Shown in pieces: positions 1 to 64,000 of a stretch of DNA of 64,000 nucleotides. This DNA is from Desulfomicrobium escambiense DSM 10707 (GTDB lineage: Bacteria > Desulfobacterota > Desulfovibrionia > Desulfovibrionales > Desulfomicrobiaceae). The DNA lies in contig NZ_AUAR01000003.1 of assembly GCF_000428825.1 (NCBI RefSeq), forward strand, positions 186,001 to 250,000, read 5' to 3'. The notes below the pieces were generated by a model that was not told where the DNA came from, did not search any database, and worked only from the letters and a program-made list of their open reading frames with translations. The position numbers and the translations under genes are program-made. How positions within the stretch are numbered: position 1 is the first letter of the stretch; the number at the start of each line of letters is the position of its first letter.

Positions 1-756
1 CACCTGCCGCAGTGCACCCTGGCCGCGGTCATCATGATGGCGGTCATCGGCCTGATCCAGCCTTCGGGGTTCGTTCACGCCTGGAAGGTCGCCAGATACG
101 ACGGCGTCATCTCGGTCATCACCTTTCTGGCCACCCTGGCCTTCGCCCCCCATCTGGACAAGGGCATCATGATCGGCGTGGTCCTGTCCCTGGGCGTCTT
201 CCTGTACCGCAACATGCGGCCCATGGTCAGCTCCCTGGCCCGGACCGAGGAAGGCGAACTGCGCGACGCGACGCGTCACGGACTGGCCCTGTGCACGCAC
301 GTGGACCTGGTCCGCTTCAACGGACCGCTCTTTTTCGCCAACGCGAGCTTCCTGGACGAGACCATCACCCGCCGCCTGCAGTCCAAGAAGCGCCTGCGGC
401 ACATCGTGCTGGTGGCCAAGGGCATCAACGACATGGACGCCTCGGGCGAAGAGGCCCTGTCCCTGGTCGTGGACCGCTGCCGCAGCCGGGGCGTGGACAT
501 CTCCCTGGCCGGCGTCAACGACACGGTCATGGCCATCCTGGCCCGCAGCGGCCTCCTGGACAAGATCGGCCGGGACCACATCTACGCCAATATGGAAAAG
601 GCCCTCTGCACCGTGCACGCCGGCGCCCACCACGGGAGCGACGAAGCGCGGTGCCCCCTGACCTCGGCCTGCCAACTGCACGTGCGGCCGCAGGTCGCGC
701 AGCCCCGGCCCAGGGCCTTCGCGGCCGCCGGCGCCGCGCATGACGATCGACAGTAG
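1..756 (+). CDS. SulP family anion (sulfate) permease, C-terminal part
   Basis: The gene is cut by the left window edge; 251 residues are visible in an open frame from base 1. The first ~75 residues contain the last membrane helices of a SulP transporter. The rest is a cytoplasmic STAS domain, roughly residues 95-205, with the FNGPLFFANA strand and a DMDASGEEAL helix start typical of SulP STAS domains. SulP proteins import sulfate or related anions, by proton or sodium symport or bicarbonate exchange. Sulfate uptake is likely here because a TauE/SafE exporter follows, but the substrate is inferred. The ~45-residue tail after the STAS domain is Ala/Arg/Pro-rich and unremarkable. Confidence 0.9.
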   Translation, partial: HLPQCTLAAVIMMAVIGLIQPSGFVHAWKVARYDGVISVITFLATLAFAPHLDKGIMIGVVLSLGVFLYRNMRPMVSSLARTEEGELRDATRHGLALCTHVDLVRFNGPLFFANASFLDETITRRLQSKKRLRHIVLVAKGINDMDASGEEALSLVVDRCRSRGVDISLAGVNDTVMAILARSGLLDKIGRDHIYANMEKALCTVHAGAHHGSDEARCPLTSACQLHVRPQVAQPRPRAFAAAGAAHDDRQ

Positions 757-809
757 CGACCAACACAACACACCCGCTGCAAGCGGTTAACACAAACACG
801 GAGAACACA

Positions 810-1106
810 ATGGCCACATCTCAATCTGACAAGAAGCCCATCGGACGGACCCTGGTTTTCGGCGCCCTGACCGCAGCCTTCTACACGGGATTTTTCGCTT
901 ACGGCGACGCCATCGCGGCCCAATTCGCGCAGGGTTCCTTCTGGGCGGCAGGACCCATCGCCACGGTTTTCGCCGTGTCCTACCTGCACGGCGAATTCGC
1001 CAGCAACCTGTGGGCGACCCTGGGCGTTTCCGCGATCCGCAAGGATACGCGCAAGACCGCCGAAGCCACCAAGCGTCCGGCCCAGCGCCCTGTCCTCAAC
1101 GCCTGA
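810..1106 (+). CDS. Small membrane protein between SulP and TauE/SafE genes
   Basis: A 98-residue protein. ATG at 810 follows a GGAGA ribosome site. Two hydrophobic segments (about residues 12-35 and 43-62) suggest a two-helix inner-membrane protein with a basic C-terminal tail. I do not recognise a named family. It lies 53 bases after the SulP gene and 26 bases before a TauE/SafE permease, so it is probably co-transcribed and may be an accessory subunit of one of them. That role is inferred from position only. Confidence 0.75.
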   Translation: MATSQSDKKPIGRTLVFGALTAAFYTGFFAYGDAIAAQFAQGSFWAAGPIATVFAVSYLHGEFASNLWATLGVSAIRKDTRKTAEATKRPAQRPVLNA

Positions 1107-1132
1107 TCCCACGTCACGAAGGAGACATCGTA

Positions 1133-2182
1133 ATGGATATCTTAAGCCTCGATCCCACCAAGTTCATTGACCTCAACACCATGGCCGTCATCTTCCTCTT
1201 CCTGGTCGGCTTCATCGGCGGTCTGGTCAGCGGCTTCATCGGCTCCGGCGGCGCCTTCGTGCTCACCCCGGGCATGATGAGCCTGGGCGTGCCCGGCACC
1301 GTGGCCGTGGCCAGCAACATGTGCCACAAGTTTCCCAAGGCCCTGGTCGGCGCCATCAAGCGCTACCGCTACGGCCAGGTCGACGTGAAGATGGGCCTGA
1401 TCATGGCCGCTTCGGCCGGCATCGGCGTGCAGATCGGCATCAAGATCCAGCAGGTCATCCTGGCCATGTGGGGCCAGGCCGGGTCCGACCTCTACGTCAG
1501 CCTGTCCTTCGTTTTCGTGCTGGTCTTCGTGGGCGGCTACGTCATGAAGGATGCCATCAAGTGCGCCCGCTGCGGCGGCGAGGAAGAGACCACGGCCCTG
1601 GCCAAGCGCCTGCAGAAGATCGAGCTGTGGCCCATGATCAACTTCCCGCGCTCGGGCCTGCGCATCTCCCTGTGGTTCACCCTGCCCGTGGGCTTCGCCA
1701 CCGGCATCCTGGCCGCCACCATCGCCGTCGGCGGATTCGTGGGCGTGCCCGGCATGATCTACGTCATGGGCGTTCCCGGCCTCATGGCCTCGGCCACGGA
1801 ACTGGTCATCGCCTTCGTCATGGGCCTGGGCGGCTCCATCAACTGGGCCATGCACGGCATGGTCGACATCCGTCTCGTCCTCATCATCCTCGGCGGGTCG
1901 CTCCTGGGCGTCCAGCTCGGTGCCATCGGCACGACCTACGTCCGGCCGCACATGATCAAGATGGTCATGGCCACCATCATGCTCATCGTGGCCGTCAGCC
2001 GCGGCCTGGCCCTGCCGACCTACCTGGTCAAGCTCGGCCTGATGGAACTGCCCGAATCGACCCTGGGCCTGCTCAAGAGCGTGAGCTTTGCCTCCATGTG
2101 CCTGGCCCTTCTGATCGGCTCCGTCATCATCCTTGGCAGCATGTGGAACGGCCGCAAGGCCCAGGCCGGCGCCGCGAGCTGA
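1133..2182 (+). CDS. TauE/SafE family anion exporter
   Basis: A 349-residue polytopic membrane protein of the TauE/SafE (DUF81) family, whose members move sulfite, sulfoacetate or other organosulfur anions. ATG at 1133 sits behind AAGGAG; longer in-frame starts upstream run into the preceding gene. The first repeat begins near residue 18 with the glycine-rich pattern FIGGLVSGFIGSGGAF typical of the family, and the second near residue 190. A cytoplasmic loop around residues 142-165 carries a CxxC pair (Cys144, Cys147), which is unusual and could bind metal or respond to redox. The context with SulP suggests sulfur-anion traffic. Confidence 0.88.
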   Translation: MDILSLDPTKFIDLNTMAVIFLFLVGFIGGLVSGFIGSGGAFVLTPGMMSLGVPGTVAVASNMCHKFPKALVGAIKRYRYGQVDVKMGLIMAASAGIGVQIGIKIQQVILAMWGQAGSDLYVSLSFVFVLVFVGGYVMKDAIKCARCGGEEETTALAKRLQKIELWPMINFPRSGLRISLWFTLPVGFATGILAATIAVGGFVGVPGMIYVMGVPGLMASATELVIAFVMGLGGSINWAMHGMVDIRLVLIILGGSLLGVQLGAIGTTYVRPHMIKMVMATIMLIVAVSRGLALPTYLVKLGLMELPESTLGLLKSVSFASMCLALLIGSVIILGSMWNGRKAQAGAAS

Positions 2183-2209
2183 GCGTCCGTCCTGTACCGA
2201 AGCCGGCAA

Positions 2210-2243
2210 GCGAGCCCCCCTGAACCGGGGGCTCGCTTTTTTT
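2210..2243 (+). terminator. Rho-independent terminator after the TauE/SafE gene
   Basis: A perfect 10-bp GC-rich stem (2210-2219 with 2227-2236) is followed directly by seven T residues. It closes the SulP/TauE transcription unit. Confidence 0.93.
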
Positions 2244-2326
2244 CGGACGACGCGACAATTTCCCGCAACCCGCTTTTCATGGCGCCAGACATGCGATATC
2301 AGTCGATCATGCGTTCGCGCCCCCCG

Positions 2327-2344
2327 CTGTCACATCTCCGTCAC
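2327..2344 (+). promoter_or_regulatory. Pho box upstream of pstS
   Basis: CTGTCACATCTCCGTCAC is two 7-base direct repeats 11 bases apart and matches the PhoB-binding consensus (CTGTCAT-A/T4-CTGTCAC) at nearly every position. A further CTGTAAC at 2360-2366 stays in the same 11-base phase. The site is ~95 bases before the pstS start, so phosphate-starvation control by a PhoB-type regulator is likely. No phoB or phoR is in the window. Confidence 0.82.
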
Positions 2345-2439
2345 AATCGCCTCAACTTCCTGTAACATTGCGCGCCTAGTTAGTCCTCCAACGCATGATG
2401 CGAAACTTACGTTTGAAACATCGCCAAGGAGGCACCATT

Positions 2440-3456
2440 ATGAACCGTTTTCTCAAGAAAAGCGTTCTCGCCCTGGCCCTGCTGGTCGTCGGCAGCGGCA
2501 TGGCCCAAGCCCGCGACCAGGTCAAAATCACCGGCTCTTCCACCGTCTTCCCCTTCTCCAGCTACGTGGCCGAAGAACTGGGCGCCACCACCAAATTTCC
2601 CGCCCCCGTCGTCGAGTCCACGGGTTCCGGCGGAGGCCACAAGCTGTTCGGCGCCGGCATGGGCCCGAACACCCCCGACATCGCCAACTCCTCCCGCCGC
2701 ATGAAGGACAGCGAATTCGAGAACGCCGCCAAGAACGGCGTCCTGGACATCACCGAAGCCAAGATCGGCTTCGACGGCATCGCCATCGCCCAGAACAAGG
2801 ACAACGCTGCCATGAGCGTCACCCTGGAAGAACTGGCCTCCGCCGTCGCCGCCGACATCATCGTCGACGGCAAGCTCGTCCCGAACCCCTACAAGATGTG
2901 GAACGAGATTAATCCGAACCTCCCCGCCCGCAAGATCGTGTTCTACGGCCCGCCCACCTCTTCCGGCACCCGCGACGCCTTCGAGGAAATGGTCGTCGAG
3001 AAGGTCTTCGGCAAGAAGGAAGGCTACCCCAAGGATTACAAGAAGATCCGCCAGGACAGCGCCTATGTCCCGGCCGGCGAGAACGACAACCTGATCGTGC
3101 AGAAGCTCTCCAAGGACAAGGACGCCTTCGGCATCTTCGGCTACAGCTTCCTGGAAGAAAACGCCGACACCATCCAGGCCGCAGCCGTGAACGGCGTCGA
3201 GCCCGGCCCCGAGAGCGTCGCCTCCGGCAAGTACCCCATCTCCCGCTCCCTGTACTTCTACATCAAGAACGCCCACTACGACGCAGTTCCCGGCCTGAAG
3301 GAATACGTGGAACTGTTCATGAGCGAGAAGATGATCGGCAAGGACGGACTGCTGAATGGCATCGGTCTCATCCCGCTGCCTGACGACGTCCGCGCCAAGG
3401 TCCGCGAGGACGTGCTGGCCAAGAAGAAGCTGAACCTGGATGACCTGAAGAAGTAA
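2440..3456 (+). CDS. pstS: Phosphate ABC transporter, periplasmic phosphate-binding protein
   Basis: A 338-residue protein with a cleavable signal peptide ending near AQA (residues 19-23). The mature protein opens with the PstS signature ITGSSTVFPFSSYVAEEL and later has SSGTRDAFEEMV, which belongs to the phosphate-binding loops of the family. It captures phosphate in the periplasm for PstCA. ATG at 2440 is preceded by AAGGAGG eight bases upstream; an earlier in-frame ATG lacks a ribosome site and would spoil the signal peptide. It is the first gene of pstSCA and lies downstream of the Pho box. Confidence 0.95.
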   Translation: MNRFLKKSVLALALLVVGSGMAQARDQVKITGSSTVFPFSSYVAEELGATTKFPAPVVESTGSGGGHKLFGAGMGPNTPDIANSSRRMKDSEFENAAKNGVLDITEAKIGFDGIAIAQNKDNAAMSVTLEELASAVAADIIVDGKLVPNPYKMWNEINPNLPARKIVFYGPPTSSGTRDAFEEMVVEKVFGKKEGYPKDYKKIRQDSAYVPAGENDNLIVQKLSKDKDAFGIFGYSFLEENADTIQAAAVNGVEPGPESVASGKYPISRSLYFYIKNAHYDAVPGLKEYVELFMSEKMIGKDGLLNGIGLIPLPDDVRAKVREDVLAKKKLNLDDLKK

Positions 3457-3481
3457 GCGTCAGGCTCAACCATGTCCCCGG

Positions 3482-3513
3482 AGGGCCGAGCCGTTACCCG
3501 ACGGACCGGCCCT
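3482..3513 (+). other. Intercistronic hairpin between pstS and pstC
   Basis: AGGGCCG (3482-3488) pairs with CGGCCCT (3507-3513) and CCGT (3491-3494) pairs with ACGG (3501-3504) inside it. Only a short T run follows, so it is more likely an mRNA-stabilising or partial-termination hairpin than a full terminator. Such hairpins keep binding-protein expression above permease expression in many ABC operons. Confidence 0.5.
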
Positions 3514-3544
3514 TTGCCGCGACCGACACAAAGCGAGGAATCTC

Positions 3545-4771
3545 GTGACCACAACCTACCTGGCCCAATACCTGTTCGCCGGTCTCCTGCCCCTGGCGCT
3601 CTTCGGCTATCTCGCGGGCCGCAGGAAGATCCGCGCCCAGCAGGACCCCAGCGCCAGATACAAGGCCTCCGAAAACCTGTTCGGCTGGTACGCCGTGACA
3701 AGGATGCTCCTACCCGCGGCCGTCGTCAGCGCGGGCGCGACGATTCTGGACCTTTTCGACCTCATTGACGTTCCCTGGCCCATGGTCGCGGCCACGGCGC
3801 TGCTGCTTGGCGCCGGAGCCATGTGGATCGGCATCAAGGCCATCGACCCGGGGCTGCGGGTGCGAACGGCCCTGGAGAAGACCATCGTCCGCGTCCTGCT
3901 GCTGGCCTCGCTCATCTCCATCCTGACGACCATCGGCATCGTGCTGTCCATCGTCTTCGAGGCCGTCCACTTCTTCCGCATCGTCAATTTCTGGGACTTC
4001 CTGACGGGCACGACCTGGAATCCGGACGGGGCCATCGTCGGCGAGGGCGGCACGCAGCACCTCTTCGGCTCGGTGCCGCTCTTCGCCGGCACCTTCATGA
4101 TCACGGCCATCGCCATGTGCGTAGCCATCCCGGTGGGACTCTTCTCGGCCATCTGCATGTCCGAGTACGCGTCCCTGCGCGTCCGACGCATCGCCAAACC
4201 CGCACTGGAGATCCTGGCCGGCATCCCGACCGTGGTCTACGGCTTCTTCGCGGCCATCACGGTCAGCCCATTCATCGTGCGCCTGGCCGAGAGCGTGGGA
4301 CTGCAGGCGGACTACACCAACGCCCTGAGCCCCGGTCTGGTCATGGGCATCATGATCATCCCGCTGGTCTCGTCGCTGTCCGACGACGTCATCAGTTCCG
4401 TGCCCCAGAGCCTGCGCGAGGGGTCCCTGGCCCTGGGCGCCTATCCTTCCGAAACCATCAAGCGGGTCGTGCTGCCGGCCGCACTACCGGGCATCGTCTC
4501 GGCCTGCCTGCTGGCCATCTCCCGCGCCGTGGGCGAGACGATGATCGTGGTCATGGCCGCCGGCCTGCAGCCCAACCTGACGTGGAACCCCCTCGCAGGG
4601 ATGACCACGGTCAACGTGCGCATCGTCGACGCCCTGACGGGCGACCAGGCCTTCGACAGCCCCGAGACCCTGGCGGCATTCGGCCTGGGCCTGGTCCTCT
4701 TGGTCCTGACCCTGTGCCTGAACATCGTGTCCCTGACCGTCATCCGCAAATTCCGCCAGAAATACGAGTAG
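3545..4771 (+). CDS. pstC: Phosphate ABC transporter permease PstC
   Basis: A 408-residue inner-membrane permease, longer than E. coli PstC (~319). It begins with GTG at 3545 after a GAGGAA ribosome site. An N-terminal extension with about three membrane segments (residues 1-100) precedes the core. The core contains the ILAGIPTVVYGFFA motif of the PstC/PstA family, the EAA coupling loop (EGSLALGAYPSETIKRVVLP, near residues 293-312) and RAVGETM. It forms the phosphate channel with PstA and should need a PstB ATPase, which is not encoded nearby. Confidence 0.93.
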   Translation: MTTTYLAQYLFAGLLPLALFGYLAGRRKIRAQQDPSARYKASENLFGWYAVTRMLLPAAVVSAGATILDLFDLIDVPWPMVAATALLLGAGAMWIGIKAIDPGLRVRTALEKTIVRVLLLASLISILTTIGIVLSIVFEAVHFFRIVNFWDFLTGTTWNPDGAIVGEGGTQHLFGSVPLFAGTFMITAIAMCVAIPVGLFSAICMSEYASLRVRRIAKPALEILAGIPTVVYGFFAAITVSPFIVRLAESVGLQADYTNALSPGLVMGIMIIPLVSSLSDDVISSVPQSLREGSLALGAYPSETIKRVVLPAALPGIVSACLLAISRAVGETMIVVMAAGLQPNLTWNPLAGMTTVNVRIVDALTGDQAFDSPETLAAFGLGLVLLVLTLCLNIVSLTVIRKFRQKYE

Positions 4772-4779
4772 GAAAGACC

Positions 4780-5940
4780 ATGAGCATCCACATCGACCCG
4801 CGCAGCCTGCGCAAGCGCAAGAACCGCGAGGCCCGGTTCAAGGCCCTCTCCTACATGGCCATCTCCGTGGCCGGCATCTTCCTGGTCATCTTCTTCGCCG
4901 ACATCGTGCGGCAGGGCTACACGGCCTTCCAGCAGACCGAAATCGCCGTCGAGGTGAGCTACACCCAGGAGGTCTACGACAACCCGCGCTCGGCCATCGA
5001 CGCAAAGATCGCGCCCCTGGTCAGCCGGGGCGTTACCCGCATCCTGCCCATGCACCTGCGCGAAAACCCGCAACTCATGGGCAAGACGGAAAAGCTCTGG
5101 GTCCTGGCCAACGCAGAGGTGGACCAGCACGTCAAGGGCAAGGCCAACCGGCTCAAGCCGCGGGAAGTCACCCTGGTCGACGAAATGCGCGCGGCCGGGG
5201 AAATCAGGAAGGCCTTCAACACCGGCTTCTTCACCAACGGCGACTCCAAGCTGCCGGAAATGGCGGGCATCCTGTCCGCGGCCGTGGGCACCCTCTACCT
5301 TCTGGCCATCACCTTCGCCTTCAGCTTCCCGGCCGGAGTCATGGCCGCCATCTACCTGGAGGAATTCGCGCCGGACAACCGGCTGATGCACATCGTCGAG
5401 GTCAACATCAACAATCTCGCGGCGATACCTTCCATACTCTTCGGTCTCCTGGGCCTGGCAATATTCATCAACTTCATGGGCTTCCCCCGCTCTTCGGCCC
5501 TGGTGGGCGGCCTGACGCTGGCGCTCATGACCCTGCCGGTCATCATCATCGCCACCCGCGCGGCCATCCGAGCCATCCCGGACTCCATCCGCGAGGGAGC
5601 CCTGGCCTTGGGCGCGACCCACTGGCAGGTGGTCTGGGATCACGTCCTGCCCCTGTCCCTGCCGGGCATCCTGACGGGCACCATCATCGGCCTGGCCCGG
5701 GCCATCGGCGAGACCGCGCCGCTGCTGATCATCGGCATGGTGGCCTACATCCAGGACATGCCCCGCGGCGTGACCAGCGCGGCCACGGTCCTGCCGGCCC
5801 AGATCTACGTCTGGTCGTCGGAGTCCCTGCGCGCCTTCACCGAGCGCACCTCTGCCGGCATCATCGTGCTGCTGGCGGTACTCCTGTCCATGAACGCCGT
5901 GGCCATCCTGCTGCGCAACAAATACGAACGGAAATGGTAG
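4780..5940 (+). CDS. pstA: Phosphate ABC transporter permease PstA
   Basis: A 386-residue permease starting at ATG 4780, eight bases after pstC, behind GGAAAG. One N-terminal membrane helix (about residues 24-46) is followed by a ~115-residue soluble, probably periplasmic, segment before the canonical core begins near residue 165; standard PstA lacks such a long insert. The core has the EAA loop (EGALALGATHWQVVWDHVLP) and RAIGETAPLL. It partners PstC in phosphate import. The operon apparently ends here without pstB or phoU. Confidence 0.93.
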   Translation: MSIHIDPRSLRKRKNREARFKALSYMAISVAGIFLVIFFADIVRQGYTAFQQTEIAVEVSYTQEVYDNPRSAIDAKIAPLVSRGVTRILPMHLRENPQLMGKTEKLWVLANAEVDQHVKGKANRLKPREVTLVDEMRAAGEIRKAFNTGFFTNGDSKLPEMAGILSAAVGTLYLLAITFAFSFPAGVMAAIYLEEFAPDNRLMHIVEVNINNLAAIPSILFGLLGLAIFINFMGFPRSSALVGGLTLALMTLPVIIIATRAAIRAIPDSIREGALALGATHWQVVWDHVLPLSLPGILTGTIIGLARAIGETAPLLIIGMVAYIQDMPRGVTSAATVLPAQIYVWSSESLRAFTERTSAGIIVLLAVLLSMNAVAILLRNKYERKW

Positions 5941-6066
5941 CCGCGACCTGACCTCAACGGTTCTCGCCATCTCCGCCATGCCGGGGCCGCTCCTTGACGA
6001 TGTCCGCCCGTCAAGATAGCGGCCTTCGGTGTCTTTGCCCCCTTCCGAAACGTCATCGAGGCCGAC

Positions 6067-7140
6067 ATGTCGCAGCGCAGCACCATCAGCTACTTTCTCG
6101 AATCCATCATCCTTTCCGTCCTCGGTCTGGCGGTCGCCTTCTTTCTCGGCTTCCAGTCCGGGGGCATGTCCGGCGCCCTGGCCTTCCTGCTGACCACGAC
6201 CCTGCTGGCCTGCCTTGAAACGTCCGTCTCCCTCGACAACGCCGTGGTCAACGCGACCGTGCTGCGGGTCATGACGCCGTTCTGGCGCATCATGTTCCTG
6301 ACGGTCGGCATCGCCATCGCAGTCTTCGGCATGCGCATCCTCTTCCCCATCCTGATCATCTCCGTGGCCGGGAACATGGAGTTCAGCCAAGCCTGGCTCA
6401 TCGCCACCACCCGACCCGAAGAGTACCGGCACATCATGGAAGGCAGCCACCTCGGCATCATGGGCTTTGGCGGCACGTTCCTGCTCATGGTCGCCCTGAC
6501 CTACTTCCTGAACAAGGAGAAGGAGACTCACTGGCTGCCCGTGGTCGAGAAGATGCTGATCAAGGTCGGGGGTGTGGACAACGCCGCGGCCAGCATGACC
6601 ATCGGCCTGGTCATGGCCACGACCATGTTCATCCCGTCCACGGAAAAATACGTCTTTCTGATCAGTTCCCTGAGTGGGTTCGCGGTCCACGCCCTCATCG
6701 ACGTGCTCAAGCATGTGGTGGGCGGCGGCGACATCGCCACCGTGGCGGGCAGGAACGGGCTGGTGGGCTTTCTGTACCTGGAGGTGCTGGACAGCAGCTT
6801 TTCCTTCGACGGCGTGGTGGCGGCCTTCGCCATCACCAACAAGTTCTGGCTCATCGCCATCGGTCTAGGCATCGGCGCTCTCTTCGTGCGCTCCATGACC
6901 GTGTACCTGGTGGAAAAGGGCACCCTGGAGCAATACAAGTACCTGGAGCCGGCCGCCTTCTGGGCCATCGGCTTCCTGGTCCTGGTCATGTTCATGTCGG
7001 CCGCGGGGCACCATCTGCCCGGCGGCGAGGTGACCACGGGCCTGGCCAGCATGGTCATCCTTGGGGCGGGCGTGCTGACGAGCATCGTCCAGAAACGGAT
7101 CGAGGACCGGCTGCGCGAATGCAGACAGGATCGGGACTGA
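6067..7140 (+). CDS. DUF475 family (TerC-like) integral membrane protein
   Basis: A 357-residue membrane protein with about nine hydrophobic segments. Two acidic helix motifs, ETSVSLDNAVVNA (near residue 54) and DSSFSFDGVVAAFA (near residue 242), match the DUF475/TerC-superfamily pattern in which Asp residues inside helices are thought to bind or transport metal ions. ATG at 6067 follows GAGG. It lies 126 bases after pstA on the same strand. Its physiological role is unknown; manganese or other cation export is a guess from the superfamily. Confidence 0.8.
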   Translation: MSQRSTISYFLESIILSVLGLAVAFFLGFQSGGMSGALAFLLTTTLLACLETSVSLDNAVVNATVLRVMTPFWRIMFLTVGIAIAVFGMRILFPILIISVAGNMEFSQAWLIATTRPEEYRHIMEGSHLGIMGFGGTFLLMVALTYFLNKEKETHWLPVVEKMLIKVGGVDNAAASMTIGLVMATTMFIPSTEKYVFLISSLSGFAVHALIDVLKHVVGGGDIATVAGRNGLVGFLYLEVLDSSFSFDGVVAAFAITNKFWLIAIGLGIGALFVRSMTVYLVEKGTLEQYKYLEPAAFWAIGFLVLVMFMSAAGHHLPGGEVTTGLASMVILGAGVLTSIVQKRIEDRLRECRQDRD

Positions 7141-7174
7141 TTCCCGAAGATCGCAGCGGAAAGAAGTGGAGCCC

Positions 7175-7993
7175 ATGATGCCGATGCTTCCCGAAGACGA
7201 ACAGGTCCGGGGCGGAGTGTACCTCTGCCAGACCGGCCAATGCGTGTCCTGCGGCAGCTGCTGCGGGCTCTACAACGTCCGTGGCCTGTCCCGCGAAGGC
7301 CTGCGGGCCGTACTCGATGAGCGCACCCGCGCGTTCGCGTCGGTCCCGCGCACCATCGACGCCATCCTGGCCTTCGAACAGGAGCGCCTGACCCTCGAAG
7401 GTTGCGACTACCCAATCCCGGATTTCCACCACTGCGTCTTCGTCGGCCTGATCCGCGACGGCGGCGAGCGCGTGGGCTGCCTGCTCCACCCCCTGGCCGA
7501 CGGCAACGCCGGCGTGGACTGGCGGGGCCTGAGCTTCTACGGCGGGGCGGCCTGCAAGCTTTTCTTCTGCCCGACCTACGACCGGCTGGAAGCGAGATGG
7601 AAGCGCCTGGTCCGCCGCGTCATCGACGACTGGTTCGCCTACGGCCTGATCATCCCCGAACACCGCCTCCTGGCCGCCCTGCTCGGCGCCGTCGAGGCCC
7701 GCCTGGGCCGCGAGTTGGACCCGGACGCCCTCTCCCCTGACGGCCGGGCCGCCCTGGCGGAACTGCTGCGCGTCAAGCTCGACTGGCCGCTGCGCGGACC
7801 CGACACGCCCCTGGCCTGGAACTTCTTCAGCACCCGCCGGACCGAACGGCCGGGACTCGACGCCGTCCAGCCCGGCGACCCGCTGCTGCAGGCCCTGTGC
7901 GAGCTGGACACCCTGCCGGAACACGCCGTGCCGGCCCTGGCGCGCCTCGACGAACTGCTCAACCGCACAGTCTCCGCCCTCTCCCGGAAATGA
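7175..7993 (+). CDS. Cysteine-cluster (YkgJ-like) protein of unknown function
   Basis: A 272-residue soluble protein. Near the N terminus is CVSCGSCCGLYNV, a CxxCxxCC cluster like that of the YkgJ/UPF0153 putative zinc- or iron-sulfur-binding family. Further cysteines in GCLLHP and CKLFFCPTYD could complete the site. The C-terminal half has no motif I recognise. The start is uncertain: GTG 7166, ATG 7175 and ATG 7178 are all in frame, and a GGAG at 7168-7171 best serves 7178 or 7175. It begins 34 bases after the DUF475 gene, so co-transcription is likely. Confidence 0.7.
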   Translation: MMPMLPEDEQVRGGVYLCQTGQCVSCGSCCGLYNVRGLSREGLRAVLDERTRAFASVPRTIDAILAFEQERLTLEGCDYPIPDFHHCVFVGLIRDGGERVGCLLHPLADGNAGVDWRGLSFYGGAACKLFFCPTYDRLEARWKRLVRRVIDDWFAYGLIIPEHRLLAALLGAVEARLGRELDPDALSPDGRAALAELLRVKLDWPLRGPDTPLAWNFFSTRRTERPGLDAVQPGDPLLQALCELDTLPEHAVPALARLDELLNRTVSALSRK

Positions 7994-8018
7994 AAGGACC
8001 GGCTCGAAGCCGGTCCTT
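7994..8018. terminator. Hairpin between convergent genes
   Basis: A perfect 11-bp stem (7994-8004 with 8008-8018) starts directly after the stop of the Cys-cluster gene, facing hsp20. It has only a short T run on either strand, so termination is plausible but not certain. Confidence 0.5.
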
Positions 8019-8047
8019 GGGGTGAGGGGCGGGTCATCCGCCGACGG

Positions 8048-8485
8048 TCAATCGACGTGGATGTCTATGGCCTTGGGCCGCGCCTTCTCGGTCTTGGGCA
8101 GGTGCAGGTGCAGCATGCCGTCCTTGAAGACCGCCTTGATGCCGTCCGGGTCCACGTTGTCCGGCACCGTGAAGCGCCGCACGAAGGTGCCCGTGAACCG
8201 CTCCACGCGGTGATACTTCTTGTCCTTCTCTTCCTTCTCGGTCTTGCGCTCACCCTGGATCGTCAGCACGCCGTTCTCCACGGACACCTTGACATGGTCC
8301 TTCTCCACACCGGGAATATCGGCCTTGATCAGAAACTCCGTTTCGGTCTCGGCAATATCCACCCGCGGAGTCCAGTCGCTGGAGGCCAACGCCTCCTGCC
8401 CGCCGCGCGGCCATCCCACGGCCTTGGTGTACCGATCGAACATGTCCTCGATTTCCCGCCAAGGATCCCATTTCATCAGTGTCAT
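8048..8485 (-). CDS. Small heat shock protein, Hsp20/alpha-crystallin family
   Basis: A 145-residue chaperone. The alpha-crystallin domain spans roughly residues 40-140, starting at WTPRVDIAET and including DIPGVEKDHVKVSVENGVL and the late strand DGMLHLHLPK. These proteins form oligomers that hold unfolding proteins. ATG 8485 is chosen because AAGGAGG (8492-8498) lies six bases upstream; an in-frame TTG at 8491 would overlap that site. Its strand opposes the genes to its left. Confidence 0.93.
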   Translation of the reverse strand: MTLMKWDPWREIEDMFDRYTKAVGWPRGGQEALASSDWTPRVDIAETETEFLIKADIPGVEKDHVKVSVENGVLTIQGERKTEKEEKDKKYHRVERFTGTFVRRFTVPDNVDPDGIKAVFKDGMLHLHLPKTEKARPKAIDIHVD

Positions 8486-8553
8486 GGCCAACCTCCTTCC
8501 GTGACCTGTCTTGAATGTGCTCCACGGTCCCGGACCGCTTCCGGGTCATTCCA

Positions 8554-8581
8554 CAGATAAGACCGCATGACGGTCAGTCAA
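8554..8581 (-). promoter_or_regulatory. Possible promoter of hsp20
   Basis: Reading the minus strand, TTGACT (8576-8581) lies 16 bases before TATCTG (8554-8559), about 70 bases before the hsp20 start. The -10 is weak. A heat-shock sigma factor is possible because CTTGAC is close to its -35 element, but this is not decisive. Confidence 0.35.
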
Positions 8582-8637
8582 GGCCGACCGGCCCGGCCAA
8601 AACAGGATTTACATTCATTATTTCAGGATATTGAATG

Positions 8638-8661
8638 AAAAAAGCGGCCCGGCGGCCGCTT
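8638..8661 (-). terminator. Terminator of the phosphate acyltransferase gene
   Basis: On the minus strand an 8-bp stem (8654-8661 with 8642-8649, loop of four) runs straight into a run of six T. It lies about 30 bases after the stop of the gene ending at 8692. Confidence 0.85.
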
Positions 8662-8691
8662 AAAGGAAGAAGAAACAGCCGAACCGAGCGC

Positions 8692-9603
8692 TCACGCATC
8701 CGCGCCGGCCAGATAGGCGGACAGGGCCAGGGCGTAGAACTTGGAGCGGTCGGAGTCGCCGCGCGAGGGGACGACCAGCGGGCAGCCGGCGCCGACGACG
8801 ATGCCGGCCATGGGCAGGTCCATGAGGCTCGTCACCGCCTTGTAGAGCACGTTGCCGGTGACGATGTTGGGCGCGCAGAGGATGTCGGCCCGGCCGGCCA
8901 CGGGGTGGTCGACGCCCTTGGCACGGGCCTTCTCCTCCGAGACGGCGATGTCCAGGGCAAAGGGACCGCCGACCACTGCGTCGCCGAAGATGCCCATGCG
9001 GCAAAGCCTGGCCAGGATGTCGGCGTCCTTGCTGGAAACCATGTCGTTGTAGGAAACCTTTTCCGTGGCCGAGAGCACGGCCACCTTGGGCGGGTCCATG
9101 CCGAGGCGCTTGGCCACGTCCACGGCGTTCTTGATGATGTCGATCTTGCGCGTCAGGGTCGGGGAGATGTTCACGCCCGCGTCGGTCACGATGAGAAGCC
9201 GCTCCTGGCGCGGGTGGGGGAAGACGCCGATGTGGCTCAGCAGGCCCTCGCCGCGCTTGCGGCCGAGCACGGCGCGCAGGAGCACGTCGGTCTTGACCCC
9301 GCCCTTCATCAGGAACCCTGCACGTCCCTCCTGCAGGAGGTCGAGGGAGAGCTTGAGGGCTGCGGCCGTGTCGGGCTCGTGCAGGCACTCGAAGCCGGAA
9401 AAATCCGTTCCCACGAGCTCCGGCAGGGCCTTCATGCACTCGACATCGCCGACGAAAACCGGCTCGGCCAGGCCCTGGCGATGGGCCTCCAGGCCAGCCA
9501 GGACGGCGTTGGCCTCGGCGCAGGCCGCGATGACCACGCGCGCGGCCGTGCTGCGGGCGCGGACCAGTTCGACCATGCGTTCGAGGGAGGTCACGGCGGC
9601 CAT
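8692..9603 (-). CDS. Phosphate acetyl/butyryltransferase family enzyme
   Basis: A 303-residue protein of the phosphate acyltransferase (PTA_PTB) family, which interconverts acyl-CoA plus phosphate with acyl phosphate plus CoA. Its length and motifs (VTDAGVNISPTL, VVGGPFALDIA, DILCAPNIVTGN) are those of phosphate butyryltransferase-type enzymes rather than long Pta. Its ATG overlaps the stop of the upstream ACT-domain gene (TGATG), so the two are translationally coupled. No butyrate or acetate kinase gene is adjacent. The acyl group is unknown; acetyl-CoA from the nearby threonine pathway is one possible substrate. Confidence 0.85.
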   Translation of the reverse strand: MAAVTSLERMVELVRARSTAARVVIAACAEANAVLAGLEAHRQGLAEPVFVGDVECMKALPELVGTDFSGFECLHEPDTAAALKLSLDLLQEGRAGFLMKGGVKTDVLLRAVLGRKRGEGLLSHIGVFPHPRQERLLIVTDAGVNISPTLTRKIDIIKNAVDVAKRLGMDPPKVAVLSATEKVSYNDMVSSKDADILARLCRMGIFGDAVVGGPFALDIAVSEEKARAKGVDHPVAGRADILCAPNIVTGNVLYKAVTSLMDLPMAGIVVGAGCPLVVPSRGDSDRSKFYALALSAYLAGADA

Positions 9604-10082
9604 CAGCCGTCTCCCCGAGACAGGGCGATGAGGCCCGTGCGGCTCAGGGACTGGATGCCGTGGGGCGCCAGGGTACGGATGAGGCCGGCGACCTTGCCCT
9701 GGGGCGCGGCGAGCTCGGCCGAGATGGTCTCGTTGCCCATGTCGATGACGTTGGCGCGGAAGACCTCGAAGATCTGCAGGATCTGGCTGACGGACGCCGG
9801 GGTGATGCGGACCTTGATCATGACCAGCTCGCGGTCCATGAGGTCACGGTCCGAGAGGTCCTCCAGTCCCAGGACAAAGCCCAGGGACTCGATTTCCCGT
9901 GTCACGTCGCCGACCTTCTCGTCACCCGCCTCGACGCAGATGATCATGCGCGAGACGTCCTCGCGCTCGGTCTCGCCGCAGGAGATGGAGCGGATGTTGA
10001 TGTCGTGGCGCTCGAAAACGTGGGCCATGGCGGCCAGGACGCCGGGCTTGTTCTGGACCAGGGCGGAAATGGTGTGGCGCAT
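9603..10082 (-). CDS. ilvN: Acetolactate synthase small (regulatory) subunit-like ACT protein
   Basis: A 159-residue protein. It opens with the IlvN/IlvH ACT domain (HTISALVQNKPGVLAAMAHV), has the RSISCGETE segment and ends with the C-terminal region that follows the ACT domain in these subunits. Such proteins activate acetolactate synthase and give it valine feedback. ATG 10082 follows AAGGAG; the upstream in-frame extension has no ribosome site. No large subunit (IlvB) gene is in the window; the partner gene here is a phosphate acyltransferase. Either it serves IlvB in trans or it regulates something else. Confidence 0.85.
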   Translation of the reverse strand: MRHTISALVQNKPGVLAAMAHVFERHDINIRSISCGETEREDVSRMIICVEAGDEKVGDVTREIESLGFVLGLEDLSDRDLMDRELVMIKVRITPASVSQILQIFEVFRANVIDMGNETISAELAAPQGKVAGLIRTLAPHGIQSLSRTGLIALSRGDG

Positions 10083-10183
10083 GGGGGCTCCTTGGAAACG
10101 TTGAGTACGTACCTGCCGCATATGTCAGGGCCTGACCGCCGAGGCAAGGCGGCCACGGACGCTTCGGGCCTGGACGGAAAGGC

Positions 10184-10210
10184 ATGGATTCCCGCCTTCG
10201 CGGGAATGAC
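10184..10210 (+). repeat. REP-like palindrome, copy 1
   Basis: Core ATTCCCGC (10188-10195), loop CTTC, GCGGGAAT (10200-10207), flanked by ATGG and GAC. It is identical over 27 bases to the copy at 11450 and resembles the dRS3-type ATTCCC...GGGAAT repeats common in proteobacteria. It lies between tdh and the ilvN-like gene. Confidence 0.85.
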
Positions 10211-10290
10211 ACCGGGGCGAGGTGGCCAACCTTTGCGGGTAAGGCACCAAGGGCTTCAGATTCTGCTCCGGCCTCCCGCACAGCCGACAC

Positions 10291-10317
10291 GTCATCCCCG
10301 CGAAGGCGGGGATCCAT
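10291..10317 (-). repeat. REP-like palindrome, copy 2, inverted
   Basis: ATCCCCGC (10294-10301), loop GAAG, GCGGGGAT (10306-10313), flanked by GTC and CCAT. It is the same element in the opposite orientation with two compensating base changes in the stem. With copy 1 it forms an inverted pair ~80 bases apart. Confidence 0.85.
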
Positions 10318-10349
10318 GCCTTTGTATCCTTTCCGTCAACAACCCCGCA

Positions 10350-11387
10350 TCAGGCGTTCCAGTCCAGGATGACCTTGCCGGACTTGCCCGAGCGCATGAC
10401 GTCGAAGCCCTTCTGGAAGTCCTCGGCCGCGAAGTTGTGGGTGATGACCGGGGCCATGTTCAGGCCGCTCTGCAGCATGGCCGTCATTTTGTACCAGGTC
10501 TCGAACATCTCACGCCCGTAGATGCCTTTGAGCTTCAGGCCCTTGAAGACGACTTGGCCCCAGTCGATGGCCGTGTCGCCGGGCATGATGCCGAGCAGGG
10601 CCACGTGACCGCCGTGGTTCATCTGGGCGAGCATCTCGCGGAAGGCGGCGGGGCTGCCGGACATCTCCAGGCCCACGTCGAAGCCCTCGGCCATGTGCAG
10701 GTCGGCCATGACCTCGGACAGGGATTCGCTCCCTACGTTGACGGCGCGGCTGACGCCCATCTTGCGGGCCAGGTCCAGGCGGTAGTCGTTGACGTCGGTG
10801 ATGACCACGTGGCGCGCCCCGCAGAAGCGGGCGATGCCGGCGGCCATGACGCCGATGGGGCCGGCGCCGGTGATGAGCACGTCCTCGCCGACCAGATCGA
10901 AGGACAGGGCCGTGTGCGTGGCGTTGCCCAGGGGGTCGAGCATGGCTGCCACGTCGCCGGAGATGGTGTCGGGCACCTTGAAGGCGTTGACGGCCGGCAC
11001 GCAGAGGTATTCGGCGAAGCAGCCGGGGCGATTGACGCCCACGCCGATGGCGTTGCGGCAGAGGTGGCGCTTGCCGGCCTTGCAGTTGCGGCAGTGGCCG
11101 CAGGTGATGTGCCCCTCGGCCGAGACGCGGTCGCCGACCTTGAGGCCGCGCACCTCGGAACCGATCTCAACGATGCGGCCGACGAACTCGTGCCCCACGG
11201 CCATGGGCACCGGAATGGTCTTCTCGGCCCAGGCGTCCCAGTTGTAGATGTGGATGTCGGTGCCGCAGATGGCGGTCTTGCCGACCTTGATCAGAATATC
11301 GTTGTGGCCGACCTCGGGCACCGGGATCTCTTCCATCCAGATCCCGACCTCGGGCTTGGCCTTCACCAGCGCTTTCATCTTTTCCAT
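10350..11387 (-). CDS. tdh: L-threonine 3-dehydrogenase
   Basis: A 345-residue zinc-dependent medium-chain dehydrogenase, oxidising threonine with NAD to 2-amino-3-ketobutyrate. The catalytic zinc region has [11 protein letters not shown] and the GHEFVGRI motif. The structural zinc lobe carries [15 protein letters not shown], and the NAD fold has [11 protein letters not shown]. The length matches the family (~341). The start at 11387 follows GAGG; a second ATG three codons later is also possible. Kbl, the next enzyme of the pathway, is encoded upstream on the same strand beyond a repeat-rich gap. Confidence 0.96.
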
Positions 11388-11449
11388 TTCTTTATCCTCG
11401 CATCCTTCTGAAATTCCATATTTTCAACGTTACAAAAAAAATCTTGAAG

Positions 11450-11476
11450 ATGGATTCCCGCCTTCGCGGGAATGAC
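11450..11476 (+). repeat. REP-like palindrome, copy 3
   Basis: Identical over 27 bases to the copy at 10184, with the stem halves at 11454-11461 and 11466-11473. A half copy (CGGGAATGACGGA) recurs at 11522-11534, just before the large inverted-repeat element. Confidence 0.85.
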
Positions 11477-11548
11477 GGAGGGGGCAGCATCAGCGACCTC
11501 ACTGACGACAACTCGGTATCTCGGGAATGACGGAAGGGACAAGACTCA

Positions 11549-11728
11549 AGGCTTTGCGGTTCGCCGGGATGGCGGGTCGTCGACTGTCTGACTGAGCCAG
11601 GCATCGTTTGTTGCATTGTCGCCTTTCGCTCGAAGAGCAGGCCTGCGTTCGGCAGCAGCGACAATGCAACTCTACGAGGCCGGCGAAGGAGTTTCGACGA
11701 TCCGCCATCCCGGCGAACCGCAAAGCCT
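11549..11728. repeat. 180-bp element with 35-bp terminal inverted repeats
   Basis: The arm at 11549-11583 is the reverse complement of 11694-11728 with a single mismatch in 35 bases. A second perfect 13-bp inverted repeat (11610-11622 with 11658-11670, starting GTTGCATTGTCGC) is nested inside. There is no convincing open frame and no clear target-site duplication. It sits between tdh and kbl. It may be a MITE-like non-autonomous element or a large structured RNA/DNA hairpin; the sequence does not decide. The rest of the 11388-11770 gap holds REP copy 3, a half copy and no gene. Confidence 0.8.
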
Positions 11729-11770
11729 CCCCCGTCCTGCCCGATCCCTTCTCCCATCCCAGTCCTCCAG

Positions 11771-12955
11771 CTAAATCACTCCCAATTCCTTCCCAACCTT
11801 CACGAACGCCGCCACGGCCCGCTCCAGATGCTCCCGCGTATGCGCCGCGCTCATCTGCGTCCGGATCCGCGCTTGCCCCTTGGGCACCACCGGGAAGCTG
11901 AAGCCCACGACGTAGATCCCCTCCTCCAGCATGCGCGCAGCCATGCGCTGGGCCAGCACCGCGTCGCCGAGCATGACCGGGATGATGGGGTGCTCGCCCG
12001 GGACCAGGGTGAACCCGGCCTCGGTCATGGCCTTCCGAAAATACTGGCTGTTCTCCACGAGCCTCGCCCGCAACTCCGGCTCACGCCGGACCAGATCCAG
12101 CACTTCCAAAGACGTGGCCGCGATGACCGGGGCCAGGGTGTTCGAAAACAAATAAGGCCGGGAGCGCTGCCGCAACCATTCGACGATCTCCTTCCGCCCC
12201 GAGGTGTAGCCGCCCGAGGCGCCGCCAAGAGCCTTGCCCAGGGTGCCGGTGATGATGTCCACGCGGCCCATGACCCCGCAGTGCTCGTGGGTGCCGCGGC
12301 CGTTCTCGCCCATGAAGCCCACGGCGTGGGAGTCGTCGACCATGACCAGGGCGTCGTAGCGGTCGGCCAAGTCGCAGATGGCCTTCAGGTCGGCGATGCT
12401 GCCATCCATGGAAAAGACGCCGTCGGTGACGATGAGCCGGTAGCGGCAGTCGGCCGCGTCTTTCAGCTGCGCTTCCAGGTCGGCCATGTCGCCATTGGCG
12501 TAGCGGAAGCGCTTGGCCTTGCACAGGCGCACGCCGTCGATGATGGAGGCGTGGTTCAGGGCGTCGGAGATGACGGCGTCCTCGCCCCCGAGCAAGGTCT
12601 CGAAGAGGCCGCCGTTGGCGTCGAAGCAGGAGCTGTAGAGGATGGTGTCGTCGGTGCCCAGGAACTCGGACAGACGGTCCTCCAGTTCCTTGTGCACGCC
12701 CTGGGTGCCGCAGATGAAGCGCACCGAGGACAGCCCGTAGCCCCAGCGATCCAGGGCCTTGTGCGCGGCCTCGGTCAGACGCGGGTCCCCGGCCAGGCCG
12801 AGGTAGTTGTTGGCGCAGAAGTTGAGCACTTCGCGGCCGCCGGCCACGGTGATGCGCGCGCCCTGGGTCGAGGTGATGACCCGCTCCGCCTTGAACAGGC
12901 CGTTGTCCCGCAGTTCGGCCGTCTGCCGCGCCAGATCCTCAAGTATCCGTTTCAT
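11771..12955 (-). CDS. kbl: Glycine C-acetyltransferase (2-amino-3-ketobutyrate CoA ligase)
   Basis: A 394-residue PLP-dependent alpha-oxoamine synthase. It cleaves 2-amino-3-ketobutyrate with CoA into glycine and acetyl-CoA, finishing the pathway begun by Tdh. Seen motifs are [16 protein letters not shown] near the N terminus, [12 protein letters not shown] and [15 protein letters not shown], the last containing the PLP lysine. ATG 12955 has GGAGG about nine bases upstream; the longer frame runs into the promoter region. It is transcribed divergently from an AsnC-type regulator. Confidence 0.95.
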
Positions 12956-12986
12956 GCCTTCCCCTCCGATAAATTTCGATTTGCGT

Positions 12987-13020
12987 AATTTTATCGCGAT
13001 AAAATTTCTTGTCAAGAAAT
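12987..13020. promoter_or_regulatory. Two overlapping palindromic operators on the kbl promoter
   Basis: AATTTTATCGCGATAAAATT (12987-13006) is a perfect 20-base palindrome covering the -10 and spacer. ATTTCTTGTCAAGAAAT (13004-13020) is a perfect 17-base palindrome centred on the -35. They share three bases. They are the obvious candidate sites for the divergently encoded AsnC/Lrp-type regulator, which would then block polymerase. The pairing of regulator and site is inferred. Confidence 0.7.
12988..13015 (-). promoter_or_regulatory. kbl promoter
   Basis: On the minus strand a perfect -35 TTGACA (13010-13015) is followed after 16 bases by -10 TAAAAT (12988-12993), matching five of six consensus bases. 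The start codon of kbl is ~33 bases downstream of the -10. The region is strikingly AT-rich against its surroundings. Confidence 0.75.
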
Positions 13021-13127
13021 CGAGGAACAATATATTGCTGAATGCACGAAACACGCCCTCTGTCCAGGCCACCGCAATAACTTGCCGGCCGGGAAAGGGT
13101 CACGTAAGAGCGTCGCGGGAGAAAAAC

Positions 13128-13601
13128 GTGAGCGAAAAGGACTTGAATCTCGACCAGATGGACCGGCAGATCATCGACGCCCTGCAGAAGAACGGGCGCG
13201 AATCCTACAAGAGCATCGCCCAGAAGCTGGGCGTGTCCGACGGGACGGTGCGGCTGCGCACGGAGCGCATGATCAGAAGCGGGTACCTGCGCATCTCGGC
13301 CTCGGTGAACCCCATGTTCTTCGAGGACGGCCTCACGGCCACGGTAGGCGTGAGCCTGGAGGGCCGTGCCAACGCCGAGATCATGCGCGCCATCGCCACC
13401 TTGGAAGGGGTGCAGTCCGTGGCCAACGTCTCGGGGCGCTTCGACCTGCTGGTGGAGATCCACGTCTCCTCGCGCAACGACCTGCGCCGCTTCCTGGTCG
13501 ACGACCTGTCGGCCGTGGGCGGCATCCAGAACACCGAAACGTTTCTTTACCTCGAAACCATCGACAAGTGGGTGCGCCAGCGCTCCGAAGGAACCGAATG
13601 A
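13128..13601 (+). CDS. AsnC/Lrp family transcriptional regulator
   Basis: A 157-residue regulator. An N-terminal helix-turn-helix (about residues 10-55, including QIIDALQKNGRESYKSIAQK) is followed by a RAM/AsnC ligand-binding domain with GVSLEGRANAEIM and GRFDLLVEIHVSSRNDLRRF. GTG 13128 follows GGGAG; upstream in-frame starts would lie across the kbl promoter. Proteins of this family often respond to amino acids. Divergence from kbl and the palindromes between them suggest it controls threonine/glycine metabolism. Confidence 0.9.
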   Translation: MSEKDLNLDQMDRQIIDALQKNGRESYKSIAQKLGVSDGTVRLRTERMIRSGYLRISASVNPMFFEDGLTATVGVSLEGRANAEIMRAIATLEGVQSVANVSGRFDLLVEIHVSSRNDLRRFLVDDLSAVGGIQNTETFLYLETIDKWVRQRSEGTE

Positions 13602-13792
13602 GCCATATCCTGCACGGGTTCACGGACCCGAAATATCTCGACGTCATGATCGCCAAGGCCGAGACGCAGCTGAAAGAGGCGGAAAACGAAGAAGACCGCC
13701 AGCGTTTCGCCGCCTACCTGGAAGTCCTCAAAGGATGGAAGGGCAAGCTCGCGACGAGCCGCGACGTCTGCACGCCCGAAACCCCGGAATAA
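13598..13792 (+). CDS. Small protein co-translated with the AsnC-type regulator
   Basis: A 64-residue acidic protein beginning MSHILHGFTDPKYL. Its ATG overlaps the regulator stop codon (ATGA), a strong sign of a real coupled gene. The middle is a predicted charged helix (KAETQLKEAENEEDRQRFAAYL). One cysteine lies near the C terminus. I do not recognise a family. Confidence 0.65.
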   Translation: MSHILHGFTDPKYLDVMIAKAETQLKEAENEEDRQRFAAYLEVLKGWKGKLATSRDVCTPETPE

Positions 13793-13957
13793 CGCAACTC
13801 TTCGTACGCCCCAGGGGTGGCCATGCGGGAAGATCCGAGCGCTCCTGAAAAAGCGTTCACGCCGATCTGCCCAAACATGGCCCGACTGCGCTCCACACAC
13901 AAAAAGACAGCCTGAAATGCGCCGTAAAAACCCTGTCCACGGGGCGTACCCGCCGAC

Positions 13958-14494
13958 TTATTTGTAGCGGGCGTGACACGCCTTCTTGGCCCGGGCCATC
14001 TCTTCCGCCACTGCTGCGATCTCCGTCGGGCTCCCGGCGTCGAAGGCCTCGCGCAGGCGGCAGCAGAGCGCGGACCAGGCGAGGTAGGATTCCTCCCCGT
14101 CCCCCTGGAGTGACACCATCTTTTCGGAGTCGGCGAGGAACACGGACACGATCTCCTGCGACGGCATCTCAGCCTTGGCCACGCTGTCGCGCAGGGCCTT
14201 GAAGAAGGCCTGCATCCGCTTCTTCACCCCGGAGAGGCTTTCGCACACGACCCCCGACCCGCAAGGCTCCTGCGCCCCTTCGCAGACCGTGAACCCCGTG
14301 CCGGTGAACTTCACCTCCAGAATATCGTCCTGGCCCAGATCGATCCGGATCTTGAACTTGGCCAGTTCCGCCAGGCTGACCCCGAGCGTGGCCACTTCGT
14401 CGCATCCCGCCTCAAGGGTGTCGGCCAGCCTGCGCAGCAGGTCAGCGGCCTCGGGGCGGGAAAGATGCAGATTGTATTTCTTTTTCGATGGCAT
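13958..14494 (-). CDS. XXXCH-type domain protein
   Basis: A 178-residue soluble protein. The N-terminal ~55 residues (LSRPEAADLLRRLADTLEAG and after) resemble amphi-Trp/XXXCH-family N-terminal domains. The C terminus ends in ARAKKACHARYK, the Cys-His-x-x-Tyr-Lys tail of XXXCH-domain proteins known mainly from deltaproteobacteria. Cys residues in the middle (CEGAQEPCGSGVVC) are extra. Known XXXCH proteins lie in the GAK system with an ATP-grasp enzyme and a CofD-like protein; neither is adjacent here. Function is unknown and the assignment rests on memory of the family signature. Confidence 0.55.
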   Translation of the reverse strand: MPSKKKYNLHLSRPEAADLLRRLADTLEAGCDEVATLGVSLAELAKFKIRIDLGQDDILEVKFTGTGFTVCEGAQEPCGSGVVCESLSGVKKRMQAFFKALRDSVAKAEMPSQEIVSVFLADSEKMVSLQGDGEESYLAWSALCCRLREAFDAGSPTEIAAVAEEMARAKKACHARYK

Positions 14495-14609
14495 GCGGTT
14501 CCTCGAAAACCGTTGGTGTTCAACGACATTTGACCGCCCGAGGCACCTCGTCCCGGCCTGGCCCGACAGGCGGATCCGGCCGGATTTGGCCGCACCGGGC
14601 CGGGAAGGC

Positions 14610-15797
14610 TCAAAGCCCGGTCTTGATGACCATGTCCGTGATGGGCCCGCGCGAGCGCTCGCCCTTGAGCACGATGTGGCCGTAGCCGGGCAGGCCTTTG
14701 AGCATCTTCACGGTCCAGTTCAGGCCGTTGTTGGATTCGTTCAGGTAGGGGTTGTCCACCTGGCGCGTGTCGCCCAGGCAGATGCACTTCACGTTCTCGC
14801 CCATGCGGGTCAGCAGGGCGCGGGTTTCGGCGCGGGAGAGATTCTGCATCTCGTCGACGATGACCACGGCGTTCTCCAGGTTCATGCCGCGGATGAAGGC
14901 GATGGGCAGGATCTCGAAGCGCTTGGGGTTGAAGCGGAAATTGCCGCCCTCGCTGTCCATGAAGATGCGGTTGGCCGGGCGCAGGTCGTGCAGCTTCATG
15001 ATCAGGTCGCCGACGTAGCGCACGTAGGGGGCCATCTTCTCTTCCAGGTCGCCGGGCAGGTAGCCGAGCTTGGCGCCGATCTCGATGACGGGCTTGACGA
15101 GGTAGACCTTGCGGTAGGGGTTGTCCTTCTGCTCCAGGGCCAGGAACAGGGCCGCGGCCAGGGCCAGGAAGGTCTTTCCGTAGCCTGCCTCCGACTGCAG
15201 GGTGACCAGGTTCACGGCGTGGTCGAGCATCAGCTCCAGGGCCAGGTTCTGGTAGACGTTGCGCGGCTTCACGTTCCAGACGCTGTGCTGGTAGTCGATG
15301 AAGCGCGGGCCCGAGGCGGCGTGCATGTAGGGCTGGCCGCCGACCCAGGCGAAGCTGTTGGGGATGGGCTCCTCGCCCTCGCGCACGAAGCCCGTGTAGG
15401 ACTGGGACTCGGAGCGGAAGGGGTTGGAGTCGCGGAAACCTTCGCTGGCGATGGCGTGGATGCGGGCCTTGAGCTGCAGGATGCGGTCGTTGGTGACCAG
15501 GATGGGGGCCTCCACCCCGCTGTCTTTGAGCTCTTCGAGGATCAGGTCGTCGCCGGCCTTGCTTTCGGCGTCGTCAAAGGCCCGCGGCGGCAGGAAGAGG
15601 ATGTCGGGGTCGTCCTGCAGGACGGCGATGGCCTGGGCCACGATGTGGGACACCCGCGGCTCGCGCTTGAGCTTGTCCAGCTCGCGCAGGACCGTGTACG
15701 GCAGGATGACGCGGTTCTCCTGGCCGTTGCGCAGGGTGCGGATGCAGGAAGGGTTGTCGAGGAGCACATTGGTGTCGAGGACGAAATTCTTCTGCAT
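14610..15797 (-). CDS. PhoH family protein with N-terminal PIN domain
   Basis: A 395-residue protein. The N-terminal PIN ribonuclease domain (about residues 1-130) begins FVLDTNVLLDNP and includes a second acidic strand, ILVTNDRIL. The C-terminal PhoH ATPase domain (about residues 180-390) has the Walker A-like SEAGYGKTFLALAAA and Walker B VVIVDEMQN. The first Walker glycine is Ser here. The fusion is the PhoH2/YlaK type, linked to RNA unwinding and cleavage. ATG 15797 is preferred; an in-frame TTG at 15809 directly abuts the AAGGA site, which lies 12 bases before the ATG. Confidence 0.88.
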   Translation of the reverse strand: MQKNFVLDTNVLLDNPSCIRTLRNGQENRVILPYTVLRELDKLKREPRVSHIVAQAIAVLQDDPDILFLPPRAFDDAESKAGDDLILEELKDSGVEAPILVTNDRILQLKARIHAIASEGFRDSNPFRSESQSYTGFVREGEEPIPNSFAWVGGQPYMHAASGPRFIDYQHSVWNVKPRNVYQNLALELMLDHAVNLVTLQSEAGYGKTFLALAAALFLALEQKDNPYRKVYLVKPVIEIGAKLGYLPGDLEEKMAPYVRYVGDLIMKLHDLRPANRIFMDSEGGNFRFNPKRFEILPIAFIRGMNLENAVVIVDEMQNLSRAETRALLTRMGENVKCICLGDTRQVDNPYLNESNNGLNWTVKMLKGLPGYGHIVLKGERSRGPITDMVIKTGL

Positions 15798-15862
15798 GGA
15801 CGGGAGCAATCCTTAGGGGCTGCATGCCCCGGTCAGGACCGTTGAGGGAAAGGCGGCCGGCC

Positions 15863-16264
15863 TCAGACCGCTGCCAGCACCCCGTCCCCTATCCCGGTGC
15901 GTCCGAACTCGCCGGGGTGCGCGTCGATCATCTCCTGGCACTCGATGCAGTAGCGCGCGCTCGGGATGGCCAGCAGCCTGCGGCCGGAAATGTCGTCCCC
16001 GCAGAGCTCGCACACCCCGTAGGAATCGTTGTCGATGGCCTTGAGGACGACGGCGATGTCTTTGAGCAGCTTCACGTTGCGATTGAAGCGTATCATGTTC
16101 CAGTCCAGGGAGGAAGCAGTGCAGGCCTGGTCGGCCGGATCGGGCTCCAGGGCGCGGTCCTGACGCATAACTTCCCGAAGATCTTCGATTTCACGCTCGA
16201 TTGTGACGTACTTTTCTCGCAACTGACGTTCGATGCCCTGGTGCATGTTCCTGCTCTGCGACAT
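15863..16264 (-). CDS. DksA/TraR family C4 zinc-finger protein
   Basis: A 133-residue protein with a helical N-terminal half, likely the coiled coil that enters the RNA polymerase secondary channel in DksA. A four-cysteine finger follows: CELCGDDISG then YCIEC, about residues 86-110. DksA proteins adjust transcription in the stringent response. AGGAGG lies close upstream of ATG 16264. The acidic tip residues of DksA are not obvious, so it may be a DksA-like paralogue. Confidence 0.85.
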   Translation of the reverse strand: MSQSRNMHQGIERQLREKYVTIEREIEDLREVMRQDRALEPDPADQACTASSLDWNMIRFNRNVKLLKDIAVVLKAIDNDSYGVCELCGDDISGRRLLAIPSARYCIECQEMIDAHPGEFGRTGIGDGVLAAV

Positions 16265-16394
16265 GGGGGAGCCTCCTGGATTGTGGTCGCCAGGACCCTC
16301 CGGCCCGCCCGGAGGAAACCTTCCAACCGTTGACTCACCCTATGCCCCGCATGTTGCGGATCGGCGACGACGGCGAGGAGGCTCCATGACAACC

Positions 16395-16766
16395 CTAGGG
16401 GGCCGAGGAAAGAAGGCGGTCCGCGATGAGCCGCTCCATGGCCGGGTCGTCCTGGAGGGTCGGCTGCACGACGAACTCGATGCCCGGCATCTCCCTGCGC
16501 AGTTCGGCAATCATTTCGGGGATGTCCTGCTCGATGTGCACGCCGTTGTAGAGAAAGTACTGCATGATGACGATCCGCGAGCAGCCGCCCGAGGCCAGCC
16601 TGCGCACCTGGTCGGCCAGGGTCGGCTCGCCCAGGGAGAAGAAGGCCGGCAGCACCGTCATGCCCGGCAGTTGCCGCGCCACCCGCCCGACCATGGCGGT
16701 AAAGGCCTCGCCCACTTCCCTGCGCCGGCTACCGTGGCCGAGGACGATCATTCCCGTCGTGTCCAT
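16395..16766 (-). CDS. cbiX: Sirohydrochlorin cobaltochelatase, small CbiX type
   Basis: A 123-residue single-domain chelatase, the size of archaeal/deltaproteobacterial CbiX-S, which acts as a homodimer. The active-site GHGSRRREVGEAF near the N terminus and a second histidine in NGVHIEQDIPEMI match the family. It inserts cobalt, or iron or nickel in related enzymes, into sirohydrochlorin for cobalamin or siroheme synthesis. The start at 16766 follows AAGGAG. No other cobalamin gene is nearby. The neighbouring His-rich peptide hints at local metal handling. Confidence 0.85.
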   Translation of the reverse strand: MDTTGMIVLGHGSRRREVGEAFTAMVGRVARQLPGMTVLPAFFSLGEPTLADQVRRLASGGCSRIVIMQYFLYNGVHIEQDIPEMIAELRREMPGIEFVVQPTLQDDPAMERLIADRLLSSAP

Positions 16767-16780
16767 GCGTCTCTCCTTGG

Positions 16781-16817
16781 AAAAAGGAAGGGCCGCCCTC
16801 CCGTGGTCAGGCGGCCC
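16781..16817 (-). terminator. Terminator after the His-rich peptide gene
   Basis: On the minus strand GGGCCGCC (16810-16817) pairs with GGCGGCCC (16790-16797) across a 12-base loop and is followed by TTCCTTTTT. It separates the His-rich gene from cbiX. Confidence 0.6.
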
Positions 16818-16835
16818 GGTTTCTCGCCGTTGCCC

Positions 16836-17003
16836 CTAGTGCTTGTGGTCCTCGTGGACCGGAGCGTCCTTCTCGTCATGGGTGTGGTCGTGAGCGTGGT
16901 CGTGAGGGTGACTGTGGGTCAGGTCACCGTGGGAATGTTCGTGATCGTGCTTGACCACCGTTGTGGTGGCCTTGCCGCGCAGGCATCCGCATCCTTTGCA
17001 CAT
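16836..17003 (-). CDS. His-rich metal-binding peptide, HypB N-terminus-like
   Basis: A 55-residue peptide. It starts MCKGCGCLRGK and then contains about a dozen histidines alternating with Asp/Glu (for example HDHEHSHGDLTHSHPHDH). The CxxCxC start plus His run closely resembles the nickel-binding N terminus of HypB, but without any GTPase domain. ATG 17003 has AAGGAGG five bases upstream; a longer in-frame reading exists without a good ribosome site. It is divergent from the ZraP-type gene. Nickel or zinc buffering is inferred. Confidence 0.7.
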   Translation of the reverse strand: MCKGCGCLRGKATTTVVKHDHEHSHGDLTHSHPHDHAHDHTHDEKDAPVHEDHKH

Positions 17004-17106
17004 ATGAGCCTCCTTGCACCTGTTTCCAGGCAAATTGCTGTGTGATGACGCCATGATCGTAATCCTTTCCCGCACGAAGGCAAGACCGGGAAGACGGCGG
17101 CCTGTT

Positions 17107-17142
17107 TGCACAATGCGACAACTTGTGCAACAAGATGCACAA
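17107..17142 (+). promoter_or_regulatory. Candidate upstream activator sites for the ZraR-type regulator
   Basis: TTGTGCA (17123-17129), six bases, TGCACAA (17136-17142) form an inverted repeat ~62 bases before the sigma54 promoter. Another TGCACAA lies at 17107-17113. Position and symmetry fit enhancer sites of a sigma54 activator; the binding protein is inferred to be the ZraR homologue downstream. Confidence 0.6.
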
Positions 17143-17203
17143 AAACCACACTCCAAGGCTACCCTCTTTTTGCAAGCATTTGAATTTACGAAATATTCGA
17201 CAA

Positions 17204-17219
17204 TGGCACACACGATGCT
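17204..17219 (+). promoter_or_regulatory. Sigma54 (-24/-12) promoter of the zraP-type gene
   Basis: TGGCACACACGATGCT has TGGCAC at -24 and TGC at -12 with exact consensus spacing between GG and GC. Transcription would start near 17230, ~40 bases before the start codon. Confidence 0.78.
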
Positions 17220-17270
17220 ATACGCAGTCCAACATCACACCACTACCTCCACAGTGTGACAGGAGCATTC

Positions 17271-17741
17271 ATGTACGCAAGACACCTCATCCTCTCCCTC
17301 CTTCTGGTCCTCATTCTCGCTGCCGGGGCCCAGGCCTACAAAGGCGGCTGTCCGGGACAGGGACACTACCAGGACTTCATGTCCGGCCTGACCCCAGAGC
17401 AGCAGGAAAAGGTCCAGAAACTGACCGACGTGCATCACGAACAGCTCTTTGCCCTCCACAAGGAGCTTGGGGCCAAGCACGAAGCCATGGAAGCCCTGTT
17501 CGCCGCAGTACCGGTGGACAAGGCGGCCGTGGACAAGGCCATGGCCGAAGTGAACGAACTGCAGGCGAAGAAGGCCAAGCTCAATGCCGACTACCGCATC
17601 GAGCTGACCGAAATCACCGGCAAGCCCGTTCCCTTGGAATCCCAGAGAGGCTGCGTAGGCGCAGCCGGGTGCGGAGCATACTCCAGCGGCGCCGGGACCG
17701 GCGCCGGCGACGCACCCGCCTCTCCAGCCCAAACCCTGTAA
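17271..17741 (+). CDS. zraP: ZraP/CpxP-type periplasmic metal-stress chaperone
   Basis: A 156-residue secreted protein. A signal peptide ends at AQA (near residue 22), followed by YKGGCPGQGHYQDFMSGLTPEQQEK, the ZraP start with its cysteine. A long helical region continues to about residue 115, and the Gly/Ala-rich tail has two more cysteines. ZraP binds zinc and restrains ZraS in E. coli. ATG 17271 has AGGAG five bases upstream. A sigma54 promoter lies upstream, and a kinase and sigma54 activator follow, reproducing the zraP-zraSR arrangement. Confidence 0.85.
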   Translation: MYARHLILSLLLVLILAAGAQAYKGGCPGQGHYQDFMSGLTPEQQEKVQKLTDVHHEQLFALHKELGAKHEAMEALFAAVPVDKAAVDKAMAEVNELQAKKAKLNADYRIELTEITGKPVPLESQRGCVGAAGCGAYSSGAGTGAGDAPASPAQTL

Positions 17742-17764
17742 CCGCTCATCCCCTCCCCGTACCT

Positions 17765-17799
17765 GGCAAAGGCCGCACCCCCTGCGGCCTTTGCCTTTT
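17765..17799 (+). terminator. Terminator or attenuator between zraP and zraS
   Basis: A perfect 13-bp stem (17765-17777 with 17783-17795) and four T residues lie 17 bases before the kinase start. It would let zraP be made in excess over the sensor genes. Confidence 0.8.
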
Positions 17800-17816
17800 C
17801 AAGCCAGGAGCCGGCC

Positions 17817-19516
17817 ATGGACATCGCCCTCCCACCCCGCAGCAGCCGCACCGTCACGCTCATGGCCACCATGGCCGTGTTCGTCCTCGGCCTGGCCCTG
17901 AGCTTCTCCACCTGGCGCAACCTGCGGCAGCAGCAGGAATCCTTCCGCGAGCATGCCGTGGTCACGGCCAGGGCCATCGCCGCCGGCATCGAGATCAACC
18001 TGCGCCGTGAACTGCGCCTGCCGCCCTCGCCCGAGCACACCACCGCCCTGCTCAATCTCCAGCGCGCTCTGGCCAAGGACCTCCTCAAGGACTACATCAC
18101 CCGCTCCGACGCCCGTTTCATCGGCCTCTACAACCCCATGGGGCATATCCTCTTCTCCTCCCACGACGACCCCAAGGCCATCAACGAGCAACTGCCGACC
18201 ATCGCCTGGGCGAACATGGGCAATGCGGGGGAATGGAGCGGCGAGATGAATTTCGAGGGCCGCCCCATCATGGTCCTGGGCCGGATCAGCCACCTGAGCG
18301 CGGACCTGGACTGTCTGGACGACCAGTGTCCGCCCGAGCGCAAACCGCCGATGCTCCTCATCGGCGTGGACATGACCCAACATCTCGAAGCCTTCGGCAA
18401 GTACAGGCGCACGGCCATCCTGCAGACCGGCTACATCCTGGCCGTGACCATCGTCTTCTGGCTGCTGCTCATGGGCGTCCTGCAGCGCAAGGAGCAGGGA
18501 CGGCGGCTGGCGCGATTGGAATCCTTCAACGCACGCCTCCTGGACAACATGCCCGACGGCCTGCTGACCCTGTCGGCCGAGGGGACCATCGTGGCCGCCA
18601 ACCCCGCGGCCCAGAGCCTCATGGACGGCTTCAGGCTCATGGGCGAACCCCTCGCGACGATACTCGACAGCCTCGGACTGCCGCCCGAAAAGATCGGCTC
18701 CCAGGAATGGACGACCCTGACGACGGGCGACAAACACCTCGAAATCCGGCAGCTGCCCCTGCGGGACGGCTCGGGCCAGAGCCTCGTGCTGCTGCGCGAC
18801 CGCACCGAGCTGGCCGGCCTGGAACGTGAACTGCACCTGAACGAGAAGCTGGCCGCCATCGGCCGCATGGCCGCGGGCGTGGCTCACGAGATCCGCAACC
18901 CCCTCTCTGCCCTGCGCGGCTTCGCCCAGTTCTTCGCCAAGAAGCTGGCCGGCAAGGACCCCGAAGAACTCTACGCGCGCACCATGGTCCAGGAGGCCGA
19001 CCGCCTGAACCGCGTCATCACGGACCTCCTCTTCCTGGCCCGGCCCCGACGGCTGACCTTCGACCAGGTCCCCCTTGCGGAGGTCTTCGGGGAGGTGCAT
19101 ACTCTCTTGTCCATGGACGCCCAGGCGAAAAACGGCAGGCTGGAACAGGATCCTGCGGCCGGGACCGTCACGGCGGACCGCGACGCGCTCAAGCAGGCCC
19201 TCATCAACCTGACCATGAACGGCATCGAGGCCCTGCCCGAGAACGAAGGCCTCATTCGGCTCCAAAGCCGCGAGGACGACAAGGGCACGTGGGTCCTGGT
19301 CCGGGACAACGGCCGCGGCATGACGGCCGAGGAGCGCGAGCACGCCCTGGAACCGTTCTTCACCACGCGGGACAAGGGAACGGGGCTGGGCCTGGCCATC
19401 GTGCACACCATCATGCAGGAACACGGGGGCACCATCGACATCGAAACCGCCCCGGACGGCGGCACCACCGTGGTCCTCTTCTTCCCCCGCAACCACAGCC
19501 AATCGGAGAGCCCGTC

Positions 19517-19520
<4 letters not shown>
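17817..19520 (+). CDS. zraS: ZraS-type membrane sensor histidine kinase
   Basis: A 567-residue kinase. A first membrane helix (about residues 15-35) and a second (about 205-225) bracket a ~170-residue periplasmic sensor. A PAS-like segment follows, then HisKA with phospho-acceptor His357 in VAHEIRNPLSALRGFAQFF. The ATPase domain has the N box LINLTMNGIEA, DNGRGM and GTGLGLAIVHT. ATG 17817 follows AGGAG. Its stop overlaps the regulator start. In E. coli ZraS senses zinc and envelope stress through ZraP; the signal here is inferred. Confidence 0.88.
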
Positions 19521-20875
<1,355 letters not shown>

Positions 20876-20877
20876 AA

Positions 20878-20905
20878 GAAGCCGGCCCCCGAGGGAGCCG
20901 GCTTC
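20878..20905. terminator. Terminator between the zraR and usp genes
   Basis: A 9-bp stem, GAAGCCGGC (20878-20886) with GCCGGCTTC (20897-20905), starts right after the zraR stop. The two flanking genes converge, so it may serve both; T runs are short. Confidence 0.65.
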
Positions 20906-20929
20906 ATCATTTCATACGTCCGTCGGGAT

Positions 20930-21394
20930 TCAGATCCCGCAGGCGTCCCGCAGGTACTTGTAGCGCAGGTTTCGCGTGACCAGCACCGGGCAGTTGGCCC
21001 CTTCCAGCACGCGCGTGACCACGCTGCCCATGATCACGTTCTCCAGGACCGAGAGGCCGCGGGAGCCGATGACGATGAGGTCGCAGTCCAACTCGTCCTG
21101 GACGTTCAGGATGACATAGTCCGGGCGGCCGCTGCGGGAAATGAGTTCGACCTCCATGCCGCAGGGCTCGAGCATCTTCCTGTATTCCTCAAGCATGGCC
21201 ATGGACGAGGCCTGGGCGCTCTGGCGCAGCTTCTCGGCCATCTCTCCGCCGATGGTCATGTTGACGGGTTCCCAGACGTTCAGCAGGTATATCTTGGGGT
21301 TGCGGGCATTAACCAGCATGGTCCCGTACTTGGCCGCGTTCCTGGAGGAATCCGACCCGTCAACCGGGATGAGCACTTTTTCAACTTTGATCAT
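20930..21394 (-). CDS. Universal stress protein, UspA family (cassette copy 1)
   Basis: A 154-residue single Usp domain starting MIKVEKVLIPVDGSDSSRNA. The ATP-binding pattern G-x2-G-x9-G-S is intact (GSRGLSVLENVIMGS), so it is of the nucleotide-binding type. It lies 30 bases downstream of an NhaD-type antiporter and is presumably co-transcribed. It differs by eye at roughly 18 of 154 positions from the second copy at 23337. Confidence 0.93.
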   Translation of the reverse strand: MIKVEKVLIPVDGSDSSRNAAKYGTMLVNARNPKIYLLNVWEPVNMTIGGEMAEKLRQSAQASSMAMLEEYRKMLEPCGMEVELISRSGRPDYVILNVQDELDCDLIVIGSRGLSVLENVIMGSVVTRVLEGANCPVLVTRNLRYKYLRDACGI

Positions 21395-21424
21395 CTTCTT
21401 GTCTCCAGTGTGGTTGCAGCGGCG

Positions 21425-22864
21425 TTAGAAGAAAAGGACGGTCATGAGCACGAAGCTCGGGATCAGGATGCCCACGGACCAGGCCATGTAGCCGAAGAAG
21501 CTGGGCATCTTGATCCCGGACGATTCCGCGATGGACCGGACCATGAAGTTCGGGGCGTTGCCGATGTACGTGTTGGCGCCCATGAACACCGCGCCCGCCG
21601 AGATGGCCATGAGGGTGTGCACATGCTCCATGAGGAAGGACGCGTCGCCGCCGGCGGTGTTGAAGAAGACCAGATAGGTCGGGGCGTTGTCCAGGAAGCT
21701 CGAAAGCGCTCCGGTCAGCCAGAAGTACATGGCGTTGTTGGCCACGCCGTCGGTGGAGACCAGGGCGATGATGCCCGACAGGGCGCCGTCCATGCCCGCG
21801 CGCAGGATGGCGATGGCCGGGATCATGGTCAGGAAGATGCCGGCGAAGAGCTTGGCCACCTCGATGATGGGCTCCCAGTTGAACTCGTTGCGGCGGCGGA
21901 TGTCCAGGGCCGTGGTCTTGAGGCTGACGCCGGCGAGGATCAGGAGCAGGACGTCGCGGGCGACGTTCTGCAGCTCCACGTGCACGTGGTAGAGGGTGAA
22001 CCCGCCTTCGGGCTTCCACATGCCGCTCATGAGCACGCCGGCGACCACGCCGCCCAGCAGGAGCAGGTTCAGGGAGCCTTCGAGGCGCAACTTGCCGTCC
22101 TGGCCCGCGTCAGGAGACTGGGGACGGCCTTCCTTGCCGAACAGCACCGTGTCGATGATGAAGTACAGGGTCAGCAGGATGGCCGACATGGCCGCAAAGG
22201 GCATGAACAGGTGGACCGTGGTCCAGAAGAAGGACACGCCCTTCAGAAAGCCCAGAAACAGCGGCGGGTCGCCCAGGGGCGTCAGGCTGCCGCCGATGTT
22301 GGCCACCAGGAAGATGAAGAAGACGATGGTGTGGACCTTGTACTTGCGGTGCGAGATGGCCCGCATGAGGGGACGGATGAGCAGCATGGCCGCGCCGGTG
22401 GTTCCCATCCAGCTCGCCAGCAGGGTGCCGATGAGCAGGATGACCGTGTTGACCTGCGGCGTGCCCACCAGGGAGCCGCGCAGGCACACGCCGCCGGCGA
22501 TGGTGAAAAGGGAGAAAAGCAGTATCAGGAACGACACGTATTCCAGGGCGATGGTGTGGACCACGGAATACGTCGCCAGCTCGAAGCCGTGAAACAGGGC
22601 GAAAGGCACCAGAAATGCGACGCTCCAGAAAGCGGCCACCTTGCCGTAGTGGTGGTGCCAGAAGTGCGGGACGGCCAACGGCATGACTGCGATGGACAGG
22701 AGCATGCAGGCGAAGGGCACGACCCACAGGACGCCCAGGTGCTTGCCGATCTCCTCGGCCTCATGATGCAGGTCGCCGCCGGAAGCCCACACGTCCGGCA
22801 ACACTCCAAGAACTGCCAGGGCGACGACCGCCAGGCAAAAAAACCAGACAGAACTCTTGCGCAT
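21425..22864 (-). CDS. NhaD-type sodium:proton antiporter (cassette copy 1)
   Basis: A 479-residue membrane protein of the ion transporter superfamily, NhaD/CitMHS branch. Family landmarks are NIGGSLTPLGDPPLFLGFLK in the first half and the SSFLDNAPTYLVFFNTAGGD loop in the second. About a dozen hydrophobic helices follow a short N-terminal leader that may be a signal-like helix. ATG 22864 has GGAG about nine bases upstream; an extended frame exists but lacks support. It likely exchanges sodium for protons at the inner membrane. The next gene downstream is a Usp. Confidence 0.88.
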   Translation of the reverse strand: MRKSSVWFFCLAVVALAVLGVLPDVWASGGDLHHEAEEIGKHLGVLWVVPFACMLLSIAVMPLAVPHFWHHHYGKVAAFWSVAFLVPFALFHGFELATYSVVHTIALEYVSFLILLFSLFTIAGGVCLRGSLVGTPQVNTVILLIGTLLASWMGTTGAAMLLIRPLMRAISHRKYKVHTIVFFIFLVANIGGSLTPLGDPPLFLGFLKGVSFFWTTVHLFMPFAAMSAILLTLYFIIDTVLFGKEGRPQSPDAGQDGKLRLEGSLNLLLLGGVVAGVLMSGMWKPEGGFTLYHVHVELQNVARDVLLLILAGVSLKTTALDIRRRNEFNWEPIIEVAKLFAGIFLTMIPAIAILRAGMDGALSGIIALVSTDGVANNAMYFWLTGALSSFLDNAPTYLVFFNTAGGDASFLMEHVHTLMAISAGAVFMGANTYIGNAPNFMVRSIAESSGIKMPSFFGYMAWSVGILIPSFVLMTVLFF

Positions 22865-23336
22865 CCCTTGTTCTCCTTTTGGGCCGCCGCCGAAAACGGC
22901 GTCCCGTTCGCGTGAACGTTCAGGGCATCGTGACCAATGCCCAGCCTCTCCTCTCCCTTCTCCAAAAAAACAGGCCCCTGGTCGCCCAATCATGGACTCC
23001 AACGGCCGAAGGGCGAAACCCGGCAACGCATCCTGCGCCTCCCATCCGGCTTTCGTCCGTGCGCAAGGCCTCCTGCGTCAACGCGCGTTCACGGACCTTC
23101 TTCACGCACGGCGGGTGCATATGCCATATCGGCCGCTGGAGCAATCCCCCCCGCCGGTCGGCGGTCTGTCTGGCTCGCCGGGCGCGGACGGCGAAAATCG
23201 TCCCGGGACGGAGGGAATTGTTTGCGCCCAATCTTCTCAAAGCCATGTGGCCGGAATCATTCCGAGCTTGCCGGTCAGAAAAAAGGCCGTCCCCCTTGCG
23301 GGAGACGGCCTCGGATCGGCGCGACGCGAAAGGCGC
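22865..23336. other. 472-base gap upstream of antiporter copy 1
   Basis: No credible gene. It holds the terminator of the second usp copy (23279-23311) and presumably the promoter and a long leader of antiporter copy 1. The ~20 bases next to the start codon match the leader of antiporter copy 2. I saw no riboswitch I could name. Confidence 0.6.
23279..23311 (-). terminator. Terminator of the antiporter-usp copy 2 operon
   Basis: On the minus strand AGGCCGTC (23304-23311) pairs with GACGGCCT (23284-23291), followed by a run of six T. It shows that the two antiporter-usp cassettes are separate transcription units. Confidence 0.9.
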
Positions 23337-23801
23337 CTACAGTCCGCAGGCGTCCTGCAGGTACTTGAGGCGCAGGTTGCGCGTGACCAGCACCGGGCAG
23401 GTCGCGCCCTCCAGCACGCGCGTGACCACGCTGCCCATGATCACGTTCTCCAGGACCGAAAGGCCGCGAGAGCCGATGACGATGAGGTCGCAGTCCAGTT
23501 CTTCCTGGACGTTCAGGATGACATAGTCCGGACGGCCGCTGCGGGAGATGAGTTCGACGTCCATGCCGCAGGGTTCGAGCAGCTTTTTGTACTCCTCCAA
23601 AAGCGCCATGGACTTCTCGTGGGCATTCTGACGAAGCCGTTCGGCCATCTCGCCGCCGATGGTCATATTGACCGGCTCCCAGATGTTCAGCAGGTATATC
23701 TTGGGGTTGCGGGAATTGACCAGATGCGCGCCGTACTTGGCCGCGTTCCTCGACGAATCCGACCCGTCCACCGGGATGAGCACTTTTTCGACTTTGATCA
23801 T
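23337..23801 (-). CDS. Universal stress protein, UspA family (cassette copy 2)
   Basis: A 154-residue Usp with the same start (MIKVEKVLIPVDGSDSS) and the same intact ATP-binding motif as the copy at 20930. Most differences cluster in the central helix region (residues 25-75). It follows antiporter copy 2 by 43 bases. Confidence 0.93.
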   Translation of the reverse strand: MIKVEKVLIPVDGSDSSRNAAKYGAHLVNSRNPKIYLLNIWEPVNMTIGGEMAERLRQNAHEKSMALLEEYKKLLEPCGMDVELISRSGRPDYVILNVQEELDCDLIVIGSRGLSVLENVIMGSVVTRVLEGATCPVLVTRNLRLKYLQDACGL

Positions 23802-23844
23802 GATTCTCTCTCCATGGCGATCATCACGCCTTTGATTCTTCTGA

Positions 23845-25290
23845 TTAATGGAAGAACAGGAAGTTCATCAAAAGGAAACAGGGGACGAGGATGCCCATGG
23901 ACCAGGCCATATAGCCGAAGAAACTGGGCATCTTGATGCCGCCGGACTCGGCGATGGACCGGACCATGAAGTTGGGGGCATTGCCGATGTACGTGTTGGC
24001 GCCCATGAACACCGCGCCCGCCGAGATGGCCAGCAGGGTGCCCACCTCCGACATGAGGCGCTGCGGGTCGCCGCCCGCCGTGTTGAAGAAGACCAGGTAG
24101 GTCGGGGCGTTGTCCAGGAAGCTCGACAGCACGCCCGTCAGCCAGAAGAACATGGTGTGGTTGTCCAGGCCGTCGGCCGTCTTGACCATGGAAATGAGGC
24201 CCTGCAGGGCGCCGTCCATGCCCGAGCGGAGGATGGAGATGGCCGGGATCATGGAGATGAAAATACCGGCGAAGAGCTTGGCCACCTCGCGGATGGGCTC
24301 CCAGTCAAACTCGTTGCGGCGCCGGATTTCGGGGGCCGTGACCTTGAGGCTCACGCCGGCCAGGACCAGGAGCAGGACGTCGCGCACGATGTTCTGCAGC
24401 TCGATGTGCACATGGTAGACCGTCACGCCGCCTTCGGGCTTCCATATGCCGCTCATGAGCACGCCGGCGACCACGCCGCCCAGTAGCAACAGGTTGAAGG
24501 TGCCTTCGAGGCGCAATTTGCCATCCTGGCCCGCGTCTGGGGATTCGGGGCGGCCCTCCTTGTTGAAGAGGAAGGTGTCGATGGCAAAGTACAGCACCAG
24601 CAGGATGGCCGACAGGACCGCGAAGGGCACGAACATGTGGACCGTGGTCCAGAAGAAGGACACGCCCTTCAGAAAGCCCAGGAACAGCGGCGGGTCGCCG
24701 AGCGGCGTGAGGCTGCCGCCGATGTTGGCCACCAGGAAGATGAAAAAGACGATGGTGTGGACCTTGTACCTGCGGTGCGCGATGGCCCGCATGAGGGGCC
24801 GGATGAGCAGCATGGCCGCGCCGGTGGTTCCCATCCAGCTCGCCAGCAGCGTGCCGATCAGGAGGATGACCGTGTTGACCTGCGGCTTGCCCACCAGGGA
24901 GCCGCGCAGGCACACGCCGCCGGCGATGGTGAAGAGGGAGAAGAGCAGGACGATGAAGGAGATGTATTCGAGAAACAGGGTGTGGGCCACGGAGTACGCG
25001 GCCAGTTCGAACCCGTGCACGATGGCGAAGGGCACCAGGAAGGCCAGCCCCCAGAAGGCGGACACCTTGCCGTAGTTGTGGTGCCAGAAATGCGGCACGG
25101 CCAGGGGCATGACGGCGATGGACAGGAGCATGCAGGCGAAGGGCACGACCCACACGACGCTCAGCTCCTTGCCGATCTCCTCGGCGGCGTGGTGCAGGTC
25201 GCCGCCCGCGGCCAAGGCTTCGGGCAGAATGCCGAGCGTTCCCAGGCCGAGAACGGCCAGGAAGAAAAACCACACTGAACTTTGTCGCAT
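23845..25290 (-). CDS. NhaD-type sodium:proton antiporter (cassette copy 2)
   Basis: A 481-residue paralogue of the antiporter at 21425, with the same GGSLTPLGDPPLFLGFLK and FLDNAPTYLVFF landmarks and nearly collinear sequence. It begins MRQSSVWFFFLAVLG, parallel to MRKSSVWFFCLAVVA in the other copy. The ribosome-site region is also conserved between the copies. Divergence is greater at the N terminus and in the loop around residues 360-400, which may tune ion or pH response. Confidence 0.88.
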   Translation of the reverse strand: MRQSSVWFFFLAVLGLGTLGILPEALAAGGDLHHAAEEIGKELSVVWVVPFACMLLSIAVMPLAVPHFWHHNYGKVSAFWGLAFLVPFAIVHGFELAAYSVAHTLFLEYISFIVLLFSLFTIAGGVCLRGSLVGKPQVNTVILLIGTLLASWMGTTGAAMLLIRPLMRAIAHRRYKVHTIVFFIFLVANIGGSLTPLGDPPLFLGFLKGVSFFWTTVHMFVPFAVLSAILLVLYFAIDTFLFNKEGRPESPDAGQDGKLRLEGTFNLLLLGGVVAGVLMSGIWKPEGGVTVYHVHIELQNIVRDVLLLVLAGVSLKVTAPEIRRRNEFDWEPIREVAKLFAGIFISMIPAISILRSGMDGALQGLISMVKTADGLDNHTMFFWLTGVLSSFLDNAPTYLVFFNTAGGDPQRLMSEVGTLLAISAGAVFMGANTYIGNAPNFMVRSIAESGGIKMPSFFGYMAWSMGILVPCFLLMNFLFFH

Positions 25291-25354
25291 CCGATGTTCT
25301 CCTTTTCGGGCCGCCGTAGCGACCCGGGTCGTTTGCGGCGGAGAGCGGAGAGCA

Positions 25355-26638
25355 TCACCTGCGATGCCCTGCCACCACCCTCACCAAGGAAGTGGTCAAT
25401 ACGGCCAGGTCCTGGTCGTCCATGATGAATGGGGGCATCACGTACACCAAACGGCCAAAGGGACGAACCCAGACGCCTTCTTCGACAAAAGCGGTCTGAA
25501 TTTCGGCCATGCGCACCGGCTCCTTGAGCTCCACCACCCCGATGGCGCCCAGGGTGCGCACGTCCACAGTGTAGGACAAATCGGCGCACGGGGCAAGGCC
25601 GTCCGCCAACAAACGCCCGATCCGCGCCACTTGCGCGGCCCAGTCGTTATTTTCCAGCAGGTTGAGGGACGCCCGCGCCACGGCGCAGGCCAGGGGATTG
25701 CCCATGAACGTGGGGCCGTGCATGAACACGCCGGGCGAGCCCTCGCACACGCCCTCGGCCACGCGCTCCGTGGCCAGGGCCGCGGCCAGGGTCATGTATC
25801 CGCCGGTCAGGGCCTTGCCCAGGCACATGATGTCGGGGCTCACCCCGGCGTGTTCGCAGGCGAAGAGCCTGCCCGTGCGCCCGAAGCCCGTGGCGATCTC
25901 GTCGGCGATGAGCAGCACGTCGAAGGCGTCGCACAGCTCGCGCACGCGCCGCAGGTACATGGGATGGTAGAAATGCATGCCGCCCGCGCCCTGAACCACG
26001 GGTTCGAGGATGACGGCCGCGATCTCCCGGTGGTGACGCTCCAGGGCCTCGCGCATGGGCCGAATGTCCTCCTCGTCCCACTCGCCGCCGAAACGGCAGC
26101 GCGGGCGGGGCACGAACAGGTGGTGCGGCAGGACCTTCGAGAATATCTCATGCATCCCGTTGACAGGATCACACACGCTCATGGCTGCGAAGGTGTCGCC
26201 GTGGTATCCGCCGCGGATGGTCAGTAGTCGGCATTTCTCGCTTCGGCCGCGGCAGATCCAGTACTGGAAGGCCATCTTGATGGCCACCTCCACGGCCACG
26301 GAGCCCGAATCCGCGAGAAAGACCCGGGTCAGGGGCTCCGGGGTCATCCCGACCAGCTTGCGGCACAACTCCACGGCCGGCTTGTGGGTCAGGCCGCCGA
26401 ACATGACGTGGGCCATGCGCGTGAGCTGGTCCGTGACGGCCGCGTTGAGCACGGGATGGTTGTAGCCGTGCACGGCCGCCCACCACGAGGACATGCCGTC
26501 GATGAGCTCCCGGCCGTCGGCCAGCTTCAGCCGCACGCCCGAGGCCGAGACGACCTGGCGCACGGGCAGGGGCGCTGTCGTGGAGGTGTAGGGGTGCCAG
26601 ATGTGCCGGCGGTCGAAGTCGAGTATGTCATTGTTCAT
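25355..26638 (-). CDS. bioA: Adenosylmethionine-8-amino-7-oxononanoate aminotransferase
   Basis: A 427-residue class III aminotransferase of biotin synthesis, converting 7-keto-8-aminopelargonate to 7,8-diaminopelargonate with SAM as donor. BioA features include the N-terminal [24 protein letters not shown], the PLP-phosphate site [13 protein letters not shown] and the lysine motif [11 protein letters not shown]. The length equals the family (~430). No other biotin gene is adjacent; it lies alone between the antiporter cassette and divergent queA. Confidence 0.95.
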
Positions 26639-26720
26639 GGGCGAACCCTGTTTTGGGCTGTTGGCGGGAATTGCGCTTCCGGTCCGCTTGGACTAGCAGC
26701 ACGTGGACACGAGGAAAAAC

Positions 26721-27806
26721 ATGACGACTATCCCCGAGGAATTCAATCTTCAATCCTACGATTTCGACCTGCCCGAGTCCCAGATAGCCCAGGACCCGGC
26801 CGAGCGGCGCGGGGCGTCGCGGCTGCTGGTGCTCGACCGCGCCAGCGGCGAGGTGCGCGACTGCATGTTCGCGGACATCGCGCAACTGCTACCCAGGGAC
26901 GCGCTGCTGGTGGTCAACAACACCAAGGTCCTCCCGGCCCGGCTCATCGGACGCAAGGAGTCGGGCGGCAAGGCGGAGTTCCTGCTTCTCACGCCCCTGT
27001 CCCTGATCGAGCCCGAAGCCCGCACCGACGGTTGGAGCACGGCCGAAGTCGAAGGCCTGCTCAAGGCCTCCAAGGGCCCCAGGCCGGGCGAGCGCCTGCA
27101 TTTCGACGGGCTGGAGCTCCTGGTGCTGGAGAAGGGCGAATTCGGCCGCAGCCGCGTCCGGCTGAACTGGCGCGGCGAACTGGCCGACCATTTCCTGAAG
27201 CAGGGGCACATCCCCCTGCCCCCCTACATCCGCCGCGAGGACAAGGGCGAAGACCGCGACCGTTACCAGACCGTCTATTCCCGCGAGGACAAGCTCGGTT
27301 CCGTGGCCGCGCCCACGGCCGGGCTGCACTTCACGCCGGAGATCATGGCCGCCCTGGAAGCGCGCGGCATCCGCACGGCCGAAGTCACGCTCTACGTGGG
27401 CTACGGCACCTTCAGCCCCGTGCGCTGCGACGACATCCGCGAGCACGTCATGCACGCCGAGTACGCAGAGGTCCCTGAGGAAACCGCAGGGGCCATCGCC
27501 AGGGCCAGGGCCGAGGGGAGGCCCGTGGTGGCCGTGGGCACGACCACCACCCGCACCCTCGAGAGCATGGCCTCGCACCTCGGGGGGATCGGTCCCTTCC
27601 GGGGCTGGACGGACATATTCATCCGCCCCGGGTACAGCTTCAAGGTGGTGGACCAGCTCATCACCAACTTCCACTTGCCCCGCTCATCCCTAATCATTAT
27701 GGTCAGCACACTCGCGGGCAGGCGACAGATTATCGATGCCTACAACCACGCGGTGCGGCAGGGCTTCCGCTTTTTTTCCTACGGCGACGCCATGCTCATC
27801 CGCTGA
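26721..27806 (+). CDS. queA: tRNA preQ1(34) S-adenosylmethionine ribosyltransferase-isomerase
   Basis: A 361-residue enzyme that transfers the ribosyl moiety of SAM to 7-aminomethyl-7-deazaguanine in tRNA, making epoxyqueuosine. QueA signatures are DPAERRGASRLLVLDR, VVNNTKVLPARL, AAPTAGLHFTPE and HLPRSSLIIMVSTLAG. ATG 26721 has GAGGA six bases upstream; an in-frame GTG at 26703 is less likely. It is divergent from bioA with an 82-base gap. Confidence 0.96.
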   Translation: MTTIPEEFNLQSYDFDLPESQIAQDPAERRGASRLLVLDRASGEVRDCMFADIAQLLPRDALLVVNNTKVLPARLIGRKESGGKAEFLLLTPLSLIEPEARTDGWSTAEVEGLLKASKGPRPGERLHFDGLELLVLEKGEFGRSRVRLNWRGELADHFLKQGHIPLPPYIRREDKGEDRDRYQTVYSREDKLGSVAAPTAGLHFTPEIMAALEARGIRTAEVTLYVGYGTFSPVRCDDIREHVMHAEYAEVPEETAGAIARARAEGRPVVAVGTTTTRTLESMASHLGGIGPFRGWTDIFIRPGYSFKVVDQLITNFHLPRSSLIIMVSTLAGRRQIIDAYNHAVRQGFRFFSYGDAMLIR

Positions 27807-27850
27807 ACCCGCCAGTCCCGTTCACCATCATCCCCCCGTGGAGGTATTCC

Positions 27851-28090
27851 ATGCCTAGCAGAGTCGAGTTCCGGGAGGACCGCTGCAAGGGCTGCCTGCT
27901 CTGCACCGAGGTCTGCCCGACCGGCATCATCCAGCAATCGAGTCGGTTCAACCAGAAGGGGTACAAGGTCGTGGAGATCACCCCCGAAAGGATGAACGAA
28001 TGCAAGGGCTGCGCGTTCTGCGCCATGATGTGCCCTGATTTCTGCATCAACGTCTTCACGACGAAGCAGGCCAAAGGAGGAAAGAAATGA
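27851..28090 (+). CDS. 2-oxoacid:ferredoxin oxidoreductase, delta (4Fe-4S) subunit
   Basis: A 79-residue bacterial-type ferredoxin with two CxxCxxCxxxCP clusters (CKGCLLCTEVCP near residue 12, CKGCAFCAMMCP near residue 54). It carries electrons out of the oxidoreductase core. GGAGG precedes ATG 27851, and the stop overlaps the alpha-subunit start (ATGA). First gene of a four-gene operon in the order delta-alpha-beta-gamma. Confidence 0.93.
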   Translation: MPSRVEFREDRCKGCLLCTEVCPTGIIQQSSRFNQKGYKVVEITPERMNECKGCAFCAMMCPDFCINVFTTKQAKGGKK

Positions 28091-29148
28091 GCACTCCCAA
28101 GCGCATCTTCGTCAAGGGCAACGAGGCCATCTCCCGCGGCGCCCTGGCCGCCGGGATGAAGTGCTTTTTCGGCTACCCCATCACGCCCCAGAACGACATC
28201 CCCGAGTTCCTGTCCCAGGCCCTGCCCGAAGCCGGCGGCGAATTCGTGCAGGCCGAGAGCGAAGTGGCCGCGGCCAACATGCTCATGGGCGCGGCGGCCT
28301 GCGGCATCCGCTCCATGACCTCCTCGTCGAGCCCGGGCGTGTCCCTCAAGCAGGAGGCCATCTCCTACATGGCCGGCAGCGAGATCCCCGGCGTCATCGT
28401 CAACGTCAGCCGCGGCGGACCGGGCCTGGGCGACATCGGCCCGTCCCAGGGCGACTACTTCCAGGCCGTCAAGGGCGGCGGGCACGGCGACTACAAGCTC
28501 CTGGTCCTGGCCCCCGGCACGGTGCAGGAAGCCTACGACCTGACCATCAAGGCCTTCGACCTGGCCTTCAAGTACAGAAACCCGGTCATGGTCCTGGCCG
28601 ACGCCATCATCGGACAGATGAAGGAGCCGGTGGTACCGTGGGTGCCGGAAAACATCGATCCGGCCGAAGGGCAGGACTGGGGCCTGCAGGGCGCCGTGAA
28701 CCGTCCCCCGCGGCTCATCAAGTCCCTCTTCCTCGACGACGGGGCCCTGGCCGGCCAAAACCTGAAGCTCCAGGCCAAATACCAGACCATGCAGGCCGAG
28801 GCGGACCAGGAACTGTTCCTGACCGAGGACGCCGAACTCATCGTCGTGGCCTTCGGCTCCATCGGCCGCATCGCCAAGAGCACCGTGCGCAAGCTGCGCG
28901 CCCAGGGCAAGAAGGTCGGCCTGGTGCGGCCCATCACCCTGTTCCCGTTCCCGTCGGACGTGCTGCTTGGCCTGGCCAAGCAGGGCAAGCGCTTCCTGAC
29001 CATCGAGCACAACATGGGTCAGATGGTCGAGGACGTGCGACTGGCCATTCGCACCGTGGCGGACTCGGCGTTCCACGCCCAGCTTCCGGGCAACCTGCCG
29101 ACGCCGGACGATTTCGAAGAACCCATCTTGAAGGCGCTGGAGGGCTGA
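28087..29148 (+). CDS. 2-oxoacid:ferredoxin oxidoreductase, alpha subunit (VorB/KorA type)
   Basis: A 353-residue subunit combining the pyrimidine-binding and transketolase C-terminal domains. It has the GNEAISRGALAAGMKCFFGY start, YPITPQND and the SSPGVSLKQE loop. Its length fits 2-ketoisovalerate or 2-oxoglutarate:ferredoxin oxidoreductases (~350) rather than pyruvate oxidoreductases (~390). These enzymes oxidatively decarboxylate 2-oxoacids to acyl-CoA, reducing ferredoxin. The exact substrate cannot be read from sequence. Confidence 0.9.
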   Translation: MSTPKRIFVKGNEAISRGALAAGMKCFFGYPITPQNDIPEFLSQALPEAGGEFVQAESEVAAANMLMGAAACGIRSMTSSSSPGVSLKQEAISYMAGSEIPGVIVNVSRGGPGLGDIGPSQGDYFQAVKGGGHGDYKLLVLAPGTVQEAYDLTIKAFDLAFKYRNPVMVLADAIIGQMKEPVVPWVPENIDPAEGQDWGLQGAVNRPPRLIKSLFLDDGALAGQNLKLQAKYQTMQAEADQELFLTEDAELIVVAFGSIGRIAKSTVRKLRAQGKKVGLVRPITLFPFPSDVLLGLAKQGKRFLTIEHNMGQMVEDVRLAIRTVADSAFHAQLPGNLPTPDDFEEPILKALEG

Positions 29149-29150
29149 GC

Positions 29151-29912
29151 ATGACCCAGGAAATTCGCGTCACCAACTACCCCGAGGTCCTCACCGACCG
29201 GCCGACCCACTACTGCCCCGGCTGTCACCACGGCACGGCGCACCGCCTGGTGGCCGAGGCCATCACCGATCTGGGCCTGGTGGACAAAAGCATCCTCATC
29301 GGCTCCATCGGCTGTTCGGTCTTCATCTACAACTACCTGTCGCTGGACGCCATCGAGTCGCCCCACGGCCGCGCCCCGGCGGTGGCCACAGGCGTCAAGC
29401 GCGCCCGGCCGGACAAGATCGTCTTCACCTACCAGGGCGACGGCGACCTGGCCTCCATCGGCATGGCCGAGATCATGCACTGCGCCAACCGCGGCGAGAA
29501 CATCACCACGATCTTCGTCAACAACACGGTCTACGGCATGACCGGCGGCCAGATGGCCCCGACCACCCTGGTCGGCCAGAAGACCACCACCTGCCCCGGC
29601 GGCCGCTGCCGCGAGAACGAGGGCATGCCCATCCGCATGACCGAGATCATCGCCTCCCTGGGCGGCGTGGCCTACGCCGAACGCGTGGCCGTGAACAACG
29701 TCAAGAACATCATGAAGGCCAAGAAGGCCGTGGCCAAGGCCTTCGAGTACCAGACGAAGGAAATCGGCTTCTCCTTCGTGGAGATCCTGGCCACCTGCCC
29801 GACCAACTGGCACATGACGCCGCTGCAGGCCAACAAGCGCGTGGAAACGGAAATGATCCCCTACTTCCCCCTGGGCAACTTCAAGGACGTGCTGGCAAAG
29901 GAGGAGAAATGA
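29151..29912 (+). CDS. 2-oxoacid:ferredoxin oxidoreductase, beta (TPP) subunit
   Basis: A 253-residue thiamine-diphosphate-binding subunit. CPGCHHG near the N terminus and CSVFIYNY supply cysteines typical of the family, and GDGDLASIGMAEIMHCANRG leading to NNTVYGMTGGQ is the TPP/Mg site. ATG 29151 lies two bases after the alpha stop behind GGAGGG. The stop overlaps the gamma start (ATGA). Confidence 0.92.
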   Translation: MTQEIRVTNYPEVLTDRPTHYCPGCHHGTAHRLVAEAITDLGLVDKSILIGSIGCSVFIYNYLSLDAIESPHGRAPAVATGVKRARPDKIVFTYQGDGDLASIGMAEIMHCANRGENITTIFVNNTVYGMTGGQMAPTTLVGQKTTTCPGGRCRENEGMPIRMTEIIASLGGVAYAERVAVNNVKNIMKAKKAVAKAFEYQTKEIGFSFVEILATCPTNWHMTPLQANKRVETEMIPYFPLGNFKDVLAKEEK

Positions 29913-30472
29913 GCATTTACCAGGATGCAATCATCGCCGGGTTCGGCGGCCAGGGCGTCATGCTCATCGGCAATCTCCTGGCCTACGCGGGCATGGATGC
30001 GGGCCTCAACGTGACCTACATCCCGGTCTACGGCCCCGAGATGCGCGGCGGCACGGCCAACTGCACCGTCGTTGTCTCCGACGACGTCATCGGTTCGCCC
30101 ATCATCCGCTCGCCCGTGAGCCTCATCATCATGAACGGCCCGTCCCTGGACAAGTTCCAGCCGAGGCTGCAGGACGGCGGGACGCTCATTCTCAACTCGT
30201 CCCTCATCGACCCGGCCAAGACCGAAAAGGACAGGGTCAAGGTCTACGCCGTGCCCGTCAACGAGATCGCCGACGGCCTGGGCAACGCCCGCATGGCCAA
30301 CATGGTGGCCATCGGGGCCTACGTGCAGGCCACGGGCGTCCTGCCGGTCAAGCAGGTTCAGGACAGCCTCGAGTCGGTCATCTCGGCCCACTACAGCCAC
30401 ATGATCCCCAAGAACGCGGCGGCCATCCAGGCCGGCGCGGACTACGTCATCGCCAACGGCCAGTACAAGTAG
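29909..30472 (+). CDS. 2-oxoacid:ferredoxin oxidoreductase, gamma subunit
   Basis: A 187-residue gamma/CoA-binding domain subunit starting with IIAGFGGQGVMLIGNLLAYA and containing VYGPEMRGGTANC, both diagnostic for this subunit. It completes the four-subunit enzyme. The ATGA overlap with the beta gene couples translation. Confidence 0.93.
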   Translation: MSIYQDAIIAGFGGQGVMLIGNLLAYAGMDAGLNVTYIPVYGPEMRGGTANCTVVVSDDVIGSPIIRSPVSLIIMNGPSLDKFQPRLQDGGTLILNSSLIDPAKTEKDRVKVYAVPVNEIADGLGNARMANMVAIGAYVQATGVLPVKQVQDSLESVISAHYSHMIPKNAAAIQAGADYVIANGQYK

Positions 30473-30477
30473 CACCC

Positions 30478-30505
30478 CCGGGGCCCTCGCGGCCCCGGCT
30501 TTTTT
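30478..30505 (+). terminator. Terminator of the 2-oxoacid oxidoreductase operon
   Basis: CCGGGGCC (30478-30485) pairs with GGCCCCGG (30491-30498) and is followed by C and six T. Confidence 0.93.
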
Positions 30506-30550
30506 GTCCTCGCGGCCCCGTCTCTCCACCCGAACCGCCCGAGGTGCGAC

Positions 30551-31363
30551 ATGCTTCTTCTCGGCATCATCGGCCACCCCCTCTCCCATACCCTGAGCCC
30601 CGTCCTGCACAACTGGGCCTTTCGCGAACTGGGCATCCAGGCCTCCTACCACGTCTGGGACACCCCCCCGGAAAAGCTCCCGGCCTTCATGGCCGCCCTG
30701 CGCACCCTGCCCATCCACGGGGCGAGCGTGACCATCCCCCACAAGGAACCGGTCATGCCCCTCGTGGACAGGCTGACGGCCAACGCGCGGGAGATCGGCG
30801 CCGTCAACACCCTGTACTGGGAGGACGGGAAGCTGTGGGGCGAAAACACCGACGTCACGGGCTTCATGGCCCCGCTTCTGGAGCGCGGCACGCCTCCCGG
30901 CACGGTCCTGGTCCTGGGTGCGGGCGGTGCGGCCCGTGCGGCGGTCTGCGGCCTGCACCGGGCAGGGTGGAAGGTCCTGCTCTCGGCCCGCACGGGCACC
31001 AGGGCCGACAGGCTGGCCAACTCCTTCCAGGCCGAACACGTGCCGTGGAGCGAACGACACGAGGTGCGGCCGGACCTGCTGGTCAACACCACGCCCCTGG
31101 GCATGTCGGGCCCCTTCCAGGGCCTCTCGCCGTGGAAAGGCCCCCTTGCCGGCGTGTCCCTGGTCTACGACCTGGTCTACAACCCGCGGGAGACCCCGCT
31201 GCTGCTCCAGGCCGCGCGCGAAGGCGTGGACGTCGTGCACGGCCTGCCCATGTTCGTGCACCAGGCCCTGGCCCAGTTCGAGCTCTGGACCGGCCGGCGC
31301 TTTCCGCTGCCGCAGGCCATGGTCCTCTTGGAGGAAACCCTGGCGGCCAGGGGCAAGGCGTGA
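30551..31363 (+). CDS. aroE: Shikimate dehydrogenase
   Basis: A 270-residue NADP-dependent enzyme reducing 3-dehydroshikimate to shikimate in aromatic amino acid synthesis. Seen are the substrate site GHPLSHTLSPVLHN, the NVTIPHKE-like motif (SVTIPHKEPVMPL) with the catalytic lysine, ENTDVTGF and the nucleotide loop LGAGGAARA. GAGG precedes ATG 30551. The stop overlaps the tag start (GTGA). Confidence 0.95.
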   Translation: MLLLGIIGHPLSHTLSPVLHNWAFRELGIQASYHVWDTPPEKLPAFMAALRTLPIHGASVTIPHKEPVMPLVDRLTANAREIGAVNTLYWEDGKLWGENTDVTGFMAPLLERGTPPGTVLVLGAGGAARAAVCGLHRAGWKVLLSARTGTRADRLANSFQAEHVPWSERHEVRPDLLVNTTPLGMSGPFQGLSPWKGPLAGVSLVYDLVYNPRETPLLLQAAREGVDVVHGLPMFVHQALAQFELWTGRRFPLPQAMVLLEETLAARGKA

Positions 31364-31941
31364 TCCGCTGCCCCTGGGTCGACCCGGCCAAGCCCGACTA
31401 CGTCCGCTACCACGACGAGGAGTGGGGCGTCCCGGTCCGCGACGACCGCACGCTGTTTGAATACTTGGTCCTCGAGTCCGCCCAGGCCGGGCTTTCCTGG
31501 TACACGGTGCTGCGCAAGCGCGAGGGCTACCGGGCGGCCTTCGCCGGATTCGACCCGCAGGCCGTGGCCGGCTTCACGCCGGCCGAGGTGGAGCGGCTCA
31601 TGACGGACCCCGGCATCATCCGCAACCGCCGCAAGATCGAGGCCGCCATCGGCAACGCCCGCGCCTTCCTGCGGGTGCGGGAGAGCTTCGGTTCCTTCGC
31701 CGAGTACCTGTGGCGGTTCGTGGACGGACGTCCCATTGTTCACACCCTGCGCACCCTGACCGACTATCCCGTGACCATCGCCCAGTCCGACGCCCTGGCC
31801 AGGGACCTCAAATCCAGGGGCTTCGCCTTTCTCGGCCCCACGACCTGCTACGCCTTCATGCAGGCCACCGGCCTGGTCAACGACCACAGCCTCGACTGCT
31901 TCCGCCGGAGCGAACTGCTGGAAACTTCCGCAGGATCGTGA
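31360..31941 (+). CDS. tag: DNA-3-methyladenine glycosylase I
   Basis: A 193-residue base-excision enzyme removing 3-methyladenine. The family start RCPWVDPAKPDYVRYHDEEW, the LFEYLVLESAQAGLSW segment and the zinc-site end with Cys/His residues (NDHSLDCFRR) are present. GTG 31360 overlaps the aroE stop, giving translational coupling. Normal length (~187). Confidence 0.93.
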   Translation: MIRCPWVDPAKPDYVRYHDEEWGVPVRDDRTLFEYLVLESAQAGLSWYTVLRKREGYRAAFAGFDPQAVAGFTPAEVERLMTDPGIIRNRRKIEAAIGNARAFLRVRESFGSFAEYLWRFVDGRPIVHTLRTLTDYPVTIAQSDALARDLKSRGFAFLGPTTCYAFMQATGLVNDHSLDCFRRSELLETSAGS

Positions 31942-32015
31942 GGCCTCAGGCGGCGATCAAGCGCTCGCCACGCGCGGCGAATCAAAGTTATGTCTGGCTT
32001 TGCCGGGAAAAATCG

Positions 32016-32021
32016 TATAAT
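32016..32021 (+). promoter_or_regulatory. Possible -10 element of the alcohol dehydrogenase-kinase unit
   Basis: TATAAT matches the consensus exactly, 68 bases before the dehydrogenase start, in a short AT-rich patch. No good -35 is seen, so activator dependence or chance are both possible. Confidence 0.4.
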
Positions 32022-32088
32022 TTCCACACAGTTTCTTTTCCCCCGAGCCGGCGGGACAGTGCCGGCAAACTCCATGGAGGGATGCGGC

Positions 32089-33246
32089 ATGAGCTTCACC
32101 GAACTGCGCAAATTCGTCGCCCCTGAAACGATCTTCGGCGTCGGCGCCCTGCTCGTAGCCGGGCAGTACGCCAGCAAGTTCGGCATGATGCGGCCGCTCG
32201 TGGTGACCGACCCCGGGATTGTTGAGGCGGGCTGGGCCGGCAAGGTCATAGAGAGCCTGGCTGCCTTCGATATCGAAGGGGTCCTGTTCTCCGCGGTCTC
32301 GCCGAACCCCAGGGCCGAGGAAGTCATGGCTGGGGCCATGACGTACATGGAGCACGGCTGCGACGGCCTGGTGGCCGTGGGCGGCGGCAGCCCCATGGAC
32401 TGCGCCAAGGGCATCGGCATCGTGGTCTCCAACGGCGGCCACATCCTGGATTACGAGGGCGTGGACAAGATCATCGTGCCCATGCCGCCGCTCATCGGCA
32501 TCCCGACCACGGCCGGCACCTCGGCCGACGTGTCGCAGTTCGCCATCATCAACGACACCGAGCGCAAGACCAAGATCGCCATCATCAGCAAGACCATCAT
32601 CCCCGATGTGGCGCTCATCGATCCTCAGACCCTGACCACCAAGAGCCCCTACCTCGTGGCCTGCACCGGCATGGACGCCCTGGTCCACGCCATCGAGGCC
32701 TTCGTCTCCAGCGCCCATTCGCCCATGAGCGACCTGCACGCCCTGGAGGCCATCCGGCTTGTGACGAGCAGCCTCCTGGCATCCCTGCAGAACCCCGGCG
32801 ACATGGAACTGCGCGCCAAGACCATGCTCGGCAGCATGCAGGCCGGCCTGGCCTTCTCCAATGCCAGCCTCGGAGCGGTCCACGCCATGGCCCACAGTCT
32901 GGGCGGCTACAAGGACCTGCCCCACGGCGAATGCAACGCCATGCTCCTGCCCCACGTCATCGACTTCAACTTCCCGGCGGCGCCCGAGCGCTTCAGAATC
33001 ATCGCAGAGGCTATGGGCATCGACTGCCGCGGGCTGAACAACAAGGAGGTCAGAACGCGCCTCCTCCACGCCATGATCGAGCTGCGCAACGCCGTCGGCA
33101 TCCGCCAGCATCTTGGGCAGAAGGGAATCCGCACCGGCGACATCCCCGTGCTCTCCGCCAAAGCCGTGCTCGACCCGTGCCTGGTCACCAACCCCAAGAC
33201 AGCCACCACCCGCGACATCCAAGTCATCTATGAAGAAGCGACCTGA
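32089..33246 (+). CDS. Iron-containing (type III) alcohol dehydrogenase
   Basis: A 385-residue NAD-dependent dehydrogenase. It has the GGGSPMDCAKGIG nucleotide motif, GIPTTAGTSADVS, and the metal-ligand region with GMDALVHAIEAF, GAVHAMAHSLGG and HGECNAMLLPHV, including the usual Asp/His ligands. It interconverts a primary alcohol and aldehyde, probably ethanol. ATG 32089 follows GGAGGG; the longer frame to 31990 runs across the presumed promoter. Its last 17 bases overlap the start of a histidine kinase gene. Confidence 0.92.
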   Translation: MSFTELRKFVAPETIFGVGALLVAGQYASKFGMMRPLVVTDPGIVEAGWAGKVIESLAAFDIEGVLFSAVSPNPRAEEVMAGAMTYMEHGCDGLVAVGGGSPMDCAKGIGIVVSNGGHILDYEGVDKIIVPMPPLIGIPTTAGTSADVSQFAIINDTERKTKIAIISKTIIPDVALIDPQTLTTKSPYLVACTGMDALVHAIEAFVSSAHSPMSDLHALEAIRLVTSSLLASLQNPGDMELRAKTMLGSMQAGLAFSNASLGAVHAMAHSLGGYKDLPHGECNAMLLPHVIDFNFPAAPERFRIIAEAMGIDCRGLNNKEVRTRLLHAMIELRNAVGIRQHLGQKGIRTGDIPVLSAKAVLDPCLVTNPKTATTRDIQVIYEEAT

Positions 33247-35491
33247 CGAGCCGGCGAGCGACACGACGTCCCTGCGCGACAAGATAGTCGGCCTGAGCGA
33301 GTCCTCGGGCCGAAAGAGCTATTATCCCATGCTGCAGCAGAAGATCCGGGAGCTGCAGAACGAGATCTCCGAAAGGTGGCGCGCTGAAAACACCCTGCGG
33401 CAGACTCTGGCGCGCATCAGCCGCCAGCAGGCCGTCATGGCCGAGATTTCTACGGACCCCAACGTGTTCCACGGGCGGTTGCGGGACGCGGCCCCCATGA
33501 TCACCGTCAAGATGAGCCATGCCCTGGAGGTCAGCCGGACGGCACTCTGGATCAGGCAGGGAGAACGGTTCATCTGCCTGGACAAATTCGATGCCCGCTA
33601 CGACGCCCACAGTTCCGGCCAGATCCTCAGGCTCGAGGAGTTCCCGACGTACCATGCGGCCATAGTCCGGGAAGTCGTAGCCGTGGACAACGTGCACACG
33701 GATCCCCGGACCATGGCCTTCGCCTCGTCCTACCTCGCTCCCCACGGCATCGAGTCCATGCTCGACGTGCCCGTGCAGATCGAAGGCGAAATCGCCGGCA
33801 TCATCTCCTTCGAACACACCGCAAGTCCCCGCGCCTGGCAGCCCGACGAGATCACCTTCGCCGGCCGCGTCGCCGACCAGGTGGCGCTGATCATGGAGAA
33901 CAAACGCAGGCGCATGGCCGAGGAGCGGCTCAGGGAGGCCCACGCCGAACTGACCAGGAACTTCCGTTTCACGGAAGTTCTCCTCGACGCCATCCCCATC
34001 CCCCTGTTCTACAAGGACTCGAGCCTGCGCTATCTCGGCTGCAACCGCGCCTTCACCGAGGTCATGGGCATAAGCCGCGAGGAGCTGCAAGGAAAGACCA
34101 CACGGGACCTATGGCCGGACCTTTCACCCACATATGAGGAAAACGACCACTCCCTGCTGCGCGGCGCGCCCAGAAGCACATACGAGGCCAAGGTCCGCGG
34201 CAAGGACGGACAGCTGCGCGAGGTCATCTTCGCCAAGCAGGTCTTTTTCGACGAGCGCAACCGCACGGACGGCATCATCGGCTCCTTCGTGGACATCACG
34301 GAGCGCATCCGCTCGGAAAAGGAATCGCAGCGTCTGCGGACACTGCTGTCGAACATCATCAACTCCATGCCGTCCATGCTCATCGGCGTGGACGCCGACG
34401 GCCGCATCGCACAATGGAACCAGCAGGCAGCCAGCGTGACGGGCGTCTCCGAAGAAGAGGCCCGCGGCAAGCCCCTCGGGGAGATCGTGCCGTGGCTCGA
34501 ACCGGAGATGCGCAGAATCCGTCAGTCCATCGCCGACAAGAAGCCCTTTTTCGAGGGGAAACTGCGCAGAATCGTGGACGGGGAGACGCATTTCGAGGAC
34601 GTGACCATCTATCCCCTCATCAGCAACGGCGTGGAGGGCGCGGTCATCCGCATCGACGACGTGACGGACAAAGTCCGCATCGAGGACGTGCTGGTCCAGT
34701 CGGAAAAGATGCTCTCCGTCGGCGGGCTTGCCGCCGGCATGGCGCACGAGATCAACAATCCGCTGGCATCCATCATGGGCAACGCGCAGGTCCTGGAGAC
34801 GCGCCTGACCCATCCCCTGCCGCAGAACGCTGCCGCGGCCCAGGAAGCAGGCATCTCAATGGAGGCCCTGCGCACCTACCTGGAGTTGCGGGGAATTCCG
34901 AAAATGCTCCTGTCCATCCGCAGCTCCGGGGCCCAGGCGGCGCAGATCGTCAGCAACATGCTCAGCTTCAGCCGCAAGAGCGACGCGACCCTTGTCCCGG
35001 AGGACATCACCGCCATCGTGGACAAGACCCTGGAACTGGCCAGTACGGACTATAACCTGAAAAAGAACTACGACTTCAAGAAAATACAGATCATCAGAGA
35101 GTACGAACCGGACCTGCCCAGAATTCTGGGTTCCGTGAGCAAGCTGCAGCAGGTCTTCCTGAATCTGTTCCGGAACGGAGCCGAGGCCATGGGGGAGAAG
35201 AGATATCCCGGAGGGCAGGGACCACGCTTCACCCTGCGGGCGCGGAACAACCCGCCCTGGGTGCGGATCGAACTGGAGGACAACGGACCGGGACTCGAAG
35301 AACCGGTACGCAAGCGCATCTTCGAGCCGTTCTTCACCACCAAGCCCGTGGACAAGGGCACAGGCCTCGGCCTGTCCGTGTCCTATTTCATCGTCACCGA
35401 GGACCACGCCGGCGTGATGAGCGTGCAGACGGCCCTGGGCGAATGGACACGCTTCATCATCGACCTGCCCGTCGCACCACCCGCGAAATAA
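33230..35491 (+). CDS. Cytoplasmic sensor histidine kinase with GAF and two PAS domains
   Basis: A 753-residue kinase without membrane segments. After a helical start, a GAF domain spans about residues 75-225, PAS 1 about 240-365 (NFRFTEVLLDAIPIPLFYKD) and PAS 2 about 370-490. HisKA carries His506 in MAHEINNPLASIMG, followed by an insert before the next helix, and the HATPase domain has DNGPGL and GTGLGLSVSYFI. No receiver domain or partner regulator is adjacent. It overlaps the dehydrogenase gene by 17 bases, so the two are probably co-expressed. The signal is unknown. Confidence 0.9.
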   Translation: MKKRPDEPASDTTSLRDKIVGLSESSGRKSYYPMLQQKIRELQNEISERWRAENTLRQTLARISRQQAVMAEISTDPNVFHGRLRDAAPMITVKMSHALEVSRTALWIRQGERFICLDKFDARYDAHSSGQILRLEEFPTYHAAIVREVVAVDNVHTDPRTMAFASSYLAPHGIESMLDVPVQIEGEIAGIISFEHTASPRAWQPDEITFAGRVADQVALIMENKRRRMAEERLREAHAELTRNFRFTEVLLDAIPIPLFYKDSSLRYLGCNRAFTEVMGISREELQGKTTRDLWPDLSPTYEENDHSLLRGAPRSTYEAKVRGKDGQLREVIFAKQVFFDERNRTDGIIGSFVDITERIRSEKESQRLRTLLSNIINSMPSMLIGVDADGRIAQWNQQAASVTGVSEEEARGKPLGEIVPWLEPEMRRIRQSIADKKPFFEGKLRRIVDGETHFEDVTIYPLISNGVEGAVIRIDDVTDKVRIEDVLVQSEKMLSVGGLAAGMAHEINNPLASIMGNAQVLETRLTHPLPQNAAAAQEAGISMEALRTYLELRGIPKMLLSIRSSGAQAAQIVSNMLSFSRKSDATLVPEDITAIVDKTLELASTDYNLKKNYDFKKIQIIREYEPDLPRILGSVSKLQQVFLNLFRNGAEAMGEKRYPGGQGPRFTLRARNNPPWVRIELEDNGPGLEEPVRKRIFEPFFTTKPVDKGTGLGLSVSYFIVTEDHAGVMSVQTALGEWTRFIIDLPVAPPAK

Positions 35492-35516
35492 AAACGGCAG
35501 GCCCGAGGGTCTGCCG
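35490..35516 (-). terminator. Terminator of the lytic transglycosylase gene
   Basis: A 10-bp stem with one G-T pair (35495-35504 with 35507-35516), then a run of five T on the minus strand. It also abuts the stop of the convergent kinase gene. Confidence 0.78.
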
Positions 35517-35544
35517 CAATCTGACGCATGAACGACCGCAGAGA

Positions 35545-37179
35545 TTAGCGGGAATAGACCTTGAGCTGGTCGCCGGGCCGGATATGGGTGTTGGCCGCCA
35601 GCTTGTTCCAGCTGAGCAGATCCTGCGCGCTCACGCCGAAACGCTTGGCGATGGACCACAAGGTATCGCCCTGCCGAACCTGGTAGCTGACGAGATCCTT
35701 GCGCACGGTATCCGCCTGGGCCTGGGCCTTTTTGGTCTCCGCGCGGCCCGCATCGGGTACGAACAGCTTCTGGCCGACCTTGAGGGTCGTTGAGCCGCGC
35801 AACCCGTTGGCCTGCAGCAGGGTCGAGGGATCCGCCTCGAACTGCTTGGCGATGGACCATACCGTATCGCCCTGGCGGACCACATAGTTGGCCCGCTTCG
35901 AAGCCCACATCTTCGTCTCCGCCACGGCAGGAGCCTCTTCGCCCGACGACTGGCCGGGCACGCGCAACACCTGCCCCACGCTCAGTTTCCTGACCGTGTT
36001 GGCCTTCTGCAGATCCTTGACCGGCACGTTGAACTTCTTGGCCACACCCCACCAAGTATCGCCGGGCTGCACCCTGTGGCTGGCGTACTCCGTGCGTTTG
36101 ACGATGACCGGCTTCTTCAGGAACTCCTGGGCCTGGGCCACGAGATGGCCGGGCACCGCGATCTGTATGGTCCGCGTGGGCGGAGCCTCCTGCTTGCGCA
36201 GGGCGGGGTTCAGCTCCCGGAAGGACTTCCAGTCTACGCCGATGCTTCGGGCCATGGCCTGTAGATCCGTACCCGGCGCGGCCTTCAGCTTTGAGGGCGT
36301 CGCGGTCCGCCTGTCGAGATCGAGGGGCTCAAAGCCCAGCTTCTCCAGGTTCCTGGCCACTTTGACTAGGGCGAGAAACTTGGGAACGTACAGTTTCGTT
36401 TCCTGCTTCAGGTCGTCGGAGGCCTCGCACAGGGAAAAGTAGTCCTCGCTTCCGGTCTTCTTCAAGGCCCGACCGACCGCACCCTCGCCGGCATTGTACG
36501 CCGCCAGGGCCAAAGGCCAGTCCCCGAACTCCGCATACAGCTTCTTCAGGTACGCGATGGCCGCCTCGGTGGCCATGTACGGGTCGCGCCGCTCGTCCAC
36601 CCAACTGTCCACGGTCAGCCCGTATATCCGGCCGGTCTGGGGCATGAACTGCCAGATGCCGCCGGCGCCGGCCGAAGAGACGGCAAAGGGGTTGAACCCG
36701 CTCTCGGCGAAGGGCAGGTAGATGAGGTCCTCGGGGAGGCCTTCGGCCAGAAAACGCGCCCTGATGTGCGGCAGGTAGTTCTGGGCCCGCTTGAGCCACC
36801 CCTCCATGGTCCCCCGGTGGGTGTGGGCGTAGTAGTGAAAATAGCGCTGGACTTCCGCATTATCATCGGTATCCAAGGCGACAGGAAAGGACATCTGCGC
36901 ATCGAGGATGCTTTTTTCCTCGGCGGACAGCACGCTGTCCGCGGGGAGGTCCTCCCGGCCCTGCAGAACATCGACGTACTCGGAGTCCTCGTCCTGGGCG
37001 GAAGCTTCCTGGGTTGCGTTGCCGGAGTCGGCGGATGCGTCCGCTCCCTCTCCGGCGTCCTGCGCCGTCACGTCCACACCCGGTCCGACAGAGGCCGGGT
37101 TCTGGGCCTGCTTGGCGGGCATACACCCGGCAAGAGCCAGCAGGACGGCGAGCAGGATCACTCGTATATCGACTGTCAA
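35545..37179 (-). CDS. MltD-type membrane-bound lytic transglycosylase with three LysM domains
   Basis: A 544-residue lipoprotein. The lipobox LALAGC lies at residues ~15-20. An acidic linker (to about residue 95) precedes the SLT domain with the catalytic glutamate in LPFAESGFNPFAVSSAGAGG and LALAAYNAGEG. Three LysM repeats follow near residues 365-410, 435-480 and 498-544. It cleaves peptidoglycan from the outer or inner membrane face. TTG 37179 is chosen because AGGAG is seven bases upstream and places the signal peptide properly; the longer frame to 37341 would bury it. Confidence 0.88.
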   Translation of the reverse strand: MTVDIRVILLAVLLALAGCMPAKQAQNPASVGPGVDVTAQDAGEGADASADSGNATQEASAQDEDSEYVDVLQGREDLPADSVLSAEEKSILDAQMSFPVALDTDDNAEVQRYFHYYAHTHRGTMEGWLKRAQNYLPHIRARFLAEGLPEDLIYLPFAESGFNPFAVSSAGAGGIWQFMPQTGRIYGLTVDSWVDERRDPYMATEAAIAYLKKLYAEFGDWPLALAAYNAGEGAVGRALKKTGSEDYFSLCEASDDLKQETKLYVPKFLALVKVARNLEKLGFEPLDLDRRTATPSKLKAAPGTDLQAMARSIGVDWKSFRELNPALRKQEAPPTRTIQIAVPGHLVAQAQEFLKKPVIVKRTEYASHRVQPGDTWWGVAKKFNVPVKDLQKANTVRKLSVGQVLRVPGQSSGEEAPAVAETKMWASKRANYVVRQGDTVWSIAKQFEADPSTLLQANGLRGSTTLKVGQKLFVPDAGRAETKKAQAQADTVRKDLVSYQVRQGDTLWSIAKRFGVSAQDLLSWNKLAANTHIRPGDQLKVYSR

Positions 37180-37311
37180 AACAATCTCCTGGTCAAATGT
37201 TGGCCCCTGGGACGCGAAAAATCCGTCCCAGCGAGATCGAGCATTTTGCCCTGCTACAGAAAAAAACCCGAAATTGCAAACCCGCCAGCCCGGCTCATCA
37301 CGGATCAGCAC

Positions 37312-38058
37312 ATGAACGACAATCCCGACCTCAGAAGCCACCTGACCCCCGGCCGCAAGCCGGTTCTCGAACTTCTCCGCTCACGGCCCGAGGCCCTCGA
37401 CACGGTCTTTCTGGACGAGGACGCACCGGGACTCGGCGACGTCCTCGGTCAATGCAGGGAGGCCGGCGTGCGCTTCCGCAAGGTCCGGCGCGCCGAACTG
37501 GACCGCATGTTCCCCGGCAACCACCAGGGCGTGGTCGGCCGCCTGCGAGGACGGCAGCTCGTGGATCTGGACGCCCTCATCGCCGAAACCGGCCGCTGCC
37601 CCTTTCCCCTCATCCTGGCTCTCGATCAGGTCCAGGACCCCGGCAACGTCGGCACTCTTGCCCGCACCCTGCTCGCCCTGGGCGGAGCCGGCCTTCTTTT
37701 TCCGCGCGACCGCACGGCCTTCATCGGCCCGGCCGCGGCCAAGGCGGCGGCAGGAGCCCTGGACCGGCTGCCCCTGTGCCAGGTGGTCAACCTGGCCCGA
37801 GCCCTGGACGCCTGCGCCGAGGCGGGGCTGACGATCTACGGCTCCGCCGCCGGACCGGCGAGTACGGACCTCTTCACGGCCAGGCTCGATTTCCCGGCAG
37901 TGCTGGTGCTCGGCAACGAGGACAAGGGAATGCGCCCGAACGTGGGCAAGCGCTGCGCGGCCATGCTCTCCATCCCCATGCGGGGCGGGTTCGATTCCCT
38001 GAACGTGGCCCAGGCGGGGGCCATGATCATGACGGAGATGCTGCGCCGCAGAAGCTGA
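37312..38058 (+). CDS. TrmH/SpoU family RNA 2'-O-methyltransferase
   Basis: A 248-residue SAM-dependent methyltransferase with an N-terminal substrate-binding domain (about 1-75) and the SPOUT knot domain. Motif 1 is DQVQDPGNVGTLARTLLALG, motif 2 VLGNEDKGM and motif 3 IPMRGGFDSLNVAQAGAMIM. The two-domain layout is like RlmB (23S rRNA Gm2251), but the exact nucleotide is not predictable. The start has only a weak ribosome site; ATG 37312 fits the family start. Confidence 0.88.
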   Translation: MNDNPDLRSHLTPGRKPVLELLRSRPEALDTVFLDEDAPGLGDVLGQCREAGVRFRKVRRAELDRMFPGNHQGVVGRLRGRQLVDLDALIAETGRCPFPLILALDQVQDPGNVGTLARTLLALGGAGLLFPRDRTAFIGPAAAKAAAGALDRLPLCQVVNLARALDACAEAGLTIYGSAAGPASTDLFTARLDFPAVLVLGNEDKGMRPNVGKRCAAMLSIPMRGGFDSLNVAQAGAMIMTEMLRRRS

Positions 38059-38068
38059 ATGCGGGAGA

Positions 38069-38338
38069 CTACTTGATGTACTGCGGGAAGTTCAGGAACA
38101 CGTCCTGGGTGAAGGTGATCATCTTGTCCATGATCCAGGGGAAGGAGATGAGCAGCGCCACGAAGACGGCGATGATCTTGGGCACGAAGGTCAGCGTCAT
38201 CTCCTGAATCTGGGTCGCGGCCTGCAGGATGCTGACCAGCACGCCGACCCCCAGGCCCACGCCCAGCATGGGCAGGGAGATGGCCAGGGTCAATTCGATG
38301 GACTGCCGCGCGAAACCTATCACGAATTCGGGGGTCAT
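38069..38338 (-). CDS. fliQ: Flagellar export apparatus protein FliQ
   Basis: An 89-residue protein with two membrane helices and the start TPEFVIGFARQSIELTLAIS typical of FliQ. It is part of the FliPQR export gate in the basal body. The end of the minus-strand flagellar cluster; fliR and flhB do not follow. AAGGAG precedes the start. Confidence 0.96.
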   Translation of the reverse strand: MTPEFVIGFARQSIELTLAISLPMLGVGLGVGVLVSILQAATQIQEMTLTFVPKIIAVFVALLISFPWIMDKMITFTQDVFLNFPQYIK

Positions 38339-38359
38339 GGGTTCACTCCTTGACTCGGG

Positions 38360-39148
38360 CTAGACGAAACTGTTGACGAGGGAGCCGACGAGCAGGTTCC
38401 AGCCGTCGACCATGACGAAGAGCAGGATCTTGAACGGCAGGGACACCATGACCGGCGGCAGCATCATCATGCCCATGGACAGCAGGATGCTCGCCACGAC
38501 CATGTCGAGGATCAGGAACGGGATGTAGATCAGAAACCCGATCTGGAAGCCCGTCTTGAGCTCGCTGATGACGTAGGCCGGAACGAGGACCATGGTCGGG
38601 ACGTCTTCCTTGCTCTTGGGCCGCTCCAGGCCCGTGATGGAAAAGAACACGGACAGGTCCTTCTCGCGTGTATGCTTGAACAGGAACGTCCTGAGGGGCG
38701 TCTCGGCTCGGCCGATGGCCACGTCGTACCCGATCTCCTCCTTCAGGTAGGGTTGCAGGGCCGTATCGTTGATGGTCCTTCCCGTGGGCATCATGATGAC
38801 CACGGTCATGAAGATGGCCAGGGAGGCCAGAACCTGGTTCGGCGGCATCTGCTGCGTGCCCATGGCCTGCCGCAGGAAATGGAAGACGATGATGATGCGG
38901 GTGAAGGACGTGACCGTCAGCACGATGGCCGGGGCCAGGGACAGGACCGTCAGCAGGGCCATGACCTCCAGGGCCACAGCCACCTTCTGGGGCTCGGCCT
39001 GGGCGCTGGACAGGGACAGGGACAGGGACGGGACGCTCGGGACCTGCTGGGCCAGGGCCGCCAGGGGGAAAAGCAGAAAAAGACTAGGAAGAAGGATCCT
39101 GGCCGCTTTCACGCTCCAGTGCTGTCTGAAAATCCGGGGTGGGGTCAT
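38360..39148 (-). CDS. fliP: Flagellar export apparatus protein FliP
   Basis: A 262-residue export-gate protein with a cleavable-type N-terminal signal (to about residue 35), four membrane helices and conserved FTRIIIVFHFLRQAMGTQQMPPNQV. It forms the core pore with FliQ and FliR. ATG 39148 makes it overlap fliO by 65 bases; a GTG at 39112 would shorten the overlap but lacks a properly spaced ribosome site. Confidence 0.96.
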   Translation of the reverse strand: MTPPRIFRQHWSVKAARILLPSLFLLFPLAALAQQVPSVPSLSLSLSSAQAEPQKVAVALEVMALLTVLSLAPAIVLTVTSFTRIIIVFHFLRQAMGTQQMPPNQVLASLAIFMTVVIMMPTGRTINDTALQPYLKEEIGYDVAIGRAETPLRTFLFKHTREKDLSVFFSITGLERPKSKEDVPTMVLVPAYVISELKTGFQIGFLIYIPFLILDMVVASILLSMGMMMLPPVMVSLPFKILLFVMVDGWNLLVGSLVNSFV

Positions 39149-39440
39149 GGTCTGCCTTGTGCTCCGCGATCAGGTTGATGCCGGCGTCGGTCACGCCCAG
39201 CACCAGAAGCCTATTCAAGAAGCGGACCACCACCAGCTGTTTGCGCGGACCAAGGGCCACGCGTTCCTCGACCCGCAGGGAGCCCGCCCCGCGGCCCTGC
39301 AGGCGTGAGGCCAGCCCGAAGCGCTTGAGGAGCGCAAAAGCCAGAAAAATGAGCCCGAGGATGAGCAGCAGCGCCGCGGCCATCTTCACGGCGGCCAGCC
39401 CCAGCCCGGCGCCCGCGCCTGTCAGGGTTGCGTTATCCAA
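39084..39440 (-). CDS. fliO: Flagellar protein FliO
   Basis: A 118-residue protein with one membrane helix (about residues 18-42) and a cytoplasmic domain with EERVALGPRKQLVVVRF, as in FliO. It assists FliP ring assembly. It overlaps fliN by eight bases and fliP by 65. Confidence 0.9.
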   Translation of the reverse strand: MDNATLTGAGAGLGLAAVKMAAALLLILGLIFLAFALLKRFGLASRLQGRGAGSLRVEERVALGPRKQLVVVRFLNRLLVLGVTDAGINLIAEHKADHDPTPDFQTALERESGQDPSS

Positions 39441-39996
39441 GCTGCTTCACCCGCTCGATGGGACTGATGATGTCCGTAAGGCGCACGCCGAACTTCTCGT
39501 TGATGACCACGGCCTCGCCGCGCGCCACGAGCTTGCCGTTGACCAGGATCTCCAGGGGTTCGCCGGCCAGCTTGTTCAGTTCGATGACCGATCCCTGCCC
39601 GAGCTGCAGCAGTTCGTTGATGAGGAGCTTGGTACTGCCGAGCTGGGCCGAAACCTCCAGCGGGATGTCGAGGATGAAGTCCAGATCCTTGCGCAGGTTG
39701 TCGGGTTTGGGCGCTTTGGCCTCGGCCGTCAAATCTTTGTATTCAAAATCCCGACTCTGGGCGGAAAGCTGCTTCTGCTTCTTCTCGCGCTGGATCTTGC
39801 CCTCCTCCTCGTCGGCCAAAGCCTTGGCCCACTCCTCGGCCAGGGCTTGGTCCGAGCCGCCCGGCTCCTGCTCCTTGAGGGCCGCGCTCCAGGCGTCGGC
39901 AAGATCCTGCTCGCCTCCGCCGGCGGACTCCGCGGTGCTCTGCTCTTCAAGGGCTGCGGCCCACTCCGCCGCCAGTTTGTCCTGATCTTCGACCAT
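39433..39996 (-). CDS. fliN: Flagellar motor switch protein FliN with repeated N-terminal motif
   Basis: A 187-residue protein. The C-terminal FliN/SpoA domain (about 105-187) has LDIPLEVSAQLG, LGQGSVIELNKLAGEP and GVRLTDI. The acidic N-terminal extension (1-75) holds three copies of an L-A-x-x-W-x-x-A-L motif with Trp at residues 12, 36 and 56. FliN lines the base of the C-ring and sets rotation direction and export. The repeats are discussed in the findings. Confidence 0.95.
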   Translation of the reverse strand: MVEDQDKLAAEWAAALEEQSTAESAGGGEQDLADAWSAALKEQEPGGSDQALAEEWAKALADEEEGKIQREKKQKQLSAQSRDFEYKDLTAEAKAPKPDNLRKDLDFILDIPLEVSAQLGSTKLLINELLQLGQGSVIELNKLAGEPLEILVNGKLVARGEAVVINEKFGVRLTDIISPIERVKQLG

Positions 39997-40005
39997 ACCG
40001 TACCC

Positions 40006-41052
40006 CTAGTAATTGAGTTCCTGTTCCTTGATGACCTTGAAGGCCTTGTTTCCCTTGACAAACCCCGGATGGCCCAAAAATTTGAGCACGCCCTGGATGC
40101 GGGCCGTGAGAAGATCGTCCTCGTCCTGATCCAGGAGCAGGATGTCCCCGACCTTGAGATCGAGAAGCTGGCGGCCGGTCATCTGCGTCGTGCCGAAAGT
40201 CACGCCCACGTCCACGGGTGTCTCCATGAGCCGGTCCCGGAAGCGGGAAATCCAGGCGTGGTCGATCTCCAGGCGCTCTGTCTGGAAGGCGGCATAGAGC
40301 TTGGACCGGAAGCGGGAAATCCAGGCGTGGTCGATCTCCAGGCGCTCTGTCTGGAAGGCGGCATAGAGCTTGGAGCGGATGGGTTCGATGGTCGCGTAGG
40401 GCAGGGCCAGGACCATGGAGCCCAGGGCGTTCTCCAGCTCCACCTCGAAGGAGATGACCACGACCACGTCGCTGGGCGGGACGATGGTCGCGAACTGCGG
40501 ATTGATCTCCGAGCGCAGGAGTTCGATGCTGACCTCATGCACCGGCCGCCAGGCGTCCTCCAGGTTGGCCAGGATGATCTTGACCACCTTGACGATGATG
40601 GACTGCTCGATGGGCGTGAAGTCGCGCCCCTCGATCTTGGGCTGGCTGCCCGCCCCGCCGAAGAAGTTCTCGACCAGGGAGAAGACCAGGCGCGTGTCGA
40701 CCACCAGCAGGGCGTTGCCGCGCAGGGGGTCGATCTTGAAGATGTTGATGCTCGTTGGCACGGGCAGGGAACGCATGAAGTCCCCGAACTTGGACATGTC
40801 GATGGAGATGGGGTTCACGTCCACCCGCTTGCGCATGGTGTTGGCCAGGGCGCTGGTGCACAGGCGCGAGAAGCGGTCGTTGATGATCTCGAGCACCGGC
40901 ATGCGGCCGCGGATGATGCGGTCCTGGTTGGCCAGGTCGAAGGACACGACGCCGCTCTGATCCTCGACGACCTCCTCCTCGGTCTCGATCTCCCCGCCCG
41001 AGATGCCCCGCAACAGGGCATCGACCTCGTCCTGGTTCAGGATCTTGCTCAT
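40006..41052 (-). CDS. fliM: Flagellar motor switch protein FliM with internal 23-residue duplication
   Basis: A 348-residue switch protein. The N-terminal CheY-binding motif KILNQDEVDALLRGI is intact. The middle CheC-like domain and the C-terminal SpoA domain (DVGVTFGTTQMTGRQLLDLK) follow. Residues about 227-249 and 250-272 are identical (RSKLYAAFQTERLEIDHAWI and on), from a perfect 69-bp tandem repeat. Without it the protein would be 325 residues, the usual length. The duplication falls between the middle and C-terminal domains. Confidence 0.95.
   Translation of the reverse strand: MSKILNQDEVDALLRGISGGEIETEEEVVEDQSGVVSFDLANQDRIIRGRMPVLEIINDRFSRLCTSALANTMRKRVDVNPISIDMSKFGDFMRSLPVPTSINIFKIDPLRGNALLVVDTRLVFSLVENFFGGAGSQPKIEGRDFTPIEQSIIVKVVKIILANLEDAWRPVHEVSIELLRSEINPQFATIVPPSDVVVVISFEVELENALGSMVLALPYATIEPIRSKLYAAFQTERLEIDHAWISRFRSKLYAAFQTERLEIDHAWISRFRDRLMETPVDVGVTFGTTQMTGRQLLDLKVGDILLLDQDEDDLLTARIQGVLKFLGHPGFVKGNKAFKVIKEQELNY
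40237..40374 (-). repeat. Perfect 69-bp tandem repeat inside fliM
   Basis: 40237-40305 and 40306-40374 are identical. The unit length is a multiple of three, so the frame is kept. Confidence 0.95.
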
Positions 41053-41068
41053 AGACTTCCCGCAGGCC

Positions 41069-41620
41069 CTACTGGACCACGAATTCCGTGAAATAGACGT
41101 TGCGCACCTTGCCCTTGCCCAGAATCTGGTTCAGGCGCTCAACGATCTGGTTCTTGAGTTCGATCTTGCGATCCATGCTGCTGATCTCCTCGAAGGTCTT
41201 GCTCGACAGCAGGAGCAACAGTGTGTCCTTGACCTTGGGCATGGCCGCGGTCAGTGCGGCCGCGGCCGCGGCATCGGCCACTTCCACGTCCATGGTGGTC
41301 TTCAGGTAGCGCCGCCCCATGGGATCGGACAGGTTGACCACGAAGGCGTCGAGAGTGACCAGCTGGCCGCCTGTTGCGGGCGCCGCGGCTTCCTTCTTCT
41401 CCCCTTCGGCCTTGCCTGCCGCGGCCGTCTCACCTTCGGCCGACGCTTCGTGCCCGGCCGCCGCGTCTCCCGCCAGCTTGGGCTGCAGATAGAACTTCCA
41501 GGCCGCAAACCCGCCGCCGCCCAGCACGCCCAGCACCAGAACCAGGATGATGATCAGCTTGAGCTTTCCGCCCTTTTTCTTGGCTTCCTTTTCCGGGGCC
41601 TGCGCTTTTTTGTCGGCCAT
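41069..41620 (-). CDS. fliL: Flagellar basal body-associated protein FliL
   Basis: A 183-residue single-pass protein. A lysine-rich cytoplasmic start, a membrane helix (about residues 20-42), an Ala/Glu-rich linker and the periplasmic FliL domain ending NVYFTEFVVQ are present. FliL surrounds the stator and supports torque. It lies between the motB genes and fliM. Confidence 0.93.
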   Translation of the reverse strand: MADKKAQAPEKEAKKKGGKLKLIIILVLVLGVLGGGGFAAWKFYLQPKLAGDAAAGHEASAEGETAAAGKAEGEKKEAAAPATGGQLVTLDAFVVNLSDPMGRRYLKTTMDVEVADAAAAAALTAAMPKVKDTLLLLLSSKTFEEISSMDRKIELKNQIVERLNQILGKGKVRNVYFTEFVVQ

Positions 41621-41655
41621 TTGTTCCTCCTTCGTCGTTCATGCGAAAACCGGGC

Positions 41656-42384
41656 CTAAAGATACGTTCTGCCTGTGGTTTTCAGCAATATTTCCACGCG
41701 TCTGTTCCTGGCCCGGCCTTCGGGCGTGGCGTTGTCGCCCAAAGGAAAGGCCTCGCCATAGGCGGAAACCGAAAACCGTCCGGGATCGAAACCCGTCTGC
41801 AGAAAGACGCCGAGCACGGCCATGGCCCTTTCCGCAGACAAGGTGTAGTTGTCCTTGGTTGTTCCGGGCACGTTGTCCGTATACCCGGCCACGTTGACCG
41901 GCATGGTCGTCGTGGCCAGAAATCTGGCGAACTCGGCCAGCAGCTTGCGGCTGCCTTCGCTGAGTTCGCTCCCGCCGGTTTCAAAGAGCAGCCCGTCGGA
42001 CAGCACCAGGGCCAGCCCTTCGGGCCTCGCCAGGATCTGAAGATTGGCGTTCAGGGTGCTTCTGGACATGCCCTCGGGCAGGACCTCATCGGGAAAAAGC
42101 AGGTCCTTGATACGCTGCGGATTCTCCAGCACGTCGGCCGGATTCTCGATGGCCATCTGCACGAGGGTGAAGCGCGTCGGAATCCTGCCTGCGCCCTTCT
42201 TCGGGGCCAGGCCCATGTCGCCCGCGAAATTCGAGACCACGTCGCGTAGCACTGACCTGTCCATGGAGGACATGGACAGGAGCAGCACGAAGAAGGCCAG
42301 CAGGAGGGTGACCATGTCCGCGAAGGTGACCATCCAGGCCGCTCCCGGCGCCAGGCTCCGGTAGGGTTTGCGCTTGAGGGCCAT
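41656..42384 (-). CDS. MotB-type stator protein, second copy
   Basis: A 242-residue protein with one N-terminal membrane helix preceded by WMVTFADMVTLLLAFFVLLL, carrying the proton-binding Asp. A C-terminal OmpA/MotB peptidoglycan-binding domain (about 120-235) has NVAGYTDNVPGTTKDNYTLS. It starts one base after the stop of the other motB. The two differ much in the linker, so they are not a recent duplicate. Confidence 0.9.
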   Translation of the reverse strand: MALKRKPYRSLAPGAAWMVTFADMVTLLLAFFVLLLSMSSMDRSVLRDVVSNFAGDMGLAPKKGAGRIPTRFTLVQMAIENPADVLENPQRIKDLLFPDEVLPEGMSRSTLNANLQILARPEGLALVLSDGLLFETGGSELSEGSRKLLAEFARFLATTTMPVNVAGYTDNVPGTTKDNYTLSAERAMAVLGVFLQTGFDPGRFSVSAYGEAFPLGDNATPEGRARNRRVEILLKTTGRTYL

Positions 42385-42385
42385 C

Positions 42386-43222
42386 TCAGGGCTTCCCCGG
42401 CAGGTCGAAGCGGAAGAGGAAATCGTCCACGCTGAAGCTGTCCTTCACGCGCGCCTTCTCTTCCTCCAGCGCCTTCTGCGCGGCCAGTTCGGCGCTCCAA
42501 CTGCCGATGCGGTGATCCAGCGTGAGCTCCACCCTCCGGTTGGCCTGCCTGCCTTCACGGCTGTCCCCGCCGACACGCGGCCGAAAGCGCCCGTAGGCTT
42601 CCAGGCGCAGCTTGTCCTGCGGGATGCCGGCTTCGAGGAAATAGCGGTACACGGCCACAACCCGGGCCAGAGAGAGTTCCCAGGAGAAATCGACCTTGAC
42701 CCACGGTTTGGGCAGATAATCCGGCCCGTATTCGTCCATGCCTTCGGCGGTGTGCCCCGACAGCCCCATGGGGTACGCGCTCGCGGCCACCACGGGCAGG
42801 ACCTTGGCCAGCAGGGCGCGCCCATGCTCGGTCAATTCGGCCGTCCCGGGCGCGAACAGGGCCGCGGCGTCCATGGACAGGCGCTGGATGAACCGGTTGG
42901 ACTCGAAGCGCAGATCCTTGTCCGGGTCTTCCTGCAGCCGCTCCTTGACCGGCGAAAGGTCGTGAAAAACATTGATCGGACCGGGATCGACGCGCGTACG
43001 GGTGTCGGAGATGGTCAGGTCGTCCAGGCTGGGGGCGCCCGTCCCGAAGGTGCCGGAAACCGAGCCAAGCGCCACCTTGCGCTTGTAGACGTCCGTCATG
43101 GAGGCCATGGACACCAGCACGATGAAAAACGTCATCATCAGGGTGACCATGTCCGAAAAGGTGATCATCCAGGACGGGAGCCCGGAGTCGGGTTCCTGGC
43201 GCTTTTCCCTGCGTTTGAGCAT
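42386..43222 (-). CDS. motB: MotB-type stator protein, first copy
   Basis: A 278-residue stator subunit. SWMITFSDMVTLMMTFFIVL holds the conserved membrane Asp. A longer linker precedes the OmpA-like domain (about 135-255; GLSGHTAEGMDEYG, RRVELTLDHRIG). It follows motA by 19 bases. The peptidoglycan-binding domain is more divergent than in the second copy. Confidence 0.9.
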   Translation of the reverse strand: MLKRREKRQEPDSGLPSWMITFSDMVTLMMTFFIVLVSMASMTDVYKRKVALGSVSGTFGTGAPSLDDLTISDTRTRVDPGPINVFHDLSPVKERLQEDPDKDLRFESNRFIQRLSMDAAALFAPGTAELTEHGRALLAKVLPVVAASAYPMGLSGHTAEGMDEYGPDYLPKPWVKVDFSWELSLARVVAVYRYFLEAGIPQDKLRLEAYGRFRPRVGGDSREGRQANRRVELTLDHRIGSWSAELAAQKALEEEKARVKDSFSVDDFLFRFDLPGKP

Positions 43223-43241
43223 GGCGTTCCCCGGCCGTCCT

Positions 43242-43997
43242 TCAGGGTCTGAACCTGCGCTCCTTGGGCGGCAGGTAGCTGTTCATCTTCTCTTCGAGGA
43301 TGCGCGGGTTCTCGCCCCGCGAGATGGACATGATCCCCTCGACGATCATGGTCCGCACCAGGACTTCTTCCCGGCTGCGGGCCCGGAGCTTGCCGGCCAT
43401 GGGGTTGAAGACGAGATTGGCCAGAATCGCCCCGTAGAACGTGGTCAGCAGGGCCACGGCCATGGCCGGCCCGATGGTGCTGGGGTCGTTCATGCGCTTG
43501 AGCATGAGCACCAGGCCAATGATGGTGCCGACCATGCCCATGCCCGGGGCCAGGCTCCCGAACGTCTGCAGGATCTCCGCGCCCTTGAGGTGGCGCTCTT
43601 CCAGGCAGGCGATCTCGGTCTCCAGAATCTCCTGGATGAGCTGGGGGTCGAGACCGTCGACGGTCAGCTGCAGGCCCTTGCGCAGAAAGTCGTCGGGAAT
43701 GCTCTTGAGATGCGCCTCCAGGGACAGAATGCCCTCGCGCCGCACGCGCGTGGCGTAGTCCGTGAACTGGGCGATGAGCTCCCCGGGCTCCTGGGCCTTG
43801 GAGGTGAAGGTCTTGCCCATGATGCGCGCCACGCCGAGCACGCTCTCCAGCGGGTACGTCACCAGCACCGCGCCGAGGGTGCCGCCGAAGACGATGAGGA
43901 CCGAGGAGAAATCGAAGAAGAGCATGAAGTCCCGGCCCAAGGCGGCGATGACCAGCCCGAAGGCAACCAGGATTCCGATGATGGTGGCCAGATCCAT
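43242..43997 (-). CDS. motA: Flagellar motor stator protein MotA
   Basis: A 251-residue four-helix stator subunit. PGMGMVGTIIGLVLMLKRMNDP and GPAMAVALLTTFYGAILANLVFNP are the third and fourth helices of the MotA/TolQ/ExbB family. It forms the ion channel with MotB. ATG 43997 is chosen because a longer frame is only unrelated coding from yggS. It begins the motility block, 23 bases after yggS. Confidence 0.95.
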   Translation of the reverse strand: MDLATIIGILVAFGLVIAALGRDFMLFFDFSSVLIVFGGTLGAVLVTYPLESVLGVARIMGKTFTSKAQEPGELIAQFTDYATRVRREGILSLEAHLKSIPDDFLRKGLQLTVDGLDPQLIQEILETEIACLEERHLKGAEILQTFGSLAPGMGMVGTIIGLVLMLKRMNDPSTIGPAMAVALLTTFYGAILANLVFNPMAGKLRARSREEVLVRTMIVEGIMSISRGENPRILEEKMNSYLPPKERRFRP

Positions 43998-44020
43998 AAG
44001 ACAAGCTTCCCCTTTGGCCG

Positions 44021-44716
44021 TTAGTTCGTGTCGCGTTCCCCGAATATCCGCGTGCCGATGCGCACCAGCGTGGCCCCTTCCTCGATTGCGGCCTCGAAAT
44101 CTCCGGTCATGCCCATGGACAAGTCCGGGAGCGGGAGCCCGAAGCCTGCGCGCAGGGACTCGGCCAGGCCGCGCAGGCGCGCGAACCAGGGGCGCGCCCG
44201 CTCCGGGTCGTCGAAGAACGGAGGCATGAGCATGAGCCCACGCCACTGCAGATGCGCCGAGCCCGCCAGGAACTCCGCCAGCGGCGGCAAATCCCCTTCG
44301 AGGATGCCGCTCTTCCGGCTCTCGCCGGCCAGATTGACCTGCACGAGCACGTCCTGGACCAGGTCCATGGCCCGGGCCCTGTCATGCAACGAACGAGCCA
44401 GCTTCAGGGAATCTACGCCGTGGATCAGACTGAAACGCCCCACCACGTTCCTGGCCTTGTTCGTCTGCAGATGACCGATGAAGTGCCATGAAATTTCCGG
44501 GGGCAGGACGGCCATCTTGGCCTCGGCCTCCTGCACGTAGTTCTCCCCGAACTCACGCTGGCCCGCCTCGTACAGGGCCCTCACGGCATCGGCGGGATGC
44601 AGCTTGGACACGGCCACGAGGCGCACGTCACCCGCCTCGCGCCCGGCCGTACGGGCCGCCGCGGCCATGCGCTCCAGCACTTCGCACCACCTCTGCCTCA
44701 TCTCCGCCGCTTCCAT
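44021..44716 (-). CDS. YggS family pyridoxal-phosphate homeostasis protein
   Basis: A 231-residue PLP-binding TIM-barrel protein. The PLP lysine lies in VRLVAVSKLHPADA; FGENYVQEAEAKM, WHFIGHLQTNKAR and LSMGMTGDFEAAIEEGATLVRIG are family motifs. It buffers PLP and affects amino-acid pools. ATG 44716 follows GGAGGG; an extended frame reads into the era gene end. Confidence 0.95.
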   Translation of the reverse strand: MEAAEMRQRWCEVLERMAAAARTAGREAGDVRLVAVSKLHPADAVRALYEAGQREFGENYVQEAEAKMAVLPPEISWHFIGHLQTNKARNVVGRFSLIHGVDSLKLARSLHDRARAMDLVQDVLVQVNLAGESRKSGILEGDLPPLAEFLAGSAHLQWRGLMLMPPFFDDPERARPWFARLRGLAESLRAGFGLPLPDLSMGMTGDFEAAIEEGATLVRIGTRIFGERDTN

Positions 44717-44727
44717 GCCCGCCCTCC

Positions 44728-45654
44728 TCAGGACCCCAGGCCCAGGGAGATCATGAACTGGCCGTCCTCGGTCCAGCCCTCGCGGACCTTGACCCACAGT
44801 TCCAGGTGGACCTTGCCGCCCAGCAGACCCTTGATCTCCTGACGGGCCAGCTGGCCGACCTTCTTGAGGTTCTGCCCCTGCCGACCGACGATCATGCCCT
44901 TGTGACTGTTTTTTGACGTATAGATCGTGGCCGAGATCATGGTCATGTTCTCTTCAGGGATTTCCTCCCAACTCTCGATCTCCACGGCCACGTTGTAGGG
45001 CAATTCCTGTTCGAGGCCCAGAAAAAGCTTCTCGCGAATGATCTCCGAAGCCAGGAAGCGCACCGAGGCCGTGCTCAGCTGGTCCTCGGGGAAGAGCGGC
45101 GGACTGAACGGCAGGAACTCGCGGATGATCTTCAGCAGCGTCTCCAGGCCCTCGCCGGTCCTGGCCGAGACGGGGACGAGTTCGACGCCCGGCCAAAGGG
45201 CGGCGCAGTCGGCCAGCAGGCCCAGCAGGCGTTCCTTTGGCTTGATCTGGTCGACCTTGTTCAGGGCCACGGCCATGGGCACGCCCAGGGTACCGAGCTT
45301 GGCGGCCATGGGCCGCAGGTCGCGTTCGAGGGCCTTTGCGTTGCCCGCGTACTTGGAGCCGTCGAGGAACAGCACCACGCCGTTGGCCTCCTGCACCGCG
45401 CCCCAGGCCGCGTCGACCAGGAAGCGGTTCAGCTTGCCACGGGCGGCGTGGATGCCGGGCGTGTCCAGAAAGACGATCTGCTCCTCGGCCGTGGTGCGGA
45501 TGCCGGTGATGCTCGTGCGGGTGGTCTGGGGCTTGGGCGAGACGATGGCGATCTTCTCTCCCAGGACGGCGTTCAGAAAGGTGGACTTCCCGGCGTTGGG
45601 GGGCCCGATGAGGGCGATGAAGCCGGCTTTGTATGTGCTTTGCGTCATTTCCAT
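44728..45654 (-). CDS. era: GTPase Era
   Basis: A 308-residue ribosome-assembly GTPase. G1 GPPNAGKST, G2 region QTTRTSITGI, G3 DTPGIH, G4 NKVDQ and the C-terminal KH domain with MIVGRQGQNLKKVGQLARQE are all present. It binds the 3' end of 16S rRNA. Convention places era near rnc or recO; here it heads yggS-motA on the minus strand, divergent from topA. Confidence 0.96.
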   Translation of the reverse strand: MEMTQSTYKAGFIALIGPPNAGKSTFLNAVLGEKIAIVSPKPQTTRTSITGIRTTAEEQIVFLDTPGIHAARGKLNRFLVDAAWGAVQEANGVVLFLDGSKYAGNAKALERDLRPMAAKLGTLGVPMAVALNKVDQIKPKERLLGLLADCAALWPGVELVPVSARTGEGLETLLKIIREFLPFSPPLFPEDQLSTASVRFLASEIIREKLFLGLEQELPYNVAVEIESWEEIPEENMTMISATIYTSKNSHKGMIVGRQGQNLKKVGQLARQEIKGLLGGKVHLELWVKVREGWTEDGQFMISLGLGS

Positions 45655-45771
45655 GCAATCTTTGTAAAAGGATATTGCCGGGTTGAAAACCCGTCACGGG
45701 AATAAGCACGGGAATGGCGGGAAATACCCCTTGCCCTGCGCTTCGGAATCTGGATATAGGCCCCAAACATT

Positions 45772-48021
45772 ATGGGCAAGGACTTAATCATCGTCGAATC
45801 ACCCGCCAAAATCAAAACCATCAAGAAGTTTTTGGGCAGCGGTTACGAAGTGGAAGCGTCCGTGGGTCACGTACGGGATCTCCCGGCCAAGACCCTCGGC
45901 GTGGACGAGGAACACGACTTCACGCCGGAGTATCAGATCATCCCCGGCAAGGCCAAGGTCGTCAGCAAGCTCAAATCCGCAGCCAAGGCAGCCGACACGG
46001 TCTACCTGGCCCCGGACCCCGACCGCGAGGGCGAGGCCATCGCCTGGCACGTGGCCGAGATCATCAAAGGCTCCAACACCAATCTCAAGCGCATCCAGTT
46101 CAACGAGATCACGGCCAAGGCTGTCAAAGAGGCCCTGGCCCACCCGACCGAACTGCGCAAGCCCCTCTTCGACTCCCAGCAGGCCAGGCGCATCCTGGAC
46201 CGACTCGTGGGCTACAAGATTTCTCCGCTCCTCTGGAAGAAGGTCAAGCGCGGACTGTCCGCCGGCCGGGTCCAGTCCGTGGCCCTGCGCCTCATCGTGG
46301 ACCGCGAGCGCGAACGCCAGGCCTTCGTCTCCGAGGAGTACTGGCTCTTCAAGGTCACGCTGGAAGGCGCCACGCCCCCGCCCTTCGAGGCCGACCTGTG
46401 GAAGGTCGACGGCGCCAAGCCCGTCATCGGCGACGAAGGCGCGGCCCTGGCCCTGGAGGGACGCATCGCGGGACAGTCGTTCCTGGTGGAGGACGTGGTC
46501 GAGAAGGAGCGCCAGCGCCAGCCGCGCCCGCCCTTCATCACCTCCACCCTGCAGCAGGACGCCAGCAACAAGCTCGGCTTCAACGCCAAGCGGACCATGT
46601 CCGTGGCCCAGCGCCTCTACGAAGGCGTGGAACTGGGCGAACGCGGTACCACGGCGCTCATCACCTACATGCGTACCGACTCGGTGCGCGTCTCCGACGA
46701 GGCCCGCGACGCGGCCCGCGAATGGATCACGGCCAACCTCGGCCCGGATTTCTACCCCAAGACGGCCAGGGTCTACAAAAGCAAGGGCTCGGCCCAGGAC
46801 GCCCACGAGGCCATCCGTCCCGTGGACCCGTCCCTGACCCCGGACTCCATCAAGAACGCCCTGCCCCCGGAGCAGTACAAGCTCTACCGCCTCATCTGGG
46901 AGCGCTTCATGGCCTCGCAGATGGCCTCGGCCCGCTTCTGGGACACGGTCGTGACCGTGGCCAGCGGCCCGGCCCAATGGCGGGCCAAGGGCGAACGCCT
47001 CATCTTCCCGGGCTTCCTGCGCGTCTGGCCCCAGGTTGAGGACTCGGCCACGGCGACCCTGCCGGGCCTGGAAAAGGGCCAGGAACTGCGCCTGGACAAG
47101 CTGCACAAGGAGCAGAAGTTCACCCAGCCTCCGGCCAGATTCTCCGAAGCTTCCCTTGTTCACAGGCTGGAAGAACTGGGCATCGGCCGCCCGTCCACCT
47201 ACGCCGCCATCATCTCGACCCTGACCGAACGCGACTATGTGCGGATGGCCGAAAAGCATTTCGAGCCCACGGACCTGGGCGTCATCGTCTGCGACCTGCT
47301 GGTGGAGCATTTCGGACAGCTCATGGACGCCGGTTTCACGGCGCGCATGGAAGAGGGCCTGGACCACGTGGCCGAGGGCGACACGGACTGGGTGGAACTG
47401 CTGAAGGATTTCGCGAAGGATTTCTACCCCACCCTGGACAAGGCCCGCGAGACCATGGCCCAGGTCAAGGCCGGCATGGACACGGGGCTTTCGTGCCCGC
47501 AGTGCGAGGACGGCCGGCTTGTCGTCAAATTCGGCAAGAACGGCACGTTCCTGGGCTGCACCAACTATCCCGCCTGCGCCTTCACCAGCAACTACACGCG
47601 CGACGCCGCCGGACAGATCCAGCTGGTCAAGGAGGAGCCCCCCGAGGAACTCGGCCTGTGCCCCAAGTGCAAGACCGGCCGCCTCGTGGTCAAGAAGACC
47701 AAGACCGGCGGGCGCTTCGTGGCCTGCTCCAACTACCCGGAATGCCGGCACGCCGAATCCGTCGGCACCGGCGTGGCCTGCCCCCGCGAAGGGTGCGACG
47801 GGGAACTGGTGGAAAAGACCAGTCGCCGCGGCAAGCCCTTCTACTCCTGCAGCAAGTACCCTAAATGCGACTACGCGGTCTGGGACTACCCCGTGGCCAA
47901 GCCGTGCCCCCTCTGCGGGTCCAAGATCCTCGTGCGCAAGGAGTCCAAGGCCAAGGGCCCCCACCTGGCCTGCCCGAAGAAGGAATGCGGCTACTGGGAG
48001 AAGATCGAGCAGCCGGCTTAG
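45772..48021 (+). CDS. topA: DNA topoisomerase I
   Basis: A 749-residue type IA enzyme relaxing negative supercoils. TOPRIM start LIIVESPAKIKTIKKFLG and DPDREGEAIAWH; active tyrosine in ITYMRTDSVRVS (near residue 305). Four C-terminal Cys4 zinc-ribbon modules run from about residue 570 to the end (CPQC..CTNYPAC, CPKC..CSNYPEC, CPREGC..CSKYPKC, CPLC..CPKKEC). The stop overlaps the stop of the convergent DUF2156 gene. Confidence 0.97.
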   Translation: MGKDLIIVESPAKIKTIKKFLGSGYEVEASVGHVRDLPAKTLGVDEEHDFTPEYQIIPGKAKVVSKLKSAAKAADTVYLAPDPDREGEAIAWHVAEIIKGSNTNLKRIQFNEITAKAVKEALAHPTELRKPLFDSQQARRILDRLVGYKISPLLWKKVKRGLSAGRVQSVALRLIVDRERERQAFVSEEYWLFKVTLEGATPPPFEADLWKVDGAKPVIGDEGAALALEGRIAGQSFLVEDVVEKERQRQPRPPFITSTLQQDASNKLGFNAKRTMSVAQRLYEGVELGERGTTALITYMRTDSVRVSDEARDAAREWITANLGPDFYPKTARVYKSKGSAQDAHEAIRPVDPSLTPDSIKNALPPEQYKLYRLIWERFMASQMASARFWDTVVTVASGPAQWRAKGERLIFPGFLRVWPQVEDSATATLPGLEKGQELRLDKLHKEQKFTQPPARFSEASLVHRLEELGIGRPSTYAAIISTLTERDYVRMAEKHFEPTDLGVIVCDLLVEHFGQLMDAGFTARMEEGLDHVAEGDTDWVELLKDFAKDFYPTLDKARETMAQVKAGMDTGLSCPQCEDGRLVVKFGKNGTFLGCTNYPACAFTSNYTRDAAGQIQLVKEEPPEELGLCPKCKTGRLVVKKTKTGGRFVACSNYPECRHAESVGTGVACPREGCDGELVEKTSRRGKPFYSCSKYPKCDYAVWDYPVAKPCPLCGSKILVRKESKAKGPHLACPKKECGYWEKIEQPA

Positions 48022-48896
48022 CCGCGCAGACAGACCGAATACTTCTTCAAAAAGTCCACCGGGTTGTAGCTCATCTTCGCCTTGCGCAGACCCTCGTCGC
48101 CCAGATCCTGTTCCCTGTTGACGACCCGGAACCCCTGGCAGCACCGCTCCAGGAACATCTGGTTGATGGCCTGGTACACCCCCTTGAAATTGGGACACCC
48201 CTTTTCGAAGTGGATGACGACGCTCGTCTCGTCCAGTGCCTCGGCGATGGTGTAGGCGATCATCTTGTCGTCGACCACCAGGCCGGCGCCGATGAGGCCG
48301 TGCAGGCGCGACCAGTCGTGCATGACCTTGACGATGGCCAGGTTTTCGGCCTCCAGAGTCCGGTCGTTCTCGGTGTTGCGCCACAGGAACCAGTCCGTCT
48401 GCAGGGCCAGGGCGCACTCCACGGTCTTCTCGTCCAGCAGCACGAAGCGGGCGTCATAATCGCGCAGGAACTGGTTCAGCAGGTTCTTCTTCTTGTGGAA
48501 CTTGCGCCCCTTGAGCTCGACGAGTTCGGCCACGTCGTAGAGATAGTCCCAATGGTCGCGGCACTCCTCGACCCGGATGCCGGACATCGTCGTCTCCCAG
48601 ATGATCTTGAGCTGCTCGGGGATGCGGATGAAGCAGGCGTCGCCGGGCAGGGCCTCGCGCAGCGACACCCAGTCCACGCCCGTCCAATCCCCGACCGGCG
48701 CCCAATAAAGGGTCTGGGGAAAGGTCTGCCGGATGAGCACGCACCCTTCGAGGAAAGCCCATTCCAGTCCGTATTCCCGGCCCCATCCCCACAGGTTGAC
48801 GAAACTGTAGTCAGACGCCTTCTGACCGCACAACGCCAGATGCCGGTTGTATTCTGTCTGCCCCTCCAGGGAGATGGGGCTGAATGTGATGTCCAT
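48018..48896 (-). CDS. DUF2156 (phosphatidylglycerol lysyltransferase-like) protein
   Basis: A 292-residue protein of the double-GNAT DUF2156 family: SDYSFVNLWGWGREYGLEW near the start, the HKKKNLLNQFLRDYD motif in the middle and NREQDLGDEGLRKAKMSYNP at the end. Relatives transfer aminoacyl groups or are uncharacterised. It lacks the membrane domain of MprF. ATG 48896 follows GAGG; an upstream in-frame ATG extends it by 18 residues. Convergent with topA. Confidence 0.8.
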   Translation of the reverse strand: MDITFSPISLEGQTEYNRHLALCGQKASDYSFVNLWGWGREYGLEWAFLEGCVLIRQTFPQTLYWAPVGDWTGVDWVSLREALPGDACFIRIPEQLKIIWETTMSGIRVEECRDHWDYLYDVAELVELKGRKFHKKKNLLNQFLRDYDARFVLLDEKTVECALALQTDWFLWRNTENDRTLEAENLAIVKVMHDWSRLHGLIGAGLVVDDKMIAYTIAEALDETSVVIHFEKGCPNFKGVYQAINQMFLERCCQGFRVVNREQDLGDEGLRKAKMSYNPVDFLKKYSVCLRG

Positions 48897-48971
48897 GAAA
48901 CCTCGCAGGTCAAGATAGGCAACAATTACGGCCGGTTTGAGACGGATCAAAAATTCAAGAAATCAAAGCTC

Positions 48972-48999
48972 TTGCAGTCGAGCCAAAAACAATTATACT
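48972..48999 (+). promoter_or_regulatory. Probable recJ promoter
   Basis: TTGCAG (48972-48977), 16 bases, TATACT (48994-48999), in an AT-rich patch ~50 bases before the recJ start. Confidence 0.5.
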
Positions 49000-49049
49000 T
49001 TGTGGCCCTTGACTGTCAAAGCGTCAATCACCGTTTTTCTGGATAGGCC

Positions 49050-50774
49050 ATGTCGGAAAACCAGCCCACCTGGAGGCTCAAGACCCCACCGCCCGAGGCG
49101 GCCCTGCCCCGGGCCGAGCAGGAGCGGATTGCCCGGCGCCTCGAGGTCAGCCCGTTGCTCGTCCACCTGCTGTCCCTGCGCGGTCTGGCTTCCGAAGGGG
49201 ACATGGACAAGTTCCTGAGCCCCGGCCTGCGCTATCTGCACCCCCTGGACAGATGGCCCGGCGTCGAGGCGGGCGCGGAACTCATGCGCCAGGCCGTCGA
49301 GGAAGGACGCAGGATCGCCGTGTGGGGCGACTACGACGTGGACGGCATCACTGCCACGGCCCTGGTCAAGGATTTCATGGCCGCCCGGGGCGTCGACATC
49401 CTGCACTTCATCCCCGACAGGCTCGACTTCGGTTACGGTCTGCACCTGGACGGCATCCGGGATCTGGCCGACAAGGGCGTCGGGCTACTGCTGACCGTGG
49501 ATTGCGGCATCGCCAGCACGGAAGAGATCCGCGCGGCCAAGGATCTGGGCATGCAGGTCATCGTCACCGACCATCATCTGCCCGGGCAGGAGCTCCCTGG
49601 CGCCGACATCATCATCAATCCCAAGCTTGGCGGCTGGCCCTCCCCCAATCTCTCCGGCGTGGGCGTGAGTTTTCTGCTCATGGGCGCCCTGAACCGCATC
49701 CTGCCCGGCCCCCAGGTCGACATCCGGGATTTCCTGGACCTTGTCGCTCTCGGCACCGTGGCCGACGTGGTCCCGCTTGACGACCAGAACAGGATCCTGG
49801 TCAAGAACGGTCTGCTCCTCATCAAGGAAGGCCGCCGCTTTGGCATCCAGGCCCTCAAGGAAATCAGCGGCCTGACGCCGGAGGAGAGCGTCGGCACCGG
49901 GGCCATCGGCTTCGCCCTGGCCCCGCGCATCAATGCCGCCGGGCGCATCGGCGACCCGGACCTGGCCGTGCGCCTGCTTCTGGAGAAAAACCGCGACGAA
50001 GCCCGCATCATGGCCGAGCAGCTCGACCGGCTCAACACCAAGCGCAAGGTCGAGGAGCAGCGCATCCTCGAGGAGGCCATCATCCAGGCCGAATCACAGC
50101 TCCATCTGCCGGGACTGGTCCTGCACTCGGAGCACTGGCACTCCGGCATCATCGGCATCGTCGCCTCGCGTATCGTGGAGCGCTTCCACCGCCCCTGCCT
50201 CATCCTGACCAAGGAAAACGGCATCTTCAAGGGGTCCGGCCGCTCCACGCCGACCTTCGACCTCTACCAGGCCCTGCTGTCCTGCAAGCAGTGCCTCTAC
50301 AAATTTGGAGGACACCGCCAGGCTGCGGGCCTCAAGCTCGAGCCGTTCCAGCTGGCCAACCTCAAGAATCTCTTCGCCTGGGCCGTGGAGGAGCAGCTCG
50401 GGGCGAATCCGGCGCCGCCCATACTGGAGCTGGACGCCGAACTGCCCTTCTCGTTCATCGACCATACCTTTCTCAAGGAGCTGGAGCTGCTGCAGCCCTA
50501 CGGACAGGGCAATCCGAGACCCATCTTTCTCTCGCCGCCCCTGAACATCCTGCGCCACCGCTTTTTCAGCCAGAAGAAGCATCTGGAACTCCACCTCTCC
50601 GACACCACCGACCAAACGAGCATGCGCGCCGTTGCCTGGCGCCAGGGCGAACGCTGGCAGGACACATCACTTGAAGGCCGAAGGGTCAAGATCGCCTACA
50701 CCCCCCGCCTGTCAAAGTTCAACGGTCTGATGCAGATCGAGCTGTCCGTCCAGGAGATCCTGACCGTCGAGTGA
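49050..50774 (+). CDS. recJ: Single-stranded-DNA-specific exonuclease RecJ
   Basis: A 574-residue 5'-3' exonuclease of the DHH family. Motifs are VWGDYDVDGITATAL, VDCGI, VTDHHLPG, the DHHA1 region GRSTPTFDLYQALLSC with FGGHRQAAGL, and an OB-fold end. It works in mismatch repair, base excision and RecF recombination. The length equals E. coli RecJ (577). Confidence 0.96.
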   Translation: MSENQPTWRLKTPPPEAALPRAEQERIARRLEVSPLLVHLLSLRGLASEGDMDKFLSPGLRYLHPLDRWPGVEAGAELMRQAVEEGRRIAVWGDYDVDGITATALVKDFMAARGVDILHFIPDRLDFGYGLHLDGIRDLADKGVGLLLTVDCGIASTEEIRAAKDLGMQVIVTDHHLPGQELPGADIIINPKLGGWPSPNLSGVGVSFLLMGALNRILPGPQVDIRDFLDLVALGTVADVVPLDDQNRILVKNGLLLIKEGRRFGIQALKEISGLTPEESVGTGAIGFALAPRINAAGRIGDPDLAVRLLLEKNRDEARIMAEQLDRLNTKRKVEEQRILEEAIIQAESQLHLPGLVLHSEHWHSGIIGIVASRIVERFHRPCLILTKENGIFKGSGRSTPTFDLYQALLSCKQCLYKFGGHRQAAGLKLEPFQLANLKNLFAWAVEEQLGANPAPPILELDAELPFSFIDHTFLKELELLQPYGQGNPRPIFLSPPLNILRHRFFSQKKHLELHLSDTTDQTSMRAVAWRQGERWQDTSLEGRRVKIAYTPRLSKFNGLMQIELSVQEILTVE

Positions 50775-50833
50775 ACGCCCTTTCCTTTGGGCCTGAAAAC
50801 ACGTAGAAGACGGAAAAAACGGAGGAATGACCT

Positions 50834-51208
50834 ATGAAAGCCATACGGAATATGGCCATTCTCCTCGTGCTGCTGTGCACGGGATGTGCGGCCGTCGTGG
50901 TCGGCGGCGCGGCTGCGGTGGGGACATACACGTATGTCGCAGGCCAGTTGAAAAAAACCTACAACGTGAATCTCGACGGGGCATATCGGGCGTCCATCGC
51001 AGGCTGCGAATCCCTGGGACTCCCTGTGCTCGAACGCGAAATGCAGTTGAGCCAGGCGACGGTCAAGACCAGGGACGGAGAGCGCGAGGTGTGGATCAAT
51101 CTCAAGACGCAGAGTTCGACAACCACCGAGATTTCCATCCGCGTGGGGTACCTGGGAGACGAACAGGCGTCACGGCGCATTCACGACGCCATCGGCGCCA
51201 AGCTGTAG
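50834..51208 (+). CDS. DUF3568 family lipoprotein
   Basis: A 124-residue protein with a lipoprotein signal (LLCTGC lipobox, Cys at about residue 18) followed by a Gly/Ala-rich GGAAAVGTYTYVAGQL segment and a compact domain. The pattern is that of the small DUF3568 lipoproteins of deltaproteobacteria. Function unknown. GGAGG precedes ATG 50834. Confidence 0.8.
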   Translation: MKAIRNMAILLVLLCTGCAAVVVGGAAAVGTYTYVAGQLKKTYNVNLDGAYRASIAGCESLGLPVLEREMQLSQATVKTRDGEREVWINLKTQSSTTTEISIRVGYLGDEQASRRIHDAIGAKL

Positions 51209-51232
51209 CCCGACGGCACCCGCGGCTCGCCG

Positions 51233-52732
51233 CTACGTCCATGCAAAGCGCATGGCCTTCATGAACGCGGGGCCGAAATCATCCCTTTCCACCAACGACT
51301 CCACCCTGACCAACGGGGGCAACCCGGCGAGCCACCGCCGGGTTCCCTCATCGCGCAAGGCCAGCATGGTCCCCGCCAACGACGTGTTGCCGGCCATCGT
51401 GACCCGATCTTTCCACACCTCCGGCAGAAAGCCCAGGGCGACCAGATCCTCGGTCTGCGAGTGCTCCCCGAGGGCGCCGGCCAGATAGACCGCCGCCACG
51501 TCCCCCTCGGCCAAGCCCGCAAGCCCGATCAAAGTCCTGAGACCGACGTTGACCCCGGCCTTGGCCTTCAAAAACTCCTCGACATCCCGTTCCGCCAGGA
51601 AAACATCTCCATCCAGCTCGAAGATCCTGCCCAAGGGATGTGCGCACAGTCGTGTCCCGACCTTGCGCGCCAGGGGCATGGATCCCGCCCGGAAATGCCC
51701 GTCCGTGCCGACAAGCCCCAGCCGGAGCAGCAGAGCCAACAGCGACATGTAACCCGTCCCGGAGATGCCCGTCATGTTCCACGTGTCCCATCGCAGACCG
51801 GCCGGTGTCAGCTCGGCCCTGCTCAGGACGCCCTCCCCGGCGGCGGCGCCGCAGCACAGCCCGACGCCCTCAATGGCCGGCCCCATGGGCACGCTGCACG
51901 CGAAATACCGTCGTTCATCCACGGCGAGGACGAATTCCCCGTTTGTCCCGAGATCGGAGAGGATATAGGGGTAGCGGGGGCGTTGCGCGGTAATGCAGGC
52001 CAGGCCGGCGCTGACGTCGGCCCCGATGAACGGCCCCAGCAGGGGCGGAATGTACGCCGGCGGCAAGCCCGGACCGAGATCGACGACCTCGCCGCCCCGC
52101 CATGGCAGGCTGTACGGCGCGTAGGCCAGGCCAGTCAGGGGGACGTCGAGCAGGAGGGAGACCATGGCGCTGTTCGCGGAAAGGGCCATGGCCGTAGCGC
52201 CGCTTGCACCAGCCACATCCCGCAGCACCCGCAGTACGGATTCCCGGAGATGACTGCGGCCGGCCGGGGACGAAAGAGCGTAGCGCAGCCTGGACATGAT
52301 TTCGCTGCCAACGGCCATCTGCGGATTGAACACCGCATATTCGCGGCCATGCTCATCGCCTCGCCGGAGAGCCCATTTGATGCGCGTGGTCCCGACATCG
52401 ATCGCCACCCCGTCGGCACGGCCAAACTTCGGCATGGCCGGCGGCGGGCCGGGATCCTCTATCCGGCAGGAAACTGTCGCCTCATGCCGGCAGGACAGGC
52501 GCCATCCGGCAGCCACCTCGTCCGCCCCAAGGCGCAGAAAGTCCTCGGGACACGGCGGCGGCGCAGACGTCAAAAAGCGGATTCTGCATTTGCCGCACAG
52601 CCCGCTTCCACCACACACGAGTCGGCCACGGCCGACGCCGGCCTCGAACAACGCGTTCAGGAAGGAACGGCCCGGCGCGACGCTAATGGATTCAACTTCG
52701 CCGGAATGCTGTCGTATTTCAATCGTCAGCAC
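51233..52732 (-). CDS. Ferredoxin-ASKHA ATPase (RACo/DUF4445-like reductive activator)
   Basis: A 499-residue protein. A 2Fe-2S domain lies at the N terminus with Cys40, Cys46, Cys49 (VCGGSGLCGKC) and Cys81. The ASKHA ATPase fold follows: GVAIDVGTTRIKWAL (phosphate 1), YILSDLGTNGEFVLA (phosphate 2) and VYLAGALGEHS. This is the RACo/RamA arrangement, which uses ATP to drive low-potential reduction of corrinoid cofactors. GTG 52732 overlaps selD by seven bases; its ribosome site is weak. The target here is unknown. It is the last gene of LysR-selD-ASKHA. Confidence 0.8.
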   Translation of the reverse strand: MLTIEIRQHSGEVESISVAPGRSFLNALFEAGVGRGRLVCGGSGLCGKCRIRFLTSAPPPCPEDFLRLGADEVAAGWRLSCRHEATVSCRIEDPGPPPAMPKFGRADGVAIDVGTTRIKWALRRGDEHGREYAVFNPQMAVGSEIMSRLRYALSSPAGRSHLRESVLRVLRDVAGASGATAMALSANSAMVSLLLDVPLTGLAYAPYSLPWRGGEVVDLGPGLPPAYIPPLLGPFIGADVSAGLACITAQRPRYPYILSDLGTNGEFVLAVDERRYFACSVPMGPAIEGVGLCCGAAAGEGVLSRAELTPAGLRWDTWNMTGISGTGYMSLLALLLRLGLVGTDGHFRAGSMPLARKVGTRLCAHPLGRIFELDGDVFLAERDVEEFLKAKAGVNVGLRTLIGLAGLAEGDVAAVYLAGALGEHSQTEDLVALGFLPEVWKDRVTMAGNTSLAGTMLALRDEGTRRWLAGLPPLVRVESLVERDDFGPAFMKAMRFAWT

Positions 52733-53772
52733 AGGACAAGGCGCCTGCCGTCGCTTCTCTGTCGCTCGACGCCACCGATGATCGCGGCCATTTCGCCCTG
52801 CGCCGTAAGCCATGCGCGCACCTCGTCGACCAGTTCCTCTGGCACGGCCAGCACCATACCGCCCGAGGTCTGCGCGTCGAACATGAGGTCCACCGTGATC
52901 GGGTCAAGCCCAGGAAGCTGCATGACGGTCTTGTCACAATAATGCCTGTTGGCATGGCTGCCGACCGGCAAGAGGCCGATTCCGGCCAGTTCCGCCGCGC
53001 GTCCCATGATGGGCACGGCACCGGTTTGCAGACGGACGGTACATCCCGAGGCCGTGGCCATCTCAAGCAGGTGCCCGCCCAGCCCGAACCCGGTTACGTC
53101 CGTTGCCGCGCGCAGACCGAATGCGGCGATCGCCGCCCCCGCGGTCCGGTTCAACCGCGCCGCCCACGTGAAGAGCTCCTCTTCGTCGGCTTCCGCACCG
53201 TCCCAGCCGGCCTTGATGGCCGTCGCCAGGACTCCCGAACCGATGGGCTTCGTCAGGATCAGGGTATCGCCGGGACGCAGCCCGGCATTGGTCGCGTACC
53301 GCTCCGGGTCGATGATCCCGGACACCGAGAGGCCGTATTTGAGTTCCTTGTCCTGGACGCTGTGCCCACCGACGAGCATCGCGCCCGCCTCGCGGATCTT
53401 GACCAGGCCGCCGCGCAGAATCTCGCGTAGCACCGAAATTTCCATCGACGACGACGGGAAGCACACAATGTTCATGACCGCATAGGCTTCCCCCCCCATG
53501 GCGTAGACATCCGACAGGGAGTTGGCCGCGGCGATCTGACCGAACCGGAATGGATCGTTGACGATGGGCGTGAAGAAATCGAGAGTCTGGACCAAGGCCT
53601 TGCCGGAAGGGAAAAGGACGACGGCCGCGTCCTCGCTGTTGCCCAGCCCAGTAAGGATTCGGTCGTCCGGACTCACGTCGAGCCCGCTAAGCGCCTGCTC
53701 CAGGTCCCCTGGAGAGAGCTTGGAGGCTCAACCGGCGGCAGTGACTGTCTGTACAAGAGGCGTCTTGTTCAC
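52726..53772 (-). CDS. selD: Selenophosphate synthase, selenocysteine-containing
   Basis: A 348-residue enzyme making selenophosphate from selenide and ATP. The reading frame passes through an in-frame TGA at 53728-53730, decoded as Sec15: residues 12-18 read AAG-Sec-ASK, aligning with the catalytic Cys17 and Lys20 of E. coli SelD. Downstream are the ATP-site DVYAMGGEAYAVMNIVCFP, GGHSVQDKELKYGLSVSG and TDVTGFGLGGHLLEM. GTG 53772 overlaps the LysR stop (GTGA), with GAGG nine bases upstream. Standard gene finding would call it short from 53676, losing the active site. Confidence 0.92.
53698..53714 (-). promoter_or_regulatory. Candidate bacterial SECIS hairpin in selD
   Basis: Thirteen bases after the UGA, CTCCAGG (53708-53714) pairs with CCTGGAG (53698-53704) around a GGA loop. 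The distance suits a SelB-binding SECIS upper stem. The tight loop could open further in the real structure. Confidence 0.55.
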
Positions 53773-54683
53773 GACTGTGTCCTCACCTGATTTTCAGCGT
53801 TGTTTTTGAGATATTCTATCAGCTTCAGGGCTGCCGGGAAGAGGGAACGCTTCGTGTTGAACACGACGTAAAACGAGCGTTCCATCTGCAGACCGGGCAA
53901 ATCCAAGGCGACCAGGCGCCCTGTTCGCAATTCGGGGCCAACGGTGATCGCGGAGGTTATTGCAGCGCCCATCCCGGCCGAGAGACAGCGCGCCATGGCG
54001 CCGGCATTGCGGACCATCATGACGGTGCGCAGCGAATTCACGTCGATGGAGAAGCCGGCCAGACTCGCCGCCATTGCCATCCGCGTGCCGGAGCCCTCCT
54101 CGCGCATGACCCACGGCAGGCTGCGCAGCAACTCCTCAGGGGGGAGATGCGCGGTGCGATCTCTCAGGGCTGGTGTCATGACAAGCACGAGGGAGTCCGT
54201 GGCGATAGGCTCGAAATGGAGGTCGGGAGACTCGAAATGGCCGCCGACCACCCCGAGCATCAACGCGTTGTCGCGAACCCGGCTGACGATGTCTTCGGAG
54301 TCTGCGATGTGCAGGTCCATGATGACCTCTGGGTAGGTCTGCCAGAATCCGGCCAGAAGAGGCGGCAGGATGTAATTGGCCGGAATGGTGCTTCCGCCGA
54401 GGTCGAGCTTGCCGGTGATGCGATCCTGCAGCTTCCGGATTTCGGAAATGGCAAGTTCAGATGCTTCGAATATGCGCTTGGCATGCTGATAGAGCACGTC
54501 TCCGGCCTTGGTTGGCACCACGGTCCGGCCGATGCGGTCGAAAAGCTGCACTTCGAGTTCCTGCTCAAGCGATGCGACATGCGCGCTGATGGTCGGCTGG
54601 GAAAGATACAGCTCCTTCCCGGCCCGAGAAAAACTCCGGTTTTCGTACACCTTGGAAAACGCTTCAATCTTCCGTATATCCAT
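53769..54683 (-). CDS. LysR family regulator, selenium-metabolism-associated type
   Basis: A 304-residue LysR protein: N-terminal winged helix (MDIRKIEAFSKVYENRSFSR, SQPTISAHVASLEQEL) and a periplasmic-binding-like effector domain from about residue 90. It overlaps selD by four bases, the arrangement of the LysR regulators linked to selenium metabolism in anaerobes. ATG 54683 has AAGGA about 11 bases upstream; an in-frame TTG at 54692 is adjacent to that site. Its target is probably a selenium-responsive gene set; the ligand is unknown. Confidence 0.85.
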   Translation of the reverse strand: MDIRKIEAFSKVYENRSFSRAGKELYLSQPTISAHVASLEQELEVQLFDRIGRTVVPTKAGDVLYQHAKRIFEASELAISEIRKLQDRITGKLDLGGSTIPANYILPPLLAGFWQTYPEVIMDLHIADSEDIVSRVRDNALMLGVVGGHFESPDLHFEPIATDSLVLVMTPALRDRTAHLPPEELLRSLPWVMREEGSGTRMAMAASLAGFSIDVNSLRTVMMVRNAGAMARCLSAGMGAAITSAITVGPELRTGRLVALDLPGLQMERSFYVVFNTKRSLFPAALKLIEYLKNNAENQVRTQS

Positions 54684-54726
54684 AATGAGCAATCCTTGGC
54701 ATAGATAAAAACGATAGATATAGTTA

Positions 54727-54757
54727 AAAAATAAGGCAGCCGTGCTGCCTTATTTTT
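54727..54757. terminator. Terminator at the end of the ribosomal operon
   Basis: A perfect 14-bp stem (54727-54740 with 54744-54757) with A/T-rich flanks. On the minus strand it ends the rplQ transcript and runs into a T stretch; the lysR promoter must lie in the ~80 bases around it. Confidence 0.9.
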
Positions 54758-54763
54758 GCTCAA

Positions 54764-55154
54764 CTATTCTTCGCTCTTCCCAGTTTCCTCAGCAGGTGCG
54801 GATTCGGCCAGTCGCGTGAATTCGATCATGGCCATGGGTGCACTGTCACCGACGCGCGGGATGCCGAACTTGACGACACGCGTGTAACCGCCGGGGATTT
54901 CCTTGAAGCGCGGGCCGATCTCATTGAAGAGCTTCTGCACGCTGTGATGGCTGCCCAGTATCGCATAGGCTTGACGACGGGCGTGCAGGCTATCCACGAG
55001 AGCCATGGTGACCAGCTTGTCGGCCAGGATGCGCAGTTCCTTGGCCTTGGCTTCCGTGGTCCGGATGCGCTCGTGCTCGACCAGGGAACGGGCCATATTC
55101 TTCATCAGGGCCTTGCGGTGTTCCCACGTGCGCCCCAGTTTTCGACCAGAGTTT

Positions 55155-55165
<11 letters not shown>
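54764..55165 (-). CDS. rplQ: 50S ribosomal protein L17
   Basis: A 133-residue protein with the L17 start [20 protein letters not shown] and the [20 protein letters not shown] strand. Last gene of the joined spc-alpha operon; its start overlaps the rpoA end by 11 bases, so translation is coupled. The acidic C-terminal tail of ~15 residues is short. Confidence 0.98.
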
Positions 55166-56201
<1,036 letters not shown>

Positions 56202-56213
56202 GTTTACCGCCTG

Positions 56214-56840
56214 CTATTTGGAGTAGAGTTCAACAATCAACTGCTCCGTCATCGGGAAAGTGATATCTTCTCTGGTCGGGAAAGCCTTGACGGATCCCTT
56301 CAGGGCAGGAGCATCGATCTCGAGCCATGCAGGCACGCCACGACGGGCGACAACTTCCAAAGCTTCGTTAATGACGAGATTCTTCTTGGTGCGATCGCGC
56401 ACTTCAAGAACGTCACCCGGCTTCATCTGAATCGACGGCACGCTGACGCGACGACCGTTCAGAAGGAAAATCCCATGACGAACCATCTGACGGGCCTGGC
56501 TGCGCGAATTGGCGAAACCGAGCTTGTACGCGACGTTGTCGATGCGCGTTTCAAGCAGGGTCAGCAGATTCGTACCGGTGACGCCCTTGCGGCGTTCGGC
56601 TTCCTCGAAATAACGGCGGAACTGGCCCTCGAGAATGCCGTACATCTTTCTCACCTTCTGCTTCTCGCGCAGCTGGAGAGCGTAATCACTGGGTTTCTTG
56701 CGTGCTTTGCCGTGATCGCCGGGCGCATAGGCGCGACGCTCGAAAGCACACTTGTCCGTGTAACATCTATCGCCTTTCAGAAAAAGCTTTCCGCCTTCTC
56801 TACGGCAAATCCTGCATTTTGGGCCTGTATATCTAGCCAA
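56214..56840 (-). CDS. rpsD: 30S ribosomal protein S4
   Basis: A 208-residue protein beginning [20 protein letters not shown]; the N-terminal cysteines (CRIC with Cys26 and Cys31) form the C+ zinc-type site. The S4 RNA-binding domain has [20 protein letters not shown]. In many bacteria S4 autoregulates the alpha operon. Confidence 0.98.
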
Positions 56841-56851
56841 GGTAAAACCCC

Positions 56852-57241
56852 CTATACTCTACGACGTTTGGGCGGACGACAACCATTGTGCGGAATCGGC
56901 GTGACGTCGCGGATAAAGGCGACGCGCAGGCCGACGGCGTTGATGGCGCGCATGGCGGACTCACGTCCGGAACCGGGTCCCTTCACGAGAATGCCGACGG
57001 TGCGCATGCCGCAGTCCATGGCTTTGCGGGCAGCGGTCTCCGCTGCTTTCTGAGCCGCGAAGGGGGTGTTCTTGCGGGACCCCTTAAACCCGGATGCACC
57101 GGAACTCGCCCAGCTGATGACGTTCCCTGTGGGATCGGTGAACGTGATGATCGTATTATTGAACGTGCTGTTCACATGAGCGATACCCGTGGGGATATTT
57201 CTCTTTTCCTTTTTCTTGATGACTCTCTGAGGTCTTGCCAT
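56852..57241 (-). CDS. rpsK: 30S ribosomal protein S11
   Basis: A 129-residue protein with [19 protein letters not shown] and the C-terminal [18 protein letters not shown] characteristic of S11, including the NG site that can isomerise to isoaspartate in S11 proteins. It lies 18 bases after rpsM. Confidence 0.98.
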
Positions 57242-57259
57242 GTGTCTGTCTCCACCCAG

Positions 57260-57631
57260 TTACTTTTTCTTCTTACCAACAATGGCTCTGCGTGGACCCT
57301 TGCGTGTGCGCGCGTTGGTATGCGTGCGCTGTCCGCGACAAGGCAAGCCGCGTCGATGTCTCAGTCCTCTGTAGCAACCAATGTCCATGAGGCGCTTGAT
57401 GTTGGCAACGACTTCGCGACGCAGATCACCCTCGACCTTGTAATTGGCCTCAAGTTCTTTGCGCAGGATGTTGACGTCGTCCGCAGTGAGGTCATCACTG
57501 TTCTTGGTCCAATCAATGCCCGTAGAATCAAGGATTTTGAGAGCTGTAGCCCGGCCGATCCCGTAAATATATGTCAATGCAATATCGAGCCTTTTATTTC
57601 TCGGCAAATCTACACCAACTAATCTTGCCAC
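57260..57631 (-). CDS. rpsM: 30S ribosomal protein S13
   Basis: A 123-residue protein: [20 protein letters not shown] start, helix-two-turn-helix region and the [20 protein letters not shown] segment with a basic [13 protein letters not shown] tail that reaches the P-site tRNA. It follows rpmJ by 15 bases. Confidence 0.98.
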
Positions 57632-57646
57632 AATATCCCCCTATCC

Positions 57647-57760
57647 TTAACCCTGTCTTTGTTTATGCCGCGTATTGTCGCAGATCACACGAAGCACGCC
57701 TTTGCGCTTGATGATCTTGCATTTGGGACAAATCTTGCGAACTGAAGGTCTAACTTTCAT
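57647..57760 (-). CDS. rpmJ: 50S ribosomal protein L36
   Basis: A 37-residue protein reading [20 protein letters not shown] and ending KQRQG. Cys11, Cys14, Cys27 and His32 form the zinc site, so this is the zinc-binding (C+) version. Too short for usual gene calling but unmistakable by sequence and position between map and rpsM. Confidence 0.97.
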
Positions 57761-57798
57761 TGAATCCCCCGAAGCTTTTCAATTGGATCCCAGTCGGC

Positions 57799-58563
57799 TT
57801 ACAGCTGGCTGAGAATGATTGGTCCGTCCTTGGTAATCGCCACAGAATGTTCAAAATGAGCTGACAGGCTTCTATCTTTGGTTACAGCGGTCCACCCGTC
57901 GGAGAGGATTTCGACCTGGTCGGACCCCATGGCAACCATTGGCTCAATGGCGAGCACCATACCCGGCTTCAAAGGCAGTCTCGAGCTGTCCCGCGGCACG
58001 AAATTGGGGATTTCCGGCTTCTCATGAAGCATCCGGCCAATTCCATGCCCTACGAAACGCTTGACTACGGAGTACCCTTGAGCTTCGACACATTCCTGTA
58101 CAGCCCGTGAAATATCGTAAAGGTCGTTTCCTGGCTTGGCCCGGGCAATCCCTCTATACAGGGAGTCCCGGGTGACTTCCAGCAAACGGGCCGCGCCCTC
58201 ACTGATATTTCCTACAGGAAAGGTCCTTGCGGTATCACCGTAAAAACCCTGAAACTTCACACCAAAATCTATGGACAGAATGTCTCCGTCCCGCAAAGGC
58301 GTCTTGGTGGGAAAACCGTGCACGACCACTTCGTTGAGCGAGCAGCAGAGCGCGTACGGAAAACCAAGATACCCCTTGAACGCCGGAACAACCCCGTAGT
58401 GAGCACAGAGGTCGTTCGCCTTTTCCTCAAGGTCCCAGGATGAAACTCCGGGAGCCACCATCTGCCCGAGTGCATCGAGAATAAGAGCACCGATGCGGTT
58501 GGCTTCCCGGAGTAGAGCTATCTCCTGATCATTTTTCAGGAAGATGCCTCTATGCTTTTTCAA
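57799..58563 (-). CDS. map: Methionine aminopeptidase, type I
   Basis: A 254-residue metallopeptidase removing N-terminal Met. Metal ligands are visible: two Asp in SIDFGVKFQGFYGDTARTF, His in FVGHGIGRMLHEKP, Glu in AIEPMVA and Glu in FEHSVAIT. It starts at TTG 58563, overlapping the secY stop (TTGA), so translation is coupled. adk and infA, which often sit between secY and rpmJ, are absent. Confidence 0.95.
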   Translation of the reverse strand: MKKHRGIFLKNDQEIALLREANRIGALILDALGQMVAPGVSSWDLEEKANDLCAHYGVVPAFKGYLGFPYALCCSLNEVVVHGFPTKTPLRDGDILSIDFGVKFQGFYGDTARTFPVGNISEGAARLLEVTRDSLYRGIARAKPGNDLYDISRAVQECVEAQGYSVVKRFVGHGIGRMLHEKPEIPNFVPRDSSRLPLKPGMVLAIEPMVAMGSDQVEILSDGWTAVTKDRSLSAHFEHSVAITKDGPIILSQL

Positions 58564-59873
58564 CCCTGTCTGCCCTTGATCTTTGCCTTGGCCAGCAGGC
58601 CGTCATAACGCCCCGAAATGAGATGGGACTGGACCTGGGCCATGGTGTCCATGGCTACGCCCACGACAATGAGTAGCGACGTGCCGCCATAATAGAAGGG
58701 CACATTGAACTGCTTCATGAGCACCATGGGCAAAACGCAGACGGTGGAGATATACAAAGCGCCCCACAAAGTCAAACGCGTCAGAACCTTGTCGATATAC
58801 TCGTTCGTCTTGAAACCAGGACGGATGCCTGGAACGAAAGCCCCTTGTTTCTTGAGGTTTTCGGAGATTTCCTTGGGATCGAAGACGATGGCGGTATAGA
58901 AGAAGCAAAAAAAGACGATGAAGCCGACAAAACAAATGTTGTAGAGCAACGAATCGGGCCGGAAATAATCGGACATGCGATTCAGGAACTCGACATGGGA
59001 GAAGTTAGCGATCGTCGCAGGAAACATCAGAATCGAAGAGGCAAAGATCGGCGGAATGACACCGGCGGTATTGATTCGCAGAGGAAGGTGACTCGTCTGC
59101 CCACCGTACATTTTCCGCCCGACCATCCGTTTTGCGTAATGGATGGGGATTCTGCGCTGCGCACGCTCCATGAACGTAATGCCCACGAGCACTCCGGCCA
59201 TGACGACCAGAACGAGCAGCACGGTGAACAGGGATACGTCGCCCGCGGTAAACAGGCGGAACGACTTTCCGATCCCGCTGGGCAGACCTGCGATGATGCC
59301 AGCGCAGATGATGAGGCTGATGCCGTTGCCGATCCCTTTTTCCGTGATCTTCTCGCCGAGCCACATAATGAATATCGTCCCGGCCGTAAGGGTCAGGACG
59401 GTGATCAGACGGAATCCCCAGCCGGGCATATACACGATGGCAGCCCCGGTGGGGCTGGTCATGCTTTCGACGCCGACGGCGATTCCAAGACCCTGGATGA
59501 CGGAAATGAGAACGGTTCCGTATCTGGTGTACTGAGTGATCTTCTTCCGTCCGGCAGCTCCCTCCTCCTTGCTCAGTCTCTTGAGTTCGGGACTGACAAC
59601 GGTCAGGAGCTGCAGGATGATGGAAGCGGAGATGTACGGCATGATGCCCAAGGCGAAAATGGACAGATTCTTGAGACCGCCGCCCGAGAACATGTCAAAG
59701 AGACCGAAGAGCGTGTTCTGGGCGTTGGCAAAGAAGTCCGCCAGGGCGTTACCGTCAACACCGGGTATCGGCAGATGCACACCGACACGGTATACGGCCA
59801 GAAGAAGAAAAGTCCAGATGAACTTGCTTTTCAGCTCCGACGTGCCAGTGTTTGCGCCTTTGGATATACTCAC
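58560..59873 (-). CDS. secY: Preprotein translocase subunit SecY
   Basis: A 437-residue ten-helix channel protein. RVGVHLPIPGVD in the first helix region, the plug, PYISASIILQLLTVVSP and the C-terminal cytoplasmic loop GIRPGFKTNEYIDKVLTRLT are standard. It forms SecYEG in the inner membrane. It follows rplO by five bases. Confidence 0.98.
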   Translation of the reverse strand: MSISKGANTGTSELKSKFIWTFLLLAVYRVGVHLPIPGVDGNALADFFANAQNTLFGLFDMFSGGGLKNLSIFALGIMPYISASIILQLLTVVSPELKRLSKEEGAAGRKKITQYTRYGTVLISVIQGLGIAVGVESMTSPTGAAIVYMPGWGFRLITVLTLTAGTIFIMWLGEKITEKGIGNGISLIICAGIIAGLPSGIGKSFRLFTAGDVSLFTVLLVLVVMAGVLVGITFMERAQRRIPIHYAKRMVGRKMYGGQTSHLPLRINTAGVIPPIFASSILMFPATIANFSHVEFLNRMSDYFRPDSLLYNICFVGFIVFFCFFYTAIVFDPKEISENLKKQGAFVPGIRPGFKTNEYIDKVLTRLTLWGALYISTVCVLPMVLMKQFNVPFYYGGTSLLIVVGVAMDTMAQVQSHLISGRYDGLLAKAKIKGRQG

Positions 59874-59878
59874 AATAG

Positions 59879-60325
59879 TTATCCTTCGATGGAGATTGCT
59901 TCACCACCAGCGGCAGTGATCTTCTCGACGGCCTGCTTGCTGAACTTGTGTGCAGTGATCTTCAGCACCTTGCCGGCCTCACCGTCGCCGAGGATCTTGA
60001 CGGGCATGTTGCGATCGACGAGACCGGCAGCATACAGATCCTCGATGGTCACTTCGCTCTTGTCGGCGAAAGCGGCGTACACGGTAGACAGGTTCAGGCC
60101 CTGGTACACGACACGGAAGGGATTCTTGAACCCACGCTTGGGCAATCGGCGATAAAGGCGCATCTGGCCGCCTTCAAACCACGGAGCCACGCCGCCGCCG
60201 GCGCGGGCGTTCTGACCCTTATGGCCCTTGCCGGAGGTTCCGCCCTGGCCGGACGCGGTGCCGCGGCCAATTCTCTTCACCTTGGCGCGTTCCTCGGGAA
60301 ACGGATAGAGTTCGTGCAGGTTCAT
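59879..60325 (-). CDS. rplO: 50S ribosomal protein L15
   Basis: A 148-residue protein: MNLHELYPFPEERAKVKRIG start, glycine-rich GRGTASGQGGTSGKGHKGQN segment and GGEAISIEG end. Its ATG overlaps the rpmD stop by one base (TAATG). Confidence 0.98.
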   Translation of the reverse strand: MNLHELYPFPEERAKVKRIGRGTASGQGGTSGKGHKGQNARAGGGVAPWFEGGQMRLYRRLPKRGFKNPFRVVYQGLNLSTVYAAFADKSEVTIEDLYAAGLVDRNMPVKILGDGEAGKVLKITAHKFSKQAVEKITAAGGEAISIEG

Positions 60326-60495
60326 TATTGAATAACCTCGACAAGATGCTTGACTTTATTGATCATCCCGCGAACGCATTCGTTATCGGGAAGCGTACGG
60401 ACCTGGTTGAGCTTGGTGAAACCGAGAGCCTTCACGGTGCGCTTCTGAGCGGGATTCTGCGTGATCAGGCTCTTTGTCAGTTTAATCGTGATCAT
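60325..60495 (-). CDS. rpmD: 50S ribosomal protein L30
   Basis: A 56-residue protein starting MITIKLTKSLITQNPAQKRT and ending KHLVEVIQ; the KALGFTKLNQVRTLPDN segment is the L30 core. Very short but in its conserved place between rpsE and rplO. Confidence 0.97.
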   Translation of the reverse strand: MITIKLTKSLITQNPAQKRTVKALGFTKLNQVRTLPDNECVRGMINKVKHLVEVIQ

Positions 60496-60503
60496 AACTG
60501 CAC

Positions 60504-60995
60504 CTATTTTCTCTTGATGGTGAGGGACTTGCCCCTCATCCGTCCGACGTGTTCGGCGCTACGAAGCGAGCGCAATCCGGCAAACGTGGCGCGAAGAACA
60601 TTGTGCGGATTGTTCGTGCCAATGGCCTTGGTCAGGATGTCATGGACGCCGACGGCCTCCATGACAGCACGAACCGGTCCGCCGGCGATGATGCCGGTAC
60701 CTGCGGACGCGGGCTTGAGGAGCACGTGCCCGGCGCCGAAGTTCCCAACGATCTCGTAGGGAATGGTGCCATCCAGAAGTTCGACCTTCTGCATGCTTTT
60801 CCTGGCCCGGTCGGTAGCTTTCTTGATGGCGTCCGGCACCTGGTTGGCCTTACCCAGGCCGAATCCGACGGTACCCTTGCCATCGCCTACGACGACCAGA
60901 GCGCTGAAACTGAATCGGCGGCCACCCTTAACAACTTTGGCGACGCGATTGAGATAGACTATTTTCTCAATGAGTTCAAATTCGTTCTGTTGCAT
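60504..60995 (-). CDS. rpsE: 30S ribosomal protein S5
   Basis: A 163-residue protein with [20 protein letters not shown] and the [20 protein letters not shown] loop of S5. It helps maintain decoding fidelity. It lies eight bases upstream of rpmD. Confidence 0.98.
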
Positions 60996-61007
60996 GGATG
61001 TCCTCTA

Positions 61008-61361
61008 TTAAAAATTTAAGCCGCCTTCTCTGGCTCCATCGGCAACGGCCTTGATCCGGCCATGGTACACGAAGCCGTTGCGATCAAAGACCACGGAAGT
61101 GATGCTCTTCTTGATCGCCTCTTCGGCAACTTTCTTTCCCACCAACTTCGCGTTCTCGACAGTCAGGCGAGTGTTGTCGCCTTCCAGGCTCAGCGTGGAA
61201 GCAGAAGCCAGGGTCGCGCCGGCAAGATCGTCGATGATCTGGGCGTAAATGTGCTTGTTAGACCGGTAAACAACAAGACGCGGACGGTCGGGCGAGCCGT
61301 TGACCTTTTTGCGAATCCGGGTCTTGCGGTTCTTACGGGCTTCTTCACGTGATAATTTCAT
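61008..61361 (-). CDS. rplR: 50S ribosomal protein L18
   Basis: A 117-residue 5S rRNA-binding protein: [20 protein letters not shown] and the [20 protein letters not shown] end are diagnostic. Gap of 12 bases to rpsE. Confidence 0.98.
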
Positions 61362-61369
61362 GGCGTATC

Positions 61370-61909
61370 CTATTTCTTGCCGCCGGATTTGCCGGCCTTG
61401 CGACGGATAGTCTCATCAGAGTACTTAATGCCCTTGCCCTTGTACGGTTCCGGCGGACGCACACGACGGATCTGAGCGGCCACTTCGCCGACAACCTGCT
61501 TGTCGCACCCGGAAATGGTGATCTTGGTGTTGTCCACCTTGGCCTGTACGCCGGCGGGGAGCACGAAGTTGACCGGATGCGAAAAGCCGACATTAAGAAC
61601 GACCGTGTTACCCTGGACGTTGACCTTGTAGCCGACACCAATGACGTCGAGAGTCTTCTCGAAGCCTTTGGTCACGCCGGTGACGGCGTTGGCCAGCAAG
61701 GTTCTCCGCAGCCCGTGCTGCTGACGGGCGATGCGGGTATCTTCCGCAGGGGTCACGAAAATCGTATTGTTTTCGACCTTAACTTCAATGGCGGGGTGCG
61801 TGGCCAGGGAAAGAGCGCCCTTGGGCCCCTTCACTTCGATCACGCCCTCCGCGATTTTGAAATCAACACCGCTGGGGATGCTGATGGGCTGTTTTCCTAC
61901 ACGAGACAT
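61370..61909 (-). CDS. rplF: 50S ribosomal protein L6
   Basis: A 179-residue two-domain protein: [20 protein letters not shown] start and the [21 protein letters not shown]-terminal signature near the sarcin-ricin loop contact. Confidence 0.98.
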
Positions 61910-61918
61910 AGCGATCTC

Positions 61919-62302
61919 CTACCAAATCTCACAAAGAAGTTCGCCGCCAACGCCGATTTCGGCAGCCTTTTTGCCTTCAAGGATGCCCTTGGAGGTCGAC
62001 AAGATGCAGATGCCGAGGCCATTCTGGACAGAAGGAATCGACTTAGCACCGACATAAATTCGGCGGCCGGGCTTGCTGATTCTCTTCAGACCAGCGACGA
62101 CGGGCTTGTTCTCGTGGTATTTCAGATCGACCAGGAGAGCTTCGTTCTCCTTGGCATACCCGTTGATATAGCCTTCTTCGTTCAATATTTTAAGCAGCGC
62201 CTCGCGGGTGCGACTGGGCGGAACGGAGACACTGGAATGCATCGCCTTGTATGCATTACGAATTCGAGTCAACAAATCTGCGATAGGATCTATGACAGAC
62301 AT
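61919..62302 (-). CDS. rpsH: 30S ribosomal protein S8
   Basis: A 127-residue protein: DPIADLLTRIRNAYKAMHSS start and GLGICILSTSKGILEGKKA C-terminal core. In E. coli S8 represses the spc operon by binding near rplE; I did not identify that site here. Confidence 0.98.
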   Translation of the reverse strand: MSVIDPIADLLTRIRNAYKAMHSSVSVPPSRTREALLKILNEEGYINGYAKENEALLVDLKYHENKPVVAGLKRISKPGRRIYVGAKSIPSVQNGLGICILSTSKGILEGKKAAEIGVGGELLCEIW

Positions 62303-62315
62303 GAGCGTACCTCAT

Positions 62316-62501
62316 TTACCAACTAGATTTTCTTACGCCTGGCAATTCACCGGCAAGGGCCATATTCCTGAAGCAGATTCTGCAAATGCCAAACTTGCGC
62401 ATAAAGGCCCTGGGACGGCCGCAAATAGGACACCTGTTGTACTGGCGTGTGGAAAATTTGGGCTTCCGCTGCGCCTTGACCATGAGTGATGTGCGAGTCA
62501 A
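62316..62501 (-). CDS. rpsN: 30S ribosomal protein S14, zinc type
   Basis: A 61-residue S14 type Z with [20 protein letters not shown] giving four zinc cysteines, and the [11 protein letters not shown] end. TTG 62501 is chosen: AAGGAGG lies seven bases upstream and the product is exactly the standard 61 residues; the first ATG would cut six residues. Confidence 0.96.
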
Positions 62502-62514
62502 GTTACACTCCTCC

Positions 62515-63054
62515 TTACTTCTTGAAGGGCATTCCAAGAAGCTTCAACAGCGTCTTGCCTTCTTTGTCAGTCTGGGCAGTAGTTACGACTGTAATATTCA
62601 TACCCACAGGCTTCTCGATCTTGTCCATTTCAATTTCCGGAAAGATCGTATGTTCCTTGATGCCCAGGGTATAATTTCCACGTCCGTCAAAGCCTCTGTC
62701 CGGAACACCGCGGAAGTCGCGGACTCGGGGAAGGGCGATGACAATGAGCTTTTCGAGGAAAGCCCACATTGCGTCTCCGCGAAGCGATACACGGCAGCCT
62801 ACAGGCATTCCCTCGCGCAGTTTGAAAGCGGCGATGGACTTCTTTGCCCGCGTTACAACAGCCCGCTGACCAGCAATCAGAGACAAATCGCGTACAGAAT
62901 CCTGAATGATTTTGTTATTCTGGCTACCCTCACCAAGTCCCATGTTCAATGAGACGCACTTGATCGAAGGAATCTGCATTACAGACTTGTAATTGAATTC
63001 CTTCGCGAGTTCGGGAGCGACTTTATCTTTGTAGATCGTTTCGAAACTACTCAT
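62515..63054 (-). CDS. rplE: 50S ribosomal protein L5
   Basis: A 179-residue 5S rRNA-binding protein: [20 protein letters not shown] and [20 protein letters not shown] with the family end [20 protein letters not shown]. Confidence 0.98.
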
Positions 63055-63063
63055 TGCTGCACC

Positions 63064-63393
63064 TTAGCTGATCGTTTCATTGCATTTTTTGCAATAACGA
63101 ACTTTCTTGTTATCGTCGGTAATCTTGTAGCCGAGGCGAGTCGGCTTGGAGCAGGCGTTGCAAATCACCTGAACATTGGAAATATCCAGGGGCATTTCCT
63201 TCTCGACAATCCCACCCGGCTGGTTGTTGTAGGGATTGGGCTTGGTGTGCTTCTTCACCATGTTAGCCTTCTCGACAATAACCTGCTTCTTGCTGCGCAG
63301 AATCTTGACAACCTTACCGATCTTGCCCTTGTCTTTTCCGGCAAGAATAATGACGTTGTCATCTTTGTGAATTTTCCAAACCTTGGTAGACAT
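63064..63393 (-). CDS. rplX: 50S ribosomal protein L24
   Basis: A 109-residue protein with the KOW motif ([20 protein letters not shown]) and the [20 protein letters not shown] segment. Its C-terminal part has four cysteines (CNAC and CKKC), a zinc-ribbon version of L24. It lies three bases downstream of rplN. Confidence 0.98.
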
Positions 63394-63396
63394 AAC

Positions 63397-63765
63397 TTAC
63401 AACACCTCGGGGGCTAAAGATACGATCTTCATAAAGTTCTTCGCCCGCAATTCACGCGCAACAGGTCCAAAAATACGAGTACCCATAGGCTCAAGGTTCT
63501 TATTCAGCAGCACTGCCGAATTGTTGTCGAAGCGGATGAAGGTTCCGTCGGGGCGTCCGATCTCCTTTGTTGTTCTGACAACTACTGCCTGGAGAACATC
63601 GCCCTTCTTGACCTTGCCATGAGGGATGGCTTCTTTGACGGAGACCATGATAATGTCGCCGACACGAGCATAGCGCCTCTTGCTACCGCCTAGCACCTTG
63701 ATGCAGGCAACCTTTTTGGCTCCGGAATTGTCTGCGACATCCAAAGTCGTCTGCATTTGAATCAT
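63397..63765 (-). CDS. rplN: 50S ribosomal protein L14
   Basis: A 122-residue protein: [20 protein letters not shown] start and the [20 protein letters not shown] end. Standard length; order rpsQ-rplN-rplX-rplE is the usual spc order. Confidence 0.98.
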
Positions 63766-63776
63766 TTTGCAATCCC

Positions 63777-64000
63777 CTACAAAGCTCTTTCAATGATTTT
63801 GACCAGATGCCAATTCTTCCGCGCGCTCAAGGGGCGGTGTTCGACGATCTGAACCTTATCCCCAATGTGACATTCATTGTTGGGGTCATGAGCCATGAAT
63901 TTCTTTCTGCGGCGGATATATTTTTTAAGAACAGGATGTTTGACCAGAGTCTCGACACGGACGACTATAGTCTTGTCGTTCTTATCGCTCACTACGAAGC
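63777..64000 (-). CDS. rpsQ: 30S ribosomal protein S17 (5' end outside the window)
   Basis: At least 74 residues; the frame stays open to the window edge and reads [20 protein letters not shown], so the in-frame GTG at 63992 is internal and the true start lies beyond base 64000. The [17 protein letters not shown] and [14 protein letters not shown] segments are typical. About 10-15 residues are missing. Confidence 0.95.

Follow-up and report, generated by a model that had tools for sequence, protein, structure and literature searches.

The duplication lies in fliM, which is flanked by fliL and fliN on the minus strand of the window (the whole 64,000-nucleotide stretch of DNA analyzed), so that the flagellar context fliL-fliM-fliN is present around the duplicated gene. 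The product was assigned to FliM from its open reading frame, from Pfam matches to the middle domain (FliM, PF02154; residues 38–229, E 6.8e-69) and the C-terminal domain (FliMN_C, PF01052, SpoA; residues 274–342, E 2.6e-19), and from structural comparison, in which solved FliM chains in the PDB were the nearest structures to the 348-amino-acid protein. The features of the locus are as follows:

39433–39996, minus strand: fliN, the downstream neighbor of fliM, intact

40006–41052, minus strand: fliM, flagellar motor switch protein, 348 codons plus stop

40237–40305, minus strand: second 69-bp unit in gene order, codons 250–272, same sequence as the first

40306–40374, minus strand: first 69-bp unit in gene order, codons 227–249, SKLYAAFQTERLEIDHAWISRFR

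40306–40310, minus strand: TCCGG at the unit-unit junction, the presumed slippage repeat

40375–40379, minus strand: TCCGC, the flank upstream of the units; in sister genomes this is TCCGG, identical to the 5 bases that end the unit

41069–41620, minus strand: fliL, the upstream neighbor of fliM, intact

The segments 40237–40305 and 40306–40374 are adjacent and match at 69 of 69 bases, and Tandem Repeats Finder returned them as the top array in the window (period 69, 2.1 copies, score 279). The two units start at fliM gene nucleotides 679 and 748, both in codon phase 0, and the reading frame stays open through 348 codons; without the duplication the protein would have 325 residues, so 23 have been added. 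These results bear out a preliminary description of the locus, which had reported two identical, adjacent, in-frame units that lengthen FliM from 325 to 348 residues. A perfect tandem duplication of this size is far beyond chance in this genome because just one other whose unit exceeds 22 bp was found in the 2.05 Mb scanned in ten contigs (54% of the 3.78-Mb assembly).

A second copy of the 69-bp unit was not found in any relative examined, each species being represented by one genome. In the two sister genomes, both Desulfomicrobium species (loci L087 and L088), FliM is the same gene in the same position with the same domains, and its DNA is approximately 97% identical to that of the window upstream of the duplication and 94–95% identical downstream; however, the sister proteins have 325 amino acids and one 69-bp unit, with TCCGG kept on both sides. 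FliM has 325 amino acids or close to it in the relatives. Among the 80 best loci in the contig search (genome_contigs), no match spanned more than 978 nt. Whole-genome searches returned single-copy genomes either as one match of approximately 975 nt or as two matches (query residues 1–249 and 249–348) that overlap on the DNA, and among the genomes searched, a fliM span of 1044 nt occurred only in the window's own genome. All 29 relatives above threshold in a further search were likewise single copy, and in an alignment of 44 proteins, all the other sequences displayed have a gap of 23 residues.

Comparison with the sisters also bears on age. Of its 69 positions, the unit differs at 4 from its single counterpart in L087 and at 6 from that in L088, and the two window copies agree with each other at all of them. 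Every base that sets the units apart from the sisters is present in both; therefore, the duplication is recent, as the preliminary description had proposed from the perfect identity of the copies. As read from these substitutions, the duplication would postdate the split from the sister lineages, or else the copies would have been homogenized later.

The breakpoints suggest how the duplication could have arisen. In L087 and L088, the unit is preceded by ATCCGG and ends in TTCCGG, so an exact 5-bp direct repeat, TCCGG, with its copies 69 bp apart, brackets the single unit in both sisters. The junction in the window reads TTCCGG followed by TCCAAG, as expected if the two copies were joined at TCCGG. 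A short repeat at the breakpoints is a signature of slippage or illegitimate recombination, and one of these is the probable mechanism; against this, short repeats at breakpoints also arise by chance, and the upstream 5-mer in the window is now TCCGC, which needs one substitution. That change is synonymous and could have come before or after the duplication. A close precedent comes from Salmonella, where motile revertants carried in-frame 30-bp tandem duplications in fliE between 5-bp repeats, with motility restored (PMC8546590). In both cases, part of a flagellar gene has been duplicated in tandem and in frame at 5-bp direct repeats, but the fliE duplications were 30 bp long and compensated for a deletion, whereas the fliM duplication is 69 bp long and is not known to compensate for anything. 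fliE was the only close precedent in the literature retrieved, which described no tandem duplication of fliM.

Perfect identity had also left room, in the preliminary description, for an error of assembly. In such an error, overlapping contig or read ends would have been joined with a 69-bp overlap left in, which would give copies that are perfectly identical and that occur in a single genome, as seen here; the assembly is a draft of 38 contigs, and it contains a second perfect duplication. This second case, which lies outside the window (L232, G000 C1:175648–175972), is a 162-bp in-frame duplication in a PAS/HisKA/HATPase histidine kinase and doubles the segment that holds the H-box HEINNPNNSI; orthologs in four relatives of the genus (G002, G003, G006, and G007) have one copy of the unit. 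In the 2.05 Mb scanned, no long perfect tandem duplications occurred other than those in fliM and the kinase gene, and 400 kb of a complete relative, G015, used as a control, held none whose unit exceeded 18 bp. If overlaps had been left in systematically, the same length should recur and the frames should be random. Instead, the two lengths differ (69 and 162 bp) and point to no common overlap length, and each is divisible by three and lies in an open coding frame, for which the chance is about 1 in 9; therefore, a real event is favored, short of proof. A fixed-overlap assembler artifact was rejected on the grounds that the two long duplications, the only ones in the 2.05 Mb, differ in length. 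In addition, there are no runs of N and no further case in 2.05 Mb, the fliM duplication is approximately 28 kb from the contig end, and its breakpoint coincides with the 5-bp direct repeat seen in the sisters. The genome scan and the breakpoint repeat thus leave an assembly error as an unlikely source, while the recency that the preliminary description had offered alongside it stands. The fliM duplication is most likely a real event, recent and specific to this genome. Elsewhere in the same genome, and outside the window, G000 C1:248173–248245 holds a perfect 22-bp repeat in 3.3 copies.

The position of the insert was examined in AlphaFold models, which are of modest quality (mean pLDDT 70 and 65). 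In the single-copy model, the middle domain (FliM_M) closes with a helix at residues 219–231 and is connected by a low-confidence linker to the helix at residues 242–254 with which the C-terminal domain (FliM_C) opens. The repeated stretch starts within the last FliM_M helix, crosses the flexible linker, and stops within the first FliM_C helix, and so comprises the end of the former, the linker, and half of the latter. The insert had been placed between the two domains; this location is right, but the insert also repeats parts of both flanking helices. The main elements of both domains are kept in the model of the duplicated protein, with residues 223–267 at pLDDT below 50 and one extra low-confidence helix at 242–255. 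FliM_M and FliM_C are likewise joined by a linker in C-ring structures (PDB: 8umd and others), but, unlike the window FliM, none of these contains the linker-plus-helix segment twice. In the C ring of Salmonella, contacts with the adjacent FliM_M and FliN are made by the helix that opens FliM_C and by its loop, both of which shift when CheY binds (PMC11528121). Because the Salmonella counterpart makes these contacts and moves with CheY, it is plausible, by analogy, that the insert could change C-ring assembly or switching.

What the insert does to the motor can be read in several ways. A real insert could break the C ring and leave the strain non-motile, a reading that overlaps with the main explanation and concerns effect only. 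The duplicated segment is conserved and helical in relatives and its Salmonella counterpart makes ring contacts (PMC11528121), but both domains remain folded in the predicted structure and the other genes of the cluster are intact, and we consider loss of function possible but somewhat unlikely. General decay of motility was rejected, as the flagellar genes near fliM align over their length with their G015 counterparts. It is unlikely that the duplication is real and functional in the sense of a working, perhaps re-biased, switch with a doubled linker and half-helix, which would make it a natural variant of FliM linker length. That such a change was selected, with the longer linker altering C-ring geometry or switching bias to advantage, is very unlikely: the contacts and CheY-dependent movement of the first FliM_C helix and loop (PMC11528121) and the second in-frame duplication in a histidine kinase are compatible with it, but there is no positive evidence for selection, two events are too few for a pattern, and no compensating change was seen in the neighboring genes in a search that was not detailed.

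The preliminary description had also raised a phase-variation slippage site, a contingency locus at which changes in copy number would switch motility on and off. A perfect 69-bp tandem repeat can gain or lose copies through slippage, and spontaneous loss of a copy is likely. Nevertheless, 69 is a multiple of three and the repeat lies inside the gene, so copy number never shifts the frame; there are two copies only; and all relatives examined, at one genome per species, are single copy. As an evolved mechanism, phase variation is not upheld by these observations and is extremely improbable. Hairpin-driven instability was also rejected, as the single strand of the unit has no hairpin-forming tendency beyond the usual (z 0.06). 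The second copy in fliM may still be lost through chance slippage.

The best explanation as a whole, and a probable one, is a recent in-frame duplication via the TCCGG repeats that is tolerated and reversible. A copying or repair event would have joined the two TCCGG repeats 69 bp apart in fliM, giving an in-frame tandem duplication that repeats 23 residues and is recent and specific to the lineage or strain. The duplication would persist, most likely because the frame is kept and both folded domains are left intact, which presumes that the cell tolerates it, and the second copy should be lost again at low frequency. The fliM duplication is thus most likely a recent, reversible, strain-level mutation of an ordinary kind. 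If it is real and functional, then it offers a natural test of how much linker is tolerated between the FliG-holding and FliN-holding parts of the switch; if it disables the motor, then it is a motility-loss mutation that is likely to be reversible; otherwise, it is an ordinary short-repeat duplication and mainly a caution for gene annotation.

At 21428–25380 on the minus strand, the window also contains two tandem paralogs of a putative citrate transporter (CitMHS_2), and the matching region of G015 has two copies as well.
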